This document shows, piece after piece, positions 1 through 64,000 of a stretch of DNA of 64,000 nt (positions are counted from its first letter, which is position 1; every line of letters begins with the position of its first letter). Where the stretch lies: positions 4,712,001-4,776,000 of the forward strand of contig NZ_CP150241.1 in NCBI RefSeq assembly GCF_037975235.1. The letters are read 5' to 3'. A model generated the notes under the pieces. That model ran no database searches, was not told where the DNA came from, and was given only the letters and a program-made list of their open reading frames with translations. The DNA comes from Paenibacillus sp. FSL R5-0341 (lineage in GTDB: Bacteria > Bacillota > Bacilli > Paenibacillales > Paenibacillaceae). The position numbers and the translations under genes were made by a program.

Positions 1-1619
1 GAAGCAGCGGATTGCTCACTGGCTGTCGCAATTTCATGAATCGCTCTCACCAACGTCTCAACAGTTTCATTCACCTGTCGTGCTGTCGTGTGGAGATCAT
101 TCACCGTTTTGGCTTGTTCAACTGCATGAGTGTAATACTCATCTGCCGTATCTTCCAACAACTTATAGTCATTGCCCACCTGATTGAACATAAAGGTAAG
201 CATTTCCTTCGCGCTAGAAGACAGAAGAGCGACAGACGCTGTAACTTCACTTGTAACATGCCGAATCTCGTCTGCAGCTTGTCTGGAGCCATCTGCCAAT
301 TTGCGGATTTCCTCAGCTACAACGGCAAAGCCACGTCCTGCTTCACCTGCACGAGCCGCTTCAATGGAAGCATTCAATGCGAGCAAGTTGGTCTGCGAGG
401 TAATATCCAGAATGGACTGGGACAGAACACCGATCTGGTCCACTGCATGTGCACGCTCCAACGCATCATTCATCTTCACGCTTGCACTTGTATACATTTC
501 CTGAGCTGCCTTACTAGACACACTAGCCTCCTGCTTCAGAACCTCAGCTTTGCCGCTAGTAACATTAGCAGACTCGGCCTTCTCCTTAGTACGGGCGGAG
601 ATGTATTCCGCCGCTCGAAGGACCTCATTGACGGATTGATTCATATTCTCGGTATATGCAGAAGTCTCTTCCATCGTTGCCGACAACTCTTCTACCGTTG
701 CAGACACCTCACGTATGCGCTCATTGAGTTCCGACATGTTCTGATTCGTGAGGTCACTCATCTCATTGATCTGCTGAGACTCATTCACCACACTTGTAAT
801 TACATTTGAAGTGGAACCCGTCATGTTATGAATGGCACGGGCAATGACACTAATTTCATTCTTACCTTGGAGCAACTGGGGAGCAATGGTAGCTGCCAGA
901 TTGCCCTGTGTAACCTCTTCACAGTAGCTATTGATCGCACGCATCCGACGATGAATATTTCTAATCGTCAGATAGGACATAATGACCAAAACAGCCAGTG
1001 AAGTGAGGAGAACTATACCAAGAAACAGCGCTGCATCTCGAATGGTATCTTGGGTTTGCGCATATAATTTTGCAGATTCTTCTTCATTATATGTACTTAA
1101 CTTCGTAACCGTTTCTACAATAGCTGTACTGCTTTTATTAATTCGATCTCTTTCCTCATCATCATAGGTTCCCGTTGTTTTCTTGACGTTCATGATCTGT
1201 TCAATGTCCTGGTCGTAAACTTCCAGCTTCGCCTTGAGATCATTGAAGATTTCTTGTTCTGTTGCATCAAGAGTTCTTGCGGAAAACTCGCCCATTCCAC
1301 CCATCACATTTTTCTTGTTCTTCTGAACTTGCTCATATTGCTTGTCCGTATATTCTTGCTTATCGAGAAGCTTGGTATAGTTGGCACGCATATTATAGAA
1401 ATCAGCCTTAATCTCCAAAATATTGGTCTGATGCAAGAATCGATCTGTATATAACGCGCCCTGGGCCAGTCTTACATCATTCATACCAAATATGCCGAAT
1501 AGAAATAGTACAACGAGTCCAATCAAACTAACGGCAATCATTAATATCAAGGTTGTCGTTATCTTCAGCTGTCGAATCCCTCTCCCCCCTGATTTACTAC
1601 TCCCTGATTTCTTAGACAT
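1..1619 (-). CDS. Methyl-accepting chemotaxis protein, 3' end cut by window edge
   Basis: This is a transmembrane chemoreceptor that would signal to CheA/CheW. I translated the reverse strand from the ATG at 1619, which is preceded by CGGAGGAG. It stays open to base 1, so the C-terminus is missing (about 539 residues are visible). TM1 is at about residues 20-46. An extracellular four-helix-type region without cysteines spans about 47-195, TM2 about 196-217, and a HAMP domain about 218-270. The signalling domain includes the conserved hairpin tip ([17 protein letters not shown]), followed by [10 protein letters not shown]. The short helical sensor suggests a 4HB_MCP-type receptor; the ligand is unknown. 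It is divergent from another receptor at 1889, across 269 bp. Family assignment is secure. Confidence 0.95.
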
Positions 1620-1888
1620 ACATACTCCTCCGGTTCTCCATAGGTCTATATTTCACAACGTGATACTTATAGTATCGGTGCATAGTAGTCTCAATTGTTA
1701 GCTATATGTAAAGTTGTGCATCCTTCTGCCCCAATATGATGTCACTTCCACTACTTTCTCGATCCGATCTTAATTCCATTTCTGTTGATTATTTTTCGTT
1801 TAGCCTACGGAAATCTACATAAATATATATATTATTCCGACATATAATTAGGCGCTTTTAGCTTAATACACATCTGGGGAGATGGAAC

Positions 1889-3961
1889 ATGTCAAACATT
1901 TTAAAGAAGCGGGGACTAAAGAAACCACGAACTTCCAGCATCGCGAACACATTATCCATTGTGCTATTGGTCATTATCGTTGTCGTCTTTGCCGTCCTGG
2001 GGACGTTCATGTATTCAAGCACACAAAACATTCTGGTCAAACAACAGGAGTCTATGCTTCAGACCAAGACACAAGCGATTGTAAGTGAGTTCGATGCATT
2101 ATTCAAAGAAAAAGGTTCACTGGTTAAGCAAATGTCAACAAATAAACTATTTCGACAATATATAGAAACGACTGAATCCGCAGAGGTAGCCACCACTTCC
2201 ACGTATGCAGCGGAAACACAGGACACACTCGCAGCCATTGTAAAAGAAGAACCTTCATTTGCGGATGCCTGGATCGCCGGTCTGGATGGTAAGGGGTTTT
2301 GGCTTCAAAATGATGGTGCGGCTTCCGCTCCGGACTTTGATATCCAAGCACGACCGTATTATGAGCCAGTATTAGCGGCAGATGGTCTTTACTACTCTGA
2401 TCCATATATCGATATCGCATCGAACAATGTACTTATGGGTATTTTTTATCCAATCAAAGATGACAGCAATACCATGATCGGATTTGCCGCGGCCGATATT
2501 GCATTTAAGGATATCCCGGCGATTATGGAGAGTTATTCACTAGGAAGCACGGGTTACTCCATTCTACTTTCCAAGACCGGAGATATTCTCTACCATCCGG
2601 ATCAGGAGAAAGTGTTGAAAGAAAAGATTACGGACACGACTGGCGATATTGGGGACATCGGCAAAAAGATGATCGCTGGAGAGTCTGGAGTGCAGCTAAT
2701 TAATGACAACGGGGAACGTCGTTATATTGGCTACGCAACCAGTAAAGATACAGGGTGGTCCGTAGGTCTGACCATATCCGAGAAAGAAGTTCTCGCGGAA
2801 TTAAAAACATTCACATGGATTACGCTTGGCGGATTTGCCGTTGCTACCATTTTGCTCGTGATCATCAGTTACATTACACTTCGTTATCTGCTCAGAGCAA
2901 TTCCACAACTGCTTGCCAAGATCAAGCTGATTGAACAAGGTGACCTGACAGTTGAACTGGATGCGAAGTCCAATAATGAGATCGGTCAGATTGCTCAAGG
3001 CTTGAATTCCATGGTGCAGAAGATTCAAGGCATGCTGCAGATGGTTGGTAGCTCGGCTCATGTCTTGAATCAGTCGTCTAATGATCTGCAAGCCATATCT
3101 TCAAGAACGGCAGGGACCATGAACGATACGTCTACAGCCATCAATGAGATTGCCAATGCGACCAATTATCAATCCATTGAGACGGAAAATATTTTACGCA
3201 AAACAGGTTCATTATCGAATCAAATCGATGAAATTGCGACGGATGCTCAAGCGATCGAGACGATGGTGCAGACATCTGTTGATCAGAGCGGCCAAGGACT
3301 CTTAGTCGTTGAACAACTCTCCAAATGGGCTGAGGAAAACCACAATTCAACACAGGCAATGTCCTCCATTATTCAGGAGATTGATCTGAGCCGTAATGAA
3401 ATATCCAGTTTTGTGGACACCGTAAAACAAATTGCTTCACAAACCAACCTGCTGGCACTCAATGCATCGATTGAAGCTGCTCGTGCTGGTGAACAGGGCA
3501 GAGGTTTTGCTGTCGTGGCCGAAGAAGTGCGTAAGCTTGCGGAGCAAACTGCACAGGCGACAGAAGAAATCAACAAGAAAGTACGTGTCATTGAAGAGAA
3601 AACCAACATATCGGTTGAACATACCGTGCGCGGTATGAACATTGCGGATGAAAATGCCAAATCTGTAGAGGACACGAAACAAGTCTTCTTCAGTATTAAC
3701 AAGGACCTGGAAGATTTGAAATTGCGCATGGTCCAGATCACTGGTAATACAACCAATGTTCATAAGCATAAAGATGAAATTTTCCAAGCGCTGGAGATTA
3801 TCTCTTCTACTACAGAAGAGAACTCTGCTTCAACGGAAGAAGTTAGCGCAAGCACGCAGGAACAATTGGACAGCATTGAACAGGTGGCTGATCTTTCGAA
3901 GCAGTTGAATCAGTTATCCAATAAATTGCAAGACGAATTGAGCCAGTTCAAGGTTGAATAG
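1889..3961 (+). CDS. Methyl-accepting chemotaxis protein with Cache-type sensor
   Basis: A 690-residue chemoreceptor. GGGGAGAT precedes the ATG. TM1 lies at about residues 24-46 and TM2 at about 306-332. The roughly 260-residue extracellular part between them has the look of a dCache_1 sensor (an [13 protein letters not shown] segment and YSDPYID), a fold that usually binds small metabolites such as amino acids or carboxylates. HAMP follows at about 333-386, then the cytoplasmic coiled-coil signalling domain with tip [19 protein letters not shown] and [12 protein letters not shown]. The C-terminus shows no CheR-docking pentapeptide that I can see. It is transcribed away from the receptor at 1619. 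The ligand cannot be read from sequence. Confidence 0.96.
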
Positions 3962-4057
3962 TATAAGTGACGGTCTCCCTCCTCTTCTCATTTGCGCCTG
4001 ATCCATTTATTATAAATAGATATGTGTGTACGAAGAGGATTGGAGGAACACATCATC

Positions 4058-5230
4058 ATGAACTTTGCTAAACGTATGGACCACTTCGGTGAAGGAATCT
4101 TCACTCGGCTGCTGGAGATCAAACGCAATCGCCTGGAGAATGGACAACCTGTCATTGATCTCAGTGTAGGTACACCCAATATTCCACCTGCGCAGCATAT
4201 CATCACCGCACTATGTGAAGCTGCTGCTGATCCGTTGAACTATATATACGCGGTGAATGACCAGAGTGAGCTGCTGCAAGCTACAAGTGAGTGGTACAAG
4301 CAGCGCTATCAAGTCGAGTTGGACCCGAAGACACAGGTATGTTCCTTACTCGGTTCACAGGAGGGACTGGCGCATATCTCCCTCTCCATCGTGGACGAAG
4401 GAGATCTCGTTCTGGTACCTGATCCCTGTTATCCTGTCTTCGCTGATGGACCTTTATTGGCCGGAGCAGAGCTGTATTATATGCCGCAAAAAGAAGAAAA
4501 CGGATATGTTATTCAGCTTCAGGATATTCCGGAAGATATCGCTCATCGAGCGAAATTCATGCTGGTCTCCTATCCCAACAATCCGACAACAGCGATGGCA
4601 CCGGATCAGTTCTATCTCGACTTGATTGCCTTTGCCAAGAAGTATGATATTATCGTGCTCCACGATAATGCGTACAGTGAACTCGTATTTGACGGCAAGT
4701 CATGTGGAAGTTTTCTTGCGTTTCCTGGCGCCATGGACGTGGGTGTGGAATTCAATTCCTTATCCAAAACCTATGGCCTGGCCGGAGCCCGAATCGGCTT
4801 CTGTGTGGGCAATGCAACCATGGTCTCCATGCTGAAAAAGCTAAAATCTAATATGGATTACGGTATGTTCCTACCGATCCAAAAAGCAGCAATTGCTGCC
4901 ATTACCGGAGATCAGTCCGAGGTTGAACGGGTCAGAGCGATCTATGAACAGCGCAGAGACATCCTCTGTGAGGGCTTCAGCAATCTCGGTTGGCCTATTG
5001 CCAAACCTGAAGCGACCATGTTCATCTGGAGCCGAATACCGGCCAACTACGACAGCTCGGAGCAGTTCGCCATGGATCTGGTTACACATGCAGGAGTCAT
5101 CGCAACACCAGGGAGTGCCTTTGGTCCTTCAGGTGAAGGTTATGTGCGATTCGCCCTCGTTCAGGATATTGAAATATTACAGCAAGCCGTACAGTCAGTC
5201 GATGACAGCGGGATTTTGAAATCCAGCTAA
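4058..5230 (+). CDS. PLP-dependent class I/II aminotransferase
   Basis: A fold-type I aminotransferase of 390 residues, in the family that includes LL-diaminopimelate aminotransferase-like and MalY/PatA-like enzymes. The frame opens at 4022, but TTGGAGGAA at 4040-4048 lies inside that extension, so ATG 4058 is the likely start. Visible motifs are the N-terminal LSVGTPNIPP, the SYPNNPTTA substrate/PLP segment, HDNAYSELVF with the PLP-contacting Asp and Tyr, and NSLSKTYGLAGARIG with the Schiff-base lysine near residue 237. It probably transfers the amino group between an amino acid and 2-oxoglutarate. The amino donor is not identifiable. It ends just before a large terminator hairpin and appears monocistronic. 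Confidence 0.92.
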   Translation: MNFAKRMDHFGEGIFTRLLEIKRNRLENGQPVIDLSVGTPNIPPAQHIITALCEAAADPLNYIYAVNDQSELLQATSEWYKQRYQVELDPKTQVCSLLGSQEGLAHISLSIVDEGDLVLVPDPCYPVFADGPLLAGAELYYMPQKEENGYVIQLQDIPEDIAHRAKFMLVSYPNNPTTAMAPDQFYLDLIAFAKKYDIIVLHDNAYSELVFDGKSCGSFLAFPGAMDVGVEFNSLSKTYGLAGARIGFCVGNATMVSMLKKLKSNMDYGMFLPIQKAAIAAITGDQSEVERVRAIYEQRRDILCEGFSNLGWPIAKPEATMFIWSRIPANYDSSEQFAMDLVTHAGVIATPGSAFGPSGEGYVRFALVQDIEILQQAVQSVDDSGILKSS

Positions 5231-5259
5231 CGGGAGTAACATTCGAATGTGTTCAATTC

Positions 5260-5347
5260 AAAATCCCCTCAAGGTACACGCAGGAGTAAGAGCTTCACGT
5301 TAGATAACGTGACTCTCGATTCCCTGTAGACCTGAGGGGATTTTTTT
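5260..5347 (+). terminator. Large branched terminator hairpin
   Basis: AAAATCCCCTCA-a-GGT pairs with ACCTGAGGGGATTTT over 15 bp with one bulged A, followed by a run of seven T. The 50-nt loop holds further pairing: CACGTTA/TAACGTG, GAGT/ACTC and CAGG/CCTG. It terminates the aminotransferase gene. Confidence 0.85.
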
Positions 5348-5392
5348 CATTTGCGGAGGACTAGGCATTGGGCGAATGGTACCACGTGACAG

Positions 5393-5421
5393 CAAAAAGC
5401 CTGCTCGGGGAGCAGGCTTCT
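5393..5421 (-). terminator. Rho-independent terminator of the FecCD gene
   Basis: On the reverse strand AGCCTGCTC-ccc-GAGCAGGCT is followed by TTTTTGCT. It lies 16 bp beyond the stop codon of the permease. Confidence 0.88.
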
Positions 5422-5436
5422 TGCCTCAACAATTTT

Positions 5437-7485
5437 TTATACAGACTTCCGCCAGTTGGAACGATACATCAGATACAGGAAGTACGGCGTTCCAATGATC
5501 GCAATGAGTATACCTGATGGAATCTCTGTCGGCGCCATGACCGTTCTACCGATCGTATCGGCGAGCACCAGCATGACTGCACCCGCTAATGCGGATAAGA
5601 ACATGGATTGTCTTAACTTGTGCCCCGTCAGTAGCCGCACCATATGGGGTGCAATCAGACCAATAAAACCAACGGTTCCTACGCAAGCAACAGCACCTGC
5701 AGCAAGTAGTACACCCACTGTCATGGCCAGCAATCGTGTACGACGTACACCCAGACCAAGCCCCGATGCACTATTGTCGTCGAAAACCAGCAGTTCGAAT
5801 CTGCGTGCCAGCCACCAGGCCACCGGTACCAGAATAACTAAAAATAATCCGATAACCTTCACCTGTTCCCAGGTACGAGCATAGGTGCTTCCTGTCAGCC
5901 AGATATACCCGCTGCTACCGTAGACGGCGCCACGGACAATCAGAATCTGAATACCTGCTCCAGCAATGGCAGACATCGCGATCCCTAGCAACACAACCGC
6001 CGAAGGGTTCAGCCCTTTCTTCCAAGCGAGGGAGAACACGACCACTGCAGCAATGGCTGCACCGACAATGGCTGCAATCGGTAGCAAGTACATTGGAAGA
6101 CCCGGCCATAAGATGATGACCATCATCGCTCCAAGTCCTGCACCTGAGGACACCCCAACGATTGAAGCATCCGCCAGTGGGTTACGTACCGCCATCTGAA
6201 TGAGCACACCGCTAATTGCCAGTGCTGCCCCTGCACCTGCGGCAACAAGTGTACGCGGAATCCGAAGCTGAACTAATGCGGAGAACAGTCCATCCGACTG
6301 GAATAGGCTCGGCAACAGATCAGCCAATGGAATTCGCATGCCGCCAAACATTGTACTGAGCAAGATAAGGGCGATCGTAATGACTGAAAACAATACGGCT
6401 ATCGGGCCAAATGCAAAACGACGTGCAGGTGCTCCTGTGCTCATCGAAGTGGACATGCCTGAGCCGTTCGCAGCCTTCATGCGTGTAAGCACGAGCCAGA
6501 TGAGCCACGGTGCACCAATGATCGCCATAACCGCACCCGTTGGTAGTTCCATGCTGGAGTTATGCACCATCTTGGCGAGGACATCTGCTCCAACCAGGAG
6601 CGCTGCTCCCCATATGAACACACCGGGTAAAAGTAATCGGTTAGAACGTACACCACTCAATCGAACCAGATGTGGTGCGACCAGTCCCACGAAGCCAATC
6701 GGCCCAATTACACTGACGATGACTGCAGCCAGCAATACTGCGAGAATTAAACCACCCGCACGAGCCAATCCAACCTTTTGCCCCAACGAAGAAGCGGTTG
6801 ATTCATCCAGCTCCAGCATATCCCACTGTCTGGACAAAATTAACGCGAGAAGGGTAATGCCAATTACCCAAGGCCAAGCATAGGACACACCACTCCAGTC
6901 CTTCTGCACAAGTGTTCCGGAACCCCAAAGAAACAACCCTTGCGTCTCCATGGAGAAAAAAATATGTAATGCGCTTGTAAATGAACCGAGCACCATCGAT
7001 ACAATCATACCGGACAATGCAAGCCGAACCGGGCTTGATGTTCGTCCGCCGCCCATGAAATAAGCAGCAAATGCTGCCAGCAGACCACCAAGAGCTGCGA
7101 AGAGAAAAGGCGACTGACTTAACAGGCCTGGAAAAGCAATAACTCCCAGTACCACCACAAAGTACGCTCCTGCATTAATGCCCAGTGTATCTGAAGCAGC
7201 CAGTGGATTACGAGTAATCGTTTGCAGCAAAGCGCCCGCAACAGCCAGTGCGCCGCCTGCAAGAATACCAATCACTGTACGCGGCATGCGCAAATCCCAA
7301 ACCATATTGTGTTCTAATGTATCCTGTCTGCCTGTAAGTGCATCCCAAACGACATGCAAAGGAATGGAAGCTTCTCCATAACACAGACTTACAAAAAAAA
7401 GCACGATGAGAGCGGTTAGACCGCCCCCATATATGCTTATTGTGCGCCAATTCATAGCTGGCTTAGATCCTTGAACCGAACTCAT
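5437..7485 (-). CDS. Fused two-domain FecCD siderophore permease
   Basis: A 682-residue inner-membrane permease made of two FecCD domains in tandem, as in E. coli FhuB, where most Firmicutes have two separate genes. The first half covers about residues 1-335 and the second about 355-680. Each carries the RMPRT or RIPRT segment near its start, the AISGVLIQ/AVAGALLQ and NPLA motifs, and GFIGL(I/V)APH near its end, the loop that contacts the ATPase. It should import Fe3+-siderophore delivered by the lipoprotein encoded immediately upstream (the genes overlap by ATGA). No ATPase gene is present in the window, so a shared FhuC-like ATPase elsewhere is implied. Confidence 0.95.
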   Translation of the reverse strand: MSSVQGSKPAMNWRTISIYGGGLTALIVLFFVSLCYGEASIPLHVVWDALTGRQDTLEHNMVWDLRMPRTVIGILAGGALAVAGALLQTITRNPLAASDTLGINAGAYFVVVLGVIAFPGLLSQSPFLFAALGGLLAAFAAYFMGGGRTSSPVRLALSGMIVSMVLGSFTSALHIFFSMETQGLFLWGSGTLVQKDWSGVSYAWPWVIGITLLALILSRQWDMLELDESTASSLGQKVGLARAGGLILAVLLAAVIVSVIGPIGFVGLVAPHLVRLSGVRSNRLLLPGVFIWGAALLVGADVLAKMVHNSSMELPTGAVMAIIGAPWLIWLVLTRMKAANGSGMSTSMSTGAPARRFAFGPIAVLFSVITIALILLSTMFGGMRIPLADLLPSLFQSDGLFSALVQLRIPRTLVAAGAGAALAISGVLIQMAVRNPLADASIVGVSSGAGLGAMMVIILWPGLPMYLLPIAAIVGAAIAAVVVFSLAWKKGLNPSAVVLLGIAMSAIAGAGIQILIVRGAVYGSSGYIWLTGSTYARTWEQVKVIGLFLVILVPVAWWLARRFELLVFDDNSASGLGLGVRRTRLLAMTVGVLLAAGAVACVGTVGFIGLIAPHMVRLLTGHKLRQSMFLSALAGAVMLVLADTIGRTVMAPTEIPSGILIAIIGTPYFLYLMYRSNWRKSV

Positions 7486-8483
7486 TTGGTAATCGCCTCG
7501 ACTACCCCATCAACCAATACTTTGGAGGAGATCGGTCCACCAAATGTCCATGTTGTGCTATCGAGTTGATATGTGCGTTTTTCCTTCACAAAGTTCAGTC
7601 CGTTCCATACCGAGTTATCTTTCATGGCTGTGCCAAAGACGTCATCGTCTGGTTGTGTAATATAAATGAAGTTACTGTCCTTCACATCGGTTAAGGATTC
7701 AATGCCTACTGTGGAGAAGCCGTAGTTTTCAACTTTGTCCGGCTGCCAATCGTTAACCAGTCCGATTTTATCCAATGTACCAATCACAACTGAGTTATCG
7801 GTAAACATGCGCAGGCTGACTGCATTTTGATATGTGAACGCTTGTGTCAATGCAAAATTGAAGTTTTCTTTCCCCGCAGCAGCCAGTTTTTCTTTGGCTT
7901 CTACATAGTGCTGATCGAGATCACTAAGAACTTCTTTTGCTTTGTCTTCTTTACCCAGAGCCGTTGCAATGTTAGTAAAGATCTCTGTCATCTTGTCATA
8001 ATCATAGCCATTACCATCATACGGATCATATTCAATCGTTGGAGCAATCGCGTTAAGCTGATCGTATACCGCCGTGTTATTGTCTGCATTAGCAATGATG
8101 AGATCAGGCTTCAATGCAGCAATAGCTTCGAGATTCGGTTCACTGCGTGTTCCGATATCCGTTACACTGTCATCCAGTGCTGCTTCGGATGTTACCCACA
8201 CTTTATAGTTAGCGTTATCTGCGTTACCTACTGGTTGAACACCCAGGGCAACGACATCTTCCGTATATGTCCATTCAAGTGTAACAACACGCTCTGCTGG
8301 CTTGTCCAGCTTAAGCTCTCCACGTTTATGCTTCACGGTAACAGGACCTGCTGTCTCTTCAGCCGGAGCACTACCCGAGTCACTACCTTGACTTGTATCT
8401 GTTGTAGTGGTGGTTTTACCACAACCCGCCAAAACCAGCACAAAGGCCAGCATGATCAACAATCCGTTTAACCCTTTTTTCAT
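7482..8483 (-). CDS. Iron-siderophore ABC transporter binding lipoprotein
   Basis: A 333-residue extracellular lipoprotein. The signal peptide ends in a lipobox (LVLAGC, Cys at about residue 21), followed by a low-complexity Thr/Ser linker. The mature part is a FhuD/YfiY-like periplasmic-binding fold (PF01497): RVVTLEWTYTEDVVALGVQPVG, NLEAIAALKPDLIIA and IAPTIEYDP. It should capture an Fe3+-siderophore and pass it to the fused permease, whose start codon overlaps the stop of this gene. A good promoter and a Fur box lie directly upstream, so the operon is expected to be iron-repressed. The siderophore type is not determined. Confidence 0.95.
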   Translation of the reverse strand: MKKGLNGLLIMLAFVLVLAGCGKTTTTTDTSQGSDSGSAPAEETAGPVTVKHKRGELKLDKPAERVVTLEWTYTEDVVALGVQPVGNADNANYKVWVTSEAALDDSVTDIGTRSEPNLEAIAALKPDLIIANADNNTAVYDQLNAIAPTIEYDPYDGNGYDYDKMTEIFTNIATALGKEDKAKEVLSDLDQHYVEAKEKLAAAGKENFNFALTQAFTYQNAVSLRMFTDNSVVIGTLDKIGLVNDWQPDKVENYGFSTVGIESLTDVKDSNFIYITQPDDDVFGTAMKDNSVWNGLNFVKEKRTYQLDSTTWTFGGPISSKVLVDGVVEAITK

Positions 8484-8515
8484 ATCTGTATCTCCCCTGT
8501 TTGTATGTATTTATA

Positions 8516-8536
8516 TGATAACAATTATCATTATCA
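8516..8536 (-). promoter_or_regulatory. Fur box of the FecCD/binding protein operon
   Basis: Two overlapping 7-1-7 Fur sites: the sequence starts TGATAACAATTATCA and continues TTATCA. It lies between the -10 element and the start codon, where Fur binding would block transcription in iron-replete cells. Confidence 0.9.
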
Positions 8537-8543
8537 CTATTGG

Positions 8544-8572
8544 ATTATGCCGTAGGAATTGATTTTTGTCAA
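8544..8572 (-). promoter_or_regulatory. SigA-type promoter of the siderophore uptake operon
   Basis: On the reverse strand TTGACA, a 17-bp spacer, then CATAAT. The Fur box starts a few bases downstream of the -10. Confidence 0.8.
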
Positions 8573-8605
8573 TGCAAAGTACCTTATTCCCATTCTTTTA
8601 TGAAA

Positions 8606-8646
8606 TAAAAAAGGAGAGGGATAGCTCAAATGCTATCCTTCCCTTC
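8606..8646 (-). terminator. Terminator of the CueP-like gene
   Basis: On the reverse strand GGATAGC-atttga-GCTATCC, extended by AAGGGAA/CTCTCCTT pairing, followed by TTTTTT. Confidence 0.85.
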
Positions 8647-8665
8647 CATTGCTTGCCTGTTTACA

Positions 8666-9208
8666 TTAACTCAACTGCATCGTAGTGATGCATGTATTAT
8701 CATTTTCGTATGTAGACAATTGCGTTTCTGCAACCTTTCCATCTCGAACAATACGAATCAGATAGGTTCTGTCTCTAGGCACCCAAAAATCCATAAATCC
8801 GTTCGCACCAGACTTAATCACATCATCTTTCATAAAAGTGTTGCCTTGAGAATCGTGAATGGTAACGCTAAATTCCTTATTGCTCATTTCCCCCTGACAA
8901 CCGGTCAAGCTATGAATTGCGCAGGGATGGGTCTGGTCCACATAGGGCGCAATGGAAAGGAAAAATTCATTTTCAGGCAAAACGTATGTAGTGGTCTTTT
9001 TATCTTGATCAGTGACAATTAACTCTTTAGCATTAATGGAGGCAGATTCCGGTGTCTCTTTGCCTGTGCTGATATCTTCCACCAATTTTCTGATGTTGGA
9101 CGCACTGACTGTACCCGGCTCATCCTTGCCCGCCTTGCTTGCAAACAGGTAGGTTCCGATCACAATTACAACTGCAACACTTGCAATGATCCACATTTGT
9201 TTTTTCAC
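8666..9208 (-). CDS. cueP: CueP-family copper-binding protein
   Basis: A 180-residue membrane-anchored or secreted protein. I place the start at GTG 9208, with AGGAG 11 bp upstream; the open frame upstream of that lacks a ribosome site. Residues 5-23 form a signal or anchor segment without a lipobox cysteine. The CueP hallmarks are present: the THPCAIHSLTGCQGE segment and a third cysteine in NTCITTMQL near the C-terminus. In Salmonella the three cysteines bind copper in the periplasm. The role here, extracytoplasmic copper sequestration or handover, is inferred from that family. It is divergent from a TetR regulator at 9376 and followed by its own terminator. Confidence 0.88.
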   Translation of the reverse strand: MKKQMWIIASVAVVIVIGTYLFASKAGKDEPGTVSASNIRKLVEDISTGKETPESASINAKELIVTDQDKKTTTYVLPENEFFLSIAPYVDQTHPCAIHSLTGCQGEMSNKEFSVTIHDSQGNTFMKDDVIKSGANGFMDFWVPRDRTYLIRIVRDGKVAETQLSTYENDNTCITTMQLS

Positions 9209-9375
9209 CTGGAGTCCATCTCCTCGTCCGTTTTGGTTTATTATAAGGGAGAACACAGCGTTACGGACAGTTAACGACACCAAATTCACCATATATTCAC
9301 ATTTTTTGTATTGCAGTACGAGTAATCTGCAGCTTGTGCACTGTATCATTGATAAGTAAGGGAGGTTGTGTATAT

Positions 9376-10008
9376 ATGCTTAAGTCTCCATCCGTATCTG
9401 ACACTGATCGAAGAGTAAACAAATCCAAACTGGCTCTAAAGACAGCCCTTCTGGAATGGATGTCCCGTAAACCATTGGCCAGCATAACCATTACCGATAT
9501 TGTCAAATCCGCCGATCTGAACCGCAGCACATTTTACAAGCATTATGTATACAAAGAAGACCTGTTTGATGAATTGTTAAATGACGTGCTTGACGATCTC
9601 AAATCAGCCTATCGAGCACCCTATCAGCATTTCCGAGATTTCGATATGAAGGACCTTAACGCCTCAGCAATTCAAATTTTTGACCATGTACTGGCTCATG
9701 CCTCCTTCTATACATTACTGGTTCGTTCTAACGTGCTGTTGGATTTCAGGGATACACTTTATATAACCCTTAAAAACTTGTATCTGGAGGATGTGACCGA
9801 TCTGTCGCCTGATCCAAGGTTGGATAAGGAACTTCTCGCCTGTTATCAGGCTAATGCCGTTCTCGGTTTAGTTACGGGTTGGGTGCAAAGCAACTTCAAA
9901 TACAGTGCCTCCTATATGGTGGAACAACTGTTGGAATTCACACGCATGAACCGCTCCCAAGAGATTTATCGGTCTAATCTCCATTCTGCAACGAGTCCAT
10001 CAAAATAA
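9376..10008 (+). CDS. TetR/AcrR-family transcriptional regulator
   Basis: A 210-residue DNA-binding regulator. AGGGAGG lies 10 bp before ATG 9376, which excludes the in-frame ATG at 9334. The N-terminal TetR helix-turn-helix covers about residues 12-65 (ITITDIVKSADLNRSTFYKHY). The helical C-terminal domain belongs to the group often seen in TetR proteins of Bacilli with a TetR_C_33-like domain; I am not certain of the subfamily. It stands divergent from the CueP gene and convergent with the SDR gene, so either could be its target. No clear palindromic operator is visible in the 167-bp intergenic region. Confidence 0.9.
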   Translation: MLKSPSVSDTDRRVNKSKLALKTALLEWMSRKPLASITITDIVKSADLNRSTFYKHYVYKEDLFDELLNDVLDDLKSAYRAPYQHFRDFDMKDLNASAIQIFDHVLAHASFYTLLVRSNVLLDFRDTLYITLKNLYLEDVTDLSPDPRLDKELLACYQANAVLGLVTGWVQSNFKYSASYMVEQLLEFTRMNRSQEIYRSNLHSATSPSK

Positions 10009-10043
10009 AGTTACGCTACAACTCTGTAGTGGTATCTGCTCTT

Positions 10044-10094
10044 AAAAAGAGGTACTGTCTCCCCTGAAGCTTGAGAATACAGTACCTCTTTATT
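10044..10094. terminator. Bidirectional terminator between TetR and SDR genes
   Basis: AGAGGTACTGT pairs with ACAGTACCTCT across a 20-nt loop. A-rich and T-rich flanks on the two sides let it serve both convergent genes. Confidence 0.85.
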
Positions 10095-10115
10095 ATCTCG
10101 GAACATTCTTTGTAG

Positions 10116-10886
10116 TTAGTTGCTGATCCAGCCACCATCTACAGGCAACTCAACACCTGTAATGAATTTGGATTCATCAGATGCCAAAAACAGGTAGGCG
10201 TAAGCAATATCCATAGATTCACCAGCATGTGGAGGCAGTGGTGCAAGATTTTTGTAATGCTCCCCCATCTCCACCTGGGATTTGATGCCTGCTTTCTCCA
10301 CCATACCCGTAAACACAGCACCCGGGTGTACGGAGTTCACACGGATATTATCTTTGGCGAACCATTGTGCCCCGTGTTTGGTCAATGAACGTACAGATCC
10401 CTTGGAAGCACTATAAGCCGCGCCCTGAGCATCCGCGATTCCACCAATGATTGCTGCAATGGAAGAGGTATTAACGATGGAACCTTGTCCATTCTTCTGC
10501 ATATAAGGAATGACTGCCTTCATGCCGAGCCATACACCTGTTCCATTAATGGACATAACCTTGTCCCAATCCTCTAACTCAGCTTCCAAAATGCCTTTGG
10601 CCATATGGATTCCAGCATTGTTGACCAGAATATCTATTTTGCCGTATTTCGATACGGTTTCTTCCACAACCGCGTTCCAAGACTCTGGGCTGGACACATC
10701 CAGCTTCAGCGCAATGGCTTCTCCGCCATCAGCTACGATCTGTTTAACCTGTTCCTCCAAAGCTTCGACTGCCACATCGGTAGCCACTACCTTGGCTCCT
10801 TCTTTTGCAAATAATTGAATACCTGCCAATCCCATGCCACTTGCGGCACCGGTTATAATTGCAACTTTTCCAGTTAATCTGCCCAT
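10116..10886 (-). CDS. Short-chain dehydrogenase/reductase (SDR)
   Basis: A 256-residue classical SDR. It has the Rossmann motif TGAASGMG (residues 12-19), an Asp at the end of beta-2 (VVATDV) that favours NAD(H), NNAG, a catalytic Ser in NTSSIAA, and YSASK as the Tyr-Lys pair. The C-terminal GVELPVDGGW is typical of the cyclohexanol/glucose dehydrogenase-like group. The substrate cannot be assigned. A ribosome site AAAGGAT precedes the ATG. It is transcribed toward the TetR gene and shares its terminator. No partner gene is apparent. Confidence 0.93.
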   Translation of the reverse strand: MGRLTGKVAIITGAASGMGLAGIQLFAKEGAKVVATDVAVEALEEQVKQIVADGGEAIALKLDVSSPESWNAVVEETVSKYGKIDILVNNAGIHMAKGILEAELEDWDKVMSINGTGVWLGMKAVIPYMQKNGQGSIVNTSSIAAIIGGIADAQGAAYSASKGSVRSLTKHGAQWFAKDNIRVNSVHPGAVFTGMVEKAGIKSQVEMGEHYKNLAPLPPHAGESMDIAYAYLFLASDESKFITGVELPVDGGWISN

Positions 10887-11105
10887 TTCATATCATCCTT
10901 TCCTATTACGATGAGTGCCTCATGATGACACCCAACCTGCTAACACCTTTAGTATACGGATGAAATGAAAGCTCTTTCAATCAGCAAATAGACAGGCTTT
11001 TGTGGGATAACCGATAGTGTGTGCCTCCTTTTGTCTGTTATGTCAAAGTTAATCCACAAATCTAAACCCATCTGTTGTTTTCTCTTCTCATACTGTAATT
11101 CCATC

Positions 11106-12962
11106 TCAACGTGCCATAATCCGATCAGCCATTTCCTCGGCCTGCAGCACCGCAGACAAAGGGTCAGAGAGAAAATATCTATTCCAATCAAGGTTAATAA
11201 TCTGGCAGTGATCTGTCTCGATGGATTTCTGCCATGGTTTGCCTGAAGCTTGATCAAGCCCAGGTCTTGGACCATTATCCAACACCAACAGGTAGTCCTC
11301 CACGTACCCTCCAACCGCACTCCTCGCAATATCCAGGTACTCCAAGCCCGGCTCCAACAGTTCCTGGCGAACCTTTCCTGCTGGCCTCAAGTTCAGTAAG
11401 CCATAGGCTGCCTTCCCCCCACGAGTTCCCGTATTTCCCACAAGGGTAATATGTTCTCCCCAATTCGGATCAATGACGGTAAATGTCTTCTCTGCGGAGA
11501 CCTTGCCCGTGATCGTTTGCTGCAAAGTATGTACTCTCCGCACGTATTCCTTAATCCATGTTTCGGCTTCTGTCCGGCGATTCAGAATACGTCCCATCTC
11601 TCGAATCTCCTCCGCGACAGAGCCATTACCACTCCCTCCATAGACCACCGTAGGTGCAATTCGGGCATAGGAAGCGTAGGCAGCAGGATTCCAGGTGATA
11701 ATCAGATCCGGCTCCAGTTCAAGTACTTTTTCGAGGGAGATAAAATTATGATTGCCGATATCCTGTACTTGGTCATAGATATACGGCTCCAGCATTTGGT
11801 TGCTCTCAATGAGTGAATGTGGTGCTCCGAGAGGTGTTACCCCCAATGCCAGCACTTCTCCCAAATTCCAGTCGACGACAACACGACTAGGCTTGTTGGG
11901 TATCGTAATCTCGCCCATGCTTGTGGCAAGCATTCGAGTTCTGGCTCTTGGCAGCGTGGCCGCCGAGGACTTCCTCACTTGGACTCCTTTCAAATCTATA
12001 ATCTCCTGATTTGGCCGGGTCTGGTTAGCTTCAACGATGGATAACGTTCGTCCGCTACATCCCGAATAGTGACTTTCCAGAAAGGCGTGTGGTTGGAATG
12101 TTTTCGGATCTACATCTGGAATACTGCTCTCTCGACGCTTCCTGTAAAACTCAGGAGAAACCCCATAATGTTTCTTAAAATAGCGACTTAGTGTATAGCC
12201 GTTCTCATAGCCTACTCTCTCCGCGATTTCCTGTAAGGTACCTTTCGTACTCACCAGTAGTTTCAGTGCCTGTTCCATCCGAATCTGTGAAAGCACACGA
12301 CTGGGACTCATATTCAATTGCAGCTGAAACAATTGGTTCAGATACCTCGGACTGCATTCCAGCATTTCAGCTACCTGTTCCACCTTGAGTGGTTCAGCGT
12401 AGTGACGGTTCAGATAACGTACTGCCTGATTTACCCGATCCAGTTTCGTACGGTTCTTCCGCTGCTCTTGCATTTGTTTCAGCATCTCGGCGAGCCATTG
12501 ATAGAACAAAGCCTTAGTTTGAATCCGGCCTGCTGACTGTAGTTCATTCCACTGTCTGTATATCAACTGCATGATTTCAATTAATGGCAATGGATACGTT
12601 GGTTCAAAACCAAAACTGACTTGCAGCGACTCCGCCCCAGTATATGTTTGGGATTCTTCAGCATTTGGCTTCTCTGACTCTGGTGACGAATACGACAACA
12701 CATGTAATTCCATTCGCTTCTTAGCCAGACAATCCAGACGCATTCCTTTGGAGGCGTGCAGAATATAAGCTCCTTTAATAGAGTGTATCTCCTGACCGAG
12801 CCAGATCTTCCCCTTGCCATTCGTTATTAATAAAAAAGCATTCGAGGGAAGCGTCCACGTATTAGGATCTTCACTGGTGTTAACCGTCATGATTCGAATA
12901 TCCAGTAATCGGATCGTTATATGCTCCCATAATGCCCCGTATTCTTCTATGTTCATCGTCAT
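11106..12962 (-). CDS. AraC regulator fused to a siderophore-binding domain (Btr-like)
   Basis: A 618-residue cytoplasmic regulator with no signal peptide. Residues 1-150 form an AraC N-terminal-type region. About 165-282 are the double helix-turn-helix AraC domain (KVEQVAEMLECSPRYLNQLF, then TLQEIAERVGYENGYTLSRYFKKHYGVSP). About 335-610 form a PF01497 periplasmic-binding domain. The architecture matches B. subtilis Btr, which senses bacillibactin and activates its uptake operon. The sensor domain closely resembles the lipoprotein encoded divergently at 13157 (shared RVVVDWN, LEPDLIITW, IAPTVV), so both probably recognise the same ligand. A Fur box lies 53 bp upstream. It likely activates the neighbouring gene under iron limitation. 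Confidence 0.93.
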   Translation of the reverse strand: MTMNIEEYGALWEHITIRLLDIRIMTVNTSEDPNTWTLPSNAFLLITNGKGKIWLGQEIHSIKGAYILHASKGMRLDCLAKKRMELHVLSYSSPESEKPNAEESQTYTGAESLQVSFGFEPTYPLPLIEIMQLIYRQWNELQSAGRIQTKALFYQWLAEMLKQMQEQRKNRTKLDRVNQAVRYLNRHYAEPLKVEQVAEMLECSPRYLNQLFQLQLNMSPSRVLSQIRMEQALKLLVSTKGTLQEIAERVGYENGYTLSRYFKKHYGVSPEFYRKRRESSIPDVDPKTFQPHAFLESHYSGCSGRTLSIVEANQTRPNQEIIDLKGVQVRKSSAATLPRARTRMLATSMGEITIPNKPSRVVVDWNLGEVLALGVTPLGAPHSLIESNQMLEPYIYDQVQDIGNHNFISLEKVLELEPDLIITWNPAAYASYARIAPTVVYGGSGNGSVAEEIREMGRILNRRTEAETWIKEYVRRVHTLQQTITGKVSAEKTFTVIDPNWGEHITLVGNTGTRGGKAAYGLLNLRPAGKVRQELLEPGLEYLDIARSAVGGYVEDYLLVLDNGPRPGLDQASGKPWQKSIETDHCQIINLDWNRYFLSDPLSAVLQAEEMADRIMAR

Positions 12963-13015
12963 GGACCTTTCTTTATTTCCTCGTTACTACATCCAAAGCT
13001 TCGCCTCATCATATA

Positions 13016-13030
13016 TGATAATCATTCTCA
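13016..13030 (-). promoter_or_regulatory. Fur box of the AraC/siderophore regulator
   Basis: TGATAATCATTCTCA matches the 7-1-7 consensus with one mismatch. It lies 53 bp upstream of the start codon at 12962. Confidence 0.8.
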
Positions 13031-13093
13031 GTTCAACCTGTACGTCTGTTCTGAAATGGTTATGCTTTCGCTTCCGAATCGGTTATTGTGCAA

Positions 13094-13122
13094 TTGCGGG
13101 TTTCCCTCTAGAGTTATATAAA
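13094..13122 (+). promoter_or_regulatory. Promoter of the siderophore-binding lipoprotein gene
   Basis: TTGCGG, a 17-bp spacer, then TATAAA. The -35 is weak, as expected for a promoter that also needs an AraC activator. The Fur box abuts the -10. Confidence 0.6.
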
Positions 13123-13137
13123 TGAAAATCATTATCA
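13123..13137 (+). promoter_or_regulatory. Fur box of the siderophore-binding lipoprotein gene
   Basis: TGAAAATCATTATCA matches the 7-1-7 consensus with one mismatch, directly after the -10 element. Confidence 0.85.
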
Positions 13138-13156
13138 ATTAGAAAGAGGGTTCGTC

Positions 13157-14131
13157 ATGTTGTTTAAGAAAGCTTGGTATCGTATGGCCCTGCCGGTTTT
13201 GCTGATCATGGCCGTATTCATTAGTGGTTGTACCCAAAAAGAGACGGCGGAACCCGTCGCGACAGAAACAGAATACGCCGCACCACAGACAAGAATACTC
13301 TCTACGATGATGGGAGACGTCACCGTACCCCTCAACCCTGAGAGGGTTGTCGTTGACTGGAATATAGGACATGTTCTGGCTGTCGGCGTAACCCCCGTTG
13401 GTGTGCCGGGCAGCCTGCTGGATTATGGAATGTTCCTGCGTGACAAGCTTGTAGATAGCGCAGATTTGGGTAACCACAGTGAGGTCTCACTTGAGAAAAT
13501 GGTAGAGCTGGAACCGGACCTGATTATCACATGGGACCAGGAGAAATTTCAGACCTATTCCAAAATCGCTCCGACTGTCGTATTCGTACCAGATCAGTAT
13601 GATTCCATGGAAGCCGAAGTGACCGCCATGGGCGAAATTCTGAATCGACCTGAAGAGGCCATAGCGTGGAACGAATCATTTAAACAACGGATCACAGCTG
13701 CTCAGGCCAAAATCAAAGATGTGATTCCGGACGGCGCGACCTTTACCGTTGCCGATTTTAACTTTTTGAAAAATCCAGCCATTATCGGCAACAGCGCTAA
13801 TCGTGGTGGAAGAGCAGCCTATGAATTGCTAGGACTAACTCCAGCACCCAAGGTGAAGTCAGATCTTCTGGACCAAGGCAAAGAAAACCTGGAAGCTAGC
13901 GCGGAGGTATTCGGAGAGTACGTAGGTGATTACCTGCTGATGATGGTTACAGAGGGCACGAAAGATCACTCCCTGTTGCCTACCGTCTGGGACAATCTGC
14001 CTGCCGTGCAGAACAACCATATCTTCAAACTGGATATCCATAAATATTTCACCGCTGATCCCTATACCTCCATTCTACAAGCCGAAGAGATCGCAGATCG
14101 ACTCGCAAGTGGACAGACTGAGCTGAATTAG
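13157..14131 (+). CDS. Siderophore-binding lipoprotein, partner of AraC-PBP regulator
   Basis: A 324-residue lipoprotein. The signal peptide ends in FISGC (Cys at about residue 25), followed by a PF01497 binding domain (RVVVDWNIGHVLAVGVTPVG, SLEKMVELEPDLIITW, IAPTVVFVP). It should bind an Fe3+-siderophore at the outer face of the membrane. No permease or ATPase gene follows it, so it must use a transporter encoded elsewhere, possibly the fused FecCD permease at 5437. It is divergent from the AraC regulator whose sensor domain is its closest relative in the window. AAAGAGG precedes the ATG. A Fur box and a strong terminator flank it. Confidence 0.94.
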   Translation: MLFKKAWYRMALPVLLIMAVFISGCTQKETAEPVATETEYAAPQTRILSTMMGDVTVPLNPERVVVDWNIGHVLAVGVTPVGVPGSLLDYGMFLRDKLVDSADLGNHSEVSLEKMVELEPDLIITWDQEKFQTYSKIAPTVVFVPDQYDSMEAEVTAMGEILNRPEEAIAWNESFKQRITAAQAKIKDVIPDGATFTVADFNFLKNPAIIGNSANRGGRAAYELLGLTPAPKVKSDLLDQGKENLEASAEVFGEYVGDYLLMMVTEGTKDHSLLPTVWDNLPAVQNNHIFKLDIHKYFTADPYTSILQAEEIADRLASGQTELN

Positions 14132-14217
14132 CGCGAGTCTTCAAATCTAGTGAGACCCGAAACCGAACCTACAGTCTGGAATTCAAGACTTTTATCCAGC
14201 TCAAAAAAGATTACACA

Positions 14218-14258
14218 AACAGCGCCCACCAGAATGATTCAAGTGGGCGCTGTTTTCA
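14218..14258 (+). terminator. Terminator of the siderophore-binding lipoprotein gene
   Basis: AACAGCGCCCAC pairs with GTGGGCGCTGTT across a 13-nt loop and is followed by TTCATT. Confidence 0.85.
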
Positions 14259-14301
14259 TTTGGTTTGAAATATGTCGTTGTTGCCGAAATACTATATCTA
14301 G

Positions 14302-15075
14302 TTACATAAATAAGTGTTCATACTTTCGAATTTGGGATCTTAAAATCTGAGCAACTCTCCCCAGATCTTGATCATGTTGTTCAATGAATTGTATAACTGA
14401 AGATCGATCGAATTGAAGATTTGTTTCCAGCGCACGTGCTTGTTTTGAAAAATCACTGCTAAATGGCTTCGCCTTAATCTTACGCAATGCAATACTTGTT
14501 GGCATGCTTAGCGGATAGTCTGTTGTATCTGACAAAAGGCTTAGACCGTGATCGAAAAGTGGGCAGAGTCTATATCCATCAAGACCATGTATAAATGCAA
14601 TATTATTCAAATGTCGGTCTTCATTTAGCAGAATAGCGTCCAGTGGTAACATGATTGAGAAGTACTCTAGCGTATCTAATTTCAACACATCTTTGAGAAA
14701 ATCAACAACTAAAAGCACGGAATCTCGTGTGCTTTGTCCTTGCTGCAAATCATCAAATTTGACACCATAACTCTCCAAAATGCGATGCAAAGTAATGATA
14801 CTTTCTCCCGGCTGCAGAAAATCTTCAGAATAACAACCCGGATATTCAACGTTTTCCTCAATCAGAACACACTGTGTATAAGGAACTATAAGTCCTGATG
14901 GAATGTTGGATCGACTAATTAGCTCGAACGCTACCCACTCCGCCAGTCCTTCATAACCAAATTTATTAGCTTTTCCCCACTTATTCTCAATTTTCCATTT
15001 TAATTGGTCACCCTTGCTACTACTGACAAAAGTCTTACGAGAATCCTTGCTCACCTGCAAAACGGGGATGGACAT
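14302..15075 (-). CDS. HipA-like kinase core (HipT/CtkA-like), second gene of a split pair
   Basis: About 257 residues of a HipA_C-type protein kinase fold. The frame is open from 15138, but the start is probably ATG 15075 (or GTG 15081), behind GAGGAG. It overlaps the upstream gene by 41-47 bp. Visible kinase elements are a Lys strand (QLKWKIEN), a following Glu helix (GYEGLAEWVAFEL), a catalytic loop NEDRHLNN (Asp about residue 153, Asn about 158) and a DFG-equivalent PLFDHG (Asp about 175). HipA kinases phosphorylate translation factors or tRNA synthetases; the target here is unknown. No HipB-type helix-turn-helix antitoxin is adjacent. Confidence 0.75.
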   Translation of the reverse strand: MSIPVLQVSKDSRKTFVSSSKGDQLKWKIENKWGKANKFGYEGLAEWVAFELISRSNIPSGLIVPYTQCVLIEENVEYPGCYSEDFLQPGESIITLHRILESYGVKFDDLQQGQSTRDSVLLVVDFLKDVLKLDTLEYFSIMLPLDAILLNEDRHLNNIAFIHGLDGYRLCPLFDHGLSLLSDTTDYPLSMPTSIALRKIKAKPFSSDFSKQARALETNLQFDRSSVIQFIEQHDQDLGRVAQILRSQIRKYEHLFM

Positions 15076-15433
15076 CAGCACAAGACAACTCCTCATTAGA
15101 AAATCTAATCCAGACATAATCATCATATAACACACCATGGGTTTGTTTTACGATCTCCGAAGCTACATAATCATTCAGACCCAATGATTGCAAAATTTTA
15201 TCGGCATGGTGTCTGGTGCGAGGGAAGCATCTGGATTCGAAGTAATCCAATACATCTCCTACGGTTACCTTGGACTTGCTTGGAAAAGGGAGAAAAACAG
15301 GAGATACACTTTTATCTTGCCACACATCAACCGTTTGATTACTATAATCCAACTTCACTTTGGCAATCACCTGGTCATGCTCCAAGACCTCAAACTCAAG
15401 AGGAGAAGATATAAATTTGTTTATTTTTTTCAT
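15035..15433 (-). CDS. Small HipA N-lobe-like partner protein (HipS-like)
   Basis: A 132-residue protein. GGGAGGT lies 5 bp before the ATG. The C-terminal half (YFESRCFPRTRHHADKIL, GLNDY, then HGVLYDDYVWIRF) resembles the region just before the kinase core in Firmicute HipA-like proteins. The N-terminal half looks like a small beta-rich domain. It overlaps the kinase gene, so the two are translationally coupled and probably form one complex. By analogy with HipBST, where HipS carries the N-terminal part of HipA and acts as antitoxin, it may control the kinase. That function is inference. The gene has no helix-turn-helix. Confidence 0.6.
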   Translation of the reverse strand: MKKINKFISSPLEFEVLEHDQVIAKVKLDYSNQTVDVWQDKSVSPVFLPFPSKSKVTVGDVLDYFESRCFPRTRHHADKILQSLGLNDYVASEIVKQTHGVLYDDYVWIRFSNEELSCADVHPRFAGEQGFS

Positions 15434-15523
15434 CTGCTACCTCCCATAGTGATCTTTCATATTTCTTTGTTATGATTATATCATTTCTTCAACTTGTATT
15501 TCAGTTCCTTACTGCACCATTCT

Positions 15524-15575
15524 ATAAAAAAAAGCCCGACGCAATTTCGAGAAAATCTCGACGTTGTTCGGGCTT
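15524..15575 (-). terminator. Terminator of the ferredoxin-NADP-reductase-like gene
   Basis: On the reverse strand GCCCGA and TCGGGC form the outer stem, with TCGAGA/TCTCGA inside, followed by eight T. Confidence 0.85.
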
Positions 15576-15607
15576 CTTCAGATTGCCTTCCATCCATACA
15601 AACCTAT

Positions 15608-16639
15608 CTACGTACTGGAGAGAGCTTTGTTTTTCTCATAAAACCGTGCATTGTGAGAAGATACACCCGCCATGTCGGAAGCAGCAGGTTCCAGATACGT
15701 CTTGGCACTGTTAACTGCGAGCACCGCATCGTTAAAAGCACCAGCGATCAGCCTGACTTTGCTTCCATAAGTGATGAAATCACCTGCTCCGAATATACCT
15801 GGAATGTTGGTACGCATGCGCTGATCAACGGACACGCCGTAATCTTCACGCGCCAGCCCCCACTGCACGAGGTTGCCAAAATCACGATCATACCCATGGC
15901 TTACGACAACTTCATCCACTTCAACAAGTGTGATCTCACCGGTTTCCACATGGGCCAGCTCGACACGCTCGATTTTGTCACCTGTACCGTATAAACGTGA
16001 GATGCTATATGGCGTCATGACGTTCGCTTGAGCTTTCATCTGGGCAACCGGCGACTCATGTCCGGTAAATTCATGACGTCTGTGTGCCACCGTAACTTCA
16101 CTTGCTATTTTGCCCATTTCATTCGCCCAGTCAACTGCGGAATCGCCGCCGCCCGAGATCAGAACACGCTTCCCGGCAAATCGGGATAGATCAGTTACGG
16201 TATAGTGCAGATTCGTCAGCTCATACCGATTGGCACCCTCGACATCCAGCTTTTGCACCTGCGTCATGCCTCTGCCCGCACATAACAGGATGGTACGTGT
16301 GTAATGACGCTCGCCTGTTTTGGAAATCAGTACAAATACACCATCATCAAGTCGTTCAAGCTCGGCTATTTCCTGCCCAAATACAATCGTTGGATCGAAC
16401 GTTCTCGCCTGTCTCTCCAGCGATTCAATCAGCTTCTCACAGCGAATCGGATCAACCCCGCCCACATCCCAGATCAGCTTCTCCGGGTACGTACGCATGA
16501 ATCCACCCAGTTCCTGTTTGGCTTCGATGATCTTGGTACGCATGGCTCTCATACCACTATAGAATGAGGCATACATGCCAGCAGGCCCACCACCAACGAT
16601 GGTAATATCGTAGATATCCAATTGTGTCTCCGTCGTCAT
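15608..16639 (-). CDS. Ferredoxin/flavodoxin-NADP+ reductase-like flavoprotein, possible siderophore reductase
   Basis: A 343-residue two-dinucleotide-binding flavoprotein of the thioredoxin-reductase fold. The FAD motif GGGPAG is at residues 16-21, the NADPH motif SGGGDSAVDW near 163-172, and IFGAGDF near the C-terminus. The redox-active CxxC of thioredoxin reductase is absent, which places it with type 2 ferredoxin-NADP reductases (YumC) and with IruO of Staphylococcus. IruO frees iron from hydroxamate siderophores and heme. The start codon directly follows the stop of the siderophore-binding lipoprotein (TAAATG), so co-translation is likely. I infer a role in reducing imported ferric siderophore. 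A general ferredoxin reductase is the alternative. Confidence 0.88.
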   Translation of the reverse strand: MTTETQLDIYDITIVGGGPAGMYASFYSGMRAMRTKIIEAKQELGGFMRTYPEKLIWDVGGVDPIRCEKLIESLERQARTFDPTIVFGQEIAELERLDDGVFVLISKTGERHYTRTILLCAGRGMTQVQKLDVEGANRYELTNLHYTVTDLSRFAGKRVLISGGGDSAVDWANEMGKIASEVTVAHRRHEFTGHESPVAQMKAQANVMTPYSISRLYGTGDKIERVELAHVETGEITLVEVDEVVVSHGYDRDFGNLVQWGLAREDYGVSVDQRMRTNIPGIFGAGDFITYGSKVRLIAGAFNDAVLAVNSAKTYLEPAASDMAGVSSHNARFYEKNKALSST

Positions 16640-17656
16640 TTACGGCACCAACTTTTCAACAACGTAGTCCATCAATTTTACAGAACCAATTGGACCCACA
16701 CCGGATACGAATTGGCTTGTCTTCAATGGGAAGACATGATCATTCTTCACAGCCTCCAGATTCGCCCACACCTGGCTAGCTTTCAGATCTTCCATCGATT
16801 TCTTCGTGTCATAACCTACGAGGGTTCTGTCTTCCAGGAAAATATAATCCGGATTCATCTCAGGCAAGAATTCCAGGGAGAACTGGCTAAACCAATCTGT
16901 AGAGTCTTTGATCGCTTCAGGGCTATTCAGGCCCAGGATATCATAGAAGAAAACACTGCTGCTTCCTCCTTTGGGACCCATGAAACGGTAACGATTGTGC
17001 TCAACCCGGAGAACCAATACAGTCTTGTCTCCCAGGGCTTCCGCAATTTTCTCTTTCGCTTGTGAAGCTTTCTCGTCGAATTCAGCCAGTACTTTGGCAG
17101 ATTGTTCGGTCTTGTCGAATATGGCACCCAGCTTCGGCATAGCACGCTTCATTTCACTGTTGGCATCCAGTGCCACCGTTGGAGCGATTTTGGATAACTC
17201 ATCATATACGCCCTGCTCCATACCTTCGCCAGCGGTAAGGATCATATCCGGTGACAACGCCAGCAACTGCTCATAGTTATATTGATATTGCTCAACTTCA
17301 ATGATCTGAACGCCGTGTTCTTTCAAATAATCAGGGCGGTATTCCGCTTCAACTTCCGGAGTTAACAAAACGATTTGGGGTGTGACACCCATCTCGATCA
17401 GATACTCGGCATAGATCGAATCGAACACAACCAGATTTTGAGGATGGGTCGGAATCGTTACTTCTCCAAACTGATCCTGCACCACCTTAGTCGCACTTTC
17501 ATTCGCTGCTTCTTCGGTTGTGCTTGCTTCTCCTTCAGTCTGGGTACTTGATGTTCCAGCTGCAGTATTCTCTTCATTAGTTCCACTGGAACATGCCGCC
17601 AGCATAATACTGATCGCCAACAGCATAATGCCCAACCCTTTAAATCTACGTAACAT
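16640..17656 (-). CDS. Siderophore-binding lipoprotein, second module
   Basis: A 338-residue lipoprotein. The signal peptide ends in MLAACS (Cys at about residue 22), with a Thr/Glu-rich linker to about residue 60. The binding domain (PF01497) shows LVVFDSIYAEYLIEMGVTPQ, QLLALSPDMILT and LSKIAPTVALD. It should present a ferric siderophore to a permease encoded elsewhere. It is followed without a gap by the reductase gene. Upstream is an AraC regulator carrying a related binding domain. A near-perfect Fur box lies 26 bp before the start, so the pair with the reductase is iron-repressed. Confidence 0.93.
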   Translation of the reverse strand: MLRRFKGLGIMLLAISIMLAACSSGTNEENTAAGTSSTQTEGEASTTEEAANESATKVVQDQFGEVTIPTHPQNLVVFDSIYAEYLIEMGVTPQIVLLTPEVEAEYRPDYLKEHGVQIIEVEQYQYNYEQLLALSPDMILTAGEGMEQGVYDELSKIAPTVALDANSEMKRAMPKLGAIFDKTEQSAKVLAEFDEKASQAKEKIAEALGDKTVLVLRVEHNRYRFMGPKGGSSSVFFYDILGLNSPEAIKDSTDWFSQFSLEFLPEMNPDYIFLEDRTLVGYDTKKSMEDLKASQVWANLEAVKNDHVFPLKTSQFVSGVGPIGSVKLMDYVVEKLVP

Positions 17657-17681
17657 GATATACTTCGCCCCTTATATATAT

Positions 17682-17702
17682 TGATAATGATAATTATTAT
17701 CA
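17682..17702 (-). promoter_or_regulatory. Fur box of the lipoprotein/reductase operon
   Basis: Starts TGATAATGATAATTA and ends TTATCA: two overlapping 7-1-7 sites, the best Fur box in the window. Confidence 0.93.
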
Positions 17703-17758
17703 AATAGTATCAAATAAGAAGTATTGCATCCATAGCATATCGTGCGTAATCAGTTGGA

Positions 17759-19384
17759 TTATTGTGCTCTCTCATGAAGAGATTTCGTAAGATTGCGAAT
17801 GATCTGATTCAGAATCAGAGTATGTCCCGTAATTCCATGACCGTCTACCCACAGATGGGTATCTACGTAAAACACCCGATTATTTTTCACAGCACTCAGC
17901 TCGTTCCATTGCGGACTCTCCCATAGTTTCCTCATATTCTCTTCAGCACTGAAGTGCTGCATGATCCGCTTCTCGACAAAAAGATAATCAGGATTGGCTT
18001 GTGCCAGCAGGTCAAGCGAACAAGGGTTAAACCAGGCTGCACCTGGTTGTAGTACTTGCGGAAGTGCTAATCCAAGCTGTTCATATAACAATTGTGATAC
18101 CCCGTGTGAACGCCCACCCAGATATCGATAACCAAACGCTTCTACCCTCAGCAGCATGACTGTGGATGCGGATTGAATGATGGGTTGTAACTGTTGCTTC
18201 GCTACACTGACCTCATATTTCATTTGCTCATGCAGTCTATGAGCCTCTTCTTCTTTGAGGAACCAAGCTGCCAATTGATCGAGCATTGGTTCCACATCTT
18301 GATGAAGTCCGGTTAGAATCGGTGCAATTGTGCGCAGCTCCCTTTTGACCTCTTCCGTCAATACGTTACCTATCAACATCTCCGGTTGAACTTGGCGAAC
18401 AAGTTCTATCTCCACCTCATACTGTGTAACCTCCAGCATCTGCACTCCATGCGCTATAAATTGTTCCCGATGATGTGGGGACAGCAGGATTGGAGTGACC
18501 ACTACGGCATGGGGGATAACTCCGAGATGAATCATCATTTCGCCGCAGATGGGAGACAGTGATACGATCTTTCGCTGCGTCATCGTCTGTCTATATTGCT
18601 TAGGTGATACGCCAGTTAGCTGTTTGAAGCGCCGGCTAAAATAATGAGCATCCTCAAATCCAGACTTCTTGGCAATATCCTGAGAGGTTGCTGTAGTTAA
18701 TAACAGTTCTTCCTGCGCGCGATAGATCCGGTAGTGGGCCAGATAATCCAGAGGTGGCTTACCATATCGTTCACTAAATTTGCGGGAATAATGCCATGGA
18801 CTAATACCAGCGATCTGAGCTAACTGTGTACGTGTAATCACCTGATCATAATGCTGCTGCATGTAGTCAATAGAGCGAAGTATGCCGTGTTCTGACTTCA
18901 ACTCGTTATCCGGCTGTTTCCGATACAGATTTCTTAACAATTCATATAACAAATGCTGATTCCCAACCCATCCTGCACTCTGATCCTGTGTATCCTCTTC
19001 ACTCCAATGCTGAATGATGCTTGCCAGACTTCCACCAGACAGTTGCACCTTTTGATACGCTTCTCCTGACGGTAAACGCCATTCGAACTTCTCAGCTTCC
19101 CGTCGCTCATGCAGCACCGAATATGTATCGAACTGAACATGCCAGCCTGCCAAATCCAGATTACCACCTTCAATGACCTCCATTACGGAGTTCTCTTCGA
19201 GCGCAATTAATTCTCCAAAGGAGACGTGAACCCGGTGTCCATTTATATTCCAGATCGCTTTTCCATCAATAATAAATATCAGGGTGTGACTGAAAAAGTG
19301 GTGCAGCTCGCCTTTCGTTATCCATGCATTGGTTAATGCCTTCGTCGACTTCCACTGAGCGATCCATTCCATGTTGTCAGACAT
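17759..19384 (-). CDS. AraC regulator fused to a siderophore-binding domain, second module
   Basis: A 541-residue cytoplasmic regulator. About residues 5-110 form a cupin-like AraC N-domain. About 165-270 are the AraC helix-turn-helix pair (TRTQLAQIAGISPWHYSRKF, then SQDIAKKSGFEDAHYFSRRF). About 275-535 are a PF01497 binding domain without signal peptide. The sensor resembles the neighbouring lipoprotein at 16640 (GVxP, HGVQxxEVxQY, a W-x12-AVKNxxVF segment) more than the other modules. It probably activates that lipoprotein/reductase operon when the matching siderophore enters the cell. Unlike the first module it lies upstream in the same orientation, and I see no Fur box before it. Confidence 0.92.
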   Translation of the reverse strand: MSDNMEWIAQWKSTKALTNAWITKGELHHFFSHTLIFIIDGKAIWNINGHRVHVSFGELIALEENSVMEVIEGGNLDLAGWHVQFDTYSVLHERREAEKFEWRLPSGEAYQKVQLSGGSLASIIQHWSEEDTQDQSAGWVGNQHLLYELLRNLYRKQPDNELKSEHGILRSIDYMQQHYDQVITRTQLAQIAGISPWHYSRKFSERYGKPPLDYLAHYRIYRAQEELLLTTATSQDIAKKSGFEDAHYFSRRFKQLTGVSPKQYRQTMTQRKIVSLSPICGEMMIHLGVIPHAVVVTPILLSPHHREQFIAHGVQMLEVTQYEVEIELVRQVQPEMLIGNVLTEEVKRELRTIAPILTGLHQDVEPMLDQLAAWFLKEEEAHRLHEQMKYEVSVAKQQLQPIIQSASTVMLLRVEAFGYRYLGGRSHGVSQLLYEQLGLALPQVLQPGAAWFNPCSLDLLAQANPDYLFVEKRIMQHFSAEENMRKLWESPQWNELSAVKNNRVFYVDTHLWVDGHGITGHTLILNQIIRNLTKSLHERAQ

Positions 19385-19530
19385 ATCCTTATCCTTTCAA
19401 AGGGATTCATCATCCCGATCTATACGTTCCACTATATCAAAATACATGACAACTCCATAACCAACAAGTTATGGCTTGAATAAAATGGTGGACTGCTACT
19501 GAGCATTTCATACTTGTATTACTCAGATAC

Positions 19531-19572
19531 AAAAACACAAAAAGCCTGTACCATCAGGCACAGGCTCTTTCT
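19531..19572 (-). terminator. Terminator of the PTS-like gene
   Basis: On the reverse strand AGCCTGT-gcctgatggt-ACAGGCT followed by TTTTTGTGTTTTTG. Confidence 0.85.
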
Positions 19573-19614
19573 TATAAATTTTGATAAGTACTTTGCAATA
19601 GTACGTTTTACGTA

Positions 19615-21024
19615 TTACTCCATGCTAGCTTTCGGTGATGCCTGTCCCAATGTCTGACCTTTTCCTGCCATCCAATACGTCAGTCCACCTGAGACCACAA
19701 AAGCAATAACCACACCAATGCAGGTGTGTAACAGATTCAGGCTACTCTCTTCGATGAAGAGCGGTAGGCTGATCAAGCTCGGATTGCCAACGATAGCAAA
19801 TGCCTTGACAGATAACAACCCGAAATACAGTCCACCCGCGGCTCCACCAAGCAATGCCGCGTAGAAAGAGGATCTTTTTCTCATGTTGACCGCGTACAAT
19901 GCAGGCTCTACGACTCCCAACAGTGCTGTTCCAGTAGCCCAGAAAGCCAGTCTTCTGGATACTGGCTCTTTCGAGCGCAGTCCGTTTGCAAGCGAGGCCC
20001 CTGCTTGTCCAACAATCACCACCATCATAGCAGCAATCACCATGGAACCACCATCCATAACCATTTCATTAATGATGATGGCAAGTACCCAGTAGTGTAA
20101 TCCCATAACTAACATCAGCGAGAAGACCGCTCCCAATAACATTACCGTCACCACTGGAGCGTTAGCTAACAGTGAATCCAATGCCTCTGGCAGATATTCA
20201 TCGACCCAGGTGCCGACTGGACCGAGCATCATTAAGACCAATGGGACAAGAATCAATAACGTCAGGAATGGTGCAACCATCCCTTTGGAGAATTTTGGAC
20301 TTATTCGTTGAACGGCTTTTTCCAGATAGGAGGCTGCACAGATCGTTAGAATGACCCAGATGGCAGTAGTGTAAAAAGCCGGCTGGGACACGAGTGGCAA
20401 GCCCAGGAAATGGACGTCTTGTTCACCTGACATCATCATGGTCATCTCCGGATGGAACATCAATCCGCCAATAGATGCAGCAACATAGATATTGCTCTTC
20501 AACCGATACGCTGTGCTGATTGCTACCAATACAGGCAGTAGATAAATAACACTATCTCCTATAATCCTGAATATCGTAAAGGTCTGGTTGTCCATCAGTG
20601 CAGAAGAATCCGCTGAACCGTGCGTATCCATTAACGTAATTATAGCAAGTAAAATCTTAATAACGGCGGCTCCGAGAAACGCAGGCATCAGGGGCCTGAA
20701 CACATCGGATACAAAATGTAAGATCGAGAATCTGTGCTTCTTCGTGTGTCCCGCTTCCTGCAATGTTGTTCCTTCAGCTTCCCACATGCCCGTACTCTGT
20801 AGCGCATTGTAGATCAGGAAAGATTCATCTCTTATTGCCAGATGACACTGCTCACCTGTTACCCGAATATCTGCCACAAACTCTGTTGAGGCAAGAACCG
20901 ACATGTTCAATTGGGTACTGTCCTTCAGTACCAACGTCGTTGTACCCTTATCGTGTTCTACGAGCTTGATGTTCTCCTTGCCACCTGCGAGTTTCAACCA
21001 ATCTTCAATCTGTGTGTCATGCAT
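19615..21024 (-). CDS. PTS EIIBC-like membrane protein with a degenerate EIIB domain
   Basis: A 469-residue protein laid out like sucrose/beta-glucoside-type PTS EIIBC. AGGAG precedes ATG 21024, which is preferred over ATG 21042. The N-terminal 85 residues keep the EIIB outline (WLKLAGGKENI near the start, then VLKD). The phosphocysteine motif HCATRLRF is replaced by H24-D25-KGTTTL, so the phosphorylated Cys is gone. The EIIC part (about 95-460) has roughly ten membrane segments and the conserved GVVEPALYAV loop. It has no EIIA domain. It may import a sugar without phosphorylation, use a separate EIIB, or act as a sensor. No sugar-metabolism gene adjoins it. Confidence 0.85.
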   Translation of the reverse strand: MHDTQIEDWLKLAGGKENIKLVEHDKGTTTLVLKDSTQLNMSVLASTEFVADIRVTGEQCHLAIRDESFLIYNALQSTGMWEAEGTTLQEAGHTKKHRFSILHFVSDVFRPLMPAFLGAAVIKILLAIITLMDTHGSADSSALMDNQTFTIFRIIGDSVIYLLPVLVAISTAYRLKSNIYVAASIGGLMFHPEMTMMMSGEQDVHFLGLPLVSQPAFYTTAIWVILTICAASYLEKAVQRISPKFSKGMVAPFLTLLILVPLVLMMLGPVGTWVDEYLPEALDSLLANAPVVTVMLLGAVFSLMLVMGLHYWVLAIIINEMVMDGGSMVIAAMMVVIVGQAGASLANGLRSKEPVSRRLAFWATGTALLGVVEPALYAVNMRKRSSFYAALLGGAAGGLYFGLLSVKAFAIVGNPSLISLPLFIEESSLNLLHTCIGVVIAFVVSGGLTYWMAGKGQTLGQASPKASME

Positions 21025-21194
21025 GATGTACAATCTCCTCATGTTACGGTAAACCCGTGTTTTGTGATGTGATACATTCTAATAGCCTCTATCTATATAG
21101 ACATTTCCATGAAAAAACTTCAATAGGATAAGAAAACTAATTTTCCTTACATTACATGTTCATTTACACAAGGTATATTGACCTACTATGGTTA

Positions 21195-21232
21195 AAAAAG
21201 CAAAAAAGCCTACTCGCATGTAGGCTCTTCTC
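21195..21232 (-). terminator. Terminator of the tocopherol-cyclase-family gene
   Basis: On the reverse strand AGCCTAC-atgcga-GTAGGCT followed by TTTTTTGCTTTTTT. Confidence 0.88.
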
Positions 21233-21241
21233 CAACTTTAT

Positions 21242-22363
21242 TTATGAGTCATACTCGCCATATTCACAACCGACATTCGCAGTCATCAGATGATCAATAA
21301 GTATCACGCTACCCTGCTGTTTTTTATACAATTTGATCTCTCCCCGCCCGGTTCCACCATTCCATAGCCGATTGTGAAGTTTCTTCCCGTTCGGAGCTTC
21401 GTAATTCACCAGCAACATCTCGTTCTTCGGACATGAAATTTCAATCTCAATGGCGTATCCACTATTTTGCGAGGACACGTTCCAGACAATCTCATCATCG
21501 GTTTCATGGCAGTCGAACTTCGTGCGGGTAAACGTCCAAAATTTGGAGAAATTGAACTCATAGCTCTGACCCTCATAATAAAAATCAATCAACAGCTTGC
21601 GATCCAATGGAACGCCAAACACTTTGGGTTTACCTCCTCCTACATCAAAAACGGAGTTTTCCAGCCGTCTGCCACTGATCTTGCTGATCAGATTACAGCT
21701 ACTGAGCCAGACCCAAGGGCTTGTAAAATCCCCACCCCAGTTTTTATCCGCATATCCATATGAAGTTTTAGGGGAAATAGTATAGGTCACACCATCCAGT
21801 ATGACGGTTCCCTCATATTCCGTCTTCATTCCTTCCGCGTGCCAGAACATCTCAAAGGCATTCATCGCTCGAAACATACTCGCGGCACCATATCCAACAT
21901 GGAATGCAACCTGCTTGTCGATCTTAAGATCCCAGCTCATCTGCCCACTATCGCTCATATACTCCGGGTGCTTCTCACATTCTTCCTTCGATAGGGCTAC
22001 CGAGCCCTTCATGCTTGTTTCGGATAACGTACAATCTCCTACAACCAAATCAAGCTGCTCCGAACGCATCTTCATATGATCGATACCATAGAAGCGATGG
22101 ATTTGTTTCGCATTTTCGCCCCAATGTCCTGCCTTGATCATGACATACGAAGGCTTGTTCGTTGTGCCCGGCAGCTGTCCAAATACGGGGTGTTCTCCAC
22201 CCAACACAGGGTTAATAATAAAATACTCAATAAAAAATGATTTTTCTTCCCCTGTCTGTTCATTCTTGCCTGTAAAAGAGTGCCACCACCAATCATAACC
22301 TCTGGATGCCAGTGGTCCCTTCTCCAACATGTATCGATTTCTGCGTTTGTCCTGTTTATTCAT
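21242..22363 (-). CDS. Tocopherol-cyclase-family protein
   Basis: A 373-residue cytoplasmic protein. The N-terminal KGPLASRGYDWWWHSFTG, the following FFIEYFIINP, SYVMIKAGHWG, and the central GYADKNWGGDFTSPWVWLS segment recall PF14249 (tocopherol cyclase), a lipocalin-like double-barrel family related to carotenoid hydratase CrtC. In plants and cyanobacteria the enzyme closes the chromanol ring of vitamin E. Non-phototrophic Firmicutes do not make tocopherol, so the substrate here, perhaps another prenylated or lipid molecule, is unknown. It appears to be a single gene with its own terminator. The call rests on remembered motif similarity. Confidence 0.75.
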   Translation of the reverse strand: MNKQDKRRNRYMLEKGPLASRGYDWWWHSFTGKNEQTGEEKSFFIEYFIINPVLGGEHPVFGQLPGTTNKPSYVMIKAGHWGENAKQIHRFYGIDHMKMRSEQLDLVVGDCTLSETSMKGSVALSKEECEKHPEYMSDSGQMSWDLKIDKQVAFHVGYGAASMFRAMNAFEMFWHAEGMKTEYEGTVILDGVTYTISPKTSYGYADKNWGGDFTSPWVWLSSCNLISKISGRRLENSVFDVGGGKPKVFGVPLDRKLLIDFYYEGQSYEFNFSKFWTFTRTKFDCHETDDEIVWNVSSQNSGYAIEIEISCPKNEMLLVNYEAPNGKKLHNRLWNGGTGRGEIKLYKKQQGSVILIDHLMTANVGCEYGEYDS

Positions 22364-22493
22364 AATGGAATGACCTGCCTTACGGAGGGATAGATTTCGT
22401 TTTACACTGTAATGATTATGTATGCTACTGTTGATCCCATCCTAACTGAAGACCTTATCATATGCAATAATACGCTCCATGTTGTATCCTCAT

Positions 22494-22524
22494 AGCAAAG
22501 AAGTCGTGCTACGCACGACTCCCC
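22494..22524 (-). terminator. Terminator-like hairpin after hcp
   Basis: AGTCGTGC-tac-GCACGACT, a perfect 8-bp stem. On the reverse strand it is followed by TCTTTG, a weak T tract. Confidence 0.6.
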
Positions 22525-22551
22525 TATATACTTTACTGTATCCTTTTCCCC

Positions 22552-23844
22552 TTATGACAGTGCCAACATGGCGTTCATATCTTCTTCTGCCGTTGTAATT
22601 AACTTCAGACCGAACATGTCCACGAGTACATCCAAGACACCTTCCGATATGAACTCAGGTGGTTTCGGTCCAATCCGAATGTCCTGAATGCCAAGGCTGA
22701 ACAGGCCGAGCAGGATCGCAACTGCTTTTTGCTCAAACCAGGACAACACGATGCTGACAGGCAACTCGTTAACGGTACAGCCAAAAGCATCCGCCAAAGC
22801 CATGGCAATTTTCACCGTAGAACCGGAATTGTTACATTGACCCAGATCGATATAACGCGGGATACCCGTGTCCCCAACCGTTCCGTAATCCACATCATTG
22901 AAGCGGAACTTACCACAAGATGTTGTCAGAATAACGGTGTCATTCGGCAACGATGTAGCCAATTCACGATAGTAGTTGCCACCTTTGCCTGGTGCATCAC
23001 AGCCTGCAATAACGAAGAATCGACGGATATGACCGTCTTTCACTGCCTGAATAATCTCTGGCGCAAGTCCAATCACGGTCTCATGATGATATCCTGTCGT
23101 TAAGACTTGCTCAGACTGTACATTAGCCGCAGGCAGTGACAATGCACGTTCAATTAGAGGTGAGAAGTCATCCTCTGTAATTTTGGCAACGCCCTCCAAA
23201 CCCGCCACTTCGTATGAGAAAAAGCGATCTGCATATGTGCCTTTGATCGGCATAACACAGTTCGTCGTTGCGAGAATAGCACCCGGGAATTGTTCGAACA
23301 GTCTGCGCTGATCGTACCATGCTTTACCGATATTACCCTTGAGATGGGCATATTTCTTCAGCGCAGGATAACCGTGCGCAGGCAACATTTCCGAGTGAGT
23401 ATAGATGTTAATTCCTTTTCCTTCCGTTTGACGCAGTAACTCCTCCAATGCATACAGATTATGCCCTGTCACCACGATGCACTGTCCTTCGATCTGGTTC
23501 TGGCTAACCGTAATCGGTTGCGGTACACCAAAACGGTCCGTATGCGCACGATCCAGCACGTCCATAATGCGGATTGCTGCATTACCAACCTTCATTGCCA
23601 TCTCCAGATGTTCTTGTACATTAAAATTCGAGTTCGTCAATGTCATATATAATGCCTCATGTGTAATCCGATCCACCTCAGGATCAGAATATCCCAACTG
23701 GCGTGCGTGTGTCGCATAAGCAGCGATGCCTTTTAACGCAAAGATCATCGTATCCTGCAAACTTGCGATCGTTTCATTTTTACCGCATACCCCAACGACG
23801 GTACACCCGCCACTCGGCGTCTGTTCGCATTGATAACAAAACAT
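22552..23844 (-). CDS. hcp: Hydroxylamine reductase / hybrid cluster protein, short class
   Basis: A 430-residue iron-sulfur-oxygen hybrid cluster protein. The N-terminal cluster motif is C3-x2-C6-x7-C14-x5-C20. Hybrid-cluster ligands are visible in TGHNLYALEELL (His, Glu), NCVMPIKGTYADR, AGCDAPGKGG and TTSCGKFRF. At about 430 residues it lacks the roughly 100-residue helical domain of the E. coli type, as in the short class III proteins of anaerobes and thermophiles. Hcp proteins reduce hydroxylamine in vitro and nitric oxide in vivo under anaerobic nitrosative stress. An Fnr/CRP-like site lies about 75 bp upstream. The reductase partner (Hcr) is not adjacent. Confidence 0.95.
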   Translation of the reverse strand: MFCYQCEQTPSGGCTVVGVCGKNETIASLQDTMIFALKGIAAYATHARQLGYSDPEVDRITHEALYMTLTNSNFNVQEHLEMAMKVGNAAIRIMDVLDRAHTDRFGVPQPITVSQNQIEGQCIVVTGHNLYALEELLRQTEGKGINIYTHSEMLPAHGYPALKKYAHLKGNIGKAWYDQRRLFEQFPGAILATTNCVMPIKGTYADRFFSYEVAGLEGVAKITEDDFSPLIERALSLPAANVQSEQVLTTGYHHETVIGLAPEIIQAVKDGHIRRFFVIAGCDAPGKGGNYYRELATSLPNDTVILTTSCGKFRFNDVDYGTVGDTGIPRYIDLGQCNNSGSTVKIAMALADAFGCTVNELPVSIVLSWFEQKAVAILLGLFSLGIQDIRIGPKPPEFISEGVLDVLVDMFGLKLITTAEEDMNAMLALS

Positions 23845-23917
23845 ATGGATTCCCCTCCAAACATAGATTTAACACGCTTCGTTATAAAATAGCCTAACAG
23901 ACCCCGATAGGAGCGAG

Positions 23918-23933
23918 TGTGATGGTGCACACA
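23918..23933 (-). promoter_or_regulatory. Possible Fnr/CRP-type site upstream of hcp
   Basis: On the reverse strand TGTGT-gcacca-TCACA, nine of ten bases of the TGTGA-N6-TCACA consensus, centred about 80 bp before the start codon. Anaerobic induction of hcp would fit. Confidence 0.5.
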
Positions 23934-24067
23934 GTTTCTGATCCAACATCTATATATCGTTCTCTGAGACTATCATCCAATCCATACCCTTCCTCCCAAC
24001 ATATGCTATCCAATAGACCAATCTGTCTTATCAGCCAGGTTGTCTAAATGCAGAGGGGGAATGTACT

Positions 24068-24439
24068 TTGAATAAACCTGTTTCGATCTCGCGGACGTAT
24101 CCACGTCTGGCCGTGTATAGTCAAGAGAATTTCAGAGGATTACGAAGAGTATACCGTGGTAACTTGGGTATTGCCGATGTTGACGCTGTCCTAACCGGGA
24201 TTGAGAGTCTGCGATTCTTCTCAACCAATCCGAACGCCACGCTTGTGCTGTTTGATCGGTCACGCTTTCGTGATAATTTCTATATATTGCGGGGAAATCG
24301 CAGCATTCGCGAACTGGATGATATCCTCAGAAGAGGTGACGTGGAGTCATTAATCGCTACAAATCAGCGGTTAACAGCAGCTCAGGTTCGCCGAATCCAG
24401 CGTACAGGAAACCTGCCTCCAGGCTATCGTCTGATCTAA
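24068..24439 (+). CDS. Small protein with beta/gamma-crystallin-like repeats
   Basis: A 123-residue protein starting at TTG 24068 behind AGAGGGGG; the nearby ATG 24061 runs into a stop. There is no signal peptide. Two Greek-key-like repeats are visible. Repeat 1 (about residues 13-52) contains LAVYSQENFRG, then a turn and IESLRFF. Repeat 2 (about 58-97) contains LVLFDRSRFRD, FYILRGNRSIREL and VESLIA. The Y/F-x5-F/W-x-G pattern and the Ser in each second half match beta/gamma-crystallin modules, some of which bind Ca2+ in bacteria. The tail is Arg-rich. The function is unknown. It sits just before a Ca2+-type ATPase gene, which may be chance. Confidence 0.65.
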   Translation: MNKPVSISRTYPRLAVYSQENFRGLRRVYRGNLGIADVDAVLTGIESLRFFSTNPNATLVLFDRSRFRDNFYILRGNRSIRELDDILRRGDVESLIATNQRLTAAQVRRIQRTGNLPPGYRLI

Positions 24440-24474
24440 ACTTTTCCCATTGTTATAACCAGTTCTAAGTTCCA

Positions 24475-24511
24475 TTCCAGTGATGTCTGTTATGTCTGTG
24501 CATCACTGGAA
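24475..24511 (+). terminator. Stem-loop after the crystallin-like gene
   Basis: TTCCAGTGATG and CATCACTGGAA form a perfect 11-bp stem around a 15-nt loop. The following ATAATAACA is a poor T tract, so termination is likely but not certain. Confidence 0.55.
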
Positions 24512-24653
24512 ATAATAACATTGGAAAAGAAGCATATCTCGGCTCATTCTGAAAAATACTGTGTACATAAAAAATATGGAAATGAAACGATTCTAGATTT
24601 TACCCGTAAGGGTAATACACAGAGAGAAATCTAATATTCAAGGAGCTGGTCAA

Positions 24654-27305
24654 TTGCAACATTACAGACACAGTGCAGAGGAAACCCTTCAGGATGTGCA
24701 AAGTTCCTCCAAGGGACTCACGACCTCCGAAGCTGCGAAGAGACTTGAAACCGAAGGATATAACGAGTTAAAAGGCAAAGATGCAACGCCTGTCTGGAAA
24801 CTGTTCCTCGAAAATTTCAAAGATCCGATGGTCATCGTGCTGCTGATTGCAGCCGCGGTACAGGTTGTACTTGGACATCTGATTGAATCGTTGATCATAT
24901 TCCTGGTTATATTGCTCAACGCGGTAATCAGTGTTGTGCAGACCAAAAAAGCCGAGAGCTCGCTCGACGCGCTGAAACAAATGTCTGCTCCCGAAGCCAA
25001 GGTCATTCGTGACGGCCAGAAAAAGACCATTCCAGCGAGGGAACTCGTTCCCGGTGATATTGTTATGCTGGACGCAGGCGATTATGTCCCGGCTGACGGG
25101 CGTATACTGGAATCAGGCAGTCTGAAAATTAACGAAGGTATGCTGACCGGAGAATCGGAAGCTGCGGAAAAACACGCGGATGCCATCCCGGATGAAGCTC
25201 CAATTGGAGATCGGCGCAATATGGCCTTCAGTGGCTCACTGGTTGTATATGGACGTGGCATGCTCGTCATTACGGGTACGGCACTCAAAACCGAAATCGG
25301 CAAAATTGCCGAACTGATTGAAAATGCCGAAGCCAAGAACACGCCACTACAACGCAAGTTGGAATCATTCAGCAAAAAACTGGGCTTTTTCATCCTTGGC
25401 TTATCGATTCTCATCTTTGCCATTGAAGCTGGTCGTGTGTGGTTGACCGAAGGTACGGAAAATATCGGACCATCCATCGTGAATGCACTGATGTTTGCCG
25501 TAGCTGTTGCAGTAGCTGCCATTCCTGAGGCCTTATCCTCCATTGTGACTATTGTATTGTCACTCGGTACGAACAAGATGGCCAAACAGCATGCGATCAT
25601 TCGCAGACTGCCAGCTGTGGAAGCACTCGGTTCTGCAAGCATCATCTGTACGGATAAAACAGGAACGCTAACTCAGAATAAAATGACTGTCGTGGATTAT
25701 TACATTCCCCATGGCACCAAGGACGAATTCCCGGATGATCCCGATCAGTGGTCGGAAGAGGAACGCCGTTTGTTACATATTGCAGTGCTCTGCAATGATT
25801 CGAATATTAACCAGGAAGGCAAGGAACTGGGTGACCCCACCGAAGTAGCCCTCATTGCCTTCAGCAACCGGGTGAACAAGGATTACAATGAAATCCGTGA
25901 CCAGTTCCCGCGTGAAGCTGAGCTTCCTTTTGACTCGGATCGAAAGCTCATGAGTACGGTGCATACCTTCGAAGGACAGACGGCTTTGCTGACCAAAGGT
26001 GGACCGGATGTGCTGTTCAGCCGCTGTAGCCATGTGTTTATCAACGGTGAAGTTCAGCCCCTCACACCCGAGATTCGCACACAGTTTGAAGAGAAAAATG
26101 AGGCCTTCTCCAAACGCGCCTTCCGTGTGCTGGCCTATGCGTACAAAAAATTCGATGACAAAAACCAGGTCACCATTGATGACGAGCACGATCTGACACT
26201 GGTTGGCCTGACAGCAATGATTGACCCACCGCGTGAAGCGGTATACGGCTCTATTGAAGAGTCCAAAAAAGCGGGTATTCGCACCATCATGATCACCGGA
26301 GATCACAAAACGACGGCTCAGGCCATCGGTGTGGATATCGGACTTGCCGAACCGGATGATCTCGCCATTACCGGAGCCGAACTGGACAAAATGTCCGATG
26401 AGGAATTGGATCAACAACTTGAACATATCTCGGTATACGCCAGAGTATCACCTGAGAACAAGATCCGCATCGTGCGTGCATGGCAGCGCAAAGGCAAAGT
26501 TGCAGCCATGACCGGAGATGGCGTTAATGACGCACCAGCGCTGAAACAAGCCGATATCGGCGTAGCGATGGGTAGCGGAACAGATGTCGCCAAGGATGCG
26601 GCTGCCATGATTCTGACGGATGACAACTTTGTCTCCATCGTGAATGCAGTCAGTGTTGGGCGGATGGTATTTGATAATATCAAAAAAGCCATCGCATATC
26701 TGTTCGCCGGTAACCTCGGTGCCATTATCGCCATTTTGTTTGCCTTGATCGTCGGCTGGGTCAATCCTTTTACGGCGCTTCAGCTGCTGTTCATCAATCT
26801 GGTGAACGACTCCCTGCCTGCCATTGCCTTAGGTACCGAAAAGCCCGAGCCAGATGTCATGCGACGCAAACCGCGTGATATTAACGAAGGCATCTTCGCA
26901 GGCGGAACCCTGCAAGCTGTGATTACCCGTGGTGTCCTGATTGGTGCGGCTGTTATCGTGTCCCAATATATCGGACTAGGCATATCGGAGGAAATTAGTG
27001 TCGCGATGGCCTTCACAACCTTGATTCTGGCACGCAGTCTGCAAACATTTGCAGCACGTTCCAACACACAGACCATCTTCAAGGTGGGCTTCACGACTAA
27101 CAAACTCGTGCTCGGTTCCATCCTGGTGTGTCTCTGTCTCTATGCAATCACACTGATTCCAGGTGTTCGCGGCGTCTTCGCCATCCCGGATACATTTGGC
27201 TGGAATGAGTTCCTGATTGCAGGCGGACTCGCTCTTGCTGCCGTCATTCTGATGGATGTCATCAAGTGGATTCGCAATCGAGGGAAACAAGTGACTGCGG
27301 CATAA
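24654..27305 (+). CDS. P-type Ca2+-transporting ATPase (type II)
   Basis: An 883-residue cation pump of the P2A/PMR1 family. It starts at TTG 24654, with AAGGAG eight bases upstream. Visible elements in order: an N-terminal domain; M1-M2; the actuator-domain TGES loop (MLTGESEAAEK); M4 with AAIPEALSS; the phosphorylation motif DKTGTLTQ; the nucleotide-binding domain with a KGGPDVLF segment; TGDGVNDAPALK; and M5-M10. In M6, INLVNDSLPA keeps the Asn and Asp ligands. In M5 (AGNLGAII), the position that is Glu in SERCA is Ala, suggesting one transport site, as in PMR1-type Ca2+/Mn2+ pumps. It should export Ca2+ (or Mn2+) from the cytoplasm. Confidence 0.94.
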   Translation: MQHYRHSAEETLQDVQSSSKGLTTSEAAKRLETEGYNELKGKDATPVWKLFLENFKDPMVIVLLIAAAVQVVLGHLIESLIIFLVILLNAVISVVQTKKAESSLDALKQMSAPEAKVIRDGQKKTIPARELVPGDIVMLDAGDYVPADGRILESGSLKINEGMLTGESEAAEKHADAIPDEAPIGDRRNMAFSGSLVVYGRGMLVITGTALKTEIGKIAELIENAEAKNTPLQRKLESFSKKLGFFILGLSILIFAIEAGRVWLTEGTENIGPSIVNALMFAVAVAVAAIPEALSSIVTIVLSLGTNKMAKQHAIIRRLPAVEALGSASIICTDKTGTLTQNKMTVVDYYIPHGTKDEFPDDPDQWSEEERRLLHIAVLCNDSNINQEGKELGDPTEVALIAFSNRVNKDYNEIRDQFPREAELPFDSDRKLMSTVHTFEGQTALLTKGGPDVLFSRCSHVFINGEVQPLTPEIRTQFEEKNEAFSKRAFRVLAYAYKKFDDKNQVTIDDEHDLTLVGLTAMIDPPREAVYGSIEESKKAGIRTIMITGDHKTTAQAIGVDIGLAEPDDLAITGAELDKMSDEELDQQLEHISVYARVSPENKIRIVRAWQRKGKVAAMTGDGVNDAPALKQADIGVAMGSGTDVAKDAAAMILTDDNFVSIVNAVSVGRMVFDNIKKAIAYLFAGNLGAIIAILFALIVGWVNPFTALQLLFINLVNDSLPAIALGTEKPEPDVMRRKPRDINEGIFAGGTLQAVITRGVLIGAAVIVSQYIGLGISEEISVAMAFTTLILARSLQTFAARSNTQTIFKVGFTTNKLVLGSILVCLCLYAITLIPGVRGVFAIPDTFGWNEFLIAGGLALAAVILMDVIKWIRNRGKQVTAA

Positions 27306-27326
27306 GTTCTGCAGATACACCATGCA

Positions 27327-27363
27327 CAAACAGGCGCCCGTGATCGGAGCGCCTGTTTCTTTG
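27327..27363 (+). terminator. Terminator of the P-type ATPase gene
   Basis: AACAGGCGC pairs with GCGCCTGTT, followed by TCTTTGT. It lies between convergent genes and may serve both. Confidence 0.85.
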
Positions 27364-27368
27364 TATAA

Positions 27369-27752
27369 TTATCCCTGTTTGATGCCAAAAGCAATCCATC
27401 GTCCATCAACATCCTCGATTACAAACTCCTTGTTATTATAGTCTGTATGATTGAGGTCACGTACGATTTTCACATCGGCGTTGATCAATTGTTGCTGAAG
27501 CTCTTCCTGGTTCTTCGTAATAAAATATGCATCATATCCATAGCCATATAATTCTCTGTTGGGAATGACCTTCTGTCCATTGCTTTGGGTTAAAATAATC
27601 TCGGTAAGATCACGATACAGGCAAATATGAGGTTCCGCGGTATCAAGATATTCGACCACCCGAAAGCCCATCTTCTCTTCATAAAACTGTGCGGTTCTCT
27701 TCATATCCAGCGTCGGAAATACGCTGTGGGACATTAATAATGCATGAGTCAT
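27369..27752 (-). CDS. VOC (glyoxalase/bleomycin-resistance-like) protein
   Basis: A 127-residue protein of the vicinal-oxygen-chelate fold. AAGGGGG lies about 9 bp before ATG 27752, favouring it over 27770. Two beta-alpha-beta-beta-beta modules are seen: SVFPTLDMKRTAQFYEEKMGF with LTEIILTQ, then YGYDAYFITKN with FVIEDVDGRWIAFG. Candidate metal or ligand residues are His9, and Glu in the EDVDGRWIAF strand. The family includes glyoxalases, dioxygenases and antibiotic-binding proteins, so the specific role cannot be read. It stands alone, divergent from an MFS drug pump. Confidence 0.85.
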   Translation of the reverse strand: MTHALLMSHSVFPTLDMKRTAQFYEEKMGFRVVEYLDTAEPHICLYRDLTEIILTQSNGQKVIPNRELYGYGYDAYFITKNQEELQQQLINADVKIVRDLNHTDYNNKEFVIEDVDGRWIAFGIKQG

Positions 27753-28020
27753 CGGTATAACCCCCTTCATTTTCAGTATGCTATTATGTGTTGCTGTTTC
27801 TAATGCTGTTATGTATGTTCAATAATCATTTTAGTTAAATACAGGAAATTCGTCTATTGTTTATTACTAATATCTTTCTATGCTCATCACTTCCGAACGA
27901 ATCAGTATGACATTATTGCCATATGACGAAATGGAGTGTAAAATGATATATTGCTTTTCATCACATTTTCATCTAGGCTCAATCCGAATTCATATTCATA
28001 CCCAAGACAGGAATGGTACC

Positions 28021-29361
28021 GTGAAAGATAAAATTGTCATGCCACTCTGGACATGTTGCCTGTTCATCGTTGTGATGAACACCACCATGTTCAATGTTTC
28101 TTTGCCAGTCATTATTCAAGATCTACAGATTACCTCGGACCTGGGGTCTTGGGTCATCTCAAGTTATTCCATTGGTTACGCCTTGTCGACGGTGATCTAC
28201 AGCCGTTTGTCAGACCGTATCCCGGTACGCAAACTGCTAACGGTTGGACTCCTGATCCTGGGATTATCTTCGTTGCTCGGGTTGTTCGCGCATAGCTTCG
28301 CGATTCTGTTGCTGACACGCATTCTGCAATCTGCGGGTGCAGGGGTGATGGCGGGTCTGGGTCTCGTCATTGCAAGTCGTTACATCCCGGTGGAACGACG
28401 CGGAGCTGCCATCGCACTCATCTCATCAGGCAGCGCCATGGCTTTTGGTCTGGGCCCCATTGTCGGCGGACTCATTAGCGAGTACTGGGGCTGGAACGGA
28501 CTTTTTGCCATAACGGTGCTTGTCCTGCTCGCCCTGCCCGTATTGCTCTATTTCCTCCCACGGGAAACGGTCAAAACAGATCAGCCGTTTGATGTTATTG
28601 GCGCCATATTAACCGTTATTAACGCCACTACACTTCTTGTCGCAATCACCCAACAATCCTGGTTCTGGTTTGCCATCGGCGTTATCTCGCTTATTGCACA
28701 CCTCTTGTATATTCGGAAAGCGAATCTTCCGTTTGTGAATCCACAAGTGTTCCGAACGCCAGGATACACCCGGTTAATCCTGATCGGATTCTGTGTGCTG
28801 GTCGTGAATCTGGGCAATCTGTTTTTGATGCCACTTGTGCTCGCTGATCTATATGGGCGCTCTTCGCTCGCCATTGGTTTGCTGATTGCTCCTGGAGCTA
28901 TTGTTGCAGCATTTTGCACCCGTTTCGTCGGACGCTGGATCGACCGTTATGGCAATATGCGATTTATGATCATCGGACACATTCTGCTGGCAGCTGTCCT
29001 TGCCTTATTCATGCTCGGACTTGATCAGTCTGCCTTGATCATTACCAGTGGTTATCTCTTTTTCTCGCCGGCACTCTCAGCCTCCATGGCATCATTGAAT
29101 AATGAAGCGTCACGTGTGCTGCCCAAATCGCAGATCGGTTCCGGTATGGGCATGTTACAACTGATTCAATTCTTCGGTGGTTCGGTGTCTGTAGCCGTGT
29201 GTGGGCTGTTGCTCCACAGCATTCCGGGGGTCTCGGTAGAGAAAGCTTACCATGTGGTGTATGCATGTCTGTTGCTCGTCTGCGTTGTTTCACTCGGATT
29301 GACCGTCTGGCACAGCAGAGCTTCACGCTCAGGCATTAAACCTGTCACATTGGACAGTTAA
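28021..29361 (+). CDS. MFS drug efflux transporter, DHA2/Tet-like
   Basis: A 446-residue membrane transporter with about 12-14 helices. I place the start at GTG 28021 with AGGA upstream; the 47 residues before it in the open frame lack membrane or ribosome-site features. Motif A is SRLSDRIPVRKLL after TM2. Motif C, typical of drug/H+ antiporters, is SGSAMAFGLGPIVGG in TM5. Other recognisable parts are MNTTMFNVSLPVI in TM1 and RILQSAGAG in TM4. The family exports drugs such as tetracycline or quaternary amines; the substrate is not predictable. It has its own terminator and no adjacent regulator. Confidence 0.9.
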   Translation: MKDKIVMPLWTCCLFIVVMNTTMFNVSLPVIIQDLQITSDLGSWVISSYSIGYALSTVIYSRLSDRIPVRKLLTVGLLILGLSSLLGLFAHSFAILLLTRILQSAGAGVMAGLGLVIASRYIPVERRGAAIALISSGSAMAFGLGPIVGGLISEYWGWNGLFAITVLVLLALPVLLYFLPRETVKTDQPFDVIGAILTVINATTLLVAITQQSWFWFAIGVISLIAHLLYIRKANLPFVNPQVFRTPGYTRLILIGFCVLVVNLGNLFLMPLVLADLYGRSSLAIGLLIAPGAIVAAFCTRFVGRWIDRYGNMRFMIIGHILLAAVLALFMLGLDQSALIITSGYLFFSPALSASMASLNNEASRVLPKSQIGSGMGMLQLIQFFGGSVSVAVCGLLLHSIPGVSVEKAYHVVYACLLLVCVVSLGLTVWHSRASRSGIKPVTLDS

Positions 29362-29373
29362 TCATTAAGTTCA

Positions 29374-29412
29374 AAACAAAAAGGCCCGCGCCAAGCGCGA
29401 GCCTTTTTTAGT
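29374..29412. terminator. Terminator after the MFS gene, usable in both directions
   Basis: AAAGGCccGCGC-caa-GCGCgaGCCTTT with A tract before and TTTTTTA after. Confidence 0.88.
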
Positions 29413-29502
29413 TTGGAACAAAAGTACCGTTTTTTAAAAAAGTGGATTACTCAATGAACTTACCGGTTACTTTCCTTATTCCATCCTTCAGCAGCATGCC
29501 AA

Positions 29503-30159
29503 CTATTTCCCGTCCAGTGCGAACTTCCAGGCCTCCATGATGCTAATTGGAGCCTTACTGCTGATCTCGCCGTCACCTTCCTGCGTCCAAAGAGGTGGGT
29601 AATACGCAAACACTTGTCCTGTCTGGAGTTGAGACATATCCTCTTGCCAGCCTTTCCAACGAAACGTCTGGTAGAACTGCTCCAGGTCGCCATTCGCCAG
29701 CCAGTTGATGAAACCTGAATATGCCAGTTCTGTCGATTCCCATTCGAGTGTATCCGGGGCAAAATAATAAATGTGTCCCGTGCGGCCATACTTGCCTGTA
29801 TCCATTCCGAAGAAACCGCCTGCCGCATCGTATGCGACGACCATCATGCCTTCCAGTACGTCTACCCAAGGTTGCTCACTCACACCATTCCAACTGGTTA
29901 GACTTCCCGATGTACTGTCACCACCCGCACCAAGCAGCGTGATCCAGCCATGGTCCAGTACAATGGCTTCTGTCTCATAAGCAACAGCCCCCAAATAGGA
30001 TTTGGTGCTTATTTGCAGACGATAGAGCGTATCCCCTCCAGCCTCCTGCTGTGCTGGTACATACTCATATGTATTTTCACCGCTATCCAAGAGTTCCTTG
30101 AGTTCTTCCCATGCGTGATTCTCACGATCTACTAATTCAGCTATCGTTAATGTATTCAT
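29503..30159 (-). CDS. DUF2625 family protein
   Basis: A 218-residue cytoplasmic protein without a signal peptide or membrane segments. The family pattern is clear: an N-terminal NHAWEEL segment, the LQISTKSYLGAVAYET strand, LDHGWITLLGAGGD, VVAYDAAGGFFGMD, IYYFAPDTLEWE and RWKGWQED, then YPPLWTQEG. DUF2625 proteins are widespread and of unknown function; the fold is thought to resemble SUKH-type proteins, which is not established for this one. The gene stands alone, with a ribosome site GAGGAGACT before ATG 30159. I do not assign a function. Confidence 0.85.
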   Translation of the reverse strand: MNTLTIAELVDRENHAWEELKELLDSGENTYEYVPAQQEAGGDTLYRLQISTKSYLGAVAYETEAIVLDHGWITLLGAGGDSTSGSLTSWNGVSEQPWVDVLEGMMVVAYDAAGGFFGMDTGKYGRTGHIYYFAPDTLEWESTELAYSGFINWLANGDLEQFYQTFRWKGWQEDMSQLQTGQVFAYYPPLWTQEGDGEISSKAPISIMEAWKFALDGK

Positions 30160-30261
30160 GAGCAGTCTCCTCGCTGATTTTATAAGAGCATATCATGGGT
30201 TATTAACCCGTTCAAATCTGCTATAATCTAGCTTCAAAGCTAAATACAAGGGGGAAACGAT

Positions 30262-31749
30262 TTGACTCGCTTAGTTTTACTTATGATTCCAATTCTGATG
30301 CTGTTCGTATCCGGTTGTCAGGATCATAGCCAGTCCATGAAGGCACCAGTTTCTGTTCAAAAGTCTGATCCTCAGGTCATCCATTACATATCCCCTCAAG
30401 GAAACGACTCGAATAAAGGAACCATTCAATCTCCATGGAAAACATTGCAGCACGCTGCCGACCATGCTTCACCAGGAAGCACGATCTATTTGCGTGAAGG
30501 GGTCTATCATCAGAAAGTCAAAATCACCAGGAGCGGTCATTCCTCCAGTAATCCGACCCTATTTTCCAGTTATCCTCAGGAGAAGGTTCTCCTTGATGGT
30601 AAAGATCTATCCGTTCGGGGGATTGAAGGGTTGATTGAAATTGAAAATGCCAGTTATATTACGATTCAGAATCTCGAAATTCGTAACTTCACAACCACAC
30701 TAGGGGGCCAAGTCCCAAGCGGGATCTATGTCCACGGAGCAGGTGAGCACATTCAGCTATTAGGCAACACCATACACGCGATCGCTAGTTACGCATCTCC
30801 TGAAGGTCCCGATTTGCGGGGCAGGGATGCCCACGGTATTGCCATTTATGGCACAGAGCACCCTCAAGCATTACGCGATATCATCATCAAGGATAATGAA
30901 TTGTATGATCTGACACTTGGTTCAAGTGAATCACTTGCAGTCAACGGTAATGTTGATACGTTTGCCATACAGAACAATATCATCCATGATTCCGACAACA
31001 TTGGTATTGATCTGATCGGGTACGAAGGTACGTCCGAGGACGATACGTACGATCAGGCTCGGAACGGTGTTGTACGAGGCAACGAAGTATACGATATTAC
31101 ATCCAATAACAACCCATCCTACGGTACAGACCTGCCCAATGATACCAACTCGGCGGGCGGCATCTATGTAGATGGCGGGAAAGATCATATCATTGACCAA
31201 AACCGGGTGTATCGGAGCGATATCGGAATTGAGATTGCCTCAGAGCATGCTGGACGTTCGACAAGCAACATTACCGTGCGGGATAACCTGATTTATTCCA
31301 ACCGACTGACTGGCATTGCCATGGGTGGATATGACGAAGAACGGGGAGCTACCGAGGATAGCAAAATTATGTACAATACGCTTGTTGGGAATGATACGCT
31401 GAATGCAGGCAATGGACAGTTATTCATGCAATCACGGACGAAGAACAATACGTTCATGCGTAACATTCTCGTATCGGGCAGCTCGGAAGTACTGATATAC
31501 AATGAATATACTAGCAATACCGACAATGTGTTTGACCATAATGTCTATTACTCACCAGGAGAGCAGCAAGATGCCCTGTGGGTTTGGAAAAATAAAGCCT
31601 ACTCCGGCATCGCCGCCTACATTAAGGGATCTGGCAACGATGCACACTCTCTATATGTGAACCCGGCATTTACGGATGAGTCCAACGAAGATTTCCGTCT
31701 CCAGGCGAATTCTCCGGCGAAGGCGTATGGTTACCTTGCCCCACGGTAA
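30262..31749 (+). CDS. Secreted right-handed beta-helix lipoprotein
   Basis: A 495-residue lipoprotein starting at TTG 30262 behind AAGGGGGAA. The lipobox is VSGC with Cys19. The N-terminal part carries the DUF1565-like segment YISPQGNDSNKGT, then SPWKTLQHAADHASPGSTIYLREGVYHQ, typical of parallel beta-helix carbohydrate-active proteins. The middle (about 110-440) is a ladder of short repeats ending in Asn (ITIQNLEIRN, IQLLGNTI, IIIKDNELYD, FAIQNNIIHDSD, ITVRDNLIYSN, NTLVGND). It may be a polysaccharide lyase or glycosidase of the PL/GH28-like fold acting at the cell surface. The catalytic residues and substrate are not identifiable. Ends at a strong terminator. Confidence 0.88.
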   Translation: MTRLVLLMIPILMLFVSGCQDHSQSMKAPVSVQKSDPQVIHYISPQGNDSNKGTIQSPWKTLQHAADHASPGSTIYLREGVYHQKVKITRSGHSSSNPTLFSSYPQEKVLLDGKDLSVRGIEGLIEIENASYITIQNLEIRNFTTTLGGQVPSGIYVHGAGEHIQLLGNTIHAIASYASPEGPDLRGRDAHGIAIYGTEHPQALRDIIIKDNELYDLTLGSSESLAVNGNVDTFAIQNNIIHDSDNIGIDLIGYEGTSEDDTYDQARNGVVRGNEVYDITSNNNPSYGTDLPNDTNSAGGIYVDGGKDHIIDQNRVYRSDIGIEIASEHAGRSTSNITVRDNLIYSNRLTGIAMGGYDEERGATEDSKIMYNTLVGNDTLNAGNGQLFMQSRTKNNTFMRNILVSGSSEVLIYNEYTSNTDNVFDHNVYYSPGEQQDALWVWKNKAYSGIAAYIKGSGNDAHSLYVNPAFTDESNEDFRLQANSPAKAYGYLAPR

Positions 31750-31849
31750 AATAACCCTGAGGAACCCATGTTTGATTAGGGGGCTCAAACTCGCTGAAGT
31801 GCACTTTCGGAATCTTCAGACACGCCCTGGTTCATTCTGTTTCACGCAA

Positions 31850-31916
31850 ATAAAAGGAGCCTGTGCTATGTGGGATCATCTCCCTAATCATGCACAGGCT
31901 CCTTGTCGTTTTCTTT
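31850..31916. terminator. Bidirectional terminator between beta-helix and PAS-GGDEF genes
   Basis: AAGGAGCCTGTGC pairs perfectly with GCACAGGCTCCTT over 13 bp, with a smaller GGGA/TCCC hairpin in the loop, followed by GTCGTTTTCTTTT. Confidence 0.88.
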
Positions 31917-31932
31917 TGATGCCATCCAACCC

Positions 31933-32916
31933 TTAACTTCTTACCATCTGTGCTGCATGTGTCACCCGGTTTCGTCCTCCAGTTTTGGAGGCGTACAGGG
32001 CGTTGTCCGCTTTTTGGAACAAGGACTTTTCCGTATCTTCCTCGACCACAGTGGCCGCCCCGATACTCACAGTAATGTTATATTCACCCCAGTCGGCTGA
32101 AGCAACCTGTGAACGATATCGTTCTGCGATACCGATCGCCTGCTCCTCTTCACAATCTGGAAGAATGATAACAAATTCCTCTCCACCGTAACGCGCCACC
32201 ACATCCGTACTACGCGAGACCGATTGTAGCAGTCCCGCCAAATTTCCGAGCACCAGATCTCCGATCGGATGTCCGTAGGTATCATTAATGCTTTTAAAAT
32301 GATCAATATCCACTACCAGAAGAGAGAAATAACGTTGTTTCTCCTGGAACAACAGCAAGCTTTCAACCATTTTTTCCTGGAAAAATCTGCGGTTCTTCAG
32401 TCCTGTCAGCAAGTCTGTGGAGGCCAGCGTTTCCAACTGATCATTCACTTTGATAAGGGCCTGCTCTTTGATCTTATATTCCTCGTGTAATCGTTCAAGC
32501 TCCTTGTTTGCTTCTTGGGTCGCCTGATACAGCTCCTGCAGCTTCGTTTTGGTATGCAAAATATCCTTCTCATGTTCGATTCGCTTACGCATGACTACAA
32601 CAACACAATCGACCACGCTTTCCCCGTTACGGGTCTGTCGAACACCGTTAAGCAGCACGGGAACAGGCTGCTGATCACGAGTACGAAACGTGAAGTACAT
32701 CTCGTCCACATGTCCATATAACTGGATGTAGGGATAGAAATACGTATGGAAAAACACCTTATTGCTCACCGACATGGTGGACTCAATGTGTTGCCCCACA
32801 AGCTCATCGCGCTCATATCCAAGCATCGTAAGCAAAGTTTGATTAATCGATTGTACGATGCCCGAATCCGAGATAGAGAAATATCCACAGGGAGCCAGAT
32901 CTAATTGTATATCCAT
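31933..32916 (-). CDS. RsbP-like PAS domain fused to a GGDEF diguanylate cyclase
   Basis: A 327-residue soluble protein. Residues 4-110 form a PAS domain whose beginning (MDIQL-x2-APCG) and end (DCVVVVMRKR) recall the PAS of B. subtilis RsbP. Residues 112-162 form a coiled coil. Residues 165-322 are a GGDEF domain with the active-site signature GGEEF (244-248) and an inhibitory-site RSTD (235-238) five residues before it, so it should make c-di-GMP and be feedback-inhibited. It lies 24 bp downstream of the RsbQ-like gene, as rsbP lies after rsbQ in B. subtilis. There the output is a PP2C phosphatase; here it is a cyclase. Confidence 0.93.
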   Translation of the reverse strand: MDIQLDLAPCGYFSISDSGIVQSINQTLLTMLGYERDELVGQHIESTMSVSNKVFFHTYFYPYIQLYGHVDEMYFTFRTRDQQPVPVLLNGVRQTRNGESVVDCVVVVMRKRIEHEKDILHTKTKLQELYQATQEANKELERLHEEYKIKEQALIKVNDQLETLASTDLLTGLKNRRFFQEKMVESLLLFQEKQRYFSLLVVDIDHFKSINDTYGHPIGDLVLGNLAGLLQSVSRSTDVVARYGGEEFVIILPDCEEEQAIGIAERYRSQVASADWGEYNITVSIGAATVVEEDTEKSLFQKADNALYASKTGGRNRVTHAAQMVRS

Positions 32917-32940
32917 GGAATAACGCCTTTCTACCGAGTT

Positions 32941-33747
32941 TTATGCGCTCGTCAAATAATCCTTAATCATGCGGATCGTTTCTTCCGGTTGACTTAGATG
33001 CGGATAATGTCCCTTGGCCGTCATCTGTTGCAACCTGCTGTTCTTGAGATGAGCGTGCAAGTAATCCCCTACTTCAACCGGAGCAATGCTGTCTTCGGAA
33101 CACTGAAGAATCAGCGTTGGCACTGTTGCCTGATTCAGATCAATACGGCAGTCAGATAAAAACGTCACTTCGGCAAATTGTCTCGCAATATGCGGATCTC
33201 TGGAGCAGAAGCTTTTCTCCAACTCTTCCGTCAGATCTTTCCGTTCCGGATAGTTCATCACAATGGGTGCCAGATAACTCGCCCACCCAATAAAATTCAT
33301 CTGCATCATCTCAAGCAATTCATCGATATCATTCCGATCAAAACCTCCATAATAATTCGGAAGATCATTCACGTAACGTGGGGACGGCCCCAACATGACG
33401 ATTTGTTTGAAATATTTGGGGTTCTGAATCGATGCCAGCATGCCAATCATGCTGCTGACGGAATGCCCGACAAATATGGTGTCCTGTAGTTCAAGTACTT
33501 CCATAATTTCCAGCACATCTTGGGCGTATCCTTGGAGGTTGCTATATTTGCCAGCATCGTAATAGTTAATTTGAGATTCACCAGATCCAACATAATCAAA
33601 CAAAATTACACGGTAGTTCTCCGTAAAACTTGGAACAATGTAACGCCACATATCCTGATCGCATCCAAAACCATGTGCAAATACAATCGTTTGGCTACCT
33701 GAACCAAGCACTTTAACATTATTTCTTACAAGCACATCTATCGTCAT
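32941..33747 (-). CDS. rsbQ: RsbQ-like alpha/beta hydrolase
   Basis: A 268-residue alpha/beta hydrolase. The catalytic triad is Ser96 (GHSVSS), Asp219 (SEDSIAP) and His247 (KGHYPH), the same numbering as in B. subtilis RsbQ. Other family marks are FAHGFGCDQDMW and the FDYVGSGES oxyanion/loop segments. RsbQ is related to plant KAI2/D14 receptors and binds a hydrophobic ligand in its pocket; in B. subtilis it activates the PAS phosphatase RsbP during energy stress. The next gene supplies an RsbP-like PAS domain attached to a diguanylate cyclase, so this hydrolase probably controls that protein. GAGAGGTGATAT precedes the ATG. No SigB cluster is seen here. Confidence 0.92.
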   Translation of the reverse strand: MTIDVLVRNNVKVLGSGSQTIVFAHGFGCDQDMWRYIVPSFTENYRVILFDYVGSGESQINYYDAGKYSNLQGYAQDVLEIMEVLELQDTIFVGHSVSSMIGMLASIQNPKYFKQIVMLGPSPRYVNDLPNYYGGFDRNDIDELLEMMQMNFIGWASYLAPIVMNYPERKDLTEELEKSFCSRDPHIARQFAEVTFLSDCRIDLNQATVPTLILQCSEDSIAPVEVGDYLHAHLKNSRLQQMTAKGHYPHLSQPEETIRMIKDYLTSA

Positions 33748-33891
33748 TTCATATCACCTCTCTGAGGTAGTACTCACTTGAGTCAATCTATCTGATTATT
33801 ATATCGGAAAATGTTGGGATATGGATTAAAAATGTTTAATCACTTCTTTCACCCACAAAAAAATTCGTTAATCAATGCTCTGAATACGCGC

Positions 33892-33920
33892 TTTACATTC
33901 TGACTATCGTCAGGTAAAAT
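33892..33920 (+). promoter_or_regulatory. Promoter of the MFS/TetR operon with internal dyad
   Basis: TTTACA, a 17-bp spacer, then TAAAAT. The spacer contains the dyad CTGACtatcGTCAG (33900-33913), a possible repressor site. Confidence 0.7.
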
Positions 33921-33930
33921 CGATTCAACA

Positions 33931-33942
33931 TGTCGCGCGACA
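33931..33942 (+). promoter_or_regulatory. Palindromic operator candidate for the TetR protein
   Basis: TGTCGCGCGACA, a perfect 12-bp palindrome just downstream of the -10, in the position expected for a repressor of this operon. Confidence 0.5.
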
Positions 33943-33967
33943 GAGATCAATATTACGGAGGAAAATC

Positions 33968-35182
33968 ATGAGTACTTCAACACACAGCCATTCACCTCAG
34001 CATCTATGGGGAAGATCATTCATATTTATCATGTTAGCCAACGCAATATTGTTTATGGCCTTTGAAATGCTGCTTCCCACCCTGCCCCTATTCGTCTCTA
34101 GTTTGGGTGGAGAAGCTTCCCAGATTGGGCTTGTTACCGGCATATTTATGTTTTCTGCCATCTTGATTCGTCCCTTCACATCTGTATTAGCAGCTCGAAT
34201 AGATAAAAAATATCTGTTGATTATCGGTATAACCATCTGTGCAGTAATGACTGGCGCATACTACCTATCGTCAGGTATCTGGATGATTCTCGTGTTCCGG
34301 GTAATCCATGGATTTGGATTTGGTTTAGCGACGACATTTTTTGCAACGATGGCTACGGAAAATATACCCAGAGATCGCCGAGGAGAAGGCATGGGTTATT
34401 TCGGGGTAGGGGAAACCGTCGCCATATCCATCGGTCCACTGATCGGAACAAGCCTGTTGTTTAAGTACGACTATCAGAGTTTGTTTATGGGAGGTATGTG
34501 CATTTTGCTGTTGGCTCTCCTGATGGCCGTGTTTGTTTCCAGAAAGCCTAGACCGTTATCTGGTAGCGTAAGCTCTGAACTTCCTGCTGCGACCGTCAAG
34601 TTGATCGAAAAGAAAGTACTGTTCCCTTCGTTGCTCATTATGCTCGTTGGCATTGCAGCCGGGTCGATCATGTCCTTTGTGGCTTTATTCGCTGCCGAGA
34701 GAGGATTCAACAATGTCGCCTGGTTTTTCTTTATCGTCGCTATCGCCAGCTTCGCCGTCCGACTCTTTTCCGGAAAAATGTTTGATCGATTGGGACCAGG
34801 CTCCGTGTTATTACCTTCAGCGGTGTTTGCAATTGCAGGACTACTGGTTCTGACAATCGCCCAGAATGAGCTGCAATTCCTGATCGCTGGTGCGTTATAC
34901 GGCTTTGGCTTTGGTGCTATATTCCCGGCTATTCAGACCTGGTGTGTGAATCTTGTAGAAGAACACGAGCATGAAAATGCGATGGCTTCCTTCTTTAATT
35001 TTTTTGACCTCGGGATTGGTGGTGGCTCGTTGATCTTGGGTGTGGTAGCTTCTGCATTTTCCTATACGGTGGTGTATGCTATCTCTATAGGCATTTTTGT
35101 GGTATATATCTTGTTATATTTGGTATACTCCCAAAAACAGCAGAGGTATACAGCTCGCCAACTGGAGGTAGACATTGAGTAA
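33968..35182 (+). CDS. MFS transporter, 12 helices
   Basis: A 404-residue membrane transporter preceded by GGAGG. Visible are TM1 with ANAILFMAFEMLLPTLPLF, the loop after TM2 (SVLAARIDKKYLL) as a degenerate motif A, RVIHGFGFGLATT in TM4, RRGEGMGYFGVGETVAISIGPLIG as motif C-like, and a repeat of motif A in the second half (GKMFDRLGPGSVLL). It probably exports a drug or metabolite by proton antiport. The stop codon overlaps the start of a TetR gene, so transporter and regulator form one operon, the usual arrangement for a self-controlled efflux system. Substrate unknown. Confidence 0.92.
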   Translation: MSTSTHSHSPQHLWGRSFIFIMLANAILFMAFEMLLPTLPLFVSSLGGEASQIGLVTGIFMFSAILIRPFTSVLAARIDKKYLLIIGITICAVMTGAYYLSSGIWMILVFRVIHGFGFGLATTFFATMATENIPRDRRGEGMGYFGVGETVAISIGPLIGTSLLFKYDYQSLFMGGMCILLLALLMAVFVSRKPRPLSGSVSSELPAATVKLIEKKVLFPSLLIMLVGIAAGSIMSFVALFAAERGFNNVAWFFFIVAIASFAVRLFSGKMFDRLGPGSVLLPSAVFAIAGLLVLTIAQNELQFLIAGALYGFGFGAIFPAIQTWCVNLVEEHEHENAMASFFNFFDLGIGGGSLILGVVASAFSYTVVYAISIGIFVVYILLYLVYSQKQQRYTARQLEVDIE

Positions 35183-35738
35183 AAAACGAATCAAAGAAAT
35201 TGCCATTCAACATTTTAATCGTCTGGGTTACGAGGGGACCAAGATGGCGCAGATTGCCGAAGAGGCAGGCATTCGCAAGCAATCTCTGGCTTATCATTAT
35301 TCATCCAAAAAAGCGTTATTGCTGGAGTTATATGAGGAAGTCGTGCAGGAGGAACAGCAGTTTGTACGCCAATTCTTCAGCGAGTCTGTTACCCAAACTC
35401 TGGATCAGCAGCTATATGCTTTTTTGCATGAACACAAAAATCGCTTCCTGACTCACCCGAACGTTGCTTTTATGTATATCCTTTCCTTTATCACACCGCT
35501 TGAGGTGCATGATTTTGTGCTGGCCCAATATCGAACGTACCTCGGGACACTGAAGGAAGAGCTGGCAGCCGTATTTACCAGACATCCTGATATACGCCTG
35601 AGTCCGGAAGAAGCCACCGTAGCCTTTGTCACCGTGATGGATGGATTGGATGTACAGCTCGTGTATGAGACACGACAATCCTATGAACAAGCTTTGGCGA
35701 TCACCTGGAATGTCTTCTGGTCAGGCATCCAGCGCTAA
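35175..35738 (+). CDS. TetR/AcrR-family regulator of the MFS operon
   Basis: A 187-residue regulator. It starts at TTG 35175 with GGAGGT five bases upstream, overlapping the transporter gene by 8 bp. The helix-turn-helix is at about residues 6-50 (MAQIAEEAGIRKQSLAYHYSSKKALLLE). The rest is the helical ligand domain. Translational coupling with the transporter and the palindromes in the operon promoter suggest autorepression relieved by the pump substrate; this is inference. A terminator follows. Confidence 0.92.
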   Translation: MSKKRIKEIAIQHFNRLGYEGTKMAQIAEEAGIRKQSLAYHYSSKKALLLELYEEVVQEEQQFVRQFFSESVTQTLDQQLYAFLHEHKNRFLTHPNVAFMYILSFITPLEVHDFVLAQYRTYLGTLKEELAAVFTRHPDIRLSPEEATVAFVTVMDGLDVQLVYETRQSYEQALAITWNVFWSGIQR

Positions 35739-35764
35739 CGAATCGATTACGATCAGACTACAAA

Positions 35765-35823
35765 AATAAGAGGGGCGTCCCGCCAGTCATGTTGATGACT
35801 TTTGGGACAGCCCCTCTATTTCT
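35765..35823. terminator. Bidirectional terminator between TetR and DUF1593 genes
   Basis: AGAGGGGcgtccc pairs with gggacagCCCCTCT, and AGTCAT/ATGACT forms an inner stem. ATTTCTTTATTT follows on the plus strand and TTATTTTTG on the minus strand. Confidence 0.85.
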
Positions 35824-37458
35824 TTATTTCACGGTTAGGATCACACGTTGATAATGCTTCAACTGATGCTCTCCATCATCTTGTACTTCGGCAACGATAT
35901 GAATGGTATCGCCTGATTTGGCATCGTCAGGAATGGTGAATGTCACCGCTTCGGTGTCACTGCCCTGCAATTTTATCGTATCCACCTGCTCATCCTTGGC
36001 AAGGTCACGATGCAATCCAAGTTGCAGATCACCCGCCATTTCTGGCTGAACTTTGTTCTGTTCTACTTTGGAATCCTCATATGTGTCCGCTTCGAAATAT
36101 CTCCACCACGTATACGTCAGTTGATCTCCATCCGGGTCAGTGCCCTCCGCGTGAAGAGTAACTTCCTCCCCAGGACTAACACTCAGATCCAGCCCTTCCT
36201 TAATCGTTAATGACGGATTATGGTTGGCACCTTCGTAAGTGTCTGCAACTGCCCAGTCTGCACGTGCTGCAAAATCATCCTGCACATCGTCAAACCATCT
36301 CATCAGAGAGTATTCGGCTTCATAGCGTTTGGTGTAGGGATCGTAATCAAGCACATTGTTTCTAAACAGCTTGTCGTTCACGACGCCAAAGCGTCCACCC
36401 CAACCGCCGTAGGAAGGGTCTTCCATACTGCGCAGCCCATTATCGATCAGATAGAAGAAGGATGGAGAATCTCCCTCAGATATAAAATCGTACTTGTCAT
36501 ATTGCGGATTGTTCTTAAGATATTCAGCACTTCCGCGCTGTTCTTCGGCCAGTTCGCCTTCGATCATTTTGCCGTCACCCATTGACGCATACATATCCAT
36601 CAGCTTGCCATGTCCGTCCAGAATGTTCTTGACCATCCAGTCGCCATGAAGCTTACTGTTCACTTCTTCGGCATGCATCTTCCATGCATAGGCAAAATGC
36701 CAGAAGTTCGATTGGTCATTGAGAATACGGATATCCGGCCAATTCTTCGCAATGTATTCGTTGTAGCTGTCATCCTGATCGAGAATGATATACAGGACCA
36801 GTTTGTCGCTGACTTTTTTGCGAATCGTATCCCACTCAGCCGTGTCTTTGTACTGTTCCTCAATCGATTTCAGCGCTCGGGCTGTGGTATTGGTACCACC
36901 CCATGTCTGAACAATCAGATCTCGGGAATCATTGTCGAGGAAAAGAGTTTCGAGGAATTCGGAACCTTCGGTTTCCTTCTCCATCTCCCCTTTATCGGAA
37001 ATATTCCCGATCTTGGTCATCGCTCGAAGCTGTTCCGGCTCCGGATAACCCTCCGCATGTTTGGACAAGTTCGGATAGATCTCGCCATAGGCATCGATCA
37101 TGTCGTACACCCACTGTGTGCCTGTCCAGCGGAACGGTTTGATCCCCGCTTCCTCGTCTCCAGCATAATGATACACGGAGCTGGTCAGTACAATGCCGGC
37201 GAGATCCATCTCATTCGAATACAGGAGGAAACGAATGACCGAGTTCATATCATCCACTTCACCGTCGGTTGTAATCACCGTTCTGCCTTTGGCAGCTTGG
37301 TTGTTTGCAGGTTCCTGGGTTTCATTTTCCGTCTGCTCTGTTGCCTGATTCGGTGTGTCACTCGCGGTTTGCGGTGCTTTGGTTGCGCATCCACTAATCA
37401 CCAGAATGATACTGAGACAACCTGCGGCAAAACCGTTTAACCATTTTCTCTTGTTCAT
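35824..37458 (-). CDS. DUF1593 nucleoside-hydrolase-like lipoprotein under RAT and cre control
   Basis: A 544-residue lipoprotein; lipobox VISGC with Cys24, then a Gln/Asn/Glu-rich linker. The domain starting near residue 58 has the nucleoside-hydrolase-like Asp cluster TTDGEVDDMNS and the DUF1593 segment DLAGIVLTSSVYHYAG. The C-terminal 100 residues look like an immunoglobulin-like or DUF1593_C domain (GTDPDGDQLTYTWWRYFE). Homologues act on glycosides or bind cellulose, but I know of no proven reaction. GGGGAG precedes the ATG. The leader contains a cre site, a SigA promoter, a LicT-type RAT and an overlapping terminator, so expression should require a BglG-family antiterminator and be repressed by CcpA. 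Confidence 0.9.
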   Translation of the reverse strand: MNKRKWLNGFAAGCLSIILVISGCATKAPQTASDTPNQATEQTENETQEPANNQAAKGRTVITTDGEVDDMNSVIRFLLYSNEMDLAGIVLTSSVYHYAGDEEAGIKPFRWTGTQWVYDMIDAYGEIYPNLSKHAEGYPEPEQLRAMTKIGNISDKGEMEKETEGSEFLETLFLDNDSRDLIVQTWGGTNTTARALKSIEEQYKDTAEWDTIRKKVSDKLVLYIILDQDDSYNEYIAKNWPDIRILNDQSNFWHFAYAWKMHAEEVNSKLHGDWMVKNILDGHGKLMDMYASMGDGKMIEGELAEEQRGSAEYLKNNPQYDKYDFISEGDSPSFFYLIDNGLRSMEDPSYGGWGGRFGVVNDKLFRNNVLDYDPYTKRYEAEYSLMRWFDDVQDDFAARADWAVADTYEGANHNPSLTIKEGLDLSVSPGEEVTLHAEGTDPDGDQLTYTWWRYFEADTYEDSKVEQNKVQPEMAGDLQLGLHRDLAKDEQVDTIKLQGSDTEAVTFTIPDDAKSGDTIHIVAEVQDDGEHQLKHYQRVILTVK

Positions 37459-37548
37459 AATGCTCCCCTTTCTTGTGTACAGCGTGATGTTGGTGTCGGG
37501 ATAAGTACGTACTCTGTTTTTCTATCCTTAATATGGACCGTAGAATGC

Positions 37549-37607
37549 AAAAAAACCCGAACAACAATATGAATGGCACAAAGTCCACGCATAGTGTGTT
37601 CAGGTTT
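37549..37607 (-). terminator. Leader terminator overlapping the RAT
   Basis: On the reverse strand AAACCTGAAC pairs with GTTCGGGTTT and is followed by TTTT. The 5' arm shares AAACCT with the RAT, so the two structures exclude each other. Confidence 0.88.
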
Positions 37608-37632
37608 TGCCTGCCCGAAGCAGTAACAATCC
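37602..37632 (-). promoter_or_regulatory. LicT/BglG-type ribonucleic antiterminator (RAT)
   Basis: On the reverse strand GGATTGTTACTGC-ttcgg-GCAGGCAAAACCT, a full match to the RAT consensus as I know it from B. subtilis bgl leaders. Binding of a phospho-regulated BglG-family protein would block the terminator. Confidence 0.92.
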
Positions 37633-37645
37633 TTATTTGAATGAA

Positions 37646-37674
37646 ATTATATCATGTTCACAAATGAATGTAAA
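37646..37674 (-). promoter_or_regulatory. SigA promoter of the DUF1593 gene
   Basis: On the reverse strand TTTACA, a 17-bp spacer, TATAAT. The predicted start falls a few bases before the RAT. Confidence 0.88.
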
Positions 37675-37682
37675 CGTATTCA
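37669..37682. promoter_or_regulatory. cre site (CcpA) over the -35 of the DUF1593 gene
   Basis: TGTAAACGTATTCA, one mismatch from TGWAANCGNTNWCA, overlapping the -35 element and thus placed for catabolite repression. Confidence 0.8.
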
Positions 37683-37786
37683 AACGTTTTTTTCGAATTT
37701 ATCTTTGATATAGTATAATGCATATAGCCAAGAATCAAATGGATCGGCGTAGGACTAAACCAATTCTCCAGGAGGAATCAGACATC

Positions 37787-38437
37787 ATGCAACAACTGGA
37801 TGCGGCCTTGAGCCGTTTTGTGGAACAGCAGGATTTATATAATGAAGCTTATGGACTTTTCCAAAATCATGATCTGCGTCCTCGCGAACAACATCACCCA
37901 CCGGAAGTGGACACACGAATACCTCTTTCTCCAGAACTTCAGTATCTGTACAGTCATTATGAAATGATGGATGCGGATGCGGAAGGTACACTCAAAATGA
38001 AAAATGCCGCCGTCGAGATCGGTGATGCAGCGCTGATCGCCTTTGTTGCACCTGAACATCTGCACCGTCAGCAACGAGGTTACCGCTGGATTGGCATGAA
38101 TGAACCCTATGAAGAATCCTCCACTTGGCCAAAAAATCACATCGTCATCGCAAATGTGAACGATGATCCGATCATTGTAGATGTGGAAGCACCGAACTCT
38201 CCCGTATATGCCGCTTTTACAGGTGGAGAAGCCAATCGTGTCGCTGATTCGCTGTCTGATTTTTTCAGTGCACTCGCTATCCTGATCGAAGCGGCACGGA
38301 GCTATGCCGGGGAAGTGAAAGATGAAGAAACCTATGAAACCAAGCCCGAGTATCTGGAGCATGTGGAACCGCTAATGAATGATCTGTTGGGAGAAGAGCA
38401 TACTTCACATCTTTTCGAGTATCTGTCATTTTGTTAA
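37787..38437 (+). CDS. SUKH/SMI1-KNR4-like protein
   Basis: A 216-residue cytoplasmic protein. AGGAGG lies 11 bp before ATG 37787, inside the longer open frame, so I use that ATG. The C-terminal half shows the SUKH pattern: LSPELQYLYSHYEMM, GYRWIGMNEPYEE, HIVIANVNDDPIIVDV, SPVYAAFTGG and DSLSDFFSALAILIEAA. SUKH proteins often act as immunity proteins against polymorphic toxins, but many solitary copies exist. No toxin gene adjoins it, so I draw no such conclusion. It is followed after 34 bp by a DUF1697 gene and may be co-transcribed with it. Confidence 0.82.
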   Translation: MQQLDAALSRFVEQQDLYNEAYGLFQNHDLRPREQHHPPEVDTRIPLSPELQYLYSHYEMMDADAEGTLKMKNAAVEIGDAALIAFVAPEHLHRQQRGYRWIGMNEPYEESSTWPKNHIVIANVNDDPIIVDVEAPNSPVYAAFTGGEANRVADSLSDFFSALAILIEAARSYAGEVKDEETYETKPEYLEHVEPLMNDLLGEEHTSHLFEYLSFC

Positions 38438-38471
38438 ATCATTGTCTTAAAGGAATTGGAGGGACATCGAT

Positions 38472-39032
38472 ATGAACTATGTAGCTTTGTTGCGAGGTAT
38501 TAATGTAGGTGGGAACAATAAAGTTAATATGAAGCAGCTGAAAGAAACGTTTGAACAAGCAGGCATGCTGGATGTCGTGACCTACATCAACTCTGGCAAT
38601 ATTATCTTTGCCGATCATCAGGAACGTGCCAATGCGAATGCGGAGATATCCCATGTGTTAGAACAGGCCATCGCCGCCGATTTTGGCTTACAGATCAGGG
38701 TGATGGTGCGGAATATGGATGAAATCCATAGCGTTATTCAGGCGCTGCCAGAAGAATGGGCTAATGATGACACCGCCAAAAGTGATGTGATGTTCCTCTG
38801 GGATGAGATCAATGAGCCCTCCGTGCTGGACAAGCTGCCCATCAAACCGGAAATAGGCACGCTGATCTATGTACCCGGAGCCATTTTATATTCGGTCAGC
38901 AGAGAAGATGCGTCAAAAAGTGGCATGAACAGGCTTGTGGGGTCCAAAGTCTATGCCTATATGACGGTTAGAAATGTGAATACCACACGTAAAATCTATG
39001 CACTAATGCAGGCAGCCGCTGCTACGCGTTAA
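38472..39032 (+). CDS. DUF1697 family protein
   Basis: A 186-residue cytoplasmic protein. GGAGGGAC precedes the ATG. The beginning YVALLRGINVGGNNKVNMKQL and the following TYINSGNIIF are diagnostic of DUF1697. The last third includes GMNRLVGSKVYAYMTVRNVNTTRKI, also typical of the family. The function of DUF1697 is unknown; no catalytic motif is evident. It follows the SUKH-like gene by 34 bp with no terminator between them. Confidence 0.93.
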   Translation: MNYVALLRGINVGGNNKVNMKQLKETFEQAGMLDVVTYINSGNIIFADHQERANANAEISHVLEQAIAADFGLQIRVMVRNMDEIHSVIQALPEEWANDDTAKSDVMFLWDEINEPSVLDKLPIKPEIGTLIYVPGAILYSVSREDASKSGMNRLVGSKVYAYMTVRNVNTTRKIYALMQAAAATR

Positions 39033-39102
39033 ACAGGTCGCCGTATCCGGCTTCGCAGCAGCTTGTCTCTATGGTGCATTGTAGCTTAAATCACGCAGCT
39101 AA

Positions 39103-40296
39103 CTAATGAGATCCGGCTACCGATTGGGGCTGGTTCTTTCTCATTCCCAGCATCATGATTGCCATGAAAACAACCAGAACAGCCACGAGCGTAAATGGAA
39201 TATGTTTGTCCACCTGATAGAGTGTCGTTGTAAGTATTGGAGTAATGACGGCGGATATCCCCTGAATCGCTGCTACCAATCCCGCTGCTCCTCCCTGCTG
39301 TTCTTTGCTAACCGCGAGCGAAGCACCTGCCATGAACCCCGGCATCATCAGACCCGAACCCATACCGAACAGGAAGAATGAGAAATAGTACATGGGCAAC
39401 TGGGTGAATACAAGAAACAGGATCATGCTTGCGATCAGGAAAAGGGACCCTAGCAAAATCATCGGACGCGGCTGCCATTTCAACCACTTCATCTGAATGA
39501 CTTGCATGATCAACATGGCTGCTCCGGAAAACATGAGTCCAAACGAAACCATTCGGGCCGTCGCCGCTGGAGATAGAGCCAGTTGATCCTGAAAATAAAA
39601 TCCCCCGACAACCTGCAATGTCATGATGCCAATCATCGTAACCAAGCCGGCAGCAAGGTACATTCGTAGACCGCGTTGGAATGGGTTGACTTTAGGCGGC
39701 TTTGCCTGAATGACGGGTTTGGCTGCTGGAATTAACAACAAAGCGATAATAAACGCAGCAATCGCTATAAAAATGCCAAAATAAAGTGGCCACAGCAGAC
39801 CGATGATCGTAAATGCTCCTGCAATGGCGGGTCCAAATACAAGGCCGAGTCCATTGGCAGCGCTGATAATCGCCATCCCGCTTCCCCGCTCCTCCCCTTC
39901 TGTCACATCACCCATATAGGCTTGAGCAGAAGAGAGTACGGCTGGTATAAACATGCCGATCAGACTGCGCGTCACAATCAGAAGGGTAAGCAACACGCCT
40001 CCTCCAATCCATGCATTCAATCCCCCATACAATGCCAGGGCAAATAATGCAAAGCTAACAGACATCCCTATGAACCCAATCAATATGATGGGTTTTCTAC
40101 CCTTCAGATCACTGAATCTGCCCCATACCGGAGCCATAACCGCCATCATAATGGAACCAAGCGAAATAATAAGACCGGAATGACTTTCTTTCATGCCCAA
40201 CTCGCGAATAAGCGGCGGCATAATGGGTGCAATCAGCATCAGACCCAACATCGCTGCAAATACGCTAAAAAAAATACTTCCTCTGATTCGGTTCAT
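39103..40296 (-). CDS. MFS efflux transporter near a Fur-controlled AraC gene
   Basis: A 397-residue, 12-helix MFS transporter of the NorA/TetA type. Motif A is GRFSDLKGRKPIILIG, TM4 has RSLIGMFIPAVLSSAQAYMGD, and motif C is ISAANGLGLVFGPAIAG. The second half has GMGSGLMMPGF. It should export a small molecule by proton antiport. It lies downstream of an AraC regulator with a Fur box, in the same orientation but separated by 314 bp, so siderophore export is one possibility; drug export is the other. A perfect dyad, GTACAGTaaccACTGTAC, lies 25 bp before the start codon. Confidence 0.9.
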   Translation of the reverse strand: MNRIRGSIFFSVFAAMLGLMLIAPIMPPLIRELGMKESHSGLIISLGSIMMAVMAPVWGRFSDLKGRKPIILIGFIGMSVSFALFALALYGGLNAWIGGGVLLTLLIVTRSLIGMFIPAVLSSAQAYMGDVTEGEERGSGMAIISAANGLGLVFGPAIAGAFTIIGLLWPLYFGIFIAIAAFIIALLLIPAAKPVIQAKPPKVNPFQRGLRMYLAAGLVTMIGIMTLQVVGGFYFQDQLALSPAATARMVSFGLMFSGAAMLIMQVIQMKWLKWQPRPMILLGSLFLIASMILFLVFTQLPMYYFSFFLFGMGSGLMMPGFMAGASLAVSKEQQGGAAGLVAAIQGISAVITPILTTTLYQVDKHIPFTLVAVLVVFMAIMMLGMRKNQPQSVAGSH

Positions 40297-40320
40297 GCTT
40301 ATACACTCCTCTATATTTCA

Positions 40321-40338
40321 GTACAGTAACCACTGTAC
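40321..40338 (-). promoter_or_regulatory. Perfect dyad operator upstream of the MFS gene
   Basis: GTACAGT-aacc-ACTGTAC. Its size and centre resemble MerR-family operators, but I could not place convincing -35/-10 elements at the 19-bp spacing that would prove it. Confidence 0.55.
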
Positions 40339-40610
40339 CTGGAGTATACAAGGCTGAGAGAATGCTTACTGCCTCTATACGGAACAATTCACCGCAAGGC
40401 GGATTTATTAATCTTATTTTAAAAAAGATCAACCCATAAAACATTACACCAGACCACTACGATTACAGTACCATCTTCCGATCGCTGTTATCACCGGATT
40501 TCTGTGAATCCTTATATGATGGGAAAAATCCGTTGATAAAGGCGAACGCTCCGCTTCTCCAGACTGGTTCTGCACTCTTCGTTCTCGTGTAATCTTTCAA
40601 TTCATCTTAT
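40339..40610. other. Non-coding stretch between AraC and MFS genes
   Basis: I see no gene or convincing terminator hairpin here. The part at 40400-40470 is AT-rich. The spacing and the dyad at 40321 suggest that the MFS gene has its own promoter. Confidence 0.5.
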
Positions 40611-41570
40611 TTAATAAATCTTTTTCATCTCAGAAGGCCTCACGCCGAATTTACGATAAAATTGCTGCGAAAAGGCACTGACATTGCTGTAACCGACCGC
40701 AATGGCGGCCTCGGTGACGTTGTTATCCTGATTGCGCAGCAACTTCATGGCGCTGTCGAGACGAACCTGACGCAAATATTCGAAGACCGTACTTCCGAAA
40801 AGTGCCTTGAATCCTTTTTTTAATTTAAAATCGTTAAGTCCCACTTGTCTGGACAATGCTAGCAAGGACGGAGGATCTACCATGCAAGCCTCCATAATCT
40901 CCCGTGCCGTATGTAACTTCCGGATGTCCTCTCTGGAGAATCCCGATGGGATTGGCGCCAGATCAAACAGTTGGATCATAAATCGATTCAAGATTTCCAA
41001 GGCTGTCGCTTCCATCATTAAAGATGATCGATAACTGTTGTTTAACTCCACAATCAAACTGTCGATCATCGTTCGTATCCGGTTATCCAGTTGAAAGACA
41101 ATCGGCTTGAACACCTTGCGCCCCAATACCTGATTAAACGCAATCGGCTTGAAACTGCCCAATTGGGCCGCTGCATAATTGAACAGAGAGACCGGAATCC
41201 CTAGCGAAAAAGAAGTATACGGCTCCCCGGCTGGAGGATGAAACCATGCTTCAAAATCATACATGAAAATGAGGGCCCCCTGCCCAATGGATAACGAATA
41301 ATCCATGCCGGAAATATCAACATGCCGTTGACCCGACAAGGCAAATTGCAGCTCCACAATAGGCGTCTCGGATGCAAAATATGTTGGATACGGCTGATGA
41401 TATTCAACTAGGGAATATAAAATCTCAATGCCACTGTAAGTCGTTACTCTTTTGATATTGCCACTGCCCGCCTTGGGAGAGAGCAGATACGTATGTTCAT
41501 CCTGCTGACTATAAGGTTCCTGGGTCAGGTAATGCTGATATACTACGCCTAATGCATCATCCGTGCGCAT
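40611..41570 (-). CDS. AraC-family regulator (PchR-like), Fur-controlled
   Basis: A 319-residue regulator. The N-terminal 200 residues form an AraC-binding region of the PchR/YqhC sort (QGALIFMYDFEAWFHPPAGEPYTSFSLGIP). The C-terminal double helix-turn-helix covers about residues 218-318 (SLLALSRQVGLNDFKLKKGFKALFG, then VTEAAIAVGYSNVSAFSQQFYRKFGVRPSEM). The LKKGFK and FGxTVFxYL segments are typical of PchR-type regulators of siderophore genes in Pseudomonas. A Fur box lies 60 bp upstream. The likely target is the downstream MFS gene or a siderophore locus elsewhere; this is inferred. Confidence 0.92.
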   Translation of the reverse strand: MRTDDALGVVYQHYLTQEPYSQQDEHTYLLSPKAGSGNIKRVTTYSGIEILYSLVEYHQPYPTYFASETPIVELQFALSGQRHVDISGMDYSLSIGQGALIFMYDFEAWFHPPAGEPYTSFSLGIPVSLFNYAAAQLGSFKPIAFNQVLGRKVFKPIVFQLDNRIRTMIDSLIVELNNSYRSSLMMEATALEILNRFMIQLFDLAPIPSGFSREDIRKLHTAREIMEACMVDPPSLLALSRQVGLNDFKLKKGFKALFGSTVFEYLRQVRLDSAMKLLRNQDNNVTEAAIAVGYSNVSAFSQQFYRKFGVRPSEMKKIY

Positions 41571-41629
41571 CGGTATTCACCTCGTCTATAACTTGATCAG
41601 ACTCGTCAGTTAAGAAAGCCTGAATTAAT

Positions 41630-41644
41630 TGATAATGATTCTCA
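41630..41644 (-). promoter_or_regulatory. Fur box of the PchR-like AraC gene
   Basis: TGATAATGATTCTCA, one mismatch from the 7-1-7 consensus; on the reverse strand a TAGAAT -10-like hexamer lies just before it. Confidence 0.82.
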
Positions 41645-41694
41645 ATTAATTCTAGCGTATTTTCTCCCGTTCGACCAGACCCATGACAAGATCG

Positions 41695-42588
41695 TTACCC
41701 TTTAGACTGAAACCGATCCAGAAAACGTTGAATAATAAGGTTCGAGGATTTGCTCTCCCGCATGACCCAGCCAATTGAAATAACACGTTGTATGCCCTCA
41801 ATCTCAAGGGTGGTAAAGTCATAATGCAATACACTTCTGTCATGTGTGAAGGAGTATTCATGCCCAATCGTTACAGCATTTAATTGAGCAAGCGCGGCAT
41901 TGACTACTTCAGAATTGTTGGTTCGAAATAGTACATCCACCTCGCCTACCCTTTGTGAAAGTTCCCCTATGAAATCATCCACCAGCTCGTCATTAAATAA
42001 CACAAGCGTCTCATTCTTCAACTCGTGCAAGGAGATTGACTTTTGATCTGCCAACCGGTTCGTAAGATTCACGCACGCGCGCATGACGCCTTCATCAATC
42101 GGTACAAAGTGTAGTCCTGCCAGGTGCTGCTCCATATCATCTTGGTAAAGGGCAATCAGACCGAGATCCACCTGTTTGTTACGGACATCTTTGATAATAT
42201 TGCGTGCAGCACTCTCGGAAAGTTCAAATTTTAGATCAGGATACCGCTTCTTCATACTCGCGATCGTAGGTATAATACCGGGTACACCACCGGGTATGGC
42301 TGACAATCGCAGTTCTCCACGGATGGACTCCCCAATATATTGGGCATCCTCTTTGATCGTTTGTACCATGTCCACGATGGATTTCATTTTATCCAAAATC
42401 GGCTTGGCCTGCTCCAGCATAAACGCACCATTACGGGAACGACTGAACAAGAGCATGCCAAGCTCATTCTCCAATCGCGTTATGGCCTGACTGATGGTGG
42501 ATTGCGTTACTGACAGGGCCGAAGCAGCCAGCGTAATTGATTTTGTTTTTTCCACTTCAAGTGCATATTGCATTTGTTCCAAATTCAT
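41695..42588 (-). CDS. LysR-family transcriptional regulator
   Basis: A 297-residue regulator. The winged helix-turn-helix is at residues 1-60 (SITLAASALSVTQSTISQAITRLENELGMLLF). The substrate-binding domain spans about 90-292 (GELRLSAIPGGVPGIIPTIA, DLGLIALYQDD, NETLVLFNDE). It is divergent from an SDR oxidoreductase gene at 42737 across 148 bp, the usual arrangement for a LysR protein controlling its neighbour. The inducer is unknown. The AT-rich intergenic region contains several partial T-N11-A motifs, and I could not choose one binding site. Confidence 0.93.
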   Translation of the reverse strand: MNLEQMQYALEVEKTKSITLAASALSVTQSTISQAITRLENELGMLLFSRSRNGAFMLEQAKPILDKMKSIVDMVQTIKEDAQYIGESIRGELRLSAIPGGVPGIIPTIASMKKRYPDLKFELSESAARNIIKDVRNKQVDLGLIALYQDDMEQHLAGLHFVPIDEGVMRACVNLTNRLADQKSISLHELKNETLVLFNDELVDDFIGELSQRVGEVDVLFRTNNSEVVNAALAQLNAVTIGHEYSFTHDRSVLHYDFTTLEIEGIQRVISIGWVMRESKSSNLIIQRFLDRFQSKG

Positions 42589-42736
42589 AGATAACCTCTA
42601 TCCTTCTATCATTAATTTTATTTAAGTTAACTACACTTTTGTTAAATATACATGAATCATAAAATTAAGTATACTTTGAACTGAAGGTAAATGTAAGCGA
42701 AATCATGTTATCTCACTAGACAAAGGAGTGCTAGAT

Positions 42737-43519
42737 ATGAATACGTTTGAGAACCGTTTTGCGGGTAAAGTAGCCATTGTTACGGGCGGAGCATCCGGTA
42801 TCGGTTATGCCATTGCAAGACGACTTGTCCAAGAAGGGGCTTCTGTACTTGCCGCTGATTTGAATACTGAACGTTTGGAAGCGATCCAAGGCGAACTTGG
42901 GGAACGTTTTGTCGGGGTTAAAGCCAATGTGACCGTCGAAACAGATGTGGAGGACATGGTTCAAGCCGCAGTTAAACGATTCGGAAAGCTGGATCTGGCC
43001 TTTAATGTGGCTGGTGCATCCCGAGCAGGCGTAATCACTGAACTCTCCGAGAAGGACTGGGATTTTACCGTGGACCTATGTATGAAGGGAGTCTTCCTGA
43101 GCATGAAACACGAAGCGATTGAGATGGCCAAACATGGTGGCGGAGCCATTGTGAACGTAGCTTCTCTCAACTCCCAGGTACCTATGTATGCCGGATCAGC
43201 CTATGCTTCTGCCAAAGCTGGCGTCGAAATGCTCACCAAGAACGGAGCGCTTGAAATGGCTCGCAACGGTATTCGCGTGAATGCTATCCTTCCTGGCCTG
43301 ATCGATACACCGCTAACTGCGGAACTGCTCTCCAATGCAGATATTAAAGAAGCTTATATGGAGCGCATTCCTATGAAACGGGCTGCACAGCCGGAAGAAA
43401 TGACAGGACCTGCCTTGTTCCTCGCGAGTGAGGATGCGGGTTATGTATCGGGTTCCAGTCTGATCGTGGATGGTGCTTGGGCGACTACCGGTTATCCTGA
43501 CTTGAGCCGCTGGTTCTAA
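42737..43519 (+). CDS. Short-chain dehydrogenase/reductase next to LysR
   Basis: A 260-residue classical SDR. AAAGGAG lies eight bases before ATG 42737, which rules out the in-frame GTG 42728 overlapping the ribosome site. Motifs: TGGASGIG, Asp at the end of beta-2 (VLAADLN) favouring NAD(H), NVAGAS in place of NNAG, a catalytic Ser in NVASLNS, and YASAK. The C-terminus YVSGSSLIVDGAW is standard. The substrate is not identifiable. Divergent LysR regulation is likely. A terminator follows. Confidence 0.93.
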   Translation: MNTFENRFAGKVAIVTGGASGIGYAIARRLVQEGASVLAADLNTERLEAIQGELGERFVGVKANVTVETDVEDMVQAAVKRFGKLDLAFNVAGASRAGVITELSEKDWDFTVDLCMKGVFLSMKHEAIEMAKHGGGAIVNVASLNSQVPMYAGSAYASAKAGVEMLTKNGALEMARNGIRVNAILPGLIDTPLTAELLSNADIKEAYMERIPMKRAAQPEEMTGPALFLASEDAGYVSGSSLIVDGAWATTGYPDLSRWF

Positions 43520-43567
43520 CCTATCAAAAGGTATAAATCTCCTGGGCTCTGCCCCACACTAACGTAA

Positions 43568-43613
43568 AGAAAGCCTATTGGACAGAAATCATTCTGCCGA
43601 TAGGCTTTTTGTT
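43568..43613 (+). terminator. Terminator of the SDR gene
   Basis: AAAGCCTATtgg and ccgATAGGCTTT with inner CAGAA/TTCTG pairing, followed by TTTTGTTTG. Confidence 0.85.
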
Positions 43614-43640
43614 TGCATTCATATCTGGAAGACATCATTT

Positions 43641-43694
43641 TTTACACAAATTGCAGACTTCTCTTACCTTTCCTTAACATAAGCTCCCTATACT
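43641..43694 (+). promoter_or_regulatory. PhoP-box-like promoter of the beta-propeller gene
   Basis: Hexamers at exact 11-bp steps: TTTACA (43641), TGCAGA, CTTACC and TTAACA (43674). The first and last match the TTAACA-type PhoP repeat well and the middle two poorly. A -10 TATACT lies at 43689-43694, nine bases after the last hexamer. Confidence 0.55.
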
Positions 43695-43746
43695 AAAACA
43701 ATTGTACAACTCATCACACACGAAACGATAAAGGGGATCTGGAACA

Positions 43747-45333
43747 TTGAAAAAGAGAAATCAATGGCTTGCCGTTCTGTCGATGACTGCTATTCTAACC
43801 GCTGGAGCAACAAGCTACACATCCATGATTCATGCTGCTGACGCAAGTAAAACCACCAATGATCATGTCGTATTGCGTACAGCCATACAGAATATGCAGG
43901 GTACGGTTACATGGAACGGAAGCAGTCGCAGTGTTGATATCCAGATCGCAGATACCAAAGTACAACTTCCTGTAGGAACGTCCTCAGCCACCATCAACGG
44001 TGTGAAAATTCCTCTGGATAGTAAAAGCTATATCACCAACGGGACAACGTATGTATCTTCCCAAACACTTCAATTAATCACGGATCAATTGATCCTGAAA
44101 CAAAATAAAACCGGTTTTGAACGGACCGCATCCTTCCAGATGCCCAGTGGCAAAGCAGAAATATCAGCCTCTACGCCAGATGGACAGCGCCTGCTTGTAA
44201 CCGAAGCGGACAATGGCAGCATTGCCATACTGGATATTGCTGACCTAAAAAACATCAATGTATTGAAGACGGTCAGCTTCCATGACCTCTCCGCCAAAGC
44301 TGAAGTCACAAGCGTAACCGTGTCCAAAGATGGCAAATATGGTCTTGCAGTTATTCGCACAGGGGATACGGACAGTGAAGCAAACAAAGGTTTACTTGCC
44401 ATTGTGGATCTGACAACCTACAAAACGGTAAAAACATATGAACTCGGTATTGGTCCTGACTCGATTGCACTGTCACCTGACGGTCTGCATGCGGTGATCG
44501 CGATAGAGGATGAAGAACTGAATAAAGCTGCCGATGAAATTGACTATGCCAACACCAAACGTCCGGGTAGCATTATGGTTGTATCTTTTGCTGGCGGGAA
44601 CGTATTGGAGGGTGAAATCACGAGCTTGCCGGTATCACTGGACAATGTAGAAGGTGCTATCTATAAGCATGATCCACAGCCGGAGTATGTTGCCATTAGT
44701 CCGGATAGCAAAACAGCAGCCATCACGTTACAGGAGAACAATGTCGTGGCCATCGTAGATCTGGAGACCAAAAAGATCAGCTCCATCTTCGCGCTGGGTA
44801 CCACTTCACATCAAGCAGACCTGAAAGATGACGGTATCGTTCAGTTTAAAGAGACGTTGACCGCTCGTTATGAACCGGATGGGATTGCTTTCTCGGCAGG
44901 TGGTAACTACCTGCTGACAGCCAATGAAGGGGACTTGGGCAAGGATGAATTTGAGGATGGTGTAAAAGCAGGCGGACGTAATATTGCTGTCTGGAATCTG
45001 CAAGGCCAACGGATGTACGATAGCCAAAACCTCATTGACGAGGCAACCGCCATGGTTGGCTTGTACCCTGATGATCGTAGCCCCAACAAAGGTAGCGAAG
45101 TGGAGAATCTGACCGTTGCTACTGTAGACGGCACAACATATGCCGCGGTAGCTTCCGAACGGGCAGATGCCATTTTGTTCTTCGATCTTGCTGATCCGGT
45201 CAATCCGGACTATCTGGGTCTGATCCCTACAGCCGGAGAGTCGCCGGAGGGAATCCATCGGGTAAATGGACGCAGTCTGTTTGTGAGTGCTGATGAAAGC
45301 ACGGGAACACTTAGTTTTTTTGCCAAGAAATAG
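43747..45333 (+). CDS. Secreted beta-propeller protein with N-terminal stalk domain (choice-of-anchor I-like)
   Basis: A 528-residue secreted protein starting at TTG 43747. Signal peptide to about residue 30 (AVLSMTAILTAGATSYTSMIHA). About 45-118 is a copper-amine-oxidase-like stalk domain (VQLPVGTSSATINGVKIPLD). About 125-525 is a seven-bladed-type propeller (PDSIALSPDGLHAVIA, EYVAISPDSKTAAITLQENN, EPDGIAFSAGGNYLLTANEGD, GRNIAVWNLQGQRMYDS, SPEGIHRVNGRSLFVSADE). The TANEGD and LQENN segments are typical of choice-of-anchor I proteins, sometimes annotated as alkaline-phosphatase-like. Enzymatic activity is unproven. The upstream phased hexamers suggest phosphate control. Confidence 0.83.
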   Translation: MKKRNQWLAVLSMTAILTAGATSYTSMIHAADASKTTNDHVVLRTAIQNMQGTVTWNGSSRSVDIQIADTKVQLPVGTSSATINGVKIPLDSKSYITNGTTYVSSQTLQLITDQLILKQNKTGFERTASFQMPSGKAEISASTPDGQRLLVTEADNGSIAILDIADLKNINVLKTVSFHDLSAKAEVTSVTVSKDGKYGLAVIRTGDTDSEANKGLLAIVDLTTYKTVKTYELGIGPDSIALSPDGLHAVIAIEDEELNKAADEIDYANTKRPGSIMVVSFAGGNVLEGEITSLPVSLDNVEGAIYKHDPQPEYVAISPDSKTAAITLQENNVVAIVDLETKKISSIFALGTTSHQADLKDDGIVQFKETLTARYEPDGIAFSAGGNYLLTANEGDLGKDEFEDGVKAGGRNIAVWNLQGQRMYDSQNLIDEATAMVGLYPDDRSPNKGSEVENLTVATVDGTTYAAVASERADAILFFDLADPVNPDYLGLIPTAGESPEGIHRVNGRSLFVSADESTGTLSFFAKK

Positions 45334-45389
45334 ATCGAGCGCCCTTGGTAAGCAAAGGCTGAAATGAATGGTTTCACGTTGTATTGAGC

Positions 45390-45415
45390 AGGAAGGGGCG
45401 AAAAGCCCCTGTCCT
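45390..45415 (+). terminator. Hairpin after the beta-propeller gene
   Basis: AGGAaGGGGC-gaaa-AGCCCCTgTCCT forms a strong stem, but no T tract follows, so it may stabilise the mRNA end rather than terminate. Confidence 0.45.
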
Positions 45416-45470
45416 CTCAAACTGTTGTACACGCTATTTCACGTTTCCACATATAGTTGATACCAAACGG

Positions 45471-45683
45471 TCATCGACGCTTCATATTTTCCAATTCCCG
45501 CCTGTTCCGCTCTACTTCCTCTTGTAATACGCGTACTTCCATCCTTAATGCGGATACTTCCTCTTTGACGCCAGACCTCTTCATCACAAGATAGAAAACC
45601 AGATATAATACAAGACCAATCATAATAAAGAAAATTAATAGCGTTATAATACCTGCAATACCAAAATTACTAACTCCATCCAT
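45471..45683 (-). CDS. Small membrane protein with coiled-coil tail
   Basis: A 70-residue protein. AAAGGGG upstream favours ATG 45683 over the in-frame ATG 45707. One membrane helix at about residues 8-34 (GIAGIITLLIFFIMIGLVLYLVFYLV) is followed by a charged coiled coil to the end (VSALRMEVRVLQEEVERNRRELENMK). It resembles the small TM-plus-coil proteins common in Bacilli. The function is unknown. It lies downstream of the esterase gene but a terminator separates them. Confidence 0.7.
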   Translation of the reverse strand: MDGVSNFGIAGIITLLIFFIMIGLVLYLVFYLVMKRSGVKEEVSALRMEVRVLQEEVERNRRELENMKRR

Positions 45684-45760
45684 AATGTACGTTTTCCCCT
45701 TTCCCATATCTTATTAATTTATATTTACAACAATACCATATTTAAGTATAACGAACAGTA

Positions 45761-45797
45761 CAAAAAGCCAAGAGAGCATGCTCCCTTGGCTTTCAAT
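45761..45797 (-). terminator. Terminator of the esterase gene
   Basis: On the reverse strand AAAGCCAAGgGAGCATGCTCtCTTGGCTTT followed by TTGTACTG. Confidence 0.85.
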
Positions 45798-45829
45798 TTA
45801 TCTATATATACCTTCCTATCCGGTAATCC

Positions 45830-48073
45830 TTATTCCCAGAAGAAACGACCTGCGAACACTTTTTCCGTCAACAGTTTATACGTTTCTTCAGGCAATTCTT
45901 TTTTCATCTTCGCCATAACGGCGTCTTTGCCTTGATTATATTGTGTGGACATGCCAATCTCTGCCGTTGTATTGCTCGCATCCAGACGCATGATTGGGGC
46001 TTGAGCATCTTTCGTCCAAGGTGTCCATGCCTCCAGATCAGGTGATCCCCCCGTACCTGGATTGCCTGTGTACAGGAACTGCTTCAGATATGCTGCCATC
46101 GCGGCGGACAACTGATCACGTCCTGGTTTGTTTGTATCGCTAAAGTACCCCTCAGGGAAATAGGCAGCAATTCCGTCTGCGTGTCCTGTATAGAAGTCCA
46201 TGTCTGCACCATGTGGTGCGCCAAGTAATGTAAGCAAACGCTCAGAGATGACTCCAGGTTGTGTGCCCCATGCAAAACGATACGCATATACCGGTGGCTG
46301 ACCTGCTTTACTTGTCAATTGTTCTGCCACACGCTCTGCATTAAAGCCTGCATAAGCTTCGCTACCGTATTTCAACGCAGCGGCATATTGCTCCGCCTTG
46401 GTTTTATCGGTAAACAGAGTCTCATCTGCGATGGATGGAGCGAAGTTCGGATCACCGAAGGCAAATCCGGAGAACTCCGTTTCCAGGCTGCCGAGCAATA
46501 CAGGTACTTTTTTATAATTGCCATTATTGATGGCGTCAAATCCTTCTTTTGGAATCACTGTACCATCACGGAACAGATGCGGGAATGGGTCCATACGGAT
46601 TGCGGTTGCCCCAAACGCTGTGACCAACTTGTCCGCAGGCAGTGCACGCAGGTAGCTCTCCAGCTGTGCCTGAGATTGCTTGCCAATCCATGCTTTTGCT
46701 TCTTCTGCGTTAGCCGTTTTCCCATCTTGTACGATTAACTTCACGAGTACATCCTCGGATTTTTGCTCACCTTCTTCCGGTGATGCTGTCGTCAATCCTC
46801 CGCTGAAAGCGACTGCTTTTTGATACAGTCCTTTGCCAAGTGGAGAGATCAGAGTTGCCAGCACATCACGTGCACCCGCAGATTGTCCGGCTAATGTAAC
46901 ATTACCTGTATCTCCACCAAACCCTTCGATATTATCTTGCACCCACTCTAGTGCACGGAATGCATCGAGCAGACCGTAGTTACCGGAGTCATCCAGGGCA
47001 TTACCTGTTTTCAGCGCTGCATTCTCGAAGAATCCAAGGGCTCCCAAACGATAGTTCACCGAGATAATGATGCTGTTGGTACTCCGTGCAAGCTGTTCAC
47101 CCTGAAAATCTTTACCTGATCCGGTCATATTCCCGCCGCCGTGCAGGAACACCATCACCGGAAGTTTCGAACTGGTTGTGTCGGGACGCCAAATATTGAG
47201 ATACAACGAATCCTCGCTACCTACAGTATTTTTACCGGAAATCTGTAAGCTGTTCGCTGCAAATTCCTTAGCCGATCTCGTTCCTGTCCATGCTTCCGGT
47301 TCTTGTGGAGCTTTCCAGCGCAGTTCGCCTACCGGAGGTGCCGCATAAGGAACACCAAGCCAGCCGAGCGTGCCATATTGCTCATAGGTTTTGCCATCAA
47401 TTGCACCATATTTGGTCTGTTGCAGTGTTTGAGGTTGGAACGCCCCAGCCTCTTTATGTTTCAACCAGCTCTGCTCCAAGGTTCCACTGCCATTCTTGAG
47501 CTGCGTCTGCAATGCCTGTGCGGTTGCCTCTGCCAACAGGCGATTGGTAAGTTGACTCACGCCCTTCCCTTGAAGCGCCTTGATTCCTTTACCAGCCGCA
47601 TAGGTGGAAGCCGCTCCTTGCTCATAATCCGTACCCGCTTCATATCCAAGCACCTTCAGCAGCATTCCGGCGTAACCTTCCGCTGTAAGCGGTGCATTAG
47701 GTTCAAACTTCTCCGTTCCTGTTACGATCTCAGACACATACGGATGCTGCTTCAAGTAACCAACGACCGGTTGCAATACTTTGCCTGCCTGAGCCGCATC
47801 GTCATACGTTTCCGATCCCTGATAAGCGAGTGCTTCTTTCTCCAATCCGGACAAACGCAAGTACAGTACTGCGGCCTGAATGCGTGTAGCCTTTTTGTTC
47901 AGATACGCCGCATTAACACCTTGACCGCTACCGCGAATAAGTTCGGATTGGATCAGCTTGTCCATCGCTGCTGAAGAAGAGGATGCTGTATTGCCTGCTG
48001 CATAAGCTGGTAGAGCGGATACACATAACCCCAGAATTGTTGCTACGGCAATCGAACGTTTAATGGTTTTCAT
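45830..48073 (-). CDS. Secreted type-B carboxylesterase with N-terminal SLH-like region
   Basis: A 747-residue secreted protein. AGGAG lies nine bases before ATG 48073, preferred over the in-frame start at 48121. Signal peptide to about residue 26 (SALPAYA-AG). About 35-215 contains two or three SLH-like repeats (LIRGSG, TRIQAAVLYLRLSG, LTAEGYAGMLLKVLGY). About 230-745 is a carboxylesterase type B: YAAPPVGELRW, VFLHGGG oxyanion hole, DSGNYGLLDA, nucleophile Ser398 in GQSAGA (usually GESAGG), and APHGADMDF with the catalytic His. It may release acyl or feruloyl groups at the cell wall. The leader carries a LicT-type RAT and cre sites. The leader RNA is about 400 nt. Confidence 0.9.
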   Translation of the reverse strand: MKTIKRSIAVATILGLCVSALPAYAAGNTASSSSAAMDKLIQSELIRGSGQGVNAAYLNKKATRIQAAVLYLRLSGLEKEALAYQGSETYDDAAQAGKVLQPVVGYLKQHPYVSEIVTGTEKFEPNAPLTAEGYAGMLLKVLGYEAGTDYEQGAASTYAAGKGIKALQGKGVSQLTNRLLAEATAQALQTQLKNGSGTLEQSWLKHKEAGAFQPQTLQQTKYGAIDGKTYEQYGTLGWLGVPYAAPPVGELRWKAPQEPEAWTGTRSAKEFAANSLQISGKNTVGSEDSLYLNIWRPDTTSSKLPVMVFLHGGGNMTGSGKDFQGEQLARSTNSIIISVNYRLGALGFFENAALKTGNALDDSGNYGLLDAFRALEWVQDNIEGFGGDTGNVTLAGQSAGARDVLATLISPLGKGLYQKAVAFSGGLTTASPEEGEQKSEDVLVKLIVQDGKTANAEEAKAWIGKQSQAQLESYLRALPADKLVTAFGATAIRMDPFPHLFRDGTVIPKEGFDAINNGNYKKVPVLLGSLETEFSGFAFGDPNFAPSIADETLFTDKTKAEQYAAALKYGSEAYAGFNAERVAEQLTSKAGQPPVYAYRFAWGTQPGVISERLLTLLGAPHGADMDFYTGHADGIAAYFPEGYFSDTNKPGRDQLSAAMAAYLKQFLYTGNPGTGGSPDLEAWTPWTKDAQAPIMRLDASNTTAEIGMSTQYNQGKDAVMAKMKKELPEETYKLLTEKVFAGRFFWE

Positions 48074-48280
48074 GTCATAAATCTCCTCGCTGTCAAATAG
48101 TGTGTGATGGGATAATTTCATTGGAAATGATCATGTGAGATGCATATCTGAGAATCAGTATTCCAATGTCTGGATGAGTCTATATCTCTATTTAGGAAAA
48201 CTTATATCTGCTGCGCTCCTTTCTGCTCAAAATTTCTGCTACGGCGCTTGCGGACATGCCATCAGGCATTTTTTTATATA

Positions 48281-48346
48281 AAAAAACCTGAACCGAAGGC
48301 AAACAGACATCGCTTTAGCGTGGTCTACTGCCCTCAATTCAGGTTT
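48281..48346 (-). terminator. Leader terminator overlapping the esterase RAT
   Basis: On the reverse strand AAACCTGAA pairs with TTCAGGTTT and is followed by TTTT. The 5' arm overlaps the 3' arm of the RAT. Confidence 0.85.
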
Positions 48347-48367
48347 TGCCTGCAATCAGTAACAACC
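48341..48367 (-). promoter_or_regulatory. LicT/BglG-type RAT in the esterase leader
   Basis: On the reverse strand GGTTGTTACTG-attg-CAGGCAAAACCT. It matches the RAT before the DUF1593 gene in all conserved positions and sits in the same relation to a terminator. Confidence 0.9.
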
Positions 48368-48397
48368 CTGAGGAATGAGGTTCACTCCATATGAAAA

Positions 48398-48411
48398 TGT
48401 AAACGCAATCA
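48398..48411. promoter_or_regulatory. cre-like site in the esterase leader
   Basis: TGTAAACGCAATCA, one mismatch from the cre consensus, downstream of the predicted promoter; it could act as a CcpA roadblock or belong to a second promoter with TTTACA as its -35. Confidence 0.6.
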
Positions 48412-48450
48412 ATCGTTTGATGATGAAAGAACCAACGAATGAACTGACAC

Positions 48451-48480
48451 AGGTATTGCCCTAACACGGTTACAATCCTG
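48451..48480 (-). promoter_or_regulatory. Degenerate RAT-like sequence 110 bp upstream of the RAT
   Basis: On the reverse strand CAGGATTGTAACC-gtgtta-GGGCAATACCT. It matches 21 of 30 positions of the RAT at 48341-48370, with most changes in the upper stem and loop. No terminator follows it. Confidence 0.35.
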
Positions 48481-48491
48481 TTGTTATGGTG

Positions 48492-48520
48492 ATGTTAGCA
48501 CAGAATGAAAGCGTTCGCAA
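48492..48520 (-). promoter_or_regulatory. Candidate promoter of the esterase gene
   Basis: On the reverse strand TTGCGA, a 17-bp spacer, TAACAT. The predicted start lies at the degenerate RAT. Confidence 0.55.
48506..48519. promoter_or_regulatory. cre site over the -35 of the esterase promoter
   Basis: TGAAAGCGTTCGCA, one mismatch from the cre consensus, overlapping the -35 hexamer. Confidence 0.7.
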
Positions 48521-48564
48521 TATCTTTTTTAATCATCTTGATATGATCTCTGACAGGGTTAACA

Positions 48565-48595
48565 CTAAAAACCCGCATTCTCATGCGGGTCTGAA
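48565..48595 (-). terminator. Terminator of the AbgA-like gene
   Basis: On the reverse strand ACCCGCA-tgagaa-TGCGGGT followed by TTTTAGTG. Confidence 0.85.
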
Positions 48596-48676
48596 CTTAG
48601 CTTATATCATGATTTATCTGGACCGCTAACTCTCCATCCATCGATATCTGCATCTGTCGTCCTATAAATCCTTCAT

Positions 48677-49933
48677 TTACAGTGTCCGTGCCAACTTCTC
48701 CAGCAGTTCTACCGCAGGGACCAATACCGCTTCATCAATATCAAATTCAGGATGATGGTGCGGCGCAGGCAACTCGCTGCCAACAATCATATACGTGGCT
48801 TTGCCACCTTGCTCCTGTACTCGCCGGATCATATAACTGGCATCCTCGCTGCCGAGTGCAGCACTATCCGAAATGGCCTCCGCATGGGTGAACCCAGCGA
48901 TACCTTCCGCTTGCTGAACCGCAAGCGTTGCAAGTTCCATATCACACCGAATCGGAATGGCACTTCCGACGACCTCAACTGTAGCGGTCAGTTCGTGCAT
49001 GGCTGCGCTATGCTCAATGATGTGCCGCACGCGGCGCTCCAGCTCTCGATTGGTTTCTTCACTCGTCGAACGCGTCTCAATAACCATACGGGCATGCTCA
49101 GCAATAATATTAGCCCCTGTTCCACCTTCCAAAATACCTACATTGATCCGGGTATCTGCCGAGCTGAACCGGGGTAGTGCATGAATATTGAGCATGGCGG
49201 TCGCTGCGCCTAGCAGCGCGTTCCGTCCTTCCTCCGGTGACGCCCCTGCATGGGAAGATACCCCGGTGAAGTGTGTTTCCAGCTTGGTCGTTGCCAGGAA
49301 CCCGGCAGACGCACCTCTAATATGACCGGATGGCACACCGGTACCCAAGTGCATACAGAACAGGCGATCCACCTGTTCCAGCATTCCTTTTTCCACCATA
49401 GCATATGCTCCGCGCACACCTTCTTCAGCAGGCTGGAACAGCAGCCGAATCTTGCCGGCAAACTTCCGGTTACTCAACCGTTCTGCAAGCGCTAGTCCAA
49501 TCGTTGTATGTCCATCGTGCGCACAGGCGTGCATAATGCCCTCATGACTGGAACGAAATTGTGCCGCTTGCGGCGCATGTTGTTCCAACTTGCTCTCACG
49601 GATCGGCAATGCATCCATATCAAAGCGGAACGCCGTTGTTGGCCCCTCCTGCTCCCCTTGAATCTCAGCAACAACGGCGGTGAATCCCCCTCGCATCTGC
49701 TCCACGATCACCGAATCTGCACCTTCCCGGAGGGAACGCTGATATGCATCTTCCAGCACTTCAGGCTTGGGCAGCCCCCGCCGTGATGTGTCGTCAATCG
49801 CATCTTTTCCATAAGTGACGCTATACCCTAGCTCCGTCAGTATCTGTACCACTTTGGTCGCGGTACGAAATTCCGTAAAACCCAATTCAGGATGTGCATG
49901 CAGATCCCGGCGAAGCGCGATAATATCCATCAT
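48677..49933 (-). CDS. M20D metallo-amidohydrolase, AbgA-like
   Basis: A 418-residue zinc peptidase/amidohydrolase. Metal-binding motifs visible are RRDLHAHPELGFTE, the Asp in FRFDMDALPI, ACAHDGHT, the Glu pair in QPAEEGVRGA, and HHHPEFDID near the C-terminus. The inserted segment RSLREGADSVIVEQMRGGFTAVVAEI is typical of AbgA-type aminobenzoyl-glutamate hydrolase subunits. The gene lies downstream of an AbgT-type transporter gene in the same orientation, so uptake and cleavage of p-aminobenzoyl-glutamate or a similar N-acyl-glutamate dipeptide is likely. No AbgB partner is present; it may act as a homodimer. Confidence 0.9.
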   Translation of the reverse strand: MMDIIALRRDLHAHPELGFTEFRTATKVVQILTELGYSVTYGKDAIDDTSRRGLPKPEVLEDAYQRSLREGADSVIVEQMRGGFTAVVAEIQGEQEGPTTAFRFDMDALPIRESKLEQHAPQAAQFRSSHEGIMHACAHDGHTTIGLALAERLSNRKFAGKIRLLFQPAEEGVRGAYAMVEKGMLEQVDRLFCMHLGTGVPSGHIRGASAGFLATTKLETHFTGVSSHAGASPEEGRNALLGAATAMLNIHALPRFSSADTRINVGILEGGTGANIIAEHARMVIETRSTSEETNRELERRVRHIIEHSAAMHELTATVEVVGSAIPIRCDMELATLAVQQAEGIAGFTHAEAISDSAALGSEDASYMIRRVQEQGGKATYMIVGSELPAPHHHPEFDIDEAVLVPAVELLEKLARTL

Positions 49934-50035
49934 GTGTCATTCCCCTCTCTCCAACCTCTTTCTATTTCATCGTACGTACAGTCCTACACTACTCATTCAA
50001 CGTTATAAGTCACTAAGCCTGCTCCTGCTGATCTT

Positions 50036-51550
50036 CTACAATCTTGCGTTTACTCCCGGACCAAGCGGCAGATTGAAGGCGTACCATAGAATGACCATAA
50101 CCACCCACACCGAGAAGAACGCAATCGAATACGGCAAAATCAGTGAATAATACGTTCCCAGCTTCGCATCTTTACGATACTCCTGCAGAAATCCTACGAA
50201 CAACGGTACAAAAGGCGACACTGGAGCCAATGGAATAACGACCGAATCCGATACCCGGAAAATAACCTGAGTGAATGCCGGATGGAAGCCAAGCAACATC
50301 ATCATTGGAATAAATACCGGGGCTAGAATCGACCAAATCGCCGAGCCACTTGCGATAAACATCGTCAGCAATGCAGACAGGAAGATCAGGCCGATCACCA
50401 CGGGAATGCCGTTAATGCCCGTCTTTTCCAGCAAATCCGTAATCGTCAGTGCCAGAAATTTGCCCATGTTGCTCCAGTTGAACATCGCCACGAATTGGGA
50501 CAACGGGAATACCATCACGATAAATCCAGCCATCGTTTTGATCGGTTCAATAAGCAGTTTCGGCAGATCGTTCTGGTTTTGGATCACTTTCAGTTTAATG
50601 CCGTAAGTCAGTGCCACGGTAAAGAAGAACAGTAAAATGACAGGAACAATCCCGGCCAGAAAAGGCGAACCCATGACACTTCCCGTTTCCGGGTTACGTA
50701 GCACGCCATTGGAAGGCACAACCATGAATGCAATCACGGCGATAAAAAGCAATGCAGCGATCCCCGACGCACGCAGTGCCCGGTTCTCTTCAGGTATTGG
50801 CGCTTCGAGCTTGTACACCCGCTCCCCTTCGTAACGGCCCAGACGTGGTTCCAGGAATTTGTCAGTCATGAACCCGGCAACGAGAGTCAGTACAATAACG
50901 GAGGCGGACATAAAGTACCAGTTATCCAGAACCGTAACACCCACATTGGGATCTACAGAGGCCGCAATCTCGGTACTGATGCCTGACAGCAATACATCGG
51001 TGGTCACAATGAGCATATTGGCTGTAAAACCCGCTCCAACCCCCGCAATGGCAGCAATCAATCCGGCAACTGGATGTCTGCCTACGGCAAGAAAGATCAG
51101 CGCTCCAAGCGGAGGCATGATCACAAGCGCTGCGTCCGAGGACACATGGCTGAAGAACGCGATGAAAATGACGAGATAACTGGCGTAACGCGCAGGTACC
51201 CGAACAGCCATTTTACGCATGACCGCTTCGAGAAGACCCACCTTCTCCGCCAGACCAATGCCTAGTACCAGAGCGAGGATGGAAGCCAGTGGTTTGAAAT
51301 CGGCAAAGTTCTTGACCACATTGGGCAATAGCCACTGAATTCCCTCCCTGCTCAGCAAGTTCTTGACATGTACCTGTTCCCCGTCAATCGGGTTATGTGC
51401 CGTCGCATTAAAAAGCGATAACACCAGTGTGGCAACCATCAGGGCGACAATGAGATAGATAAACAATAAAAACGGATTGGGAAGCTTGTTCCCCACTTTC
51501 TCTACCCAACCAAAAAGTCCTGTGTTCTCCTGTCTGTCCGATTTGACCAT
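50036..51550 (-). CDS. abgT: AbgT-family transporter
   Basis: A 504-residue integral membrane protein with about 11-13 helices. AGGGGG precedes the ATG. Family signatures: the N-terminal WVEKVGNKLPNPFLLF, SFAFFSHVSSDAALVIMPPLGA-type segment (visible as FFSHVSSDAALVIMPP), GVGAGFTANMLIVTTDVLLSGIS, SGSAIWSILAPVFIPMMMLLG and VIPLAPVSPFVP near the C-terminus. AbgT proteins import p-aminobenzoyl-glutamate; some homologues export sulfonamides. The M20D hydrolase gene downstream supports an uptake role. A SigA-type promoter lies 120 bp upstream. Confidence 0.94.
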   Translation of the reverse strand: MVKSDRQENTGLFGWVEKVGNKLPNPFLLFIYLIVALMVATLVLSLFNATAHNPIDGEQVHVKNLLSREGIQWLLPNVVKNFADFKPLASILALVLGIGLAEKVGLLEAVMRKMAVRVPARYASYLVIFIAFFSHVSSDAALVIMPPLGALIFLAVGRHPVAGLIAAIAGVGAGFTANMLIVTTDVLLSGISTEIAASVDPNVGVTVLDNWYFMSASVIVLTLVAGFMTDKFLEPRLGRYEGERVYKLEAPIPEENRALRASGIAALLFIAVIAFMVVPSNGVLRNPETGSVMGSPFLAGIVPVILLFFFTVALTYGIKLKVIQNQNDLPKLLIEPIKTMAGFIVMVFPLSQFVAMFNWSNMGKFLALTITDLLEKTGINGIPVVIGLIFLSALLTMFIASGSAIWSILAPVFIPMMMLLGFHPAFTQVIFRVSDSVVIPLAPVSPFVPLFVGFLQEYRKDAKLGTYYSLILPYSIAFFSVWVVMVILWYAFNLPLGPGVNARL

Positions 51551-51630
51551 GTAAACTACCCCCTGACTGTGATGGAACTGCCTCTGGATAGACTGAACAA
51601 GTCGATGAAGGTCTTGTCCCCGTTAGCAGA

Positions 51631-51650
51631 TCATTAACGTACATTTAACG
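51631..51650 (-). promoter_or_regulatory. Direct repeat in the abgT leader, possible operator
   Basis: TTAACG at 51634 and 51645, 11 bp apart, just downstream of the promoter. One-helical-turn spacing suits a dimeric regulator, perhaps the one encoded at 51835. Confidence 0.35.
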
Positions 51651-51671
51651 AAAATGTCGTAATTTTAGGAC

Positions 51672-51701
51672 ATTATATAATTATCACCGCACAAAGTTCA
51701 A
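51672..51701 (-). promoter_or_regulatory. SigA-type promoter of the abgT operon
   Basis: On the reverse strand TTGAAC, an 18-bp spacer, TATAAT. Confidence 0.75.
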
Positions 51702-51729
51702 TACCTGTGTCATGTATTTTAACACTGTA

Positions 51730-51811
51730 AATAAAAAAACCGCTGAGCTGTCCTTATCATCTCGTCCTCTCCACACGGACATGAGACATAAGGTTGCATC
51801 ATCGGTTTGAT
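51730..51811 (-). terminator. Terminator of the PrpR_N/GGDEF-like regulator gene
   Basis: On the reverse strand AAACCG and CGGTTT close a 75-nt structure with inner CTTAT/ATAAG pairing, followed by TTTTATT. Confidence 0.65.
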
Positions 51812-51834
51812 TACTTCGTTCTATGTTCGCTAAC

Positions 51835-53139
51835 CTAACGCAAGAGACGATAACGGTTACTCGGCCTACCCCGCCTTGTATTCAGCTCATTGCCAGCAAT
51901 TTCGGCCAGTGCAAAAGCAGTGAGGCTACCCATAATACGTTGTACGTGCCTGATGGTCATGGACAGTCCGGAAGCCAACTCTCCAGCTGTAAATTCTTCT
52001 TTGCCCATTCGGCGTATGTATGCCTTTATTTTCTGGAATGTACGAATACTTACGCCTGCTTTGTTCAATTGTTCCAGCAATTCGATATCACTTGAATAGG
52101 TTTCGTAGGATAATTCGTGGTCTTCTCCTGCCGCCTCCACAATGGTTCCATCTGTCTCATAGATAATGATCCGTCCAGCCTCATCATCCTTGGCATACTG
52201 AATAGCTTTACGTGCATGACGTTCGGCATCAAACGCCGTCTCTCCGAACCCAATCCCGGCAAAAGAAGGCAAGTCTGTATCCAGCTCCAGCTGATGCATG
52301 GTCGAATGAAGGGAATCCATATTACGGGCCATCACACCTCTCGAACCATACATTAGGTACCTTCCGGTGCCATCCTGATGAAGTGATCCATCGATTAGTT
52401 CACAATGTCGCAGCAGCACACCCTTGATCTTCAGCTCCATATACTGCAACTGGTAACGCTCGGTCGACAGTTCTCCCGCTTCATGCAATCGATCGATCTC
52501 AATCATAAGTACACCAATCTGACTGTCCTTGAACGCGGAACTGCGAATCTGTTCAATCAGCATGCGTACGGCTTGTACCGTTTCCTGCTTGGTTGAATCA
52601 ATTTTGAAGACGGGTACCCCGCGTTCCAGCAAACCTTGATACACCGCATACAGACATGTAATCGCTGCTTTGGTAATCCCCTCCTGCCAATGCTGCACAT
52701 GGAACCCGATCATTTCTTCCACATCATAATCGATGGAAAACACGTATTTCCGTAATTGCTCCTGTGAGAAATTCAGCTCTTCCAAACTGTCCATCAGCCC
52801 CCAACTCTCGTTGTCCGTCATATCAATGGAGATATCTTTCACCGGACTGTCCAAGGTGTAGATGGCCTGAAGCATCGCCTTATACAAACTGGCCCCAGTA
52901 GGAGGGCAGTATATCGCATGTTCTTTTTCAGAAAGTTCAGCTTGGGCACTCAGATAAGGAATCGGCCCGGTAAATACCCATCCGTGTACATTCTCCCGAT
53001 TTCGTCTAATGATGTCTCCCGTTTCTCTTGCATGCTCATAGGCATATAGCTCGTAGCTCGCCCCCAGATTGTGTCCCTGCAACGCACGCATGGTTCGCTC
53101 AATGGAAGGCTTCGGCCCTACAATTCCGATACGATACAT
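51835..53139 (-). CDS. Transcriptional regulator: PrpR_N-like sensor, GGDEF/GCH-III-like domain, winged HTH
   Basis: A 434-residue cytoplasmic protein. GAAGGAGGGG lies five bases before ATG 53139. About residues 1-150 (YRIGIVGPKPSIERTM, VHGWVFTGPIPYLSAQAEL) resemble the PrpR N-terminal sensor. About 190-330 form a degenerate GGDEF or GTP-cyclohydrolase-III-like palm (FAGIGFGETAFDAERHARKAIQYA); no GGDEF signature is present, so cyclase activity is unlikely. The last 70 residues form a winged helix (FTAGELASGLSMTIRHVQRIM). Position beside the AbgT/AbgA genes suggests it regulates them. Domain identities rest on recalled motifs. Confidence 0.75.
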   Translation of the reverse strand: MYRIGIVGPKPSIERTMRALQGHNLGASYELYAYEHARETGDIIRRNRENVHGWVFTGPIPYLSAQAELSEKEHAIYCPPTGASLYKAMLQAIYTLDSPVKDISIDMTDNESWGLMDSLEELNFSQEQLRKYVFSIDYDVEEMIGFHVQHWQEGITKAAITCLYAVYQGLLERGVPVFKIDSTKQETVQAVRMLIEQIRSSAFKDSQIGVLMIEIDRLHEAGELSTERYQLQYMELKIKGVLLRHCELIDGSLHQDGTGRYLMYGSRGVMARNMDSLHSTMHQLELDTDLPSFAGIGFGETAFDAERHARKAIQYAKDDEAGRIIIYETDGTIVEAAGEDHELSYETYSSDIELLEQLNKAGVSIRTFQKIKAYIRRMGKEEFTAGELASGLSMTIRHVQRIMGSLTAFALAEIAGNELNTRRGRPSNRYRLLR

Positions 53140-53248
53140 GCACACCCCTCCTTCTCTCACTCCACATTTCAACATATATCATATCGCTCCGAATGTTCCG
53201 TGAGTTATAAGCTTTAATTATATACAGAACCGCCAATATAACAAAACA

Positions 53249-53272
53249 GGCATAGGTGGATTCACCTATGCC
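53249..53272 (-). terminator. Terminator-like hairpin upstream of the regulator gene
   Basis: GGCATAGGTG-gatt-CACCTATGCC, a perfect 10-bp stem, followed on the reverse strand by TGTTTTGTT. It could stop antisense transcription from the phosphatase side or attenuate the regulator gene. Confidence 0.55.
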
Positions 53273-53377
53273 CCGCACTGCTTATCACACGACTTAGCAA
53301 AGTCCACACTTATTGAATGAATTGGTCCCTATTCCTGTCTGTTCGTCTGAAGTCTATCCTTTTCATTAATCGTAAAT

Positions 53378-53416
53378 TTTACATATAGTTAATCCATTTC
53401 ATACATTGGTTTAGCA
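53378..53416 (+). promoter_or_regulatory. PhoP box of the alkaline phosphatase gene
   Basis: Four hexamers at exact 11-bp steps: TTTACA (53378), TTAATC, CATACA and TTAGCA (53411), the arrangement of PhoP direct repeats in Bacillus Pho promoters. A TATACA -10-like hexamer follows. Confidence 0.75.
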
Positions 53417-53481
53417 TTTGTTGTATACACTGGGTTCTGGATACAAAACAAACTATACATATATTCTAGGAGGATGCATTC

Positions 53482-55134
53482 ATGTTAAACCGGTTTAATG
53501 TCCGTGCAGCCAAAATGATGCTCGCGGTGACAACGATTGTTACGGCTACACTCGGAGGAAGCACTGCAGCGTGGGCTGTGGAAGACACCACCTCAACGAC
53601 ATCTGCATCGCCGATTAAAAATGTCATTATTCTCATTCCTGACGGCATGGCTAACGATGCCACTGCTCTGGCTCGTTGGTATAAGGGCTCGTCCCTGACG
53701 TTGGACTCCATGGCAAGCGGCATGGTTCGTACACACTCCGCTGATGCGCCGATTGCGGACTCGGCTCCTGCCGGAACAGCTTTTGCCACAGGTTATAAAT
53801 CGCATACCGGATTTGTTGGCGTACTGCCGGACAAGGCTACGATGCCTGGACAGAAAGCAATTGCGCCTGGAGATGCAAGAAAACCTGTTGCTTCCGTGCT
53901 GGAAGCATCTAAACTCGCCGGTAAAGCAACCGGAATTATAGCCACATCCGAGATTATGCACGCCACACCAGCGGACTTCTCTGCGCACTATCCGGATCGC
54001 AAAAACTATGATGCTCTCAGCAAACAACAAGTCTACAATGGCATGGATGTTGTGTTAGGTGGAGGTAGCAAATATCTTGAGCCAGCCGGACGTAAAGACG
54101 GCGAAAATCTGGTGTCTTCCATTAAGGCACTGGGTTACGATTACGTCACTACACCGGAGGCGATGAAAGCATCCGATTCAAATAAATTATGGGGCATGTT
54201 CGCACCCGCAGGTATGGCTTACAATATGGACCGTGATCCTGCCAAGCAGCCGAGCCTTGCCGAGATGACATCCAAAGCCATTGAAGTTCTGTCCAAAGAC
54301 GAAGACGGCTTCTTCCTGATGGTCGAAGGCAGCAAAGTGGACTGGGCAGCTCATGCCAATGATCCGATTGGTATTATCAGTGATGTGCTGGCATTTGATG
54401 ATGCCGTAAAAGTAGCCATGGATTTTGCCAAAGCCGATGGAGAGACTGCCGTTGTGGCTGTTACGGACCATGGTAATGGTGGACTCACCATTGGTAACAA
54501 CGCAACTAGCGGCACGTACGATAAAGAGCCGTTGTCCACATTTATCGGACCTTTGAAAAAGGCCAAGCTGACAGGCGAGGGCGTTGAAGCGAAGCTGAAT
54601 GCGAAGCGTACGAACATCAAAGCAGTGATGAAACAATACTATGGCATTACGGACCTGACTTCCGAAGAGATTGCCACCATCAAAGCGGCCGAGCCAGGCA
54701 GTCTTAACTATGCAATTGGTCCAATGATCAGCAAACGCGCAGGGATCGGCTGGACAACCGGTGGTCATACAGGTGGAGATGTCGTGCTGTACACGTATGC
54801 TCCGAACAATGACCGTCCATTCGGTGTGATTGACAACACGGATGTCGCCAAATATATGGCTCGTGTACTGGATCTGGATCTCGACAGCGTGAGCAAACAA
54901 TTGTTTGTACCTGCCAAACAGGCATTTACAGCCAAAGGCGCGACGTACAAGCTGGACCTGACCGACGCCAAAAATCCGAAGATCCTCGTTACAAAAGGTA
55001 GCACCAAGCTGGAACTGCAAATCTACAAAAATATTGCACTGGTGAACGGCAAAAAGACAGCCTTGGAAGGTGTCATTGTCTATAACGGTGTAGAAGCCTT
55101 TGTTCCACAGACGGCTGTGGATCTGATTCAATAA
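53482..55134 (+). CDS. Secreted alkaline phosphatase with C-terminal stalk domain
   Basis: A 550-residue secreted enzyme. AGGAGG precedes the ATG. Signal peptide to about residue 33 (GGSTAAWA-VE). Catalytic and metal residues of the PhoA superfamily are visible: Asp in ILIPDGM, nucleophile Ser in IADSAPAGTA, MVEGSKVDWAAHAND, VTDHGNGG and TTGGHTGGDV. The last 75 residues are a copper-amine-oxidase-like stalk domain (KLELQIYKNIALVNGKKTALEG), as on the beta-propeller protein at 43747. It should release phosphate from organic esters outside the cell. The PhoP box upstream indicates induction by phosphate starvation. Confidence 0.95.
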   Translation: MLNRFNVRAAKMMLAVTTIVTATLGGSTAAWAVEDTTSTTSASPIKNVIILIPDGMANDATALARWYKGSSLTLDSMASGMVRTHSADAPIADSAPAGTAFATGYKSHTGFVGVLPDKATMPGQKAIAPGDARKPVASVLEASKLAGKATGIIATSEIMHATPADFSAHYPDRKNYDALSKQQVYNGMDVVLGGGSKYLEPAGRKDGENLVSSIKALGYDYVTTPEAMKASDSNKLWGMFAPAGMAYNMDRDPAKQPSLAEMTSKAIEVLSKDEDGFFLMVEGSKVDWAAHANDPIGIISDVLAFDDAVKVAMDFAKADGETAVVAVTDHGNGGLTIGNNATSGTYDKEPLSTFIGPLKKAKLTGEGVEAKLNAKRTNIKAVMKQYYGITDLTSEEIATIKAAEPGSLNYAIGPMISKRAGIGWTTGGHTGGDVVLYTYAPNNDRPFGVIDNTDVAKYMARVLDLDLDSVSKQLFVPAKQAFTAKGATYKLDLTDAKNPKILVTKGSTKLELQIYKNIALVNGKKTALEGVIVYNGVEAFVPQTAVDLIQ

Positions 55135-55173
55135 TTCGTTAGAACTACTGGAACCACAGGAAATTGCACCATT

Positions 55174-55206
55174 TGGCTGCCGAATATTTCGGCAGCTATT
55201 TTATTG
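55174..55206 (+). terminator. Terminator of the alkaline phosphatase gene
   Basis: GCTGCCGAA-tat-TTCGGCAGC followed by TATTTTATTG. Confidence 0.88.
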
Positions 55207-55299
55207 TTTGCTGATATGGGGTAGGTTCCTGCTAATGCCTATCGTATAATAAACGTAACAAAAATACATATCATGCAAGAAAAAAGGAGATATTCACCT

Positions 55300-55665
55300 A
55301 TGTTGATCAAATTAAACTGGATCACGCTGAGGGTCCTTAATTTGGAAGCTTCGCTCGGGTTCTACCACGACATGCTCGGACTTCCCATTCAGCGCAGATT
55401 CGAAAGCCGTGGACGACAGATTGCCATGCTTGGCATGGAAAATGAAACCCAGCTGGAACTGATTGAGGGCAGTGAATCCATTCTTAAACCAGAGGCCGGC
55501 GTGTCGATCGGCTATGAGGTGAACTCGTTGGAGGAAGCCATGGAACGATTGGCAGAACTGAATATCCCGATTTTACGCGGCCCTATCCAGCCCAATCCGC
55601 ATCTGCGGTTTATTTACATTACAGATCCAGACGGCTTCGAGGTACAACTCGCAGAACATGCCTAA
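55300..55665 (+). CDS. VOC (glyoxalase-like) protein
   Basis: A 121-residue VOC protein. AAGGAG lies 11 bases before ATG 55300; the in-frame ATG 55273 precedes the ribosome site. Two modules: WITLRVLNLEASLGFYHDMLGLP with METETQLELIEG-like strand (NETQLELIEG), then GVSIGYEVNSLEEAMERL with FIYITDPDGFEVQLAEHA. Glu in ELIEG and Glu in EVQLAE stand where glyoxalase I places metal ligands, but no His ligand is obvious in the first strand. Lactoylglutathione-lyase-like or related function possible; unproven. Confidence 0.88.
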   Translation: MLIKLNWITLRVLNLEASLGFYHDMLGLPIQRRFESRGRQIAMLGMENETQLELIEGSESILKPEAGVSIGYEVNSLEEAMERLAELNIPILRGPIQPNPHLRFIYITDPDGFEVQLAEHA

Positions 55666-55791
55666 TTAGGCGAGTGTAACTAAGCACTAAGTGTACGTAT
55701 CCGGATGACCCGTGGGGTGTGCATGTGTGCAGTCAAACCAGCTGCAATCCCACGTCTGCATCGGGCAGCGTAAGCACGTCTTTGTGTCTGT

Positions 55792-57015
55792 TTACAGCTT
55801 CATGCGGCGCATCAGCGGCACACCTACGCGATTCAACAACCGATCAAGCAACAGCCAGCACCAGCGCCTGCCCCACGGAAGATGGAGCTCATAGACTGCG
55901 GAATACTCGAAATCAGCCACAGCTCCACGATTGCGTTTGAACTGCGCAGCCCCGGCGCTCTCATGCAACAGATGACCGTTCTCGCGAGCCTGCCCGATCA
56001 GACAGGCCGATAACATACGGTATAGTCCGACAGACTGGGGCGCCGCTGTGTCGTAACCGAACAGCGGTGTTGTCATGATTCCATTTCGGCAGAAATAACC
56101 CATGACCGCATCCAGGCGCCCTTCCTTCCGCAATCCATATAGCCTGAGTGTCCCTGATGCCATCGCAGTAGCAATGAACTGCTCGGTGAATTGCGGATTG
56201 TGATAGGAGTATTTTTCAAGGTATAACAGCTTGTAAAGCTCCACGATTCGCGGAATATCTGTATTGGCCATATCTGCTGCGGATACGAGTTCGTATTCAT
56301 GCTTGGCCAATAATTCGTAATCCCTCTTCAGCAGCCAGCGTGACTTCGAATTGCCAAAATTCGGATCATGCGCTCGATATAGGTATATTTGTCGGCTCGG
56401 AATCAGTCGACAACCTGTTTCTGTCAGCCTCGCTGTCAAATCAGGATGAAGTCCCGGACACAAGGAGCGAAATACAATGACATGCTTAGGGTATCGCTCT
56501 TGTACCGCTGCAAGCAAACAAGCCGCCTGCTCACCGGACATGGCTGGATACAGATTGGTGGACAACAGCCAGTTGTTCACATGCACGACTTTGTTGATCT
56601 GCGATTTCTTCATTCCCCAACCTATTAGACTGAGTAACACAGAAAGACCTTTTTCCAACACGGGCTTCTGCAACATGGTCAATTCCTGCTTGGCGTAACT
56701 CACGTAATGCGTATATGGCGAGCAGACATAAGCATTATCATACTCCGTATCATTCACGGTTAGCGGAATAACGAGATCATCAATCCGGGCGAGCAGCAAT
56801 GTCGTTTCCACGTTGGACATAAAGCTTCGGGAACCTTGCTGCATCATAGGTTCCAGATAAGCTCTGGCATATCTGCCATCCTCCGTATTGGGCCAGTCCA
56901 TGTCTTTGAACGAATGCTGATCATAAAGACGCACGCGTTCAGCACGGTTATCATTCCTAACTTCATATGTACGGTCACCATAGGCCGAGCTGTCTTTCAT
57001 TCCTTTACTCTTCAA
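55792..57015 (-). CDS. GNAT-fold (BioF2-like) acyltransferase-type protein
   Basis: A 407-residue cytoplasmic protein starting at TTG 57015 behind GGGGGAG. The last third (RLDAVMGYFCRNGIMTTPLFGYDT, LLHESAGAAQFKRNRGAVADFEYSAVY) matches the acetyltransferase-6/BioF2-like type of GNAT fold, which moves acyl or aminoacyl groups. The C-terminal WGRRWCWLLLDRLLNRVGVPLMRRMKL is amphipathic and might contact the membrane. The N-terminal half (about 1-200) has no motif that I recognise. The substrate is unknown and no pathway partner adjoins it. Confidence 0.7.
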   Translation of the reverse strand: MKSKGMKDSSAYGDRTYEVRNDNRAERVRLYDQHSFKDMDWPNTEDGRYARAYLEPMMQQGSRSFMSNVETTLLLARIDDLVIPLTVNDTEYDNAYVCSPYTHYVSYAKQELTMLQKPVLEKGLSVLLSLIGWGMKKSQINKVVHVNNWLLSTNLYPAMSGEQAACLLAAVQERYPKHVIVFRSLCPGLHPDLTARLTETGCRLIPSRQIYLYRAHDPNFGNSKSRWLLKRDYELLAKHEYELVSAADMANTDIPRIVELYKLLYLEKYSYHNPQFTEQFIATAMASGTLRLYGLRKEGRLDAVMGYFCRNGIMTTPLFGYDTAAPQSVGLYRMLSACLIGQARENGHLLHESAGAAQFKRNRGAVADFEYSAVYELHLPWGRRWCWLLLDRLLNRVGVPLMRRMKL

Positions 57016-57147
57016 CCTTTTACTCCCCCATGAGGTAACATCATCTGTTCAACATCAAGTTCAGTTCCAGTGCTACATCTTCATACTCTACACAACACTG
57101 TATAGGAAAAAAATGCCGGCATCAAGCTGTACTCCAGATGATAAAAG

Positions 57148-57185
57148 CCCGTCCAGTACGCAAAATACGCACCGACAGGCCCTTA
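57148..57185 (-). terminator. Terminator of the multi-TM chemoreceptor gene
   Basis: On the reverse strand GGGCCTGTC and GGACGGGCTT, with GTGCGT/GCGTAC inside, followed by TTATC. The stem is imperfect. Confidence 0.65.
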
Positions 57186-57196
57186 ACTATTGATTA

Positions 57197-58675
57197 TTAA
57201 AGTTTATTCTCAACGGAAGCAGCCTGCTGATCGGAGACTAACTCATTCAGGTCCACAATCAGTTGCTCCAGTTCTCCGAAGCTCTCCACCATCTTCTGTG
57301 TCAGGTTACGTTGTTCTTCCATGCTCGCCAGGATTTCTTCTGTCGCTGCACTGGATTGCTCCGTTACACTCGAAATCTCGGAAACCTCATTCACAACTCT
57401 GGTGGAAGACTCCCTCATCGTAGCCGAACTAATCTCAATATCTGTCGCTTGATTCAATACATGTTGAGAGTTGCTGTTGATCGTACGGAACACTTCATCT
57501 GCCGTTTGCACACTGTCTCTTCCTTGTTGTAACGAAAGACGAATACGTTCGAATCGATCCGTCAATGCCTGCGTCTGTCCTTTCAAGCGCGACAGTATGG
57601 TTGCAATATCACTCGCTGATTGACCCGAGTTCTCGGCCAGCTTGCGAACTTCCTCTGATACAACGGCAAACCCGCGTCCATGCTCGCCCGCACGAGCCGC
57701 TTCAATGGCTGCGTTGAGCGCGAGCAGGTTGGTCTGATTCGCAATATCCGCTATGCTGTTCAGCATAAGTGTCATGGATTCACTTTCCTCGTTGAACTTT
57801 CGCATGTCACTAGCAGTTGTATTGATCGTCTCATATAGCTCTTGCATCTGAATGTTCAGTTGGTCCATCTGTGTGCTTCCTGTTTGCGTGCTCGTTGCCA
57901 TACTTGAGGACAATTCTTTCATCTGCTGGGAGTATAATGCAACGTCCTTGATATGCTGATCCGACACAGACAAGGATTCCGAAATCTCGGCAACACTGGT
58001 CGCCTGGAACTCAACGCCTTTGGCAACTTCACTGAACCCAAGCGTCACCTCATTGGTGATGGAACCAGTCGCATCCACCTTTTGCTTCAATTGATCCGTA
58101 TAACGAGACAAACCATCGACGGATTCCTTTACACGTTCCAGCATGGTTTCCACTCTTTGTTTCGAGCGCTCTACCTCATTCTGACGTACTTCACTTTCAT
58201 GAAAGAGTCTTTGATTCAGCTGTGAGACCAGCATCAGAATGGCTCCCGTGAGAGCAAATAGTCCCACATTGACGATATTCCCTATTAGCTCAACAGAATC
58301 AACGGTATTCATAACAAATAACTGAAGAACACTGTTGACTAGTAAGACCGAAAATCCAACCACAAAAAATTTCTTGTTAGGAAATAACAATAGAACCGCG
58401 GTTATAACCAAACTTAATGCAAAATTGACCGTTCCCCAACCGACATAGACTCCACATATTGTCAGTAACACGGTAATCAGCCATGGAATGAGATGAATAT
58501 GTTTCTTTTTCGCATTAGCATATGTAATCCAAACTACAAAGATCAGAGCTACTCCATTGGACACAAGTAACTTGGGCATCGTAAAGGCCAGACCCATACC
58601 AATGGCAATAATAATCCACAAAATGATACCGATTAATTTGTTCCTTTTCCAAATAATTTCGTCCATACGATCCAT
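57197..58675 (-). CDS. Chemotaxis receptor with multi-helix membrane domain and no extracellular sensor
   Basis: A 492-residue chemoreceptor-like protein. Residues 10-160 hold five or six membrane helices with short loops and no Cache or 4HB sensor, and there is no HAMP. A coiled linker follows, then the MCP signalling domain with tip [19 protein letters not shown] and [12 protein letters not shown] at about 318-356. Such receptors may sense membrane state, respiration or a membrane-soluble compound. AAAGGACGGGG precedes the ATG. It appears monocistronic. I know of no characterised close relative that fixes the stimulus. Confidence 0.93.
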
Positions 58676-58903
58676 GCATACCCCGTCCTTTTATGTAGGT
58701 TAAATGTAAGTTGTAGGGCCTTTCTGTACTACATCTACTAGTCTTTGGTCCTGCTTATGCGCAAATCGCAAATACGCAGCGTCTTAGCATAGTACATATT
58801 AACTTCATAAGTATGAAATCAGCGCTACTTTATGTATATCGGTATTCAACATTTAAAATGAATATGAAATGTAAAATGATATGCAGGCATATCATTTTAC
58901 AAA
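58676..58903. other. Non-coding stretch upstream of the chemoreceptor gene
   Basis: No gene is visible. It must contain the chemoreceptor promoter; I could not identify a convincing SigD (TAAA-N15-GCCGATAT) or SigA promoter. Confidence 0.4.
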
Positions 58904-58954
58904 CAAAAAAAGGTCTGTCTTATACGTTATGGCGTACAAGACAGGCCTTTTGGT
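58904..58954. terminator. Terminator of the pectate lyase gene
   Basis: On the reverse strand AAGGCCTGTCTTgTACG-ccataa-CGTAtAAGACAGACCTT followed by TTTTTG; strong in both directions. Confidence 0.88.
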
Positions 58955-58978
58955 TGTGATATGGATGTGCAGTAACGC

Positions 58979-60022
58979 TTACTTTCCGAACACAAGCGTC
59001 GTATTGGAGGAGCCTGCATACTTGGTGACGAACTCACGCGCATAGCTGGCGCTCTCTACTTGATAACTGTAATTGGTGCTTGGTCTCCAGTTCGTTTTAG
59101 GAGAAGTCGGACTACTAAGCGCTGGCGTACTGCCCGTATCCGTAAACTCACCTTTTCCTTTGTCATCCAGGATGCCGCCCTTTTCAGCGCCAGCACCAAA
59201 ATAGTTGTTTTCGGAATAAATCCGTGCTTTTTCACCAATTGTGATGGCCTGATTAAAGTTATTCGCATAGTTGTTTTTGAGATGGAAGTAACCATATCTT
59301 AAAAGTCCAGGACCACGTACATATAAATTTTCGAAGTAATTATTGGACATCGTCACATGAGGTACGCCATTGTAACTGCTGTTACCATCATTCGGATGAC
59401 CCAGGATGACGCCATACTTATGGTTCGCAAATTTGGAATTGCTAATCGTAATGTAGTCAGCGCGATCACCGATATACAGAAGCTTGTCCAGATCACTTCC
59501 GCCAGAGCTATAGCTGTGGCCAGCGAACGTCACATGATCGATCCAGTAATTGGAGCCAGATGTGATGTATACCTGGATATCATCATTGCCGTTGATATTC
59601 GCTGAATGTTGAAAGGTCAGATTCTGAAAAATCACATTGCTCGAACTGCTTGTAGATCTGAAATGAATATTCGTTAATGTATGTTTGTCAAAGGAACCTA
59701 CCAGTGTTTTGTTCGCTCCAAATTCAACCTTTTGCAGAGAGGAAGAAGAAATATTCTGTTCAACAACGACAATTTTGGCTGTAGAGCCTGCCATATGTGT
59801 TCTCAGGTCATTGAGATTACTAACGTAAACCACCTGACCGTTCTTGCCACCTGTTGTGGCTGCCTTGGATACACCACTCTCATTCTTGGCACTGCCTGCA
59901 AAACCGGTCAGCCCGTTCGTACCTGTGTTTGGATAACTGGCCGCACCATATGTAGATGGAGCCGTTGAGATCGTTAACAACAATAGCGTTACCGCGAGTA
60001 AAAGCATCGAAAATTTCTTCAA
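58979..60022 (-). CDS. Pectate lyase, polysaccharide lyase family 1
   Basis: A 347-residue secreted enzyme. I place the start at TTG 60022 behind AAGGATGGTG; the 32 residues upstream lack a ribosome site. Signal peptide to about residue 29 ([13 protein letters not shown]). It is a parallel beta-helix with the PL1 marks [27 protein letters not shown], and [18 protein letters not shown], which carries the arginine expected to act as catalytic base. Asp residues in NGNDDIQVY and [17 protein letters not shown] fit Ca2+ binding. It cleaves polygalacturonate by beta-elimination. A strong SigA promoter lies upstream. Confidence 0.94.
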
Positions 60023-60064
60023 AATTTCACCATCCTTTATAATATTATCCTCGAAGACAACTCG

Positions 60065-60093
60065 ATTATATCGTGTAACTTTGGCTGTGACAA
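60065..60093 (-). promoter_or_regulatory. SigA promoter of the pectate lyase gene
   Basis: On the reverse strand TTGTCA, a 17-bp spacer, TATAAT, about 45 bp before the TTG start codon. Confidence 0.82.
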
Positions 60094-60187
60094 TACAAAT
60101 ATTGCAAAAAGACAACAATTATCACTTTTATGCAACAGTAGATCAGATATCGTGAATAAACGTAATGCCAGGCCTTTCTTGCACACA

Positions 60188-60216
60188 AAATAGAGCCGCT
60201 AATTAGCGGCTCTATA
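60188..60216 (-). terminator. Terminator of the AraC gene
   Basis: TAGAGCCGC-taatta-GCGGCTCTA, a perfect palindrome. On the reverse strand TTTTGTG follows. Confidence 0.82.
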
Positions 60217-60281
60217 AACGAGTTCGGTTCGTTACAATTTGCTCACTGACGAAAAACCATTCGCTTGCGGATAACAATATA

Positions 60282-61124
60282 TCATGACTTCTGATAGCTG
60301 CGGCGGAAGGCACCAGGTGTGATTCGTTCAAGCTTCTTGAAGATTGCTCCATAATAGCTGGTCGATTCGAAGCCAACTTGACGAGCAATATCCTCCATCC
60401 CACGCTGCACATTGTCGAGCAGAAGTTCCTTGCTCTTGTTGACCCTTACCTGATTAACATAGCTGATGGGACGAATACCTGTCGTCTTCTTAAACAAATG
60501 ACAGAAATATTCTGGTGTGACACAGATCAATCCAGCCAGCGTTGGCAAAGTAATCTCTTCAGCATAATGCTGTTCAATATAATCCAGAACCGGCTTTAAT
60601 CGCTCATACTGCTGCCCGACGGTATCGCTGCCCTCCACAGATACGCGTTGAATAATCTCGGTCAATAAAGTATAGAGGATAGCTGAGCAGGCGTAATTGC
60701 TTAATGTCTGCTCTTGTGGTGTTAAGGCTGCTTGCAGCAGCTCCCGCATGCGGGATAGAAGGTATTCAGGCGATGCAAGCGTGTATACGCATGTGTCGAC
60801 AATGCCCACGGTTTCAAACAAGCTCGCTGACCCGCTGCCATCAAAAATGATCCAGTCGACTTCCCAGTTCTCGGATAGGGCATAGTATTCGTGCTTCTGT
60901 CCAGGGAACAACAGTATGCCCATACCCGGCTTGACGATATATTCCGTTTCACTTAGCTTAAGCTTGCCCACACCGCTGCGACATTGTATCCACTGATAAT
61001 CCTGAATGCCTTGGTCTCGGCGTATATGCTCCTGTTCATGATGCAGACCGATGCCAAGCAAATAAAAAGGGAGCAGCTTGTCTCGGGCAGATAATACCGG
61101 GAAATTGCGATTGGGAAGAGGCAT
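60282..61124 (-). CDS. AraC-family regulator divergent from GH42 beta-galactosidase
   Basis: A 280-residue regulator. The N-terminal cupin (about residues 15-150; SETEYIVKPGMGILLFPGQKHEYYA) is of the AraC_binding type. The C-terminal helix-turn-helix pair covers about 182-280 (TLPTLAGLICVTPEYFCHLFKKTTG, then MEDIARQVGFESTSYYGAIFKKLERITPGAFR). It is divergent from the beta-galactosidase gene across 116 bp of very AT-rich DNA containing an 8-bp inverted repeat, so it likely activates that gene in response to a galactoside. Its start ATG 61124 has GGAGAG upstream. Confidence 0.93.
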   Translation of the reverse strand: MPLPNRNFPVLSARDKLLPFYLLGIGLHHEQEHIRRDQGIQDYQWIQCRSGVGKLKLSETEYIVKPGMGILLFPGQKHEYYALSENWEVDWIIFDGSGSASLFETVGIVDTCVYTLASPEYLLSRMRELLQAALTPQEQTLSNYACSAILYTLLTEIIQRVSVEGSDTVGQQYERLKPVLDYIEQHYAEEITLPTLAGLICVTPEYFCHLFKKTTGIRPISYVNQVRVNKSKELLLDNVQRGMEDIARQVGFESTSYYGAIFKKLERITPGAFRRSYQKS

Positions 61125-61141
61125 AGGACTAACTCTCCTGT

Positions 61142-61180
61142 TATCTTAATATTGTTATATTATATTAATTATTTAAGATA
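61142..61180. promoter_or_regulatory. Inverted repeat between AraC and GH42 genes
   Basis: TATCTTAA and TTAAGATA separated by 23 bp. It precedes a TATAAT at 61202-61207 that lacks a good -35, as expected at an AraC-activated promoter. Confidence 0.5.
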
Positions 61181-61240
61181 TTCACTCTAATTAATATAGC
61201 ATATAATCGCAATATATTGATAAATAAAGGAGATCAGAGG

Positions 61241-63226
61241 ATGACAATTAAGATCGGAATTGATTATTATCCAGAGCAATGGGCTCCGGAATTATGGGAG
61301 AAAGATGCCGTACTTATGCAAGAGACAGGGGTTGCTATTGTGCGAATGGCAGAGTTCGCCTGGAGCCGAATGGAACCGACTGAGGGGAATTATCAGTTTG
61401 AATGGCTGGATGCGGCTATAGAAGTATTCGCTTCGCGCGGCATGGAAATTGTGTTATGCACCCCAACCAATACTCCGCCAAACTGGATGACAACCCGTTA
61501 TCCGGATGTGCTGCCCATGGATGAGCAACGCCACATCATTCGGCCAGGTGTGCGTGGACATCGTTGCAACAACAGCCCTTCCTTGAGAATGCTGGGCTCC
61601 AAATTTGTGGAAGCGATATCACAGCGCTATGGTAAGCATCCCGCTGTTATCGGCTGGCAAATCGATAACGAGATGCACTACCAGGAGTGCCATTGTGATA
61701 CATGCAATCGTGCATTTGTCGCTTGGCTGCAAAAGCGTTATTCCAATCTGGAGGAGTTGAACCGGGAGTGGGGTACGGTCGTCTGGAGCGGTGAGTACAG
61801 CAGCTGGGCTGAGGTAACAACGCCGCTCGGTACCAGCAAACCAATGAATCCTTCTTATCTTCTGGAGTACAAACGGTTTTGTTCCGACAGCGTAGGCTAT
61901 CTGCTGGGATGGCAGCTTGAGATTTTACGCCGTAACTGTCCAGATCAATTCGTGACGCATAACATGTGGCAATATCCGAATAGCCTGGACTACTATGATA
62001 TGCACAACGAATTGGACTTCGTCTCTGTCGATTATTATCCGAATGAGCTGTATCGCGATTATGGCGATCGGTTTCCGAGGAACGGAGCGCTTACGCTAGA
62101 CTTGGTTCGCGGTATCAAGCGCCGGAATTTCTGGGTAATGGAACAGCTCAGCGGAGCACAGGGTGCCTGGATGCCGATTCAGCGTACCCCCTATCCTGGA
62201 CTGATCCGAGCTCGCTCTTGGCAGACAATCGCTCGCGGTGCGGATATGGTCGTCCATTTCCGCTGGCGGAGTGCTACCGTCGGAGCCGAACAGTTCTGGC
62301 ACGGGCTGATCGACCACAGCAATGTTCCTGGACGCAGATTCAGGGAATTCTCGGAGCTTACTCGCGAGGTGAACCAATTAGGAGAACTGCTGGCCGACTC
62401 AACCATTGTTACCCAGGTTGCGATTCTGCATTCGCATGATCAGCATACAGCGCTTTCTCTTCAGCCGCAGGCGGAAGGGGGAATGCACTATATAGATAAC
62501 TTGTCCTCTATGCATAATGCATTTCTGAAAATGGGCGTCGGTACAGACGTTATCAATTGGACGGAGGAGCTCGACGGGTACAAGCTGGTCATTGTCCCCT
62601 CCCTCTTCCTGTTAAATGAAGAAGTAGCACAGCGACTGGAGCGATTCGCAGCCAAGGGTGGTACGGTTGTCCTCACCAATCGGACTGGCGTGAAGAACAT
62701 GAGGAACGTATGTGAGATGTTGCCTCTGCCGGGGCTACTGGCTGAAGCGGCGGGTGTTGTTGTAAGTGAATATGATGCCATCGGCAACAGTGAGCATCGG
62801 ATACGGAACGCGGAGGGCAAGACCTTCGCTGCGAAGCAATGGTGTGATCTATTGGAACTGAGAGGTGCAGAGCCGATCGCCTGGTATGACAACGACTTTT
62901 ACGAGGGTGTACCGGCGATTACTGTCAATAAGCTTGGTGAAGGTGAAGTGTATTATGTCGGCACTTGGCCGGATCCATCGTATTTCTATCAGCTGTTTGA
63001 AGACATATTGAAGGAAAAAGGGTTGGCGCCCGAGATCCAGTTGCCGGAAGGTGTCGAGCTGTCGATCCGAACGAAGGGGGAGCAAAACTTCCTGTTCCTG
63101 ATCAACCTGACGAATGAGCAACGAGAGATTACGTTGGACGTTCCTTATCGCAGCTTGTTGACTAGCGAGAGATTGAATCAGAAGTTGACGCTTCCAGCTC
63201 TGGGAGTAGACATTCTAACTGTATAA
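61241..63226 (+). CDS. Beta-galactosidase, glycoside hydrolase family 42
   Basis: A 661-residue cytoplasmic glycosidase. AAAGGAG lies eight bases before ATG 61241; the frame upstream from TTG 61217 overlaps that site. The N-terminal DYYPEQWAPELWEKDAVLM opens the TIM barrel. The acid/base is Glu144 in WQIDNEMHY, the nucleophile Glu301 in VMEQLSG. Zinc cysteines typical of GH42 are in GHRCNN and in ECHCDTC. The trimerisation domain (about 400-590) and a small beta domain follow. It releases terminal galactose from plant galactans or galacto-oligosaccharides. Divergent AraC control is likely. Confidence 0.96.
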   Translation: MTIKIGIDYYPEQWAPELWEKDAVLMQETGVAIVRMAEFAWSRMEPTEGNYQFEWLDAAIEVFASRGMEIVLCTPTNTPPNWMTTRYPDVLPMDEQRHIIRPGVRGHRCNNSPSLRMLGSKFVEAISQRYGKHPAVIGWQIDNEMHYQECHCDTCNRAFVAWLQKRYSNLEELNREWGTVVWSGEYSSWAEVTTPLGTSKPMNPSYLLEYKRFCSDSVGYLLGWQLEILRRNCPDQFVTHNMWQYPNSLDYYDMHNELDFVSVDYYPNELYRDYGDRFPRNGALTLDLVRGIKRRNFWVMEQLSGAQGAWMPIQRTPYPGLIRARSWQTIARGADMVVHFRWRSATVGAEQFWHGLIDHSNVPGRRFREFSELTREVNQLGELLADSTIVTQVAILHSHDQHTALSLQPQAEGGMHYIDNLSSMHNAFLKMGVGTDVINWTEELDGYKLVIVPSLFLLNEEVAQRLERFAAKGGTVVLTNRTGVKNMRNVCEMLPLPGLLAEAAGVVVSEYDAIGNSEHRIRNAEGKTFAAKQWCDLLELRGAEPIAWYDNDFYEGVPAITVNKLGEGEVYYVGTWPDPSYFYQLFEDILKEKGLAPEIQLPEGVELSIRTKGEQNFLFLINLTNEQREITLDVPYRSLLTSERLNQKLTLPALGVDILTV

Positions 63227-63249
63227 GATCAGTAGCTTGTCATATTTAA

Positions 63250-63296
63250 GAAGGGATGTCTCACAAGGCTTACGACCTTGCGGGACATCCCTTCAC
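63250..63296. terminator. Bidirectional terminator between GH42 and DUF4179 genes
   Basis: AAGGGATGTCtcaCAAGG-cttacga-CCTTGcggGACATCCCTT with T-rich flank TCACTTACTTC on the plus strand and CTTCTTAAATAT on the minus strand. Confidence 0.85.
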
Positions 63297-63349
63297 TTAC
63301 TTCACTAACGTCCACCAATTCGAATAAGAGTTATTCCAGTTAGTTCATC

Positions 63350-64000
63350 TTATTTGATTTTGATCCCCAGTTCATCATTCTTGGCTTCCTGCAAATCATC
63401 ATAGACCTTATCTGGTTTGCCACGAAGTTTTAATATCATCGACTTCGGATTGTCCAACAGATTGCTGCTGAAAGAATACATCATTCCATCTTCCGTTCCG
63501 CTCCCGTTTACCATGGATAAAATGGTCTGCTTCCCGTCTTTAGTGGTAGTTACAATCTCAAGAGGCTGAACGACCTCACTGATCGACAACTTCGTTTTGT
63601 AATCGATCTCTTGCTCCGGCTCAAAAACAAATCTAACCCGAGTCACAAGCGGTGATAATTCCACTTCTGACAACATAACTTCATAACCCCCAACGGTAAA
63701 AGTACGATTAACGTTCAAGATTTCCGTTTTGGGGATAGAGAATTTGGGATCCAGCGCAAAAGAAAGATTCATTTTTTTGGAAAATTGATATTTCCGTTCC
63801 TTTTCCCCGTTTTCTGAATATTCCACCACATCCGGAACAACGGAAGAAAGCTGGAATTGAAGATTCACTTGCTCAGGCAACGGTTTGTTTCGATTCCGTT
63901 CAAGTGTACTTCGACCATAGATAGTATGTTTATCATTTGAGAAATGCACGCCTCCTATATTTCCGTTATCCAGAACATAACCTGTTCTTGCATCCGTCAT
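63350..64000 (-). CDS. DUF4179/DUF5643-type protein, 5' end outside the window
   Basis: 216 residues of C-terminal sequence; the frame is open to the right edge and the Met there need not be the start. Segments such as LNVNRTFTVGGYEVMLSEVELSP, TRVRFVFEPEQ and SMILKLRGKPDKVYDDLQ resemble the extracellular C-terminal domain of DUF4179/DUF5643 proteins. In Bacilli these are usually membrane-anchored partners of ECF sigma factors, with the N-terminal membrane segment and sigma-binding part upstream. That part is not visible, so the anti-sigma role is an inference from the family. Confidence 0.72.
   Translation of the reverse strand: MTDARTGYVLDNGNIGGVHFSNDKHTIYGRSTLERNRNKPLPEQVNLQFQLSSVVPDVVEYSENGEKERKYQFSKKMNLSFALDPKFSIPKTEILNVNRTFTVGGYEVMLSEVELSPLVTRVRFVFEPEQEIDYKTKLSISEVVQPLEIVTTTKDGKQTILSMVNGSGTEDGMMYSFSSNLLDNPKSMILKLRGKPDKVYDDLQEAKNDELGIKIK

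Follow-up and report, generated by a model that had tools for sequence, protein, structure and literature searches.

The window analysed here is a 64,000-nucleotide stretch of the Paenibacillus sp. FSL R5-0341 genome (6.57 Mb, one contig), and it harbors on its reverse strand a gene for an alpha/beta hydrolase, followed 24 bp downstream on the same strand by a gene for a 327-aa PAS-GGDEF protein (Table 1). The original prediction had described a hydrolase with the triad Ser96/Asp219/His247, a gap of 24 bp, and then a PAS, linker and GGEEF protein with an RxxD site, and our annotation confirmed this arrangement. Pfam assigned Abhydrolase_1 (1.5e-18) to the hydrolase, and PAS_9 (3e-08), PAS (6.3e-08) and GGDEF (1.4e-44) to its partner, all above cut-offs. 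The cyclase motif string reads RSTD-VVARY-GGEEF, with RxxD five residues upstream of GG[DE]EF. The linker (50 residues, aa 113-162) contains no proline or glycine and is hydrophobic at 10 of the 14 heptad a/d positions, a heptad score that was equalled in 30 of 5000 shuffles; we regard it as a probable coiled coil. The AAAGG in the intergenic gap is the probable ribosome-binding site of the cyclase gene. As far as can be read from the letters, the catalytic motifs are intact in both proteins, and the 327-aa protein probably makes c-di-GMP, in a genome with 17 GGDEF and three PilZ matches. The pair is adjoined by a gene for a 495-aa protein (30262-31749), which is also the neighbor in another genome (G001, L299); the other flank differs in that genome, where the window's MFS and TetR genes are missing.

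Table 1. Features of the hydrolase/PAS-cyclase locus, with positions counted in the window
Feature	Position	Strand	Basis
RsbQ-type alpha/beta hydrolase, 268 aa, ATG start	32941..33747	-	ORF, Pfam and PDB search
Hydrolase triad codons Ser96, Asp219, His247	33460-33462, 33091-33093, 33007-33009	-	Read directly
Intergenic gap, 24 bp	32917..32940	-	AAAGG nine bases ahead of the cyclase-gene ATG
PAS-GGDEF protein, 327 aa, ATG start	31933..32916	-	ORF and Pfam
RsbP-class PAS domain, aa 1-115	32572..32916	-	Profile scores, tree, signature residues
Heptad-like linker, aa 116-163, probable coiled coil	32428..32571	-	Heptad test on aa 113-162
GGDEF diguanylate cyclase domain, aa 165-317	31966..32424	-	Pfam/NCBIfam, motif reading
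GGEEF (aa 244-248); I-site RSTD	32173-32187; 32203-32214	-	Read directly

When searched against all PDB sequences, the hydrolase matched B. subtilis RsbQ (1wom) best, with an E-value of 6.4e-105 and 353.6 bits, and an Oleispira homologue second, with 258 bits. From rank 3 onwards the matches listed are mostly KAI2/D14 and related chains (E about 4e-67 to 1.5e-47), which bears out the previously noted kinship of RsbQ with karrikin/strigolactone receptors. The plant KAI2/D14 receptors share a homologous hydrolase with the locus, but they work via F-box proteins and not via PAS domains. The triad is nearly invariant among 170 aligned RsbQ sequences (Ser96 in 170, Asp219 in 169 and His247 in 168), the misses being a gap in L235 and an asparagine in L062. 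The latter is a marine RsbQ adjoining a PAS-GGDEF gene, and with its triad histidine replaced by asparagine it is possibly a catalytically dead sensor. By its PDB matches the hydrolase belongs to the RsbQ class. Alpha/beta hydrolases are mostly metabolic, and the 25 NCBIfam matches shown out of 33 are to esterase/lactonase and similar models, although all fall below their cut-offs; both points would suit a metabolic esterase that lies in one operon with a PAS-cyclase acting on its own, and makes no signalling contact with it. However, RsbQ is by far its best solved match, and further evidence against a metabolic esterase comes from the gene pairing described below.

A profile built from the PAS domains of three Bacillaceae PAS-phosphatases of the RsbP type (L119, L132 and L135) gave the PAS domain of the 327-aa protein 129.0 bits; among 29 other PAS segments in the genome the highest score was 24.6 bits, and the PAS of its 852-aa GGDEF protein reached 19.8 bits. 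The genome has 30 other PAS matches, the weakest of which was left out of the scoring. Against the other profiles the locus PAS scored 140.6 (31 kinase-linked rows), 144.8 (six Bacilli cyclase rows), 75.3 (23 Gram-negative cyclase rows) and 123.3 bits (five free-PAS rows, see below), while none of the 29 other segments exceeded 24.7 bits with any of the six profiles. In a PAS tree based on few alignment columns, in which several of the non-RsbQ-linked domains sit on long branches, 43 RsbQ-linked PAS domains (that of the locus and 42 hand-picked across outputs) were split from 27 other PAS domains of the genome by one branch with 98% SH-aLRT support; two short PAS segments and a second copy of the window PAS (L158) were omitted from this tree. 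The resemblance to the RsbP PAS, suggested earlier from the first and last residues of the domain, is thus borne out by the profile search and the 98% branch, by which the locus PAS belongs to the RsbP-PAS class. The reading of the partner as an ordinary PAS-GGDEF sensor was rejected on the same grounds, 129.0 bits versus at most 24.6 and the 98% branch.

With respect to the published signature (C10, L13, L48, Q53, F55, C56, Y59, E72 and P86, plus P62), the locus PAS is identical at C10, F55, Y59, P62, E72 and P86. The remaining four positions are hydrophobic (F13, M48 and F56) or basic (K53) and fit the consensus classes as given in the available text, the assignment of classes to positions being our own. 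The DIT motif is absent at the end of the domain, where the sequence is CVVVVMRKRIEH, and a PDB search with the domain returned no RsbP PAS structure, the best match having an E-value of 0.011. The 75 cyclase-linked PAS domains (the locus PAS included, as well as L042 from outside the family) carry Y59 in 74 cases, E72 in 75, P86 in 73 and C10 in 65, in counts that leave out L050, L178, L197 and L206 (cyclase frame broken or short), L054 (hydrolase split), L097, L108, L109 and the loci of reversed gene order. Position 55 is F in 55 of them, I in 13 and V in seven; I or V thus occupies in 20 of 75 the position that is linked to RsbQ binding in B. subtilis, which weakens a strict role of F55 and counts against our reading of the pair. 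The same choices of rows carry into the RsbQ tree, the distances of 170 pairs, the coupling analysis and the triad counts, and L097, L108, L109 and the reversed-order loci are absent from the last three as well.

The coupling of RsbQ and an RsbP-type PAS to a diguanylate cyclase is not new, having been in print since 2011, and the locus is a new member of a described group. Nadezhdin, Brody and Price (PMC3183031) described 45 RsbQ/RsbP-PAS pairs whose outputs, in the available text, are PP2C phosphatases, histidine kinases and diguanylate cyclases, the last occurring in Gram-positives as well as Gram-negatives; Paenibacillus is nowhere mentioned in the main text. The locus resembles the cyclase modules in that text in its adjacent genes with the hydrolase first, its most N-terminal PAS, its probably helical linker and its diguanylate cyclase output, and we see no essential difference between them. 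It likewise shares the hydrolase and the PAS class with the RsbQ-RsbP energy branch of SigB in B. subtilis; however, RsbP ends in a PP2C phosphatase whereas the locus protein ends in GGDEF. A 2025 paper (PMC12143880), in its available text, repeats the coupling of RsbQ/PAS to outputs and gives an AlphaFold2 prediction of a complex of two RsbP and two RsbQ chains. The exchange of PP2C and GGDEF outputs on RsbT/RsbU-type sensors in that text is alike in that a partner protein controls a coiled-coil output dimer and outputs are exchangeable, but the partner there is RsbT and at the locus a hydrolase. In the accessible text of PMC8115616 and PMC10950880, the words RsbQ and diguanylate cyclase occur once each. 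Among other literature, subscription papers and preprints aside, none was found that couples RsbQ with a diguanylate cyclase in the title or the start of the abstract; likewise, no literature was found on RsbQ with FapA or with a stand-alone PAS, and none on RsbQ with class III cyclase names among the matches listed.

The pairing of the two genes is conserved in related genomes. The original prediction thereby withstood two of the three checks named as able to refute it, the other being the class of the PAS. Counting by hand in 60 genomes of the genus, which include the source genome and one more of the same species, we found both genes intact in 33, the hydrolase alone in one (G047, where the cyclase frame is broken), the cyclase alone in one (G058, where the hydrolase is in two overlapping pieces) and neither intact in 25, at least two of which (G007 and G055) retain fragments. 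Here a cyclase orthologue was a nearly full-length protein of at least 62% identity (34 genomes), and a hydrolase orthologue an unbroken one of at least 75% identity (34 genomes); in G031 and G041, both among the 34, the cyclase is cut short by a stop near the C-terminus. The co-retention gave a Fisher p of 1.3e-14, in a test that ignores shared ancestry and the linkage of neighboring genes. Decayed copies of the pair also occur (L049, L050, L051 and L054), with the cyclase frame broken or the hydrolase lost or split. Over 170 pairs, the RsbQ and PAS distances correlated with r = 0.86, against a maximum of 0.14 in 500 permutations, both without correction for gene linkage or for shared ancestry, which contributes to the correlation.

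A survey of RsbQ homologues by output domain, proposed with the original prediction, extends this pairing to other bacteria. Scanning with an alignment of RsbQ sequences headed by the Oleispira protein gave at least 578 relatives, and in the best 80 of them, a set that leans towards relatives of the Oleispira protein, an RsbP-class PAS gene adjoins RsbQ at 78 loci. The outputs of these 78, called with home-made profiles on stop-to-stop frames, are histidine kinase (34), GGDEF (29), GGDEF plus EAL (six), PP2C (four), class III cyclase (one) and none (four: L118, L131, L091 and L129, the last two possibly broken or cut frames); Pfam agreed with the calls for all 21 proteins scanned from this set. 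The two unpaired loci are L088, which lies at a contig end, and L090, which is without a PAS. The PAS gene lies ahead of RsbQ at five of the six GGDEF plus EAL loci, and such PAS-GGDEF-EAL genes before RsbQ were seen in Vreelandella, Halomonas and Marinobacter (L063, L064, L069, L071 and L072; Pfam run on L063 only). The class III output is an RsbP-class PAS of the cyanobacterium Planktothrix fused to an adenylate/guanylate cyclase adjoining RsbQ (L106:2371-4310); this single locus differs from the three output types in the available text of PMC3183031. Both the adjacency of an RsbP-class PAS at 78 of the best 80 RsbQ loci, whatever the output, and the co-variation of the RsbQ and PAS distances argue against a metabolic esterase without signalling contact, which we consider improbable.

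Within the family, RsbQ was detected at an E-value of 1e-70 or better in 118 of 295 genomes. We classified 97 of these RsbQ loci and 16 others with home-made profiles, and the frame of the PAS in the resulting 113 loci carries GGDEF in 76 (including L178, a short broken frame), a histidine kinase in two, no output in 35 and PP2C in none; one of the 113 (L042) comes from another family, and since many orthologues of the locus pair in the genus are not part of this count, the shares should not be taken as population frequencies. The result bears on whether the module acts on SigB, as its B. subtilis counterpart does, with c-di-GMP as a side product, as might be thought from the RsbQ homology of the hydrolase and from a sigma-factor gene in the genome that adjoins an RsbW-like gene (L295). 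However, the PAS partner is without a PP2C (SpoIIE) domain by Pfam, none of the 113 PAS frames has one by a three-sequence profile, and the PP2C gene in the sigma locus encodes a 389-aa REC-PP2C protein without a PAS. In addition, the 64-kb window holds two matches to a SigB-like promoter pattern, against 4.3 expected by chance, and both lie away from the pair. Because the partner has no PP2C, the sigma/RsbW-like locus has its own REC-PP2C and no SigB-like match lies by the pair, SigB is an unlikely target, and a module feeding SigB with c-di-GMP as a by-product seems highly improbable to us. The candidate role of the pair as a SigB input was rejected for the missing PP2C and the lack of a SigB-like promoter by the pair under this pattern. 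In the available text of PMC9847131, Paenibacillus is assigned an RsbQP module on the basis of orthogroups, as a SigB branch; since no PAS-PP2C partner was found in the 113 loci, these calls may rest on RsbQ and an unrelated PP2C.

Four of the 35 no-output loci (L050, L197, L206 and L227) look like broken cyclases on reading their sequences, and the other 31, all in Paenibacillaceae, encode a free PAS whose length, taken from the first start codon, is 111-224 aa (L043-L048, L118, L131, L238, L239, L241 and L244-L263). In nine of ten pairs of free PAS, some of which share sequences, dN/dS was 0.08-0.27, the tenth being saturated, and by this measure the free PAS in the tested pairs look like real genes. 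Among 32 free PAS, a group that includes L227, judged a frame-broken cyclase, position 59 is Y or H in 30, F55 is kept in 21 and E72 in 22, and by these counts the RsbP-PAS signature is partly relaxed. Outputs cluster in a quick tree of 93 RsbQ sequences (six changes versus 34.6 in shuffles), sampled as about 55% of the cyclase rows of the family at random plus a hand-picked part of the rest. In this tree, 24 free-PAS rows fall in one starred clade (96) and five in another (97), the latter next to cyclase rows from Sporosarcina and PP2C rows from Bacillaceae, and there are two lone rows. The Paenibacillus loci L118 and L131 share one starred clade with loci of the source genus.

In all 29 free-PAS genomes there are as many RsbP-class PAS domains (E 1e-10) as RsbQ matches, which is again at odds with a metabolic esterase. 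At this cutoff, the free PAS is the sole RsbP-class PAS in 19 of the 29, and therefore its output would have to come from a protein that lacks a PAS of this class. For the same reason, a heterodimer of a free PAS and a fused PAS-GGDEF protein was rejected as a general explanation. No common upstream gene was found at 20 free-PAS loci; only two upstream families occur at three or more of them, both from L276, L279 and L281 of one genus. In three genomes of two genera (G472, G525 and G563; L259+L296, L260+L297 and L263+L298), the free PAS gene is followed by a REC-PP2C gene, a gene for 692-708 aa and a STAS-like gene for 103-111 aa, REC-PP2C being assigned by Pfam in all three genomes, and Jag_N, FapA and STAS by Pfam run on G472 only. 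The simplest reading of this operon would be that an RsbQ-RsbP-RsbV-like path has been divided among separate proteins. More broadly, RsbQ-PAS may be a detachable receptor cassette, either fused to a cyclase or, in separate old lineages including the split RsbQ-RsbP-RsbV-like path, present as a free PAS acting in trans, so that one ligand could be read out as c-di-GMP, a cyclic mononucleotide, phosphorylation or partner switching; we put this forward tentatively, with a little under an even chance of being right.

The best overall explanation of the locus, which we hold to be very likely, is an RsbQ/RsbP-PAS bipartite sensing module with a diguanylate cyclase output. The original prediction of such a sensor pair wired to a cyclase is supported by the class membership of both proteins and by their conserved pairing, and the available text of PMC3183031 had published the same coupling in 2011. 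In B. subtilis, according to that text, RsbQ contacts the PAS directly, the F55A substitution blocks RsbQ binding and signalling, and signalling needs the RsbQ triad. In the mechanism that we favor for our locus, the hydrolase would bind, and perhaps hydrolyse, a small hydrophobic metabolite, and in its bound or loaded state it would dock on the PAS near the F-alpha helix (F55, Y59). Docking would alter the geometry of the PAS dimer, and the coiled coil would relay this change to the paired GGDEF domains, switching c-di-GMP synthesis, with the RSTD I-site possibly giving product inhibition. We infer the contact between the hydrolase and the PAS, the direction of control, the activity of the cyclase and an effect on motility or biofilm formation, the contact and the need for the triad being carried over from the B. 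subtilis work. A direct-coupling analysis of the two proteins, noise-limited at an Neff of 119, showed no clear interface between them and did not resolve contacts, the best inter-protein score being 1.36, little below the best ones within the hydrolase (2.74 and then at most 1.46).

Which half of the module senses is a separate matter that leaves the module itself unaffected. In Model 1 of PMC3183031, the hydrolase product is delivered to the PAS, which would be the sensor, with its cofactor or ligand made or loaded by the hydrolase; in Model 2, the ligand-bound hydrolase is the sensor. Model 1 has been proposed in the available text of that paper, and the sequences fit both models alike, but no RsbP cofactor was found there and none is indicated by the sequence here, so we regard a sensing PAS as possible but on the doubtful side.

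If the RsbQ/RsbP-PAS module does drive the cyclase, its output would be easily readable by c-di-GMP reporters, which would permit a hunt for the ligand without the SigB network. If the reading as a detachable cassette is true, the proteins with a free PAS would offer the sensor on its own. For Paenibacillus, the finding that RsbQ never adjoins a PAS-PP2C fusion in the 113 loci suggests caution over RsbQP as a branch of the SigB pathway.
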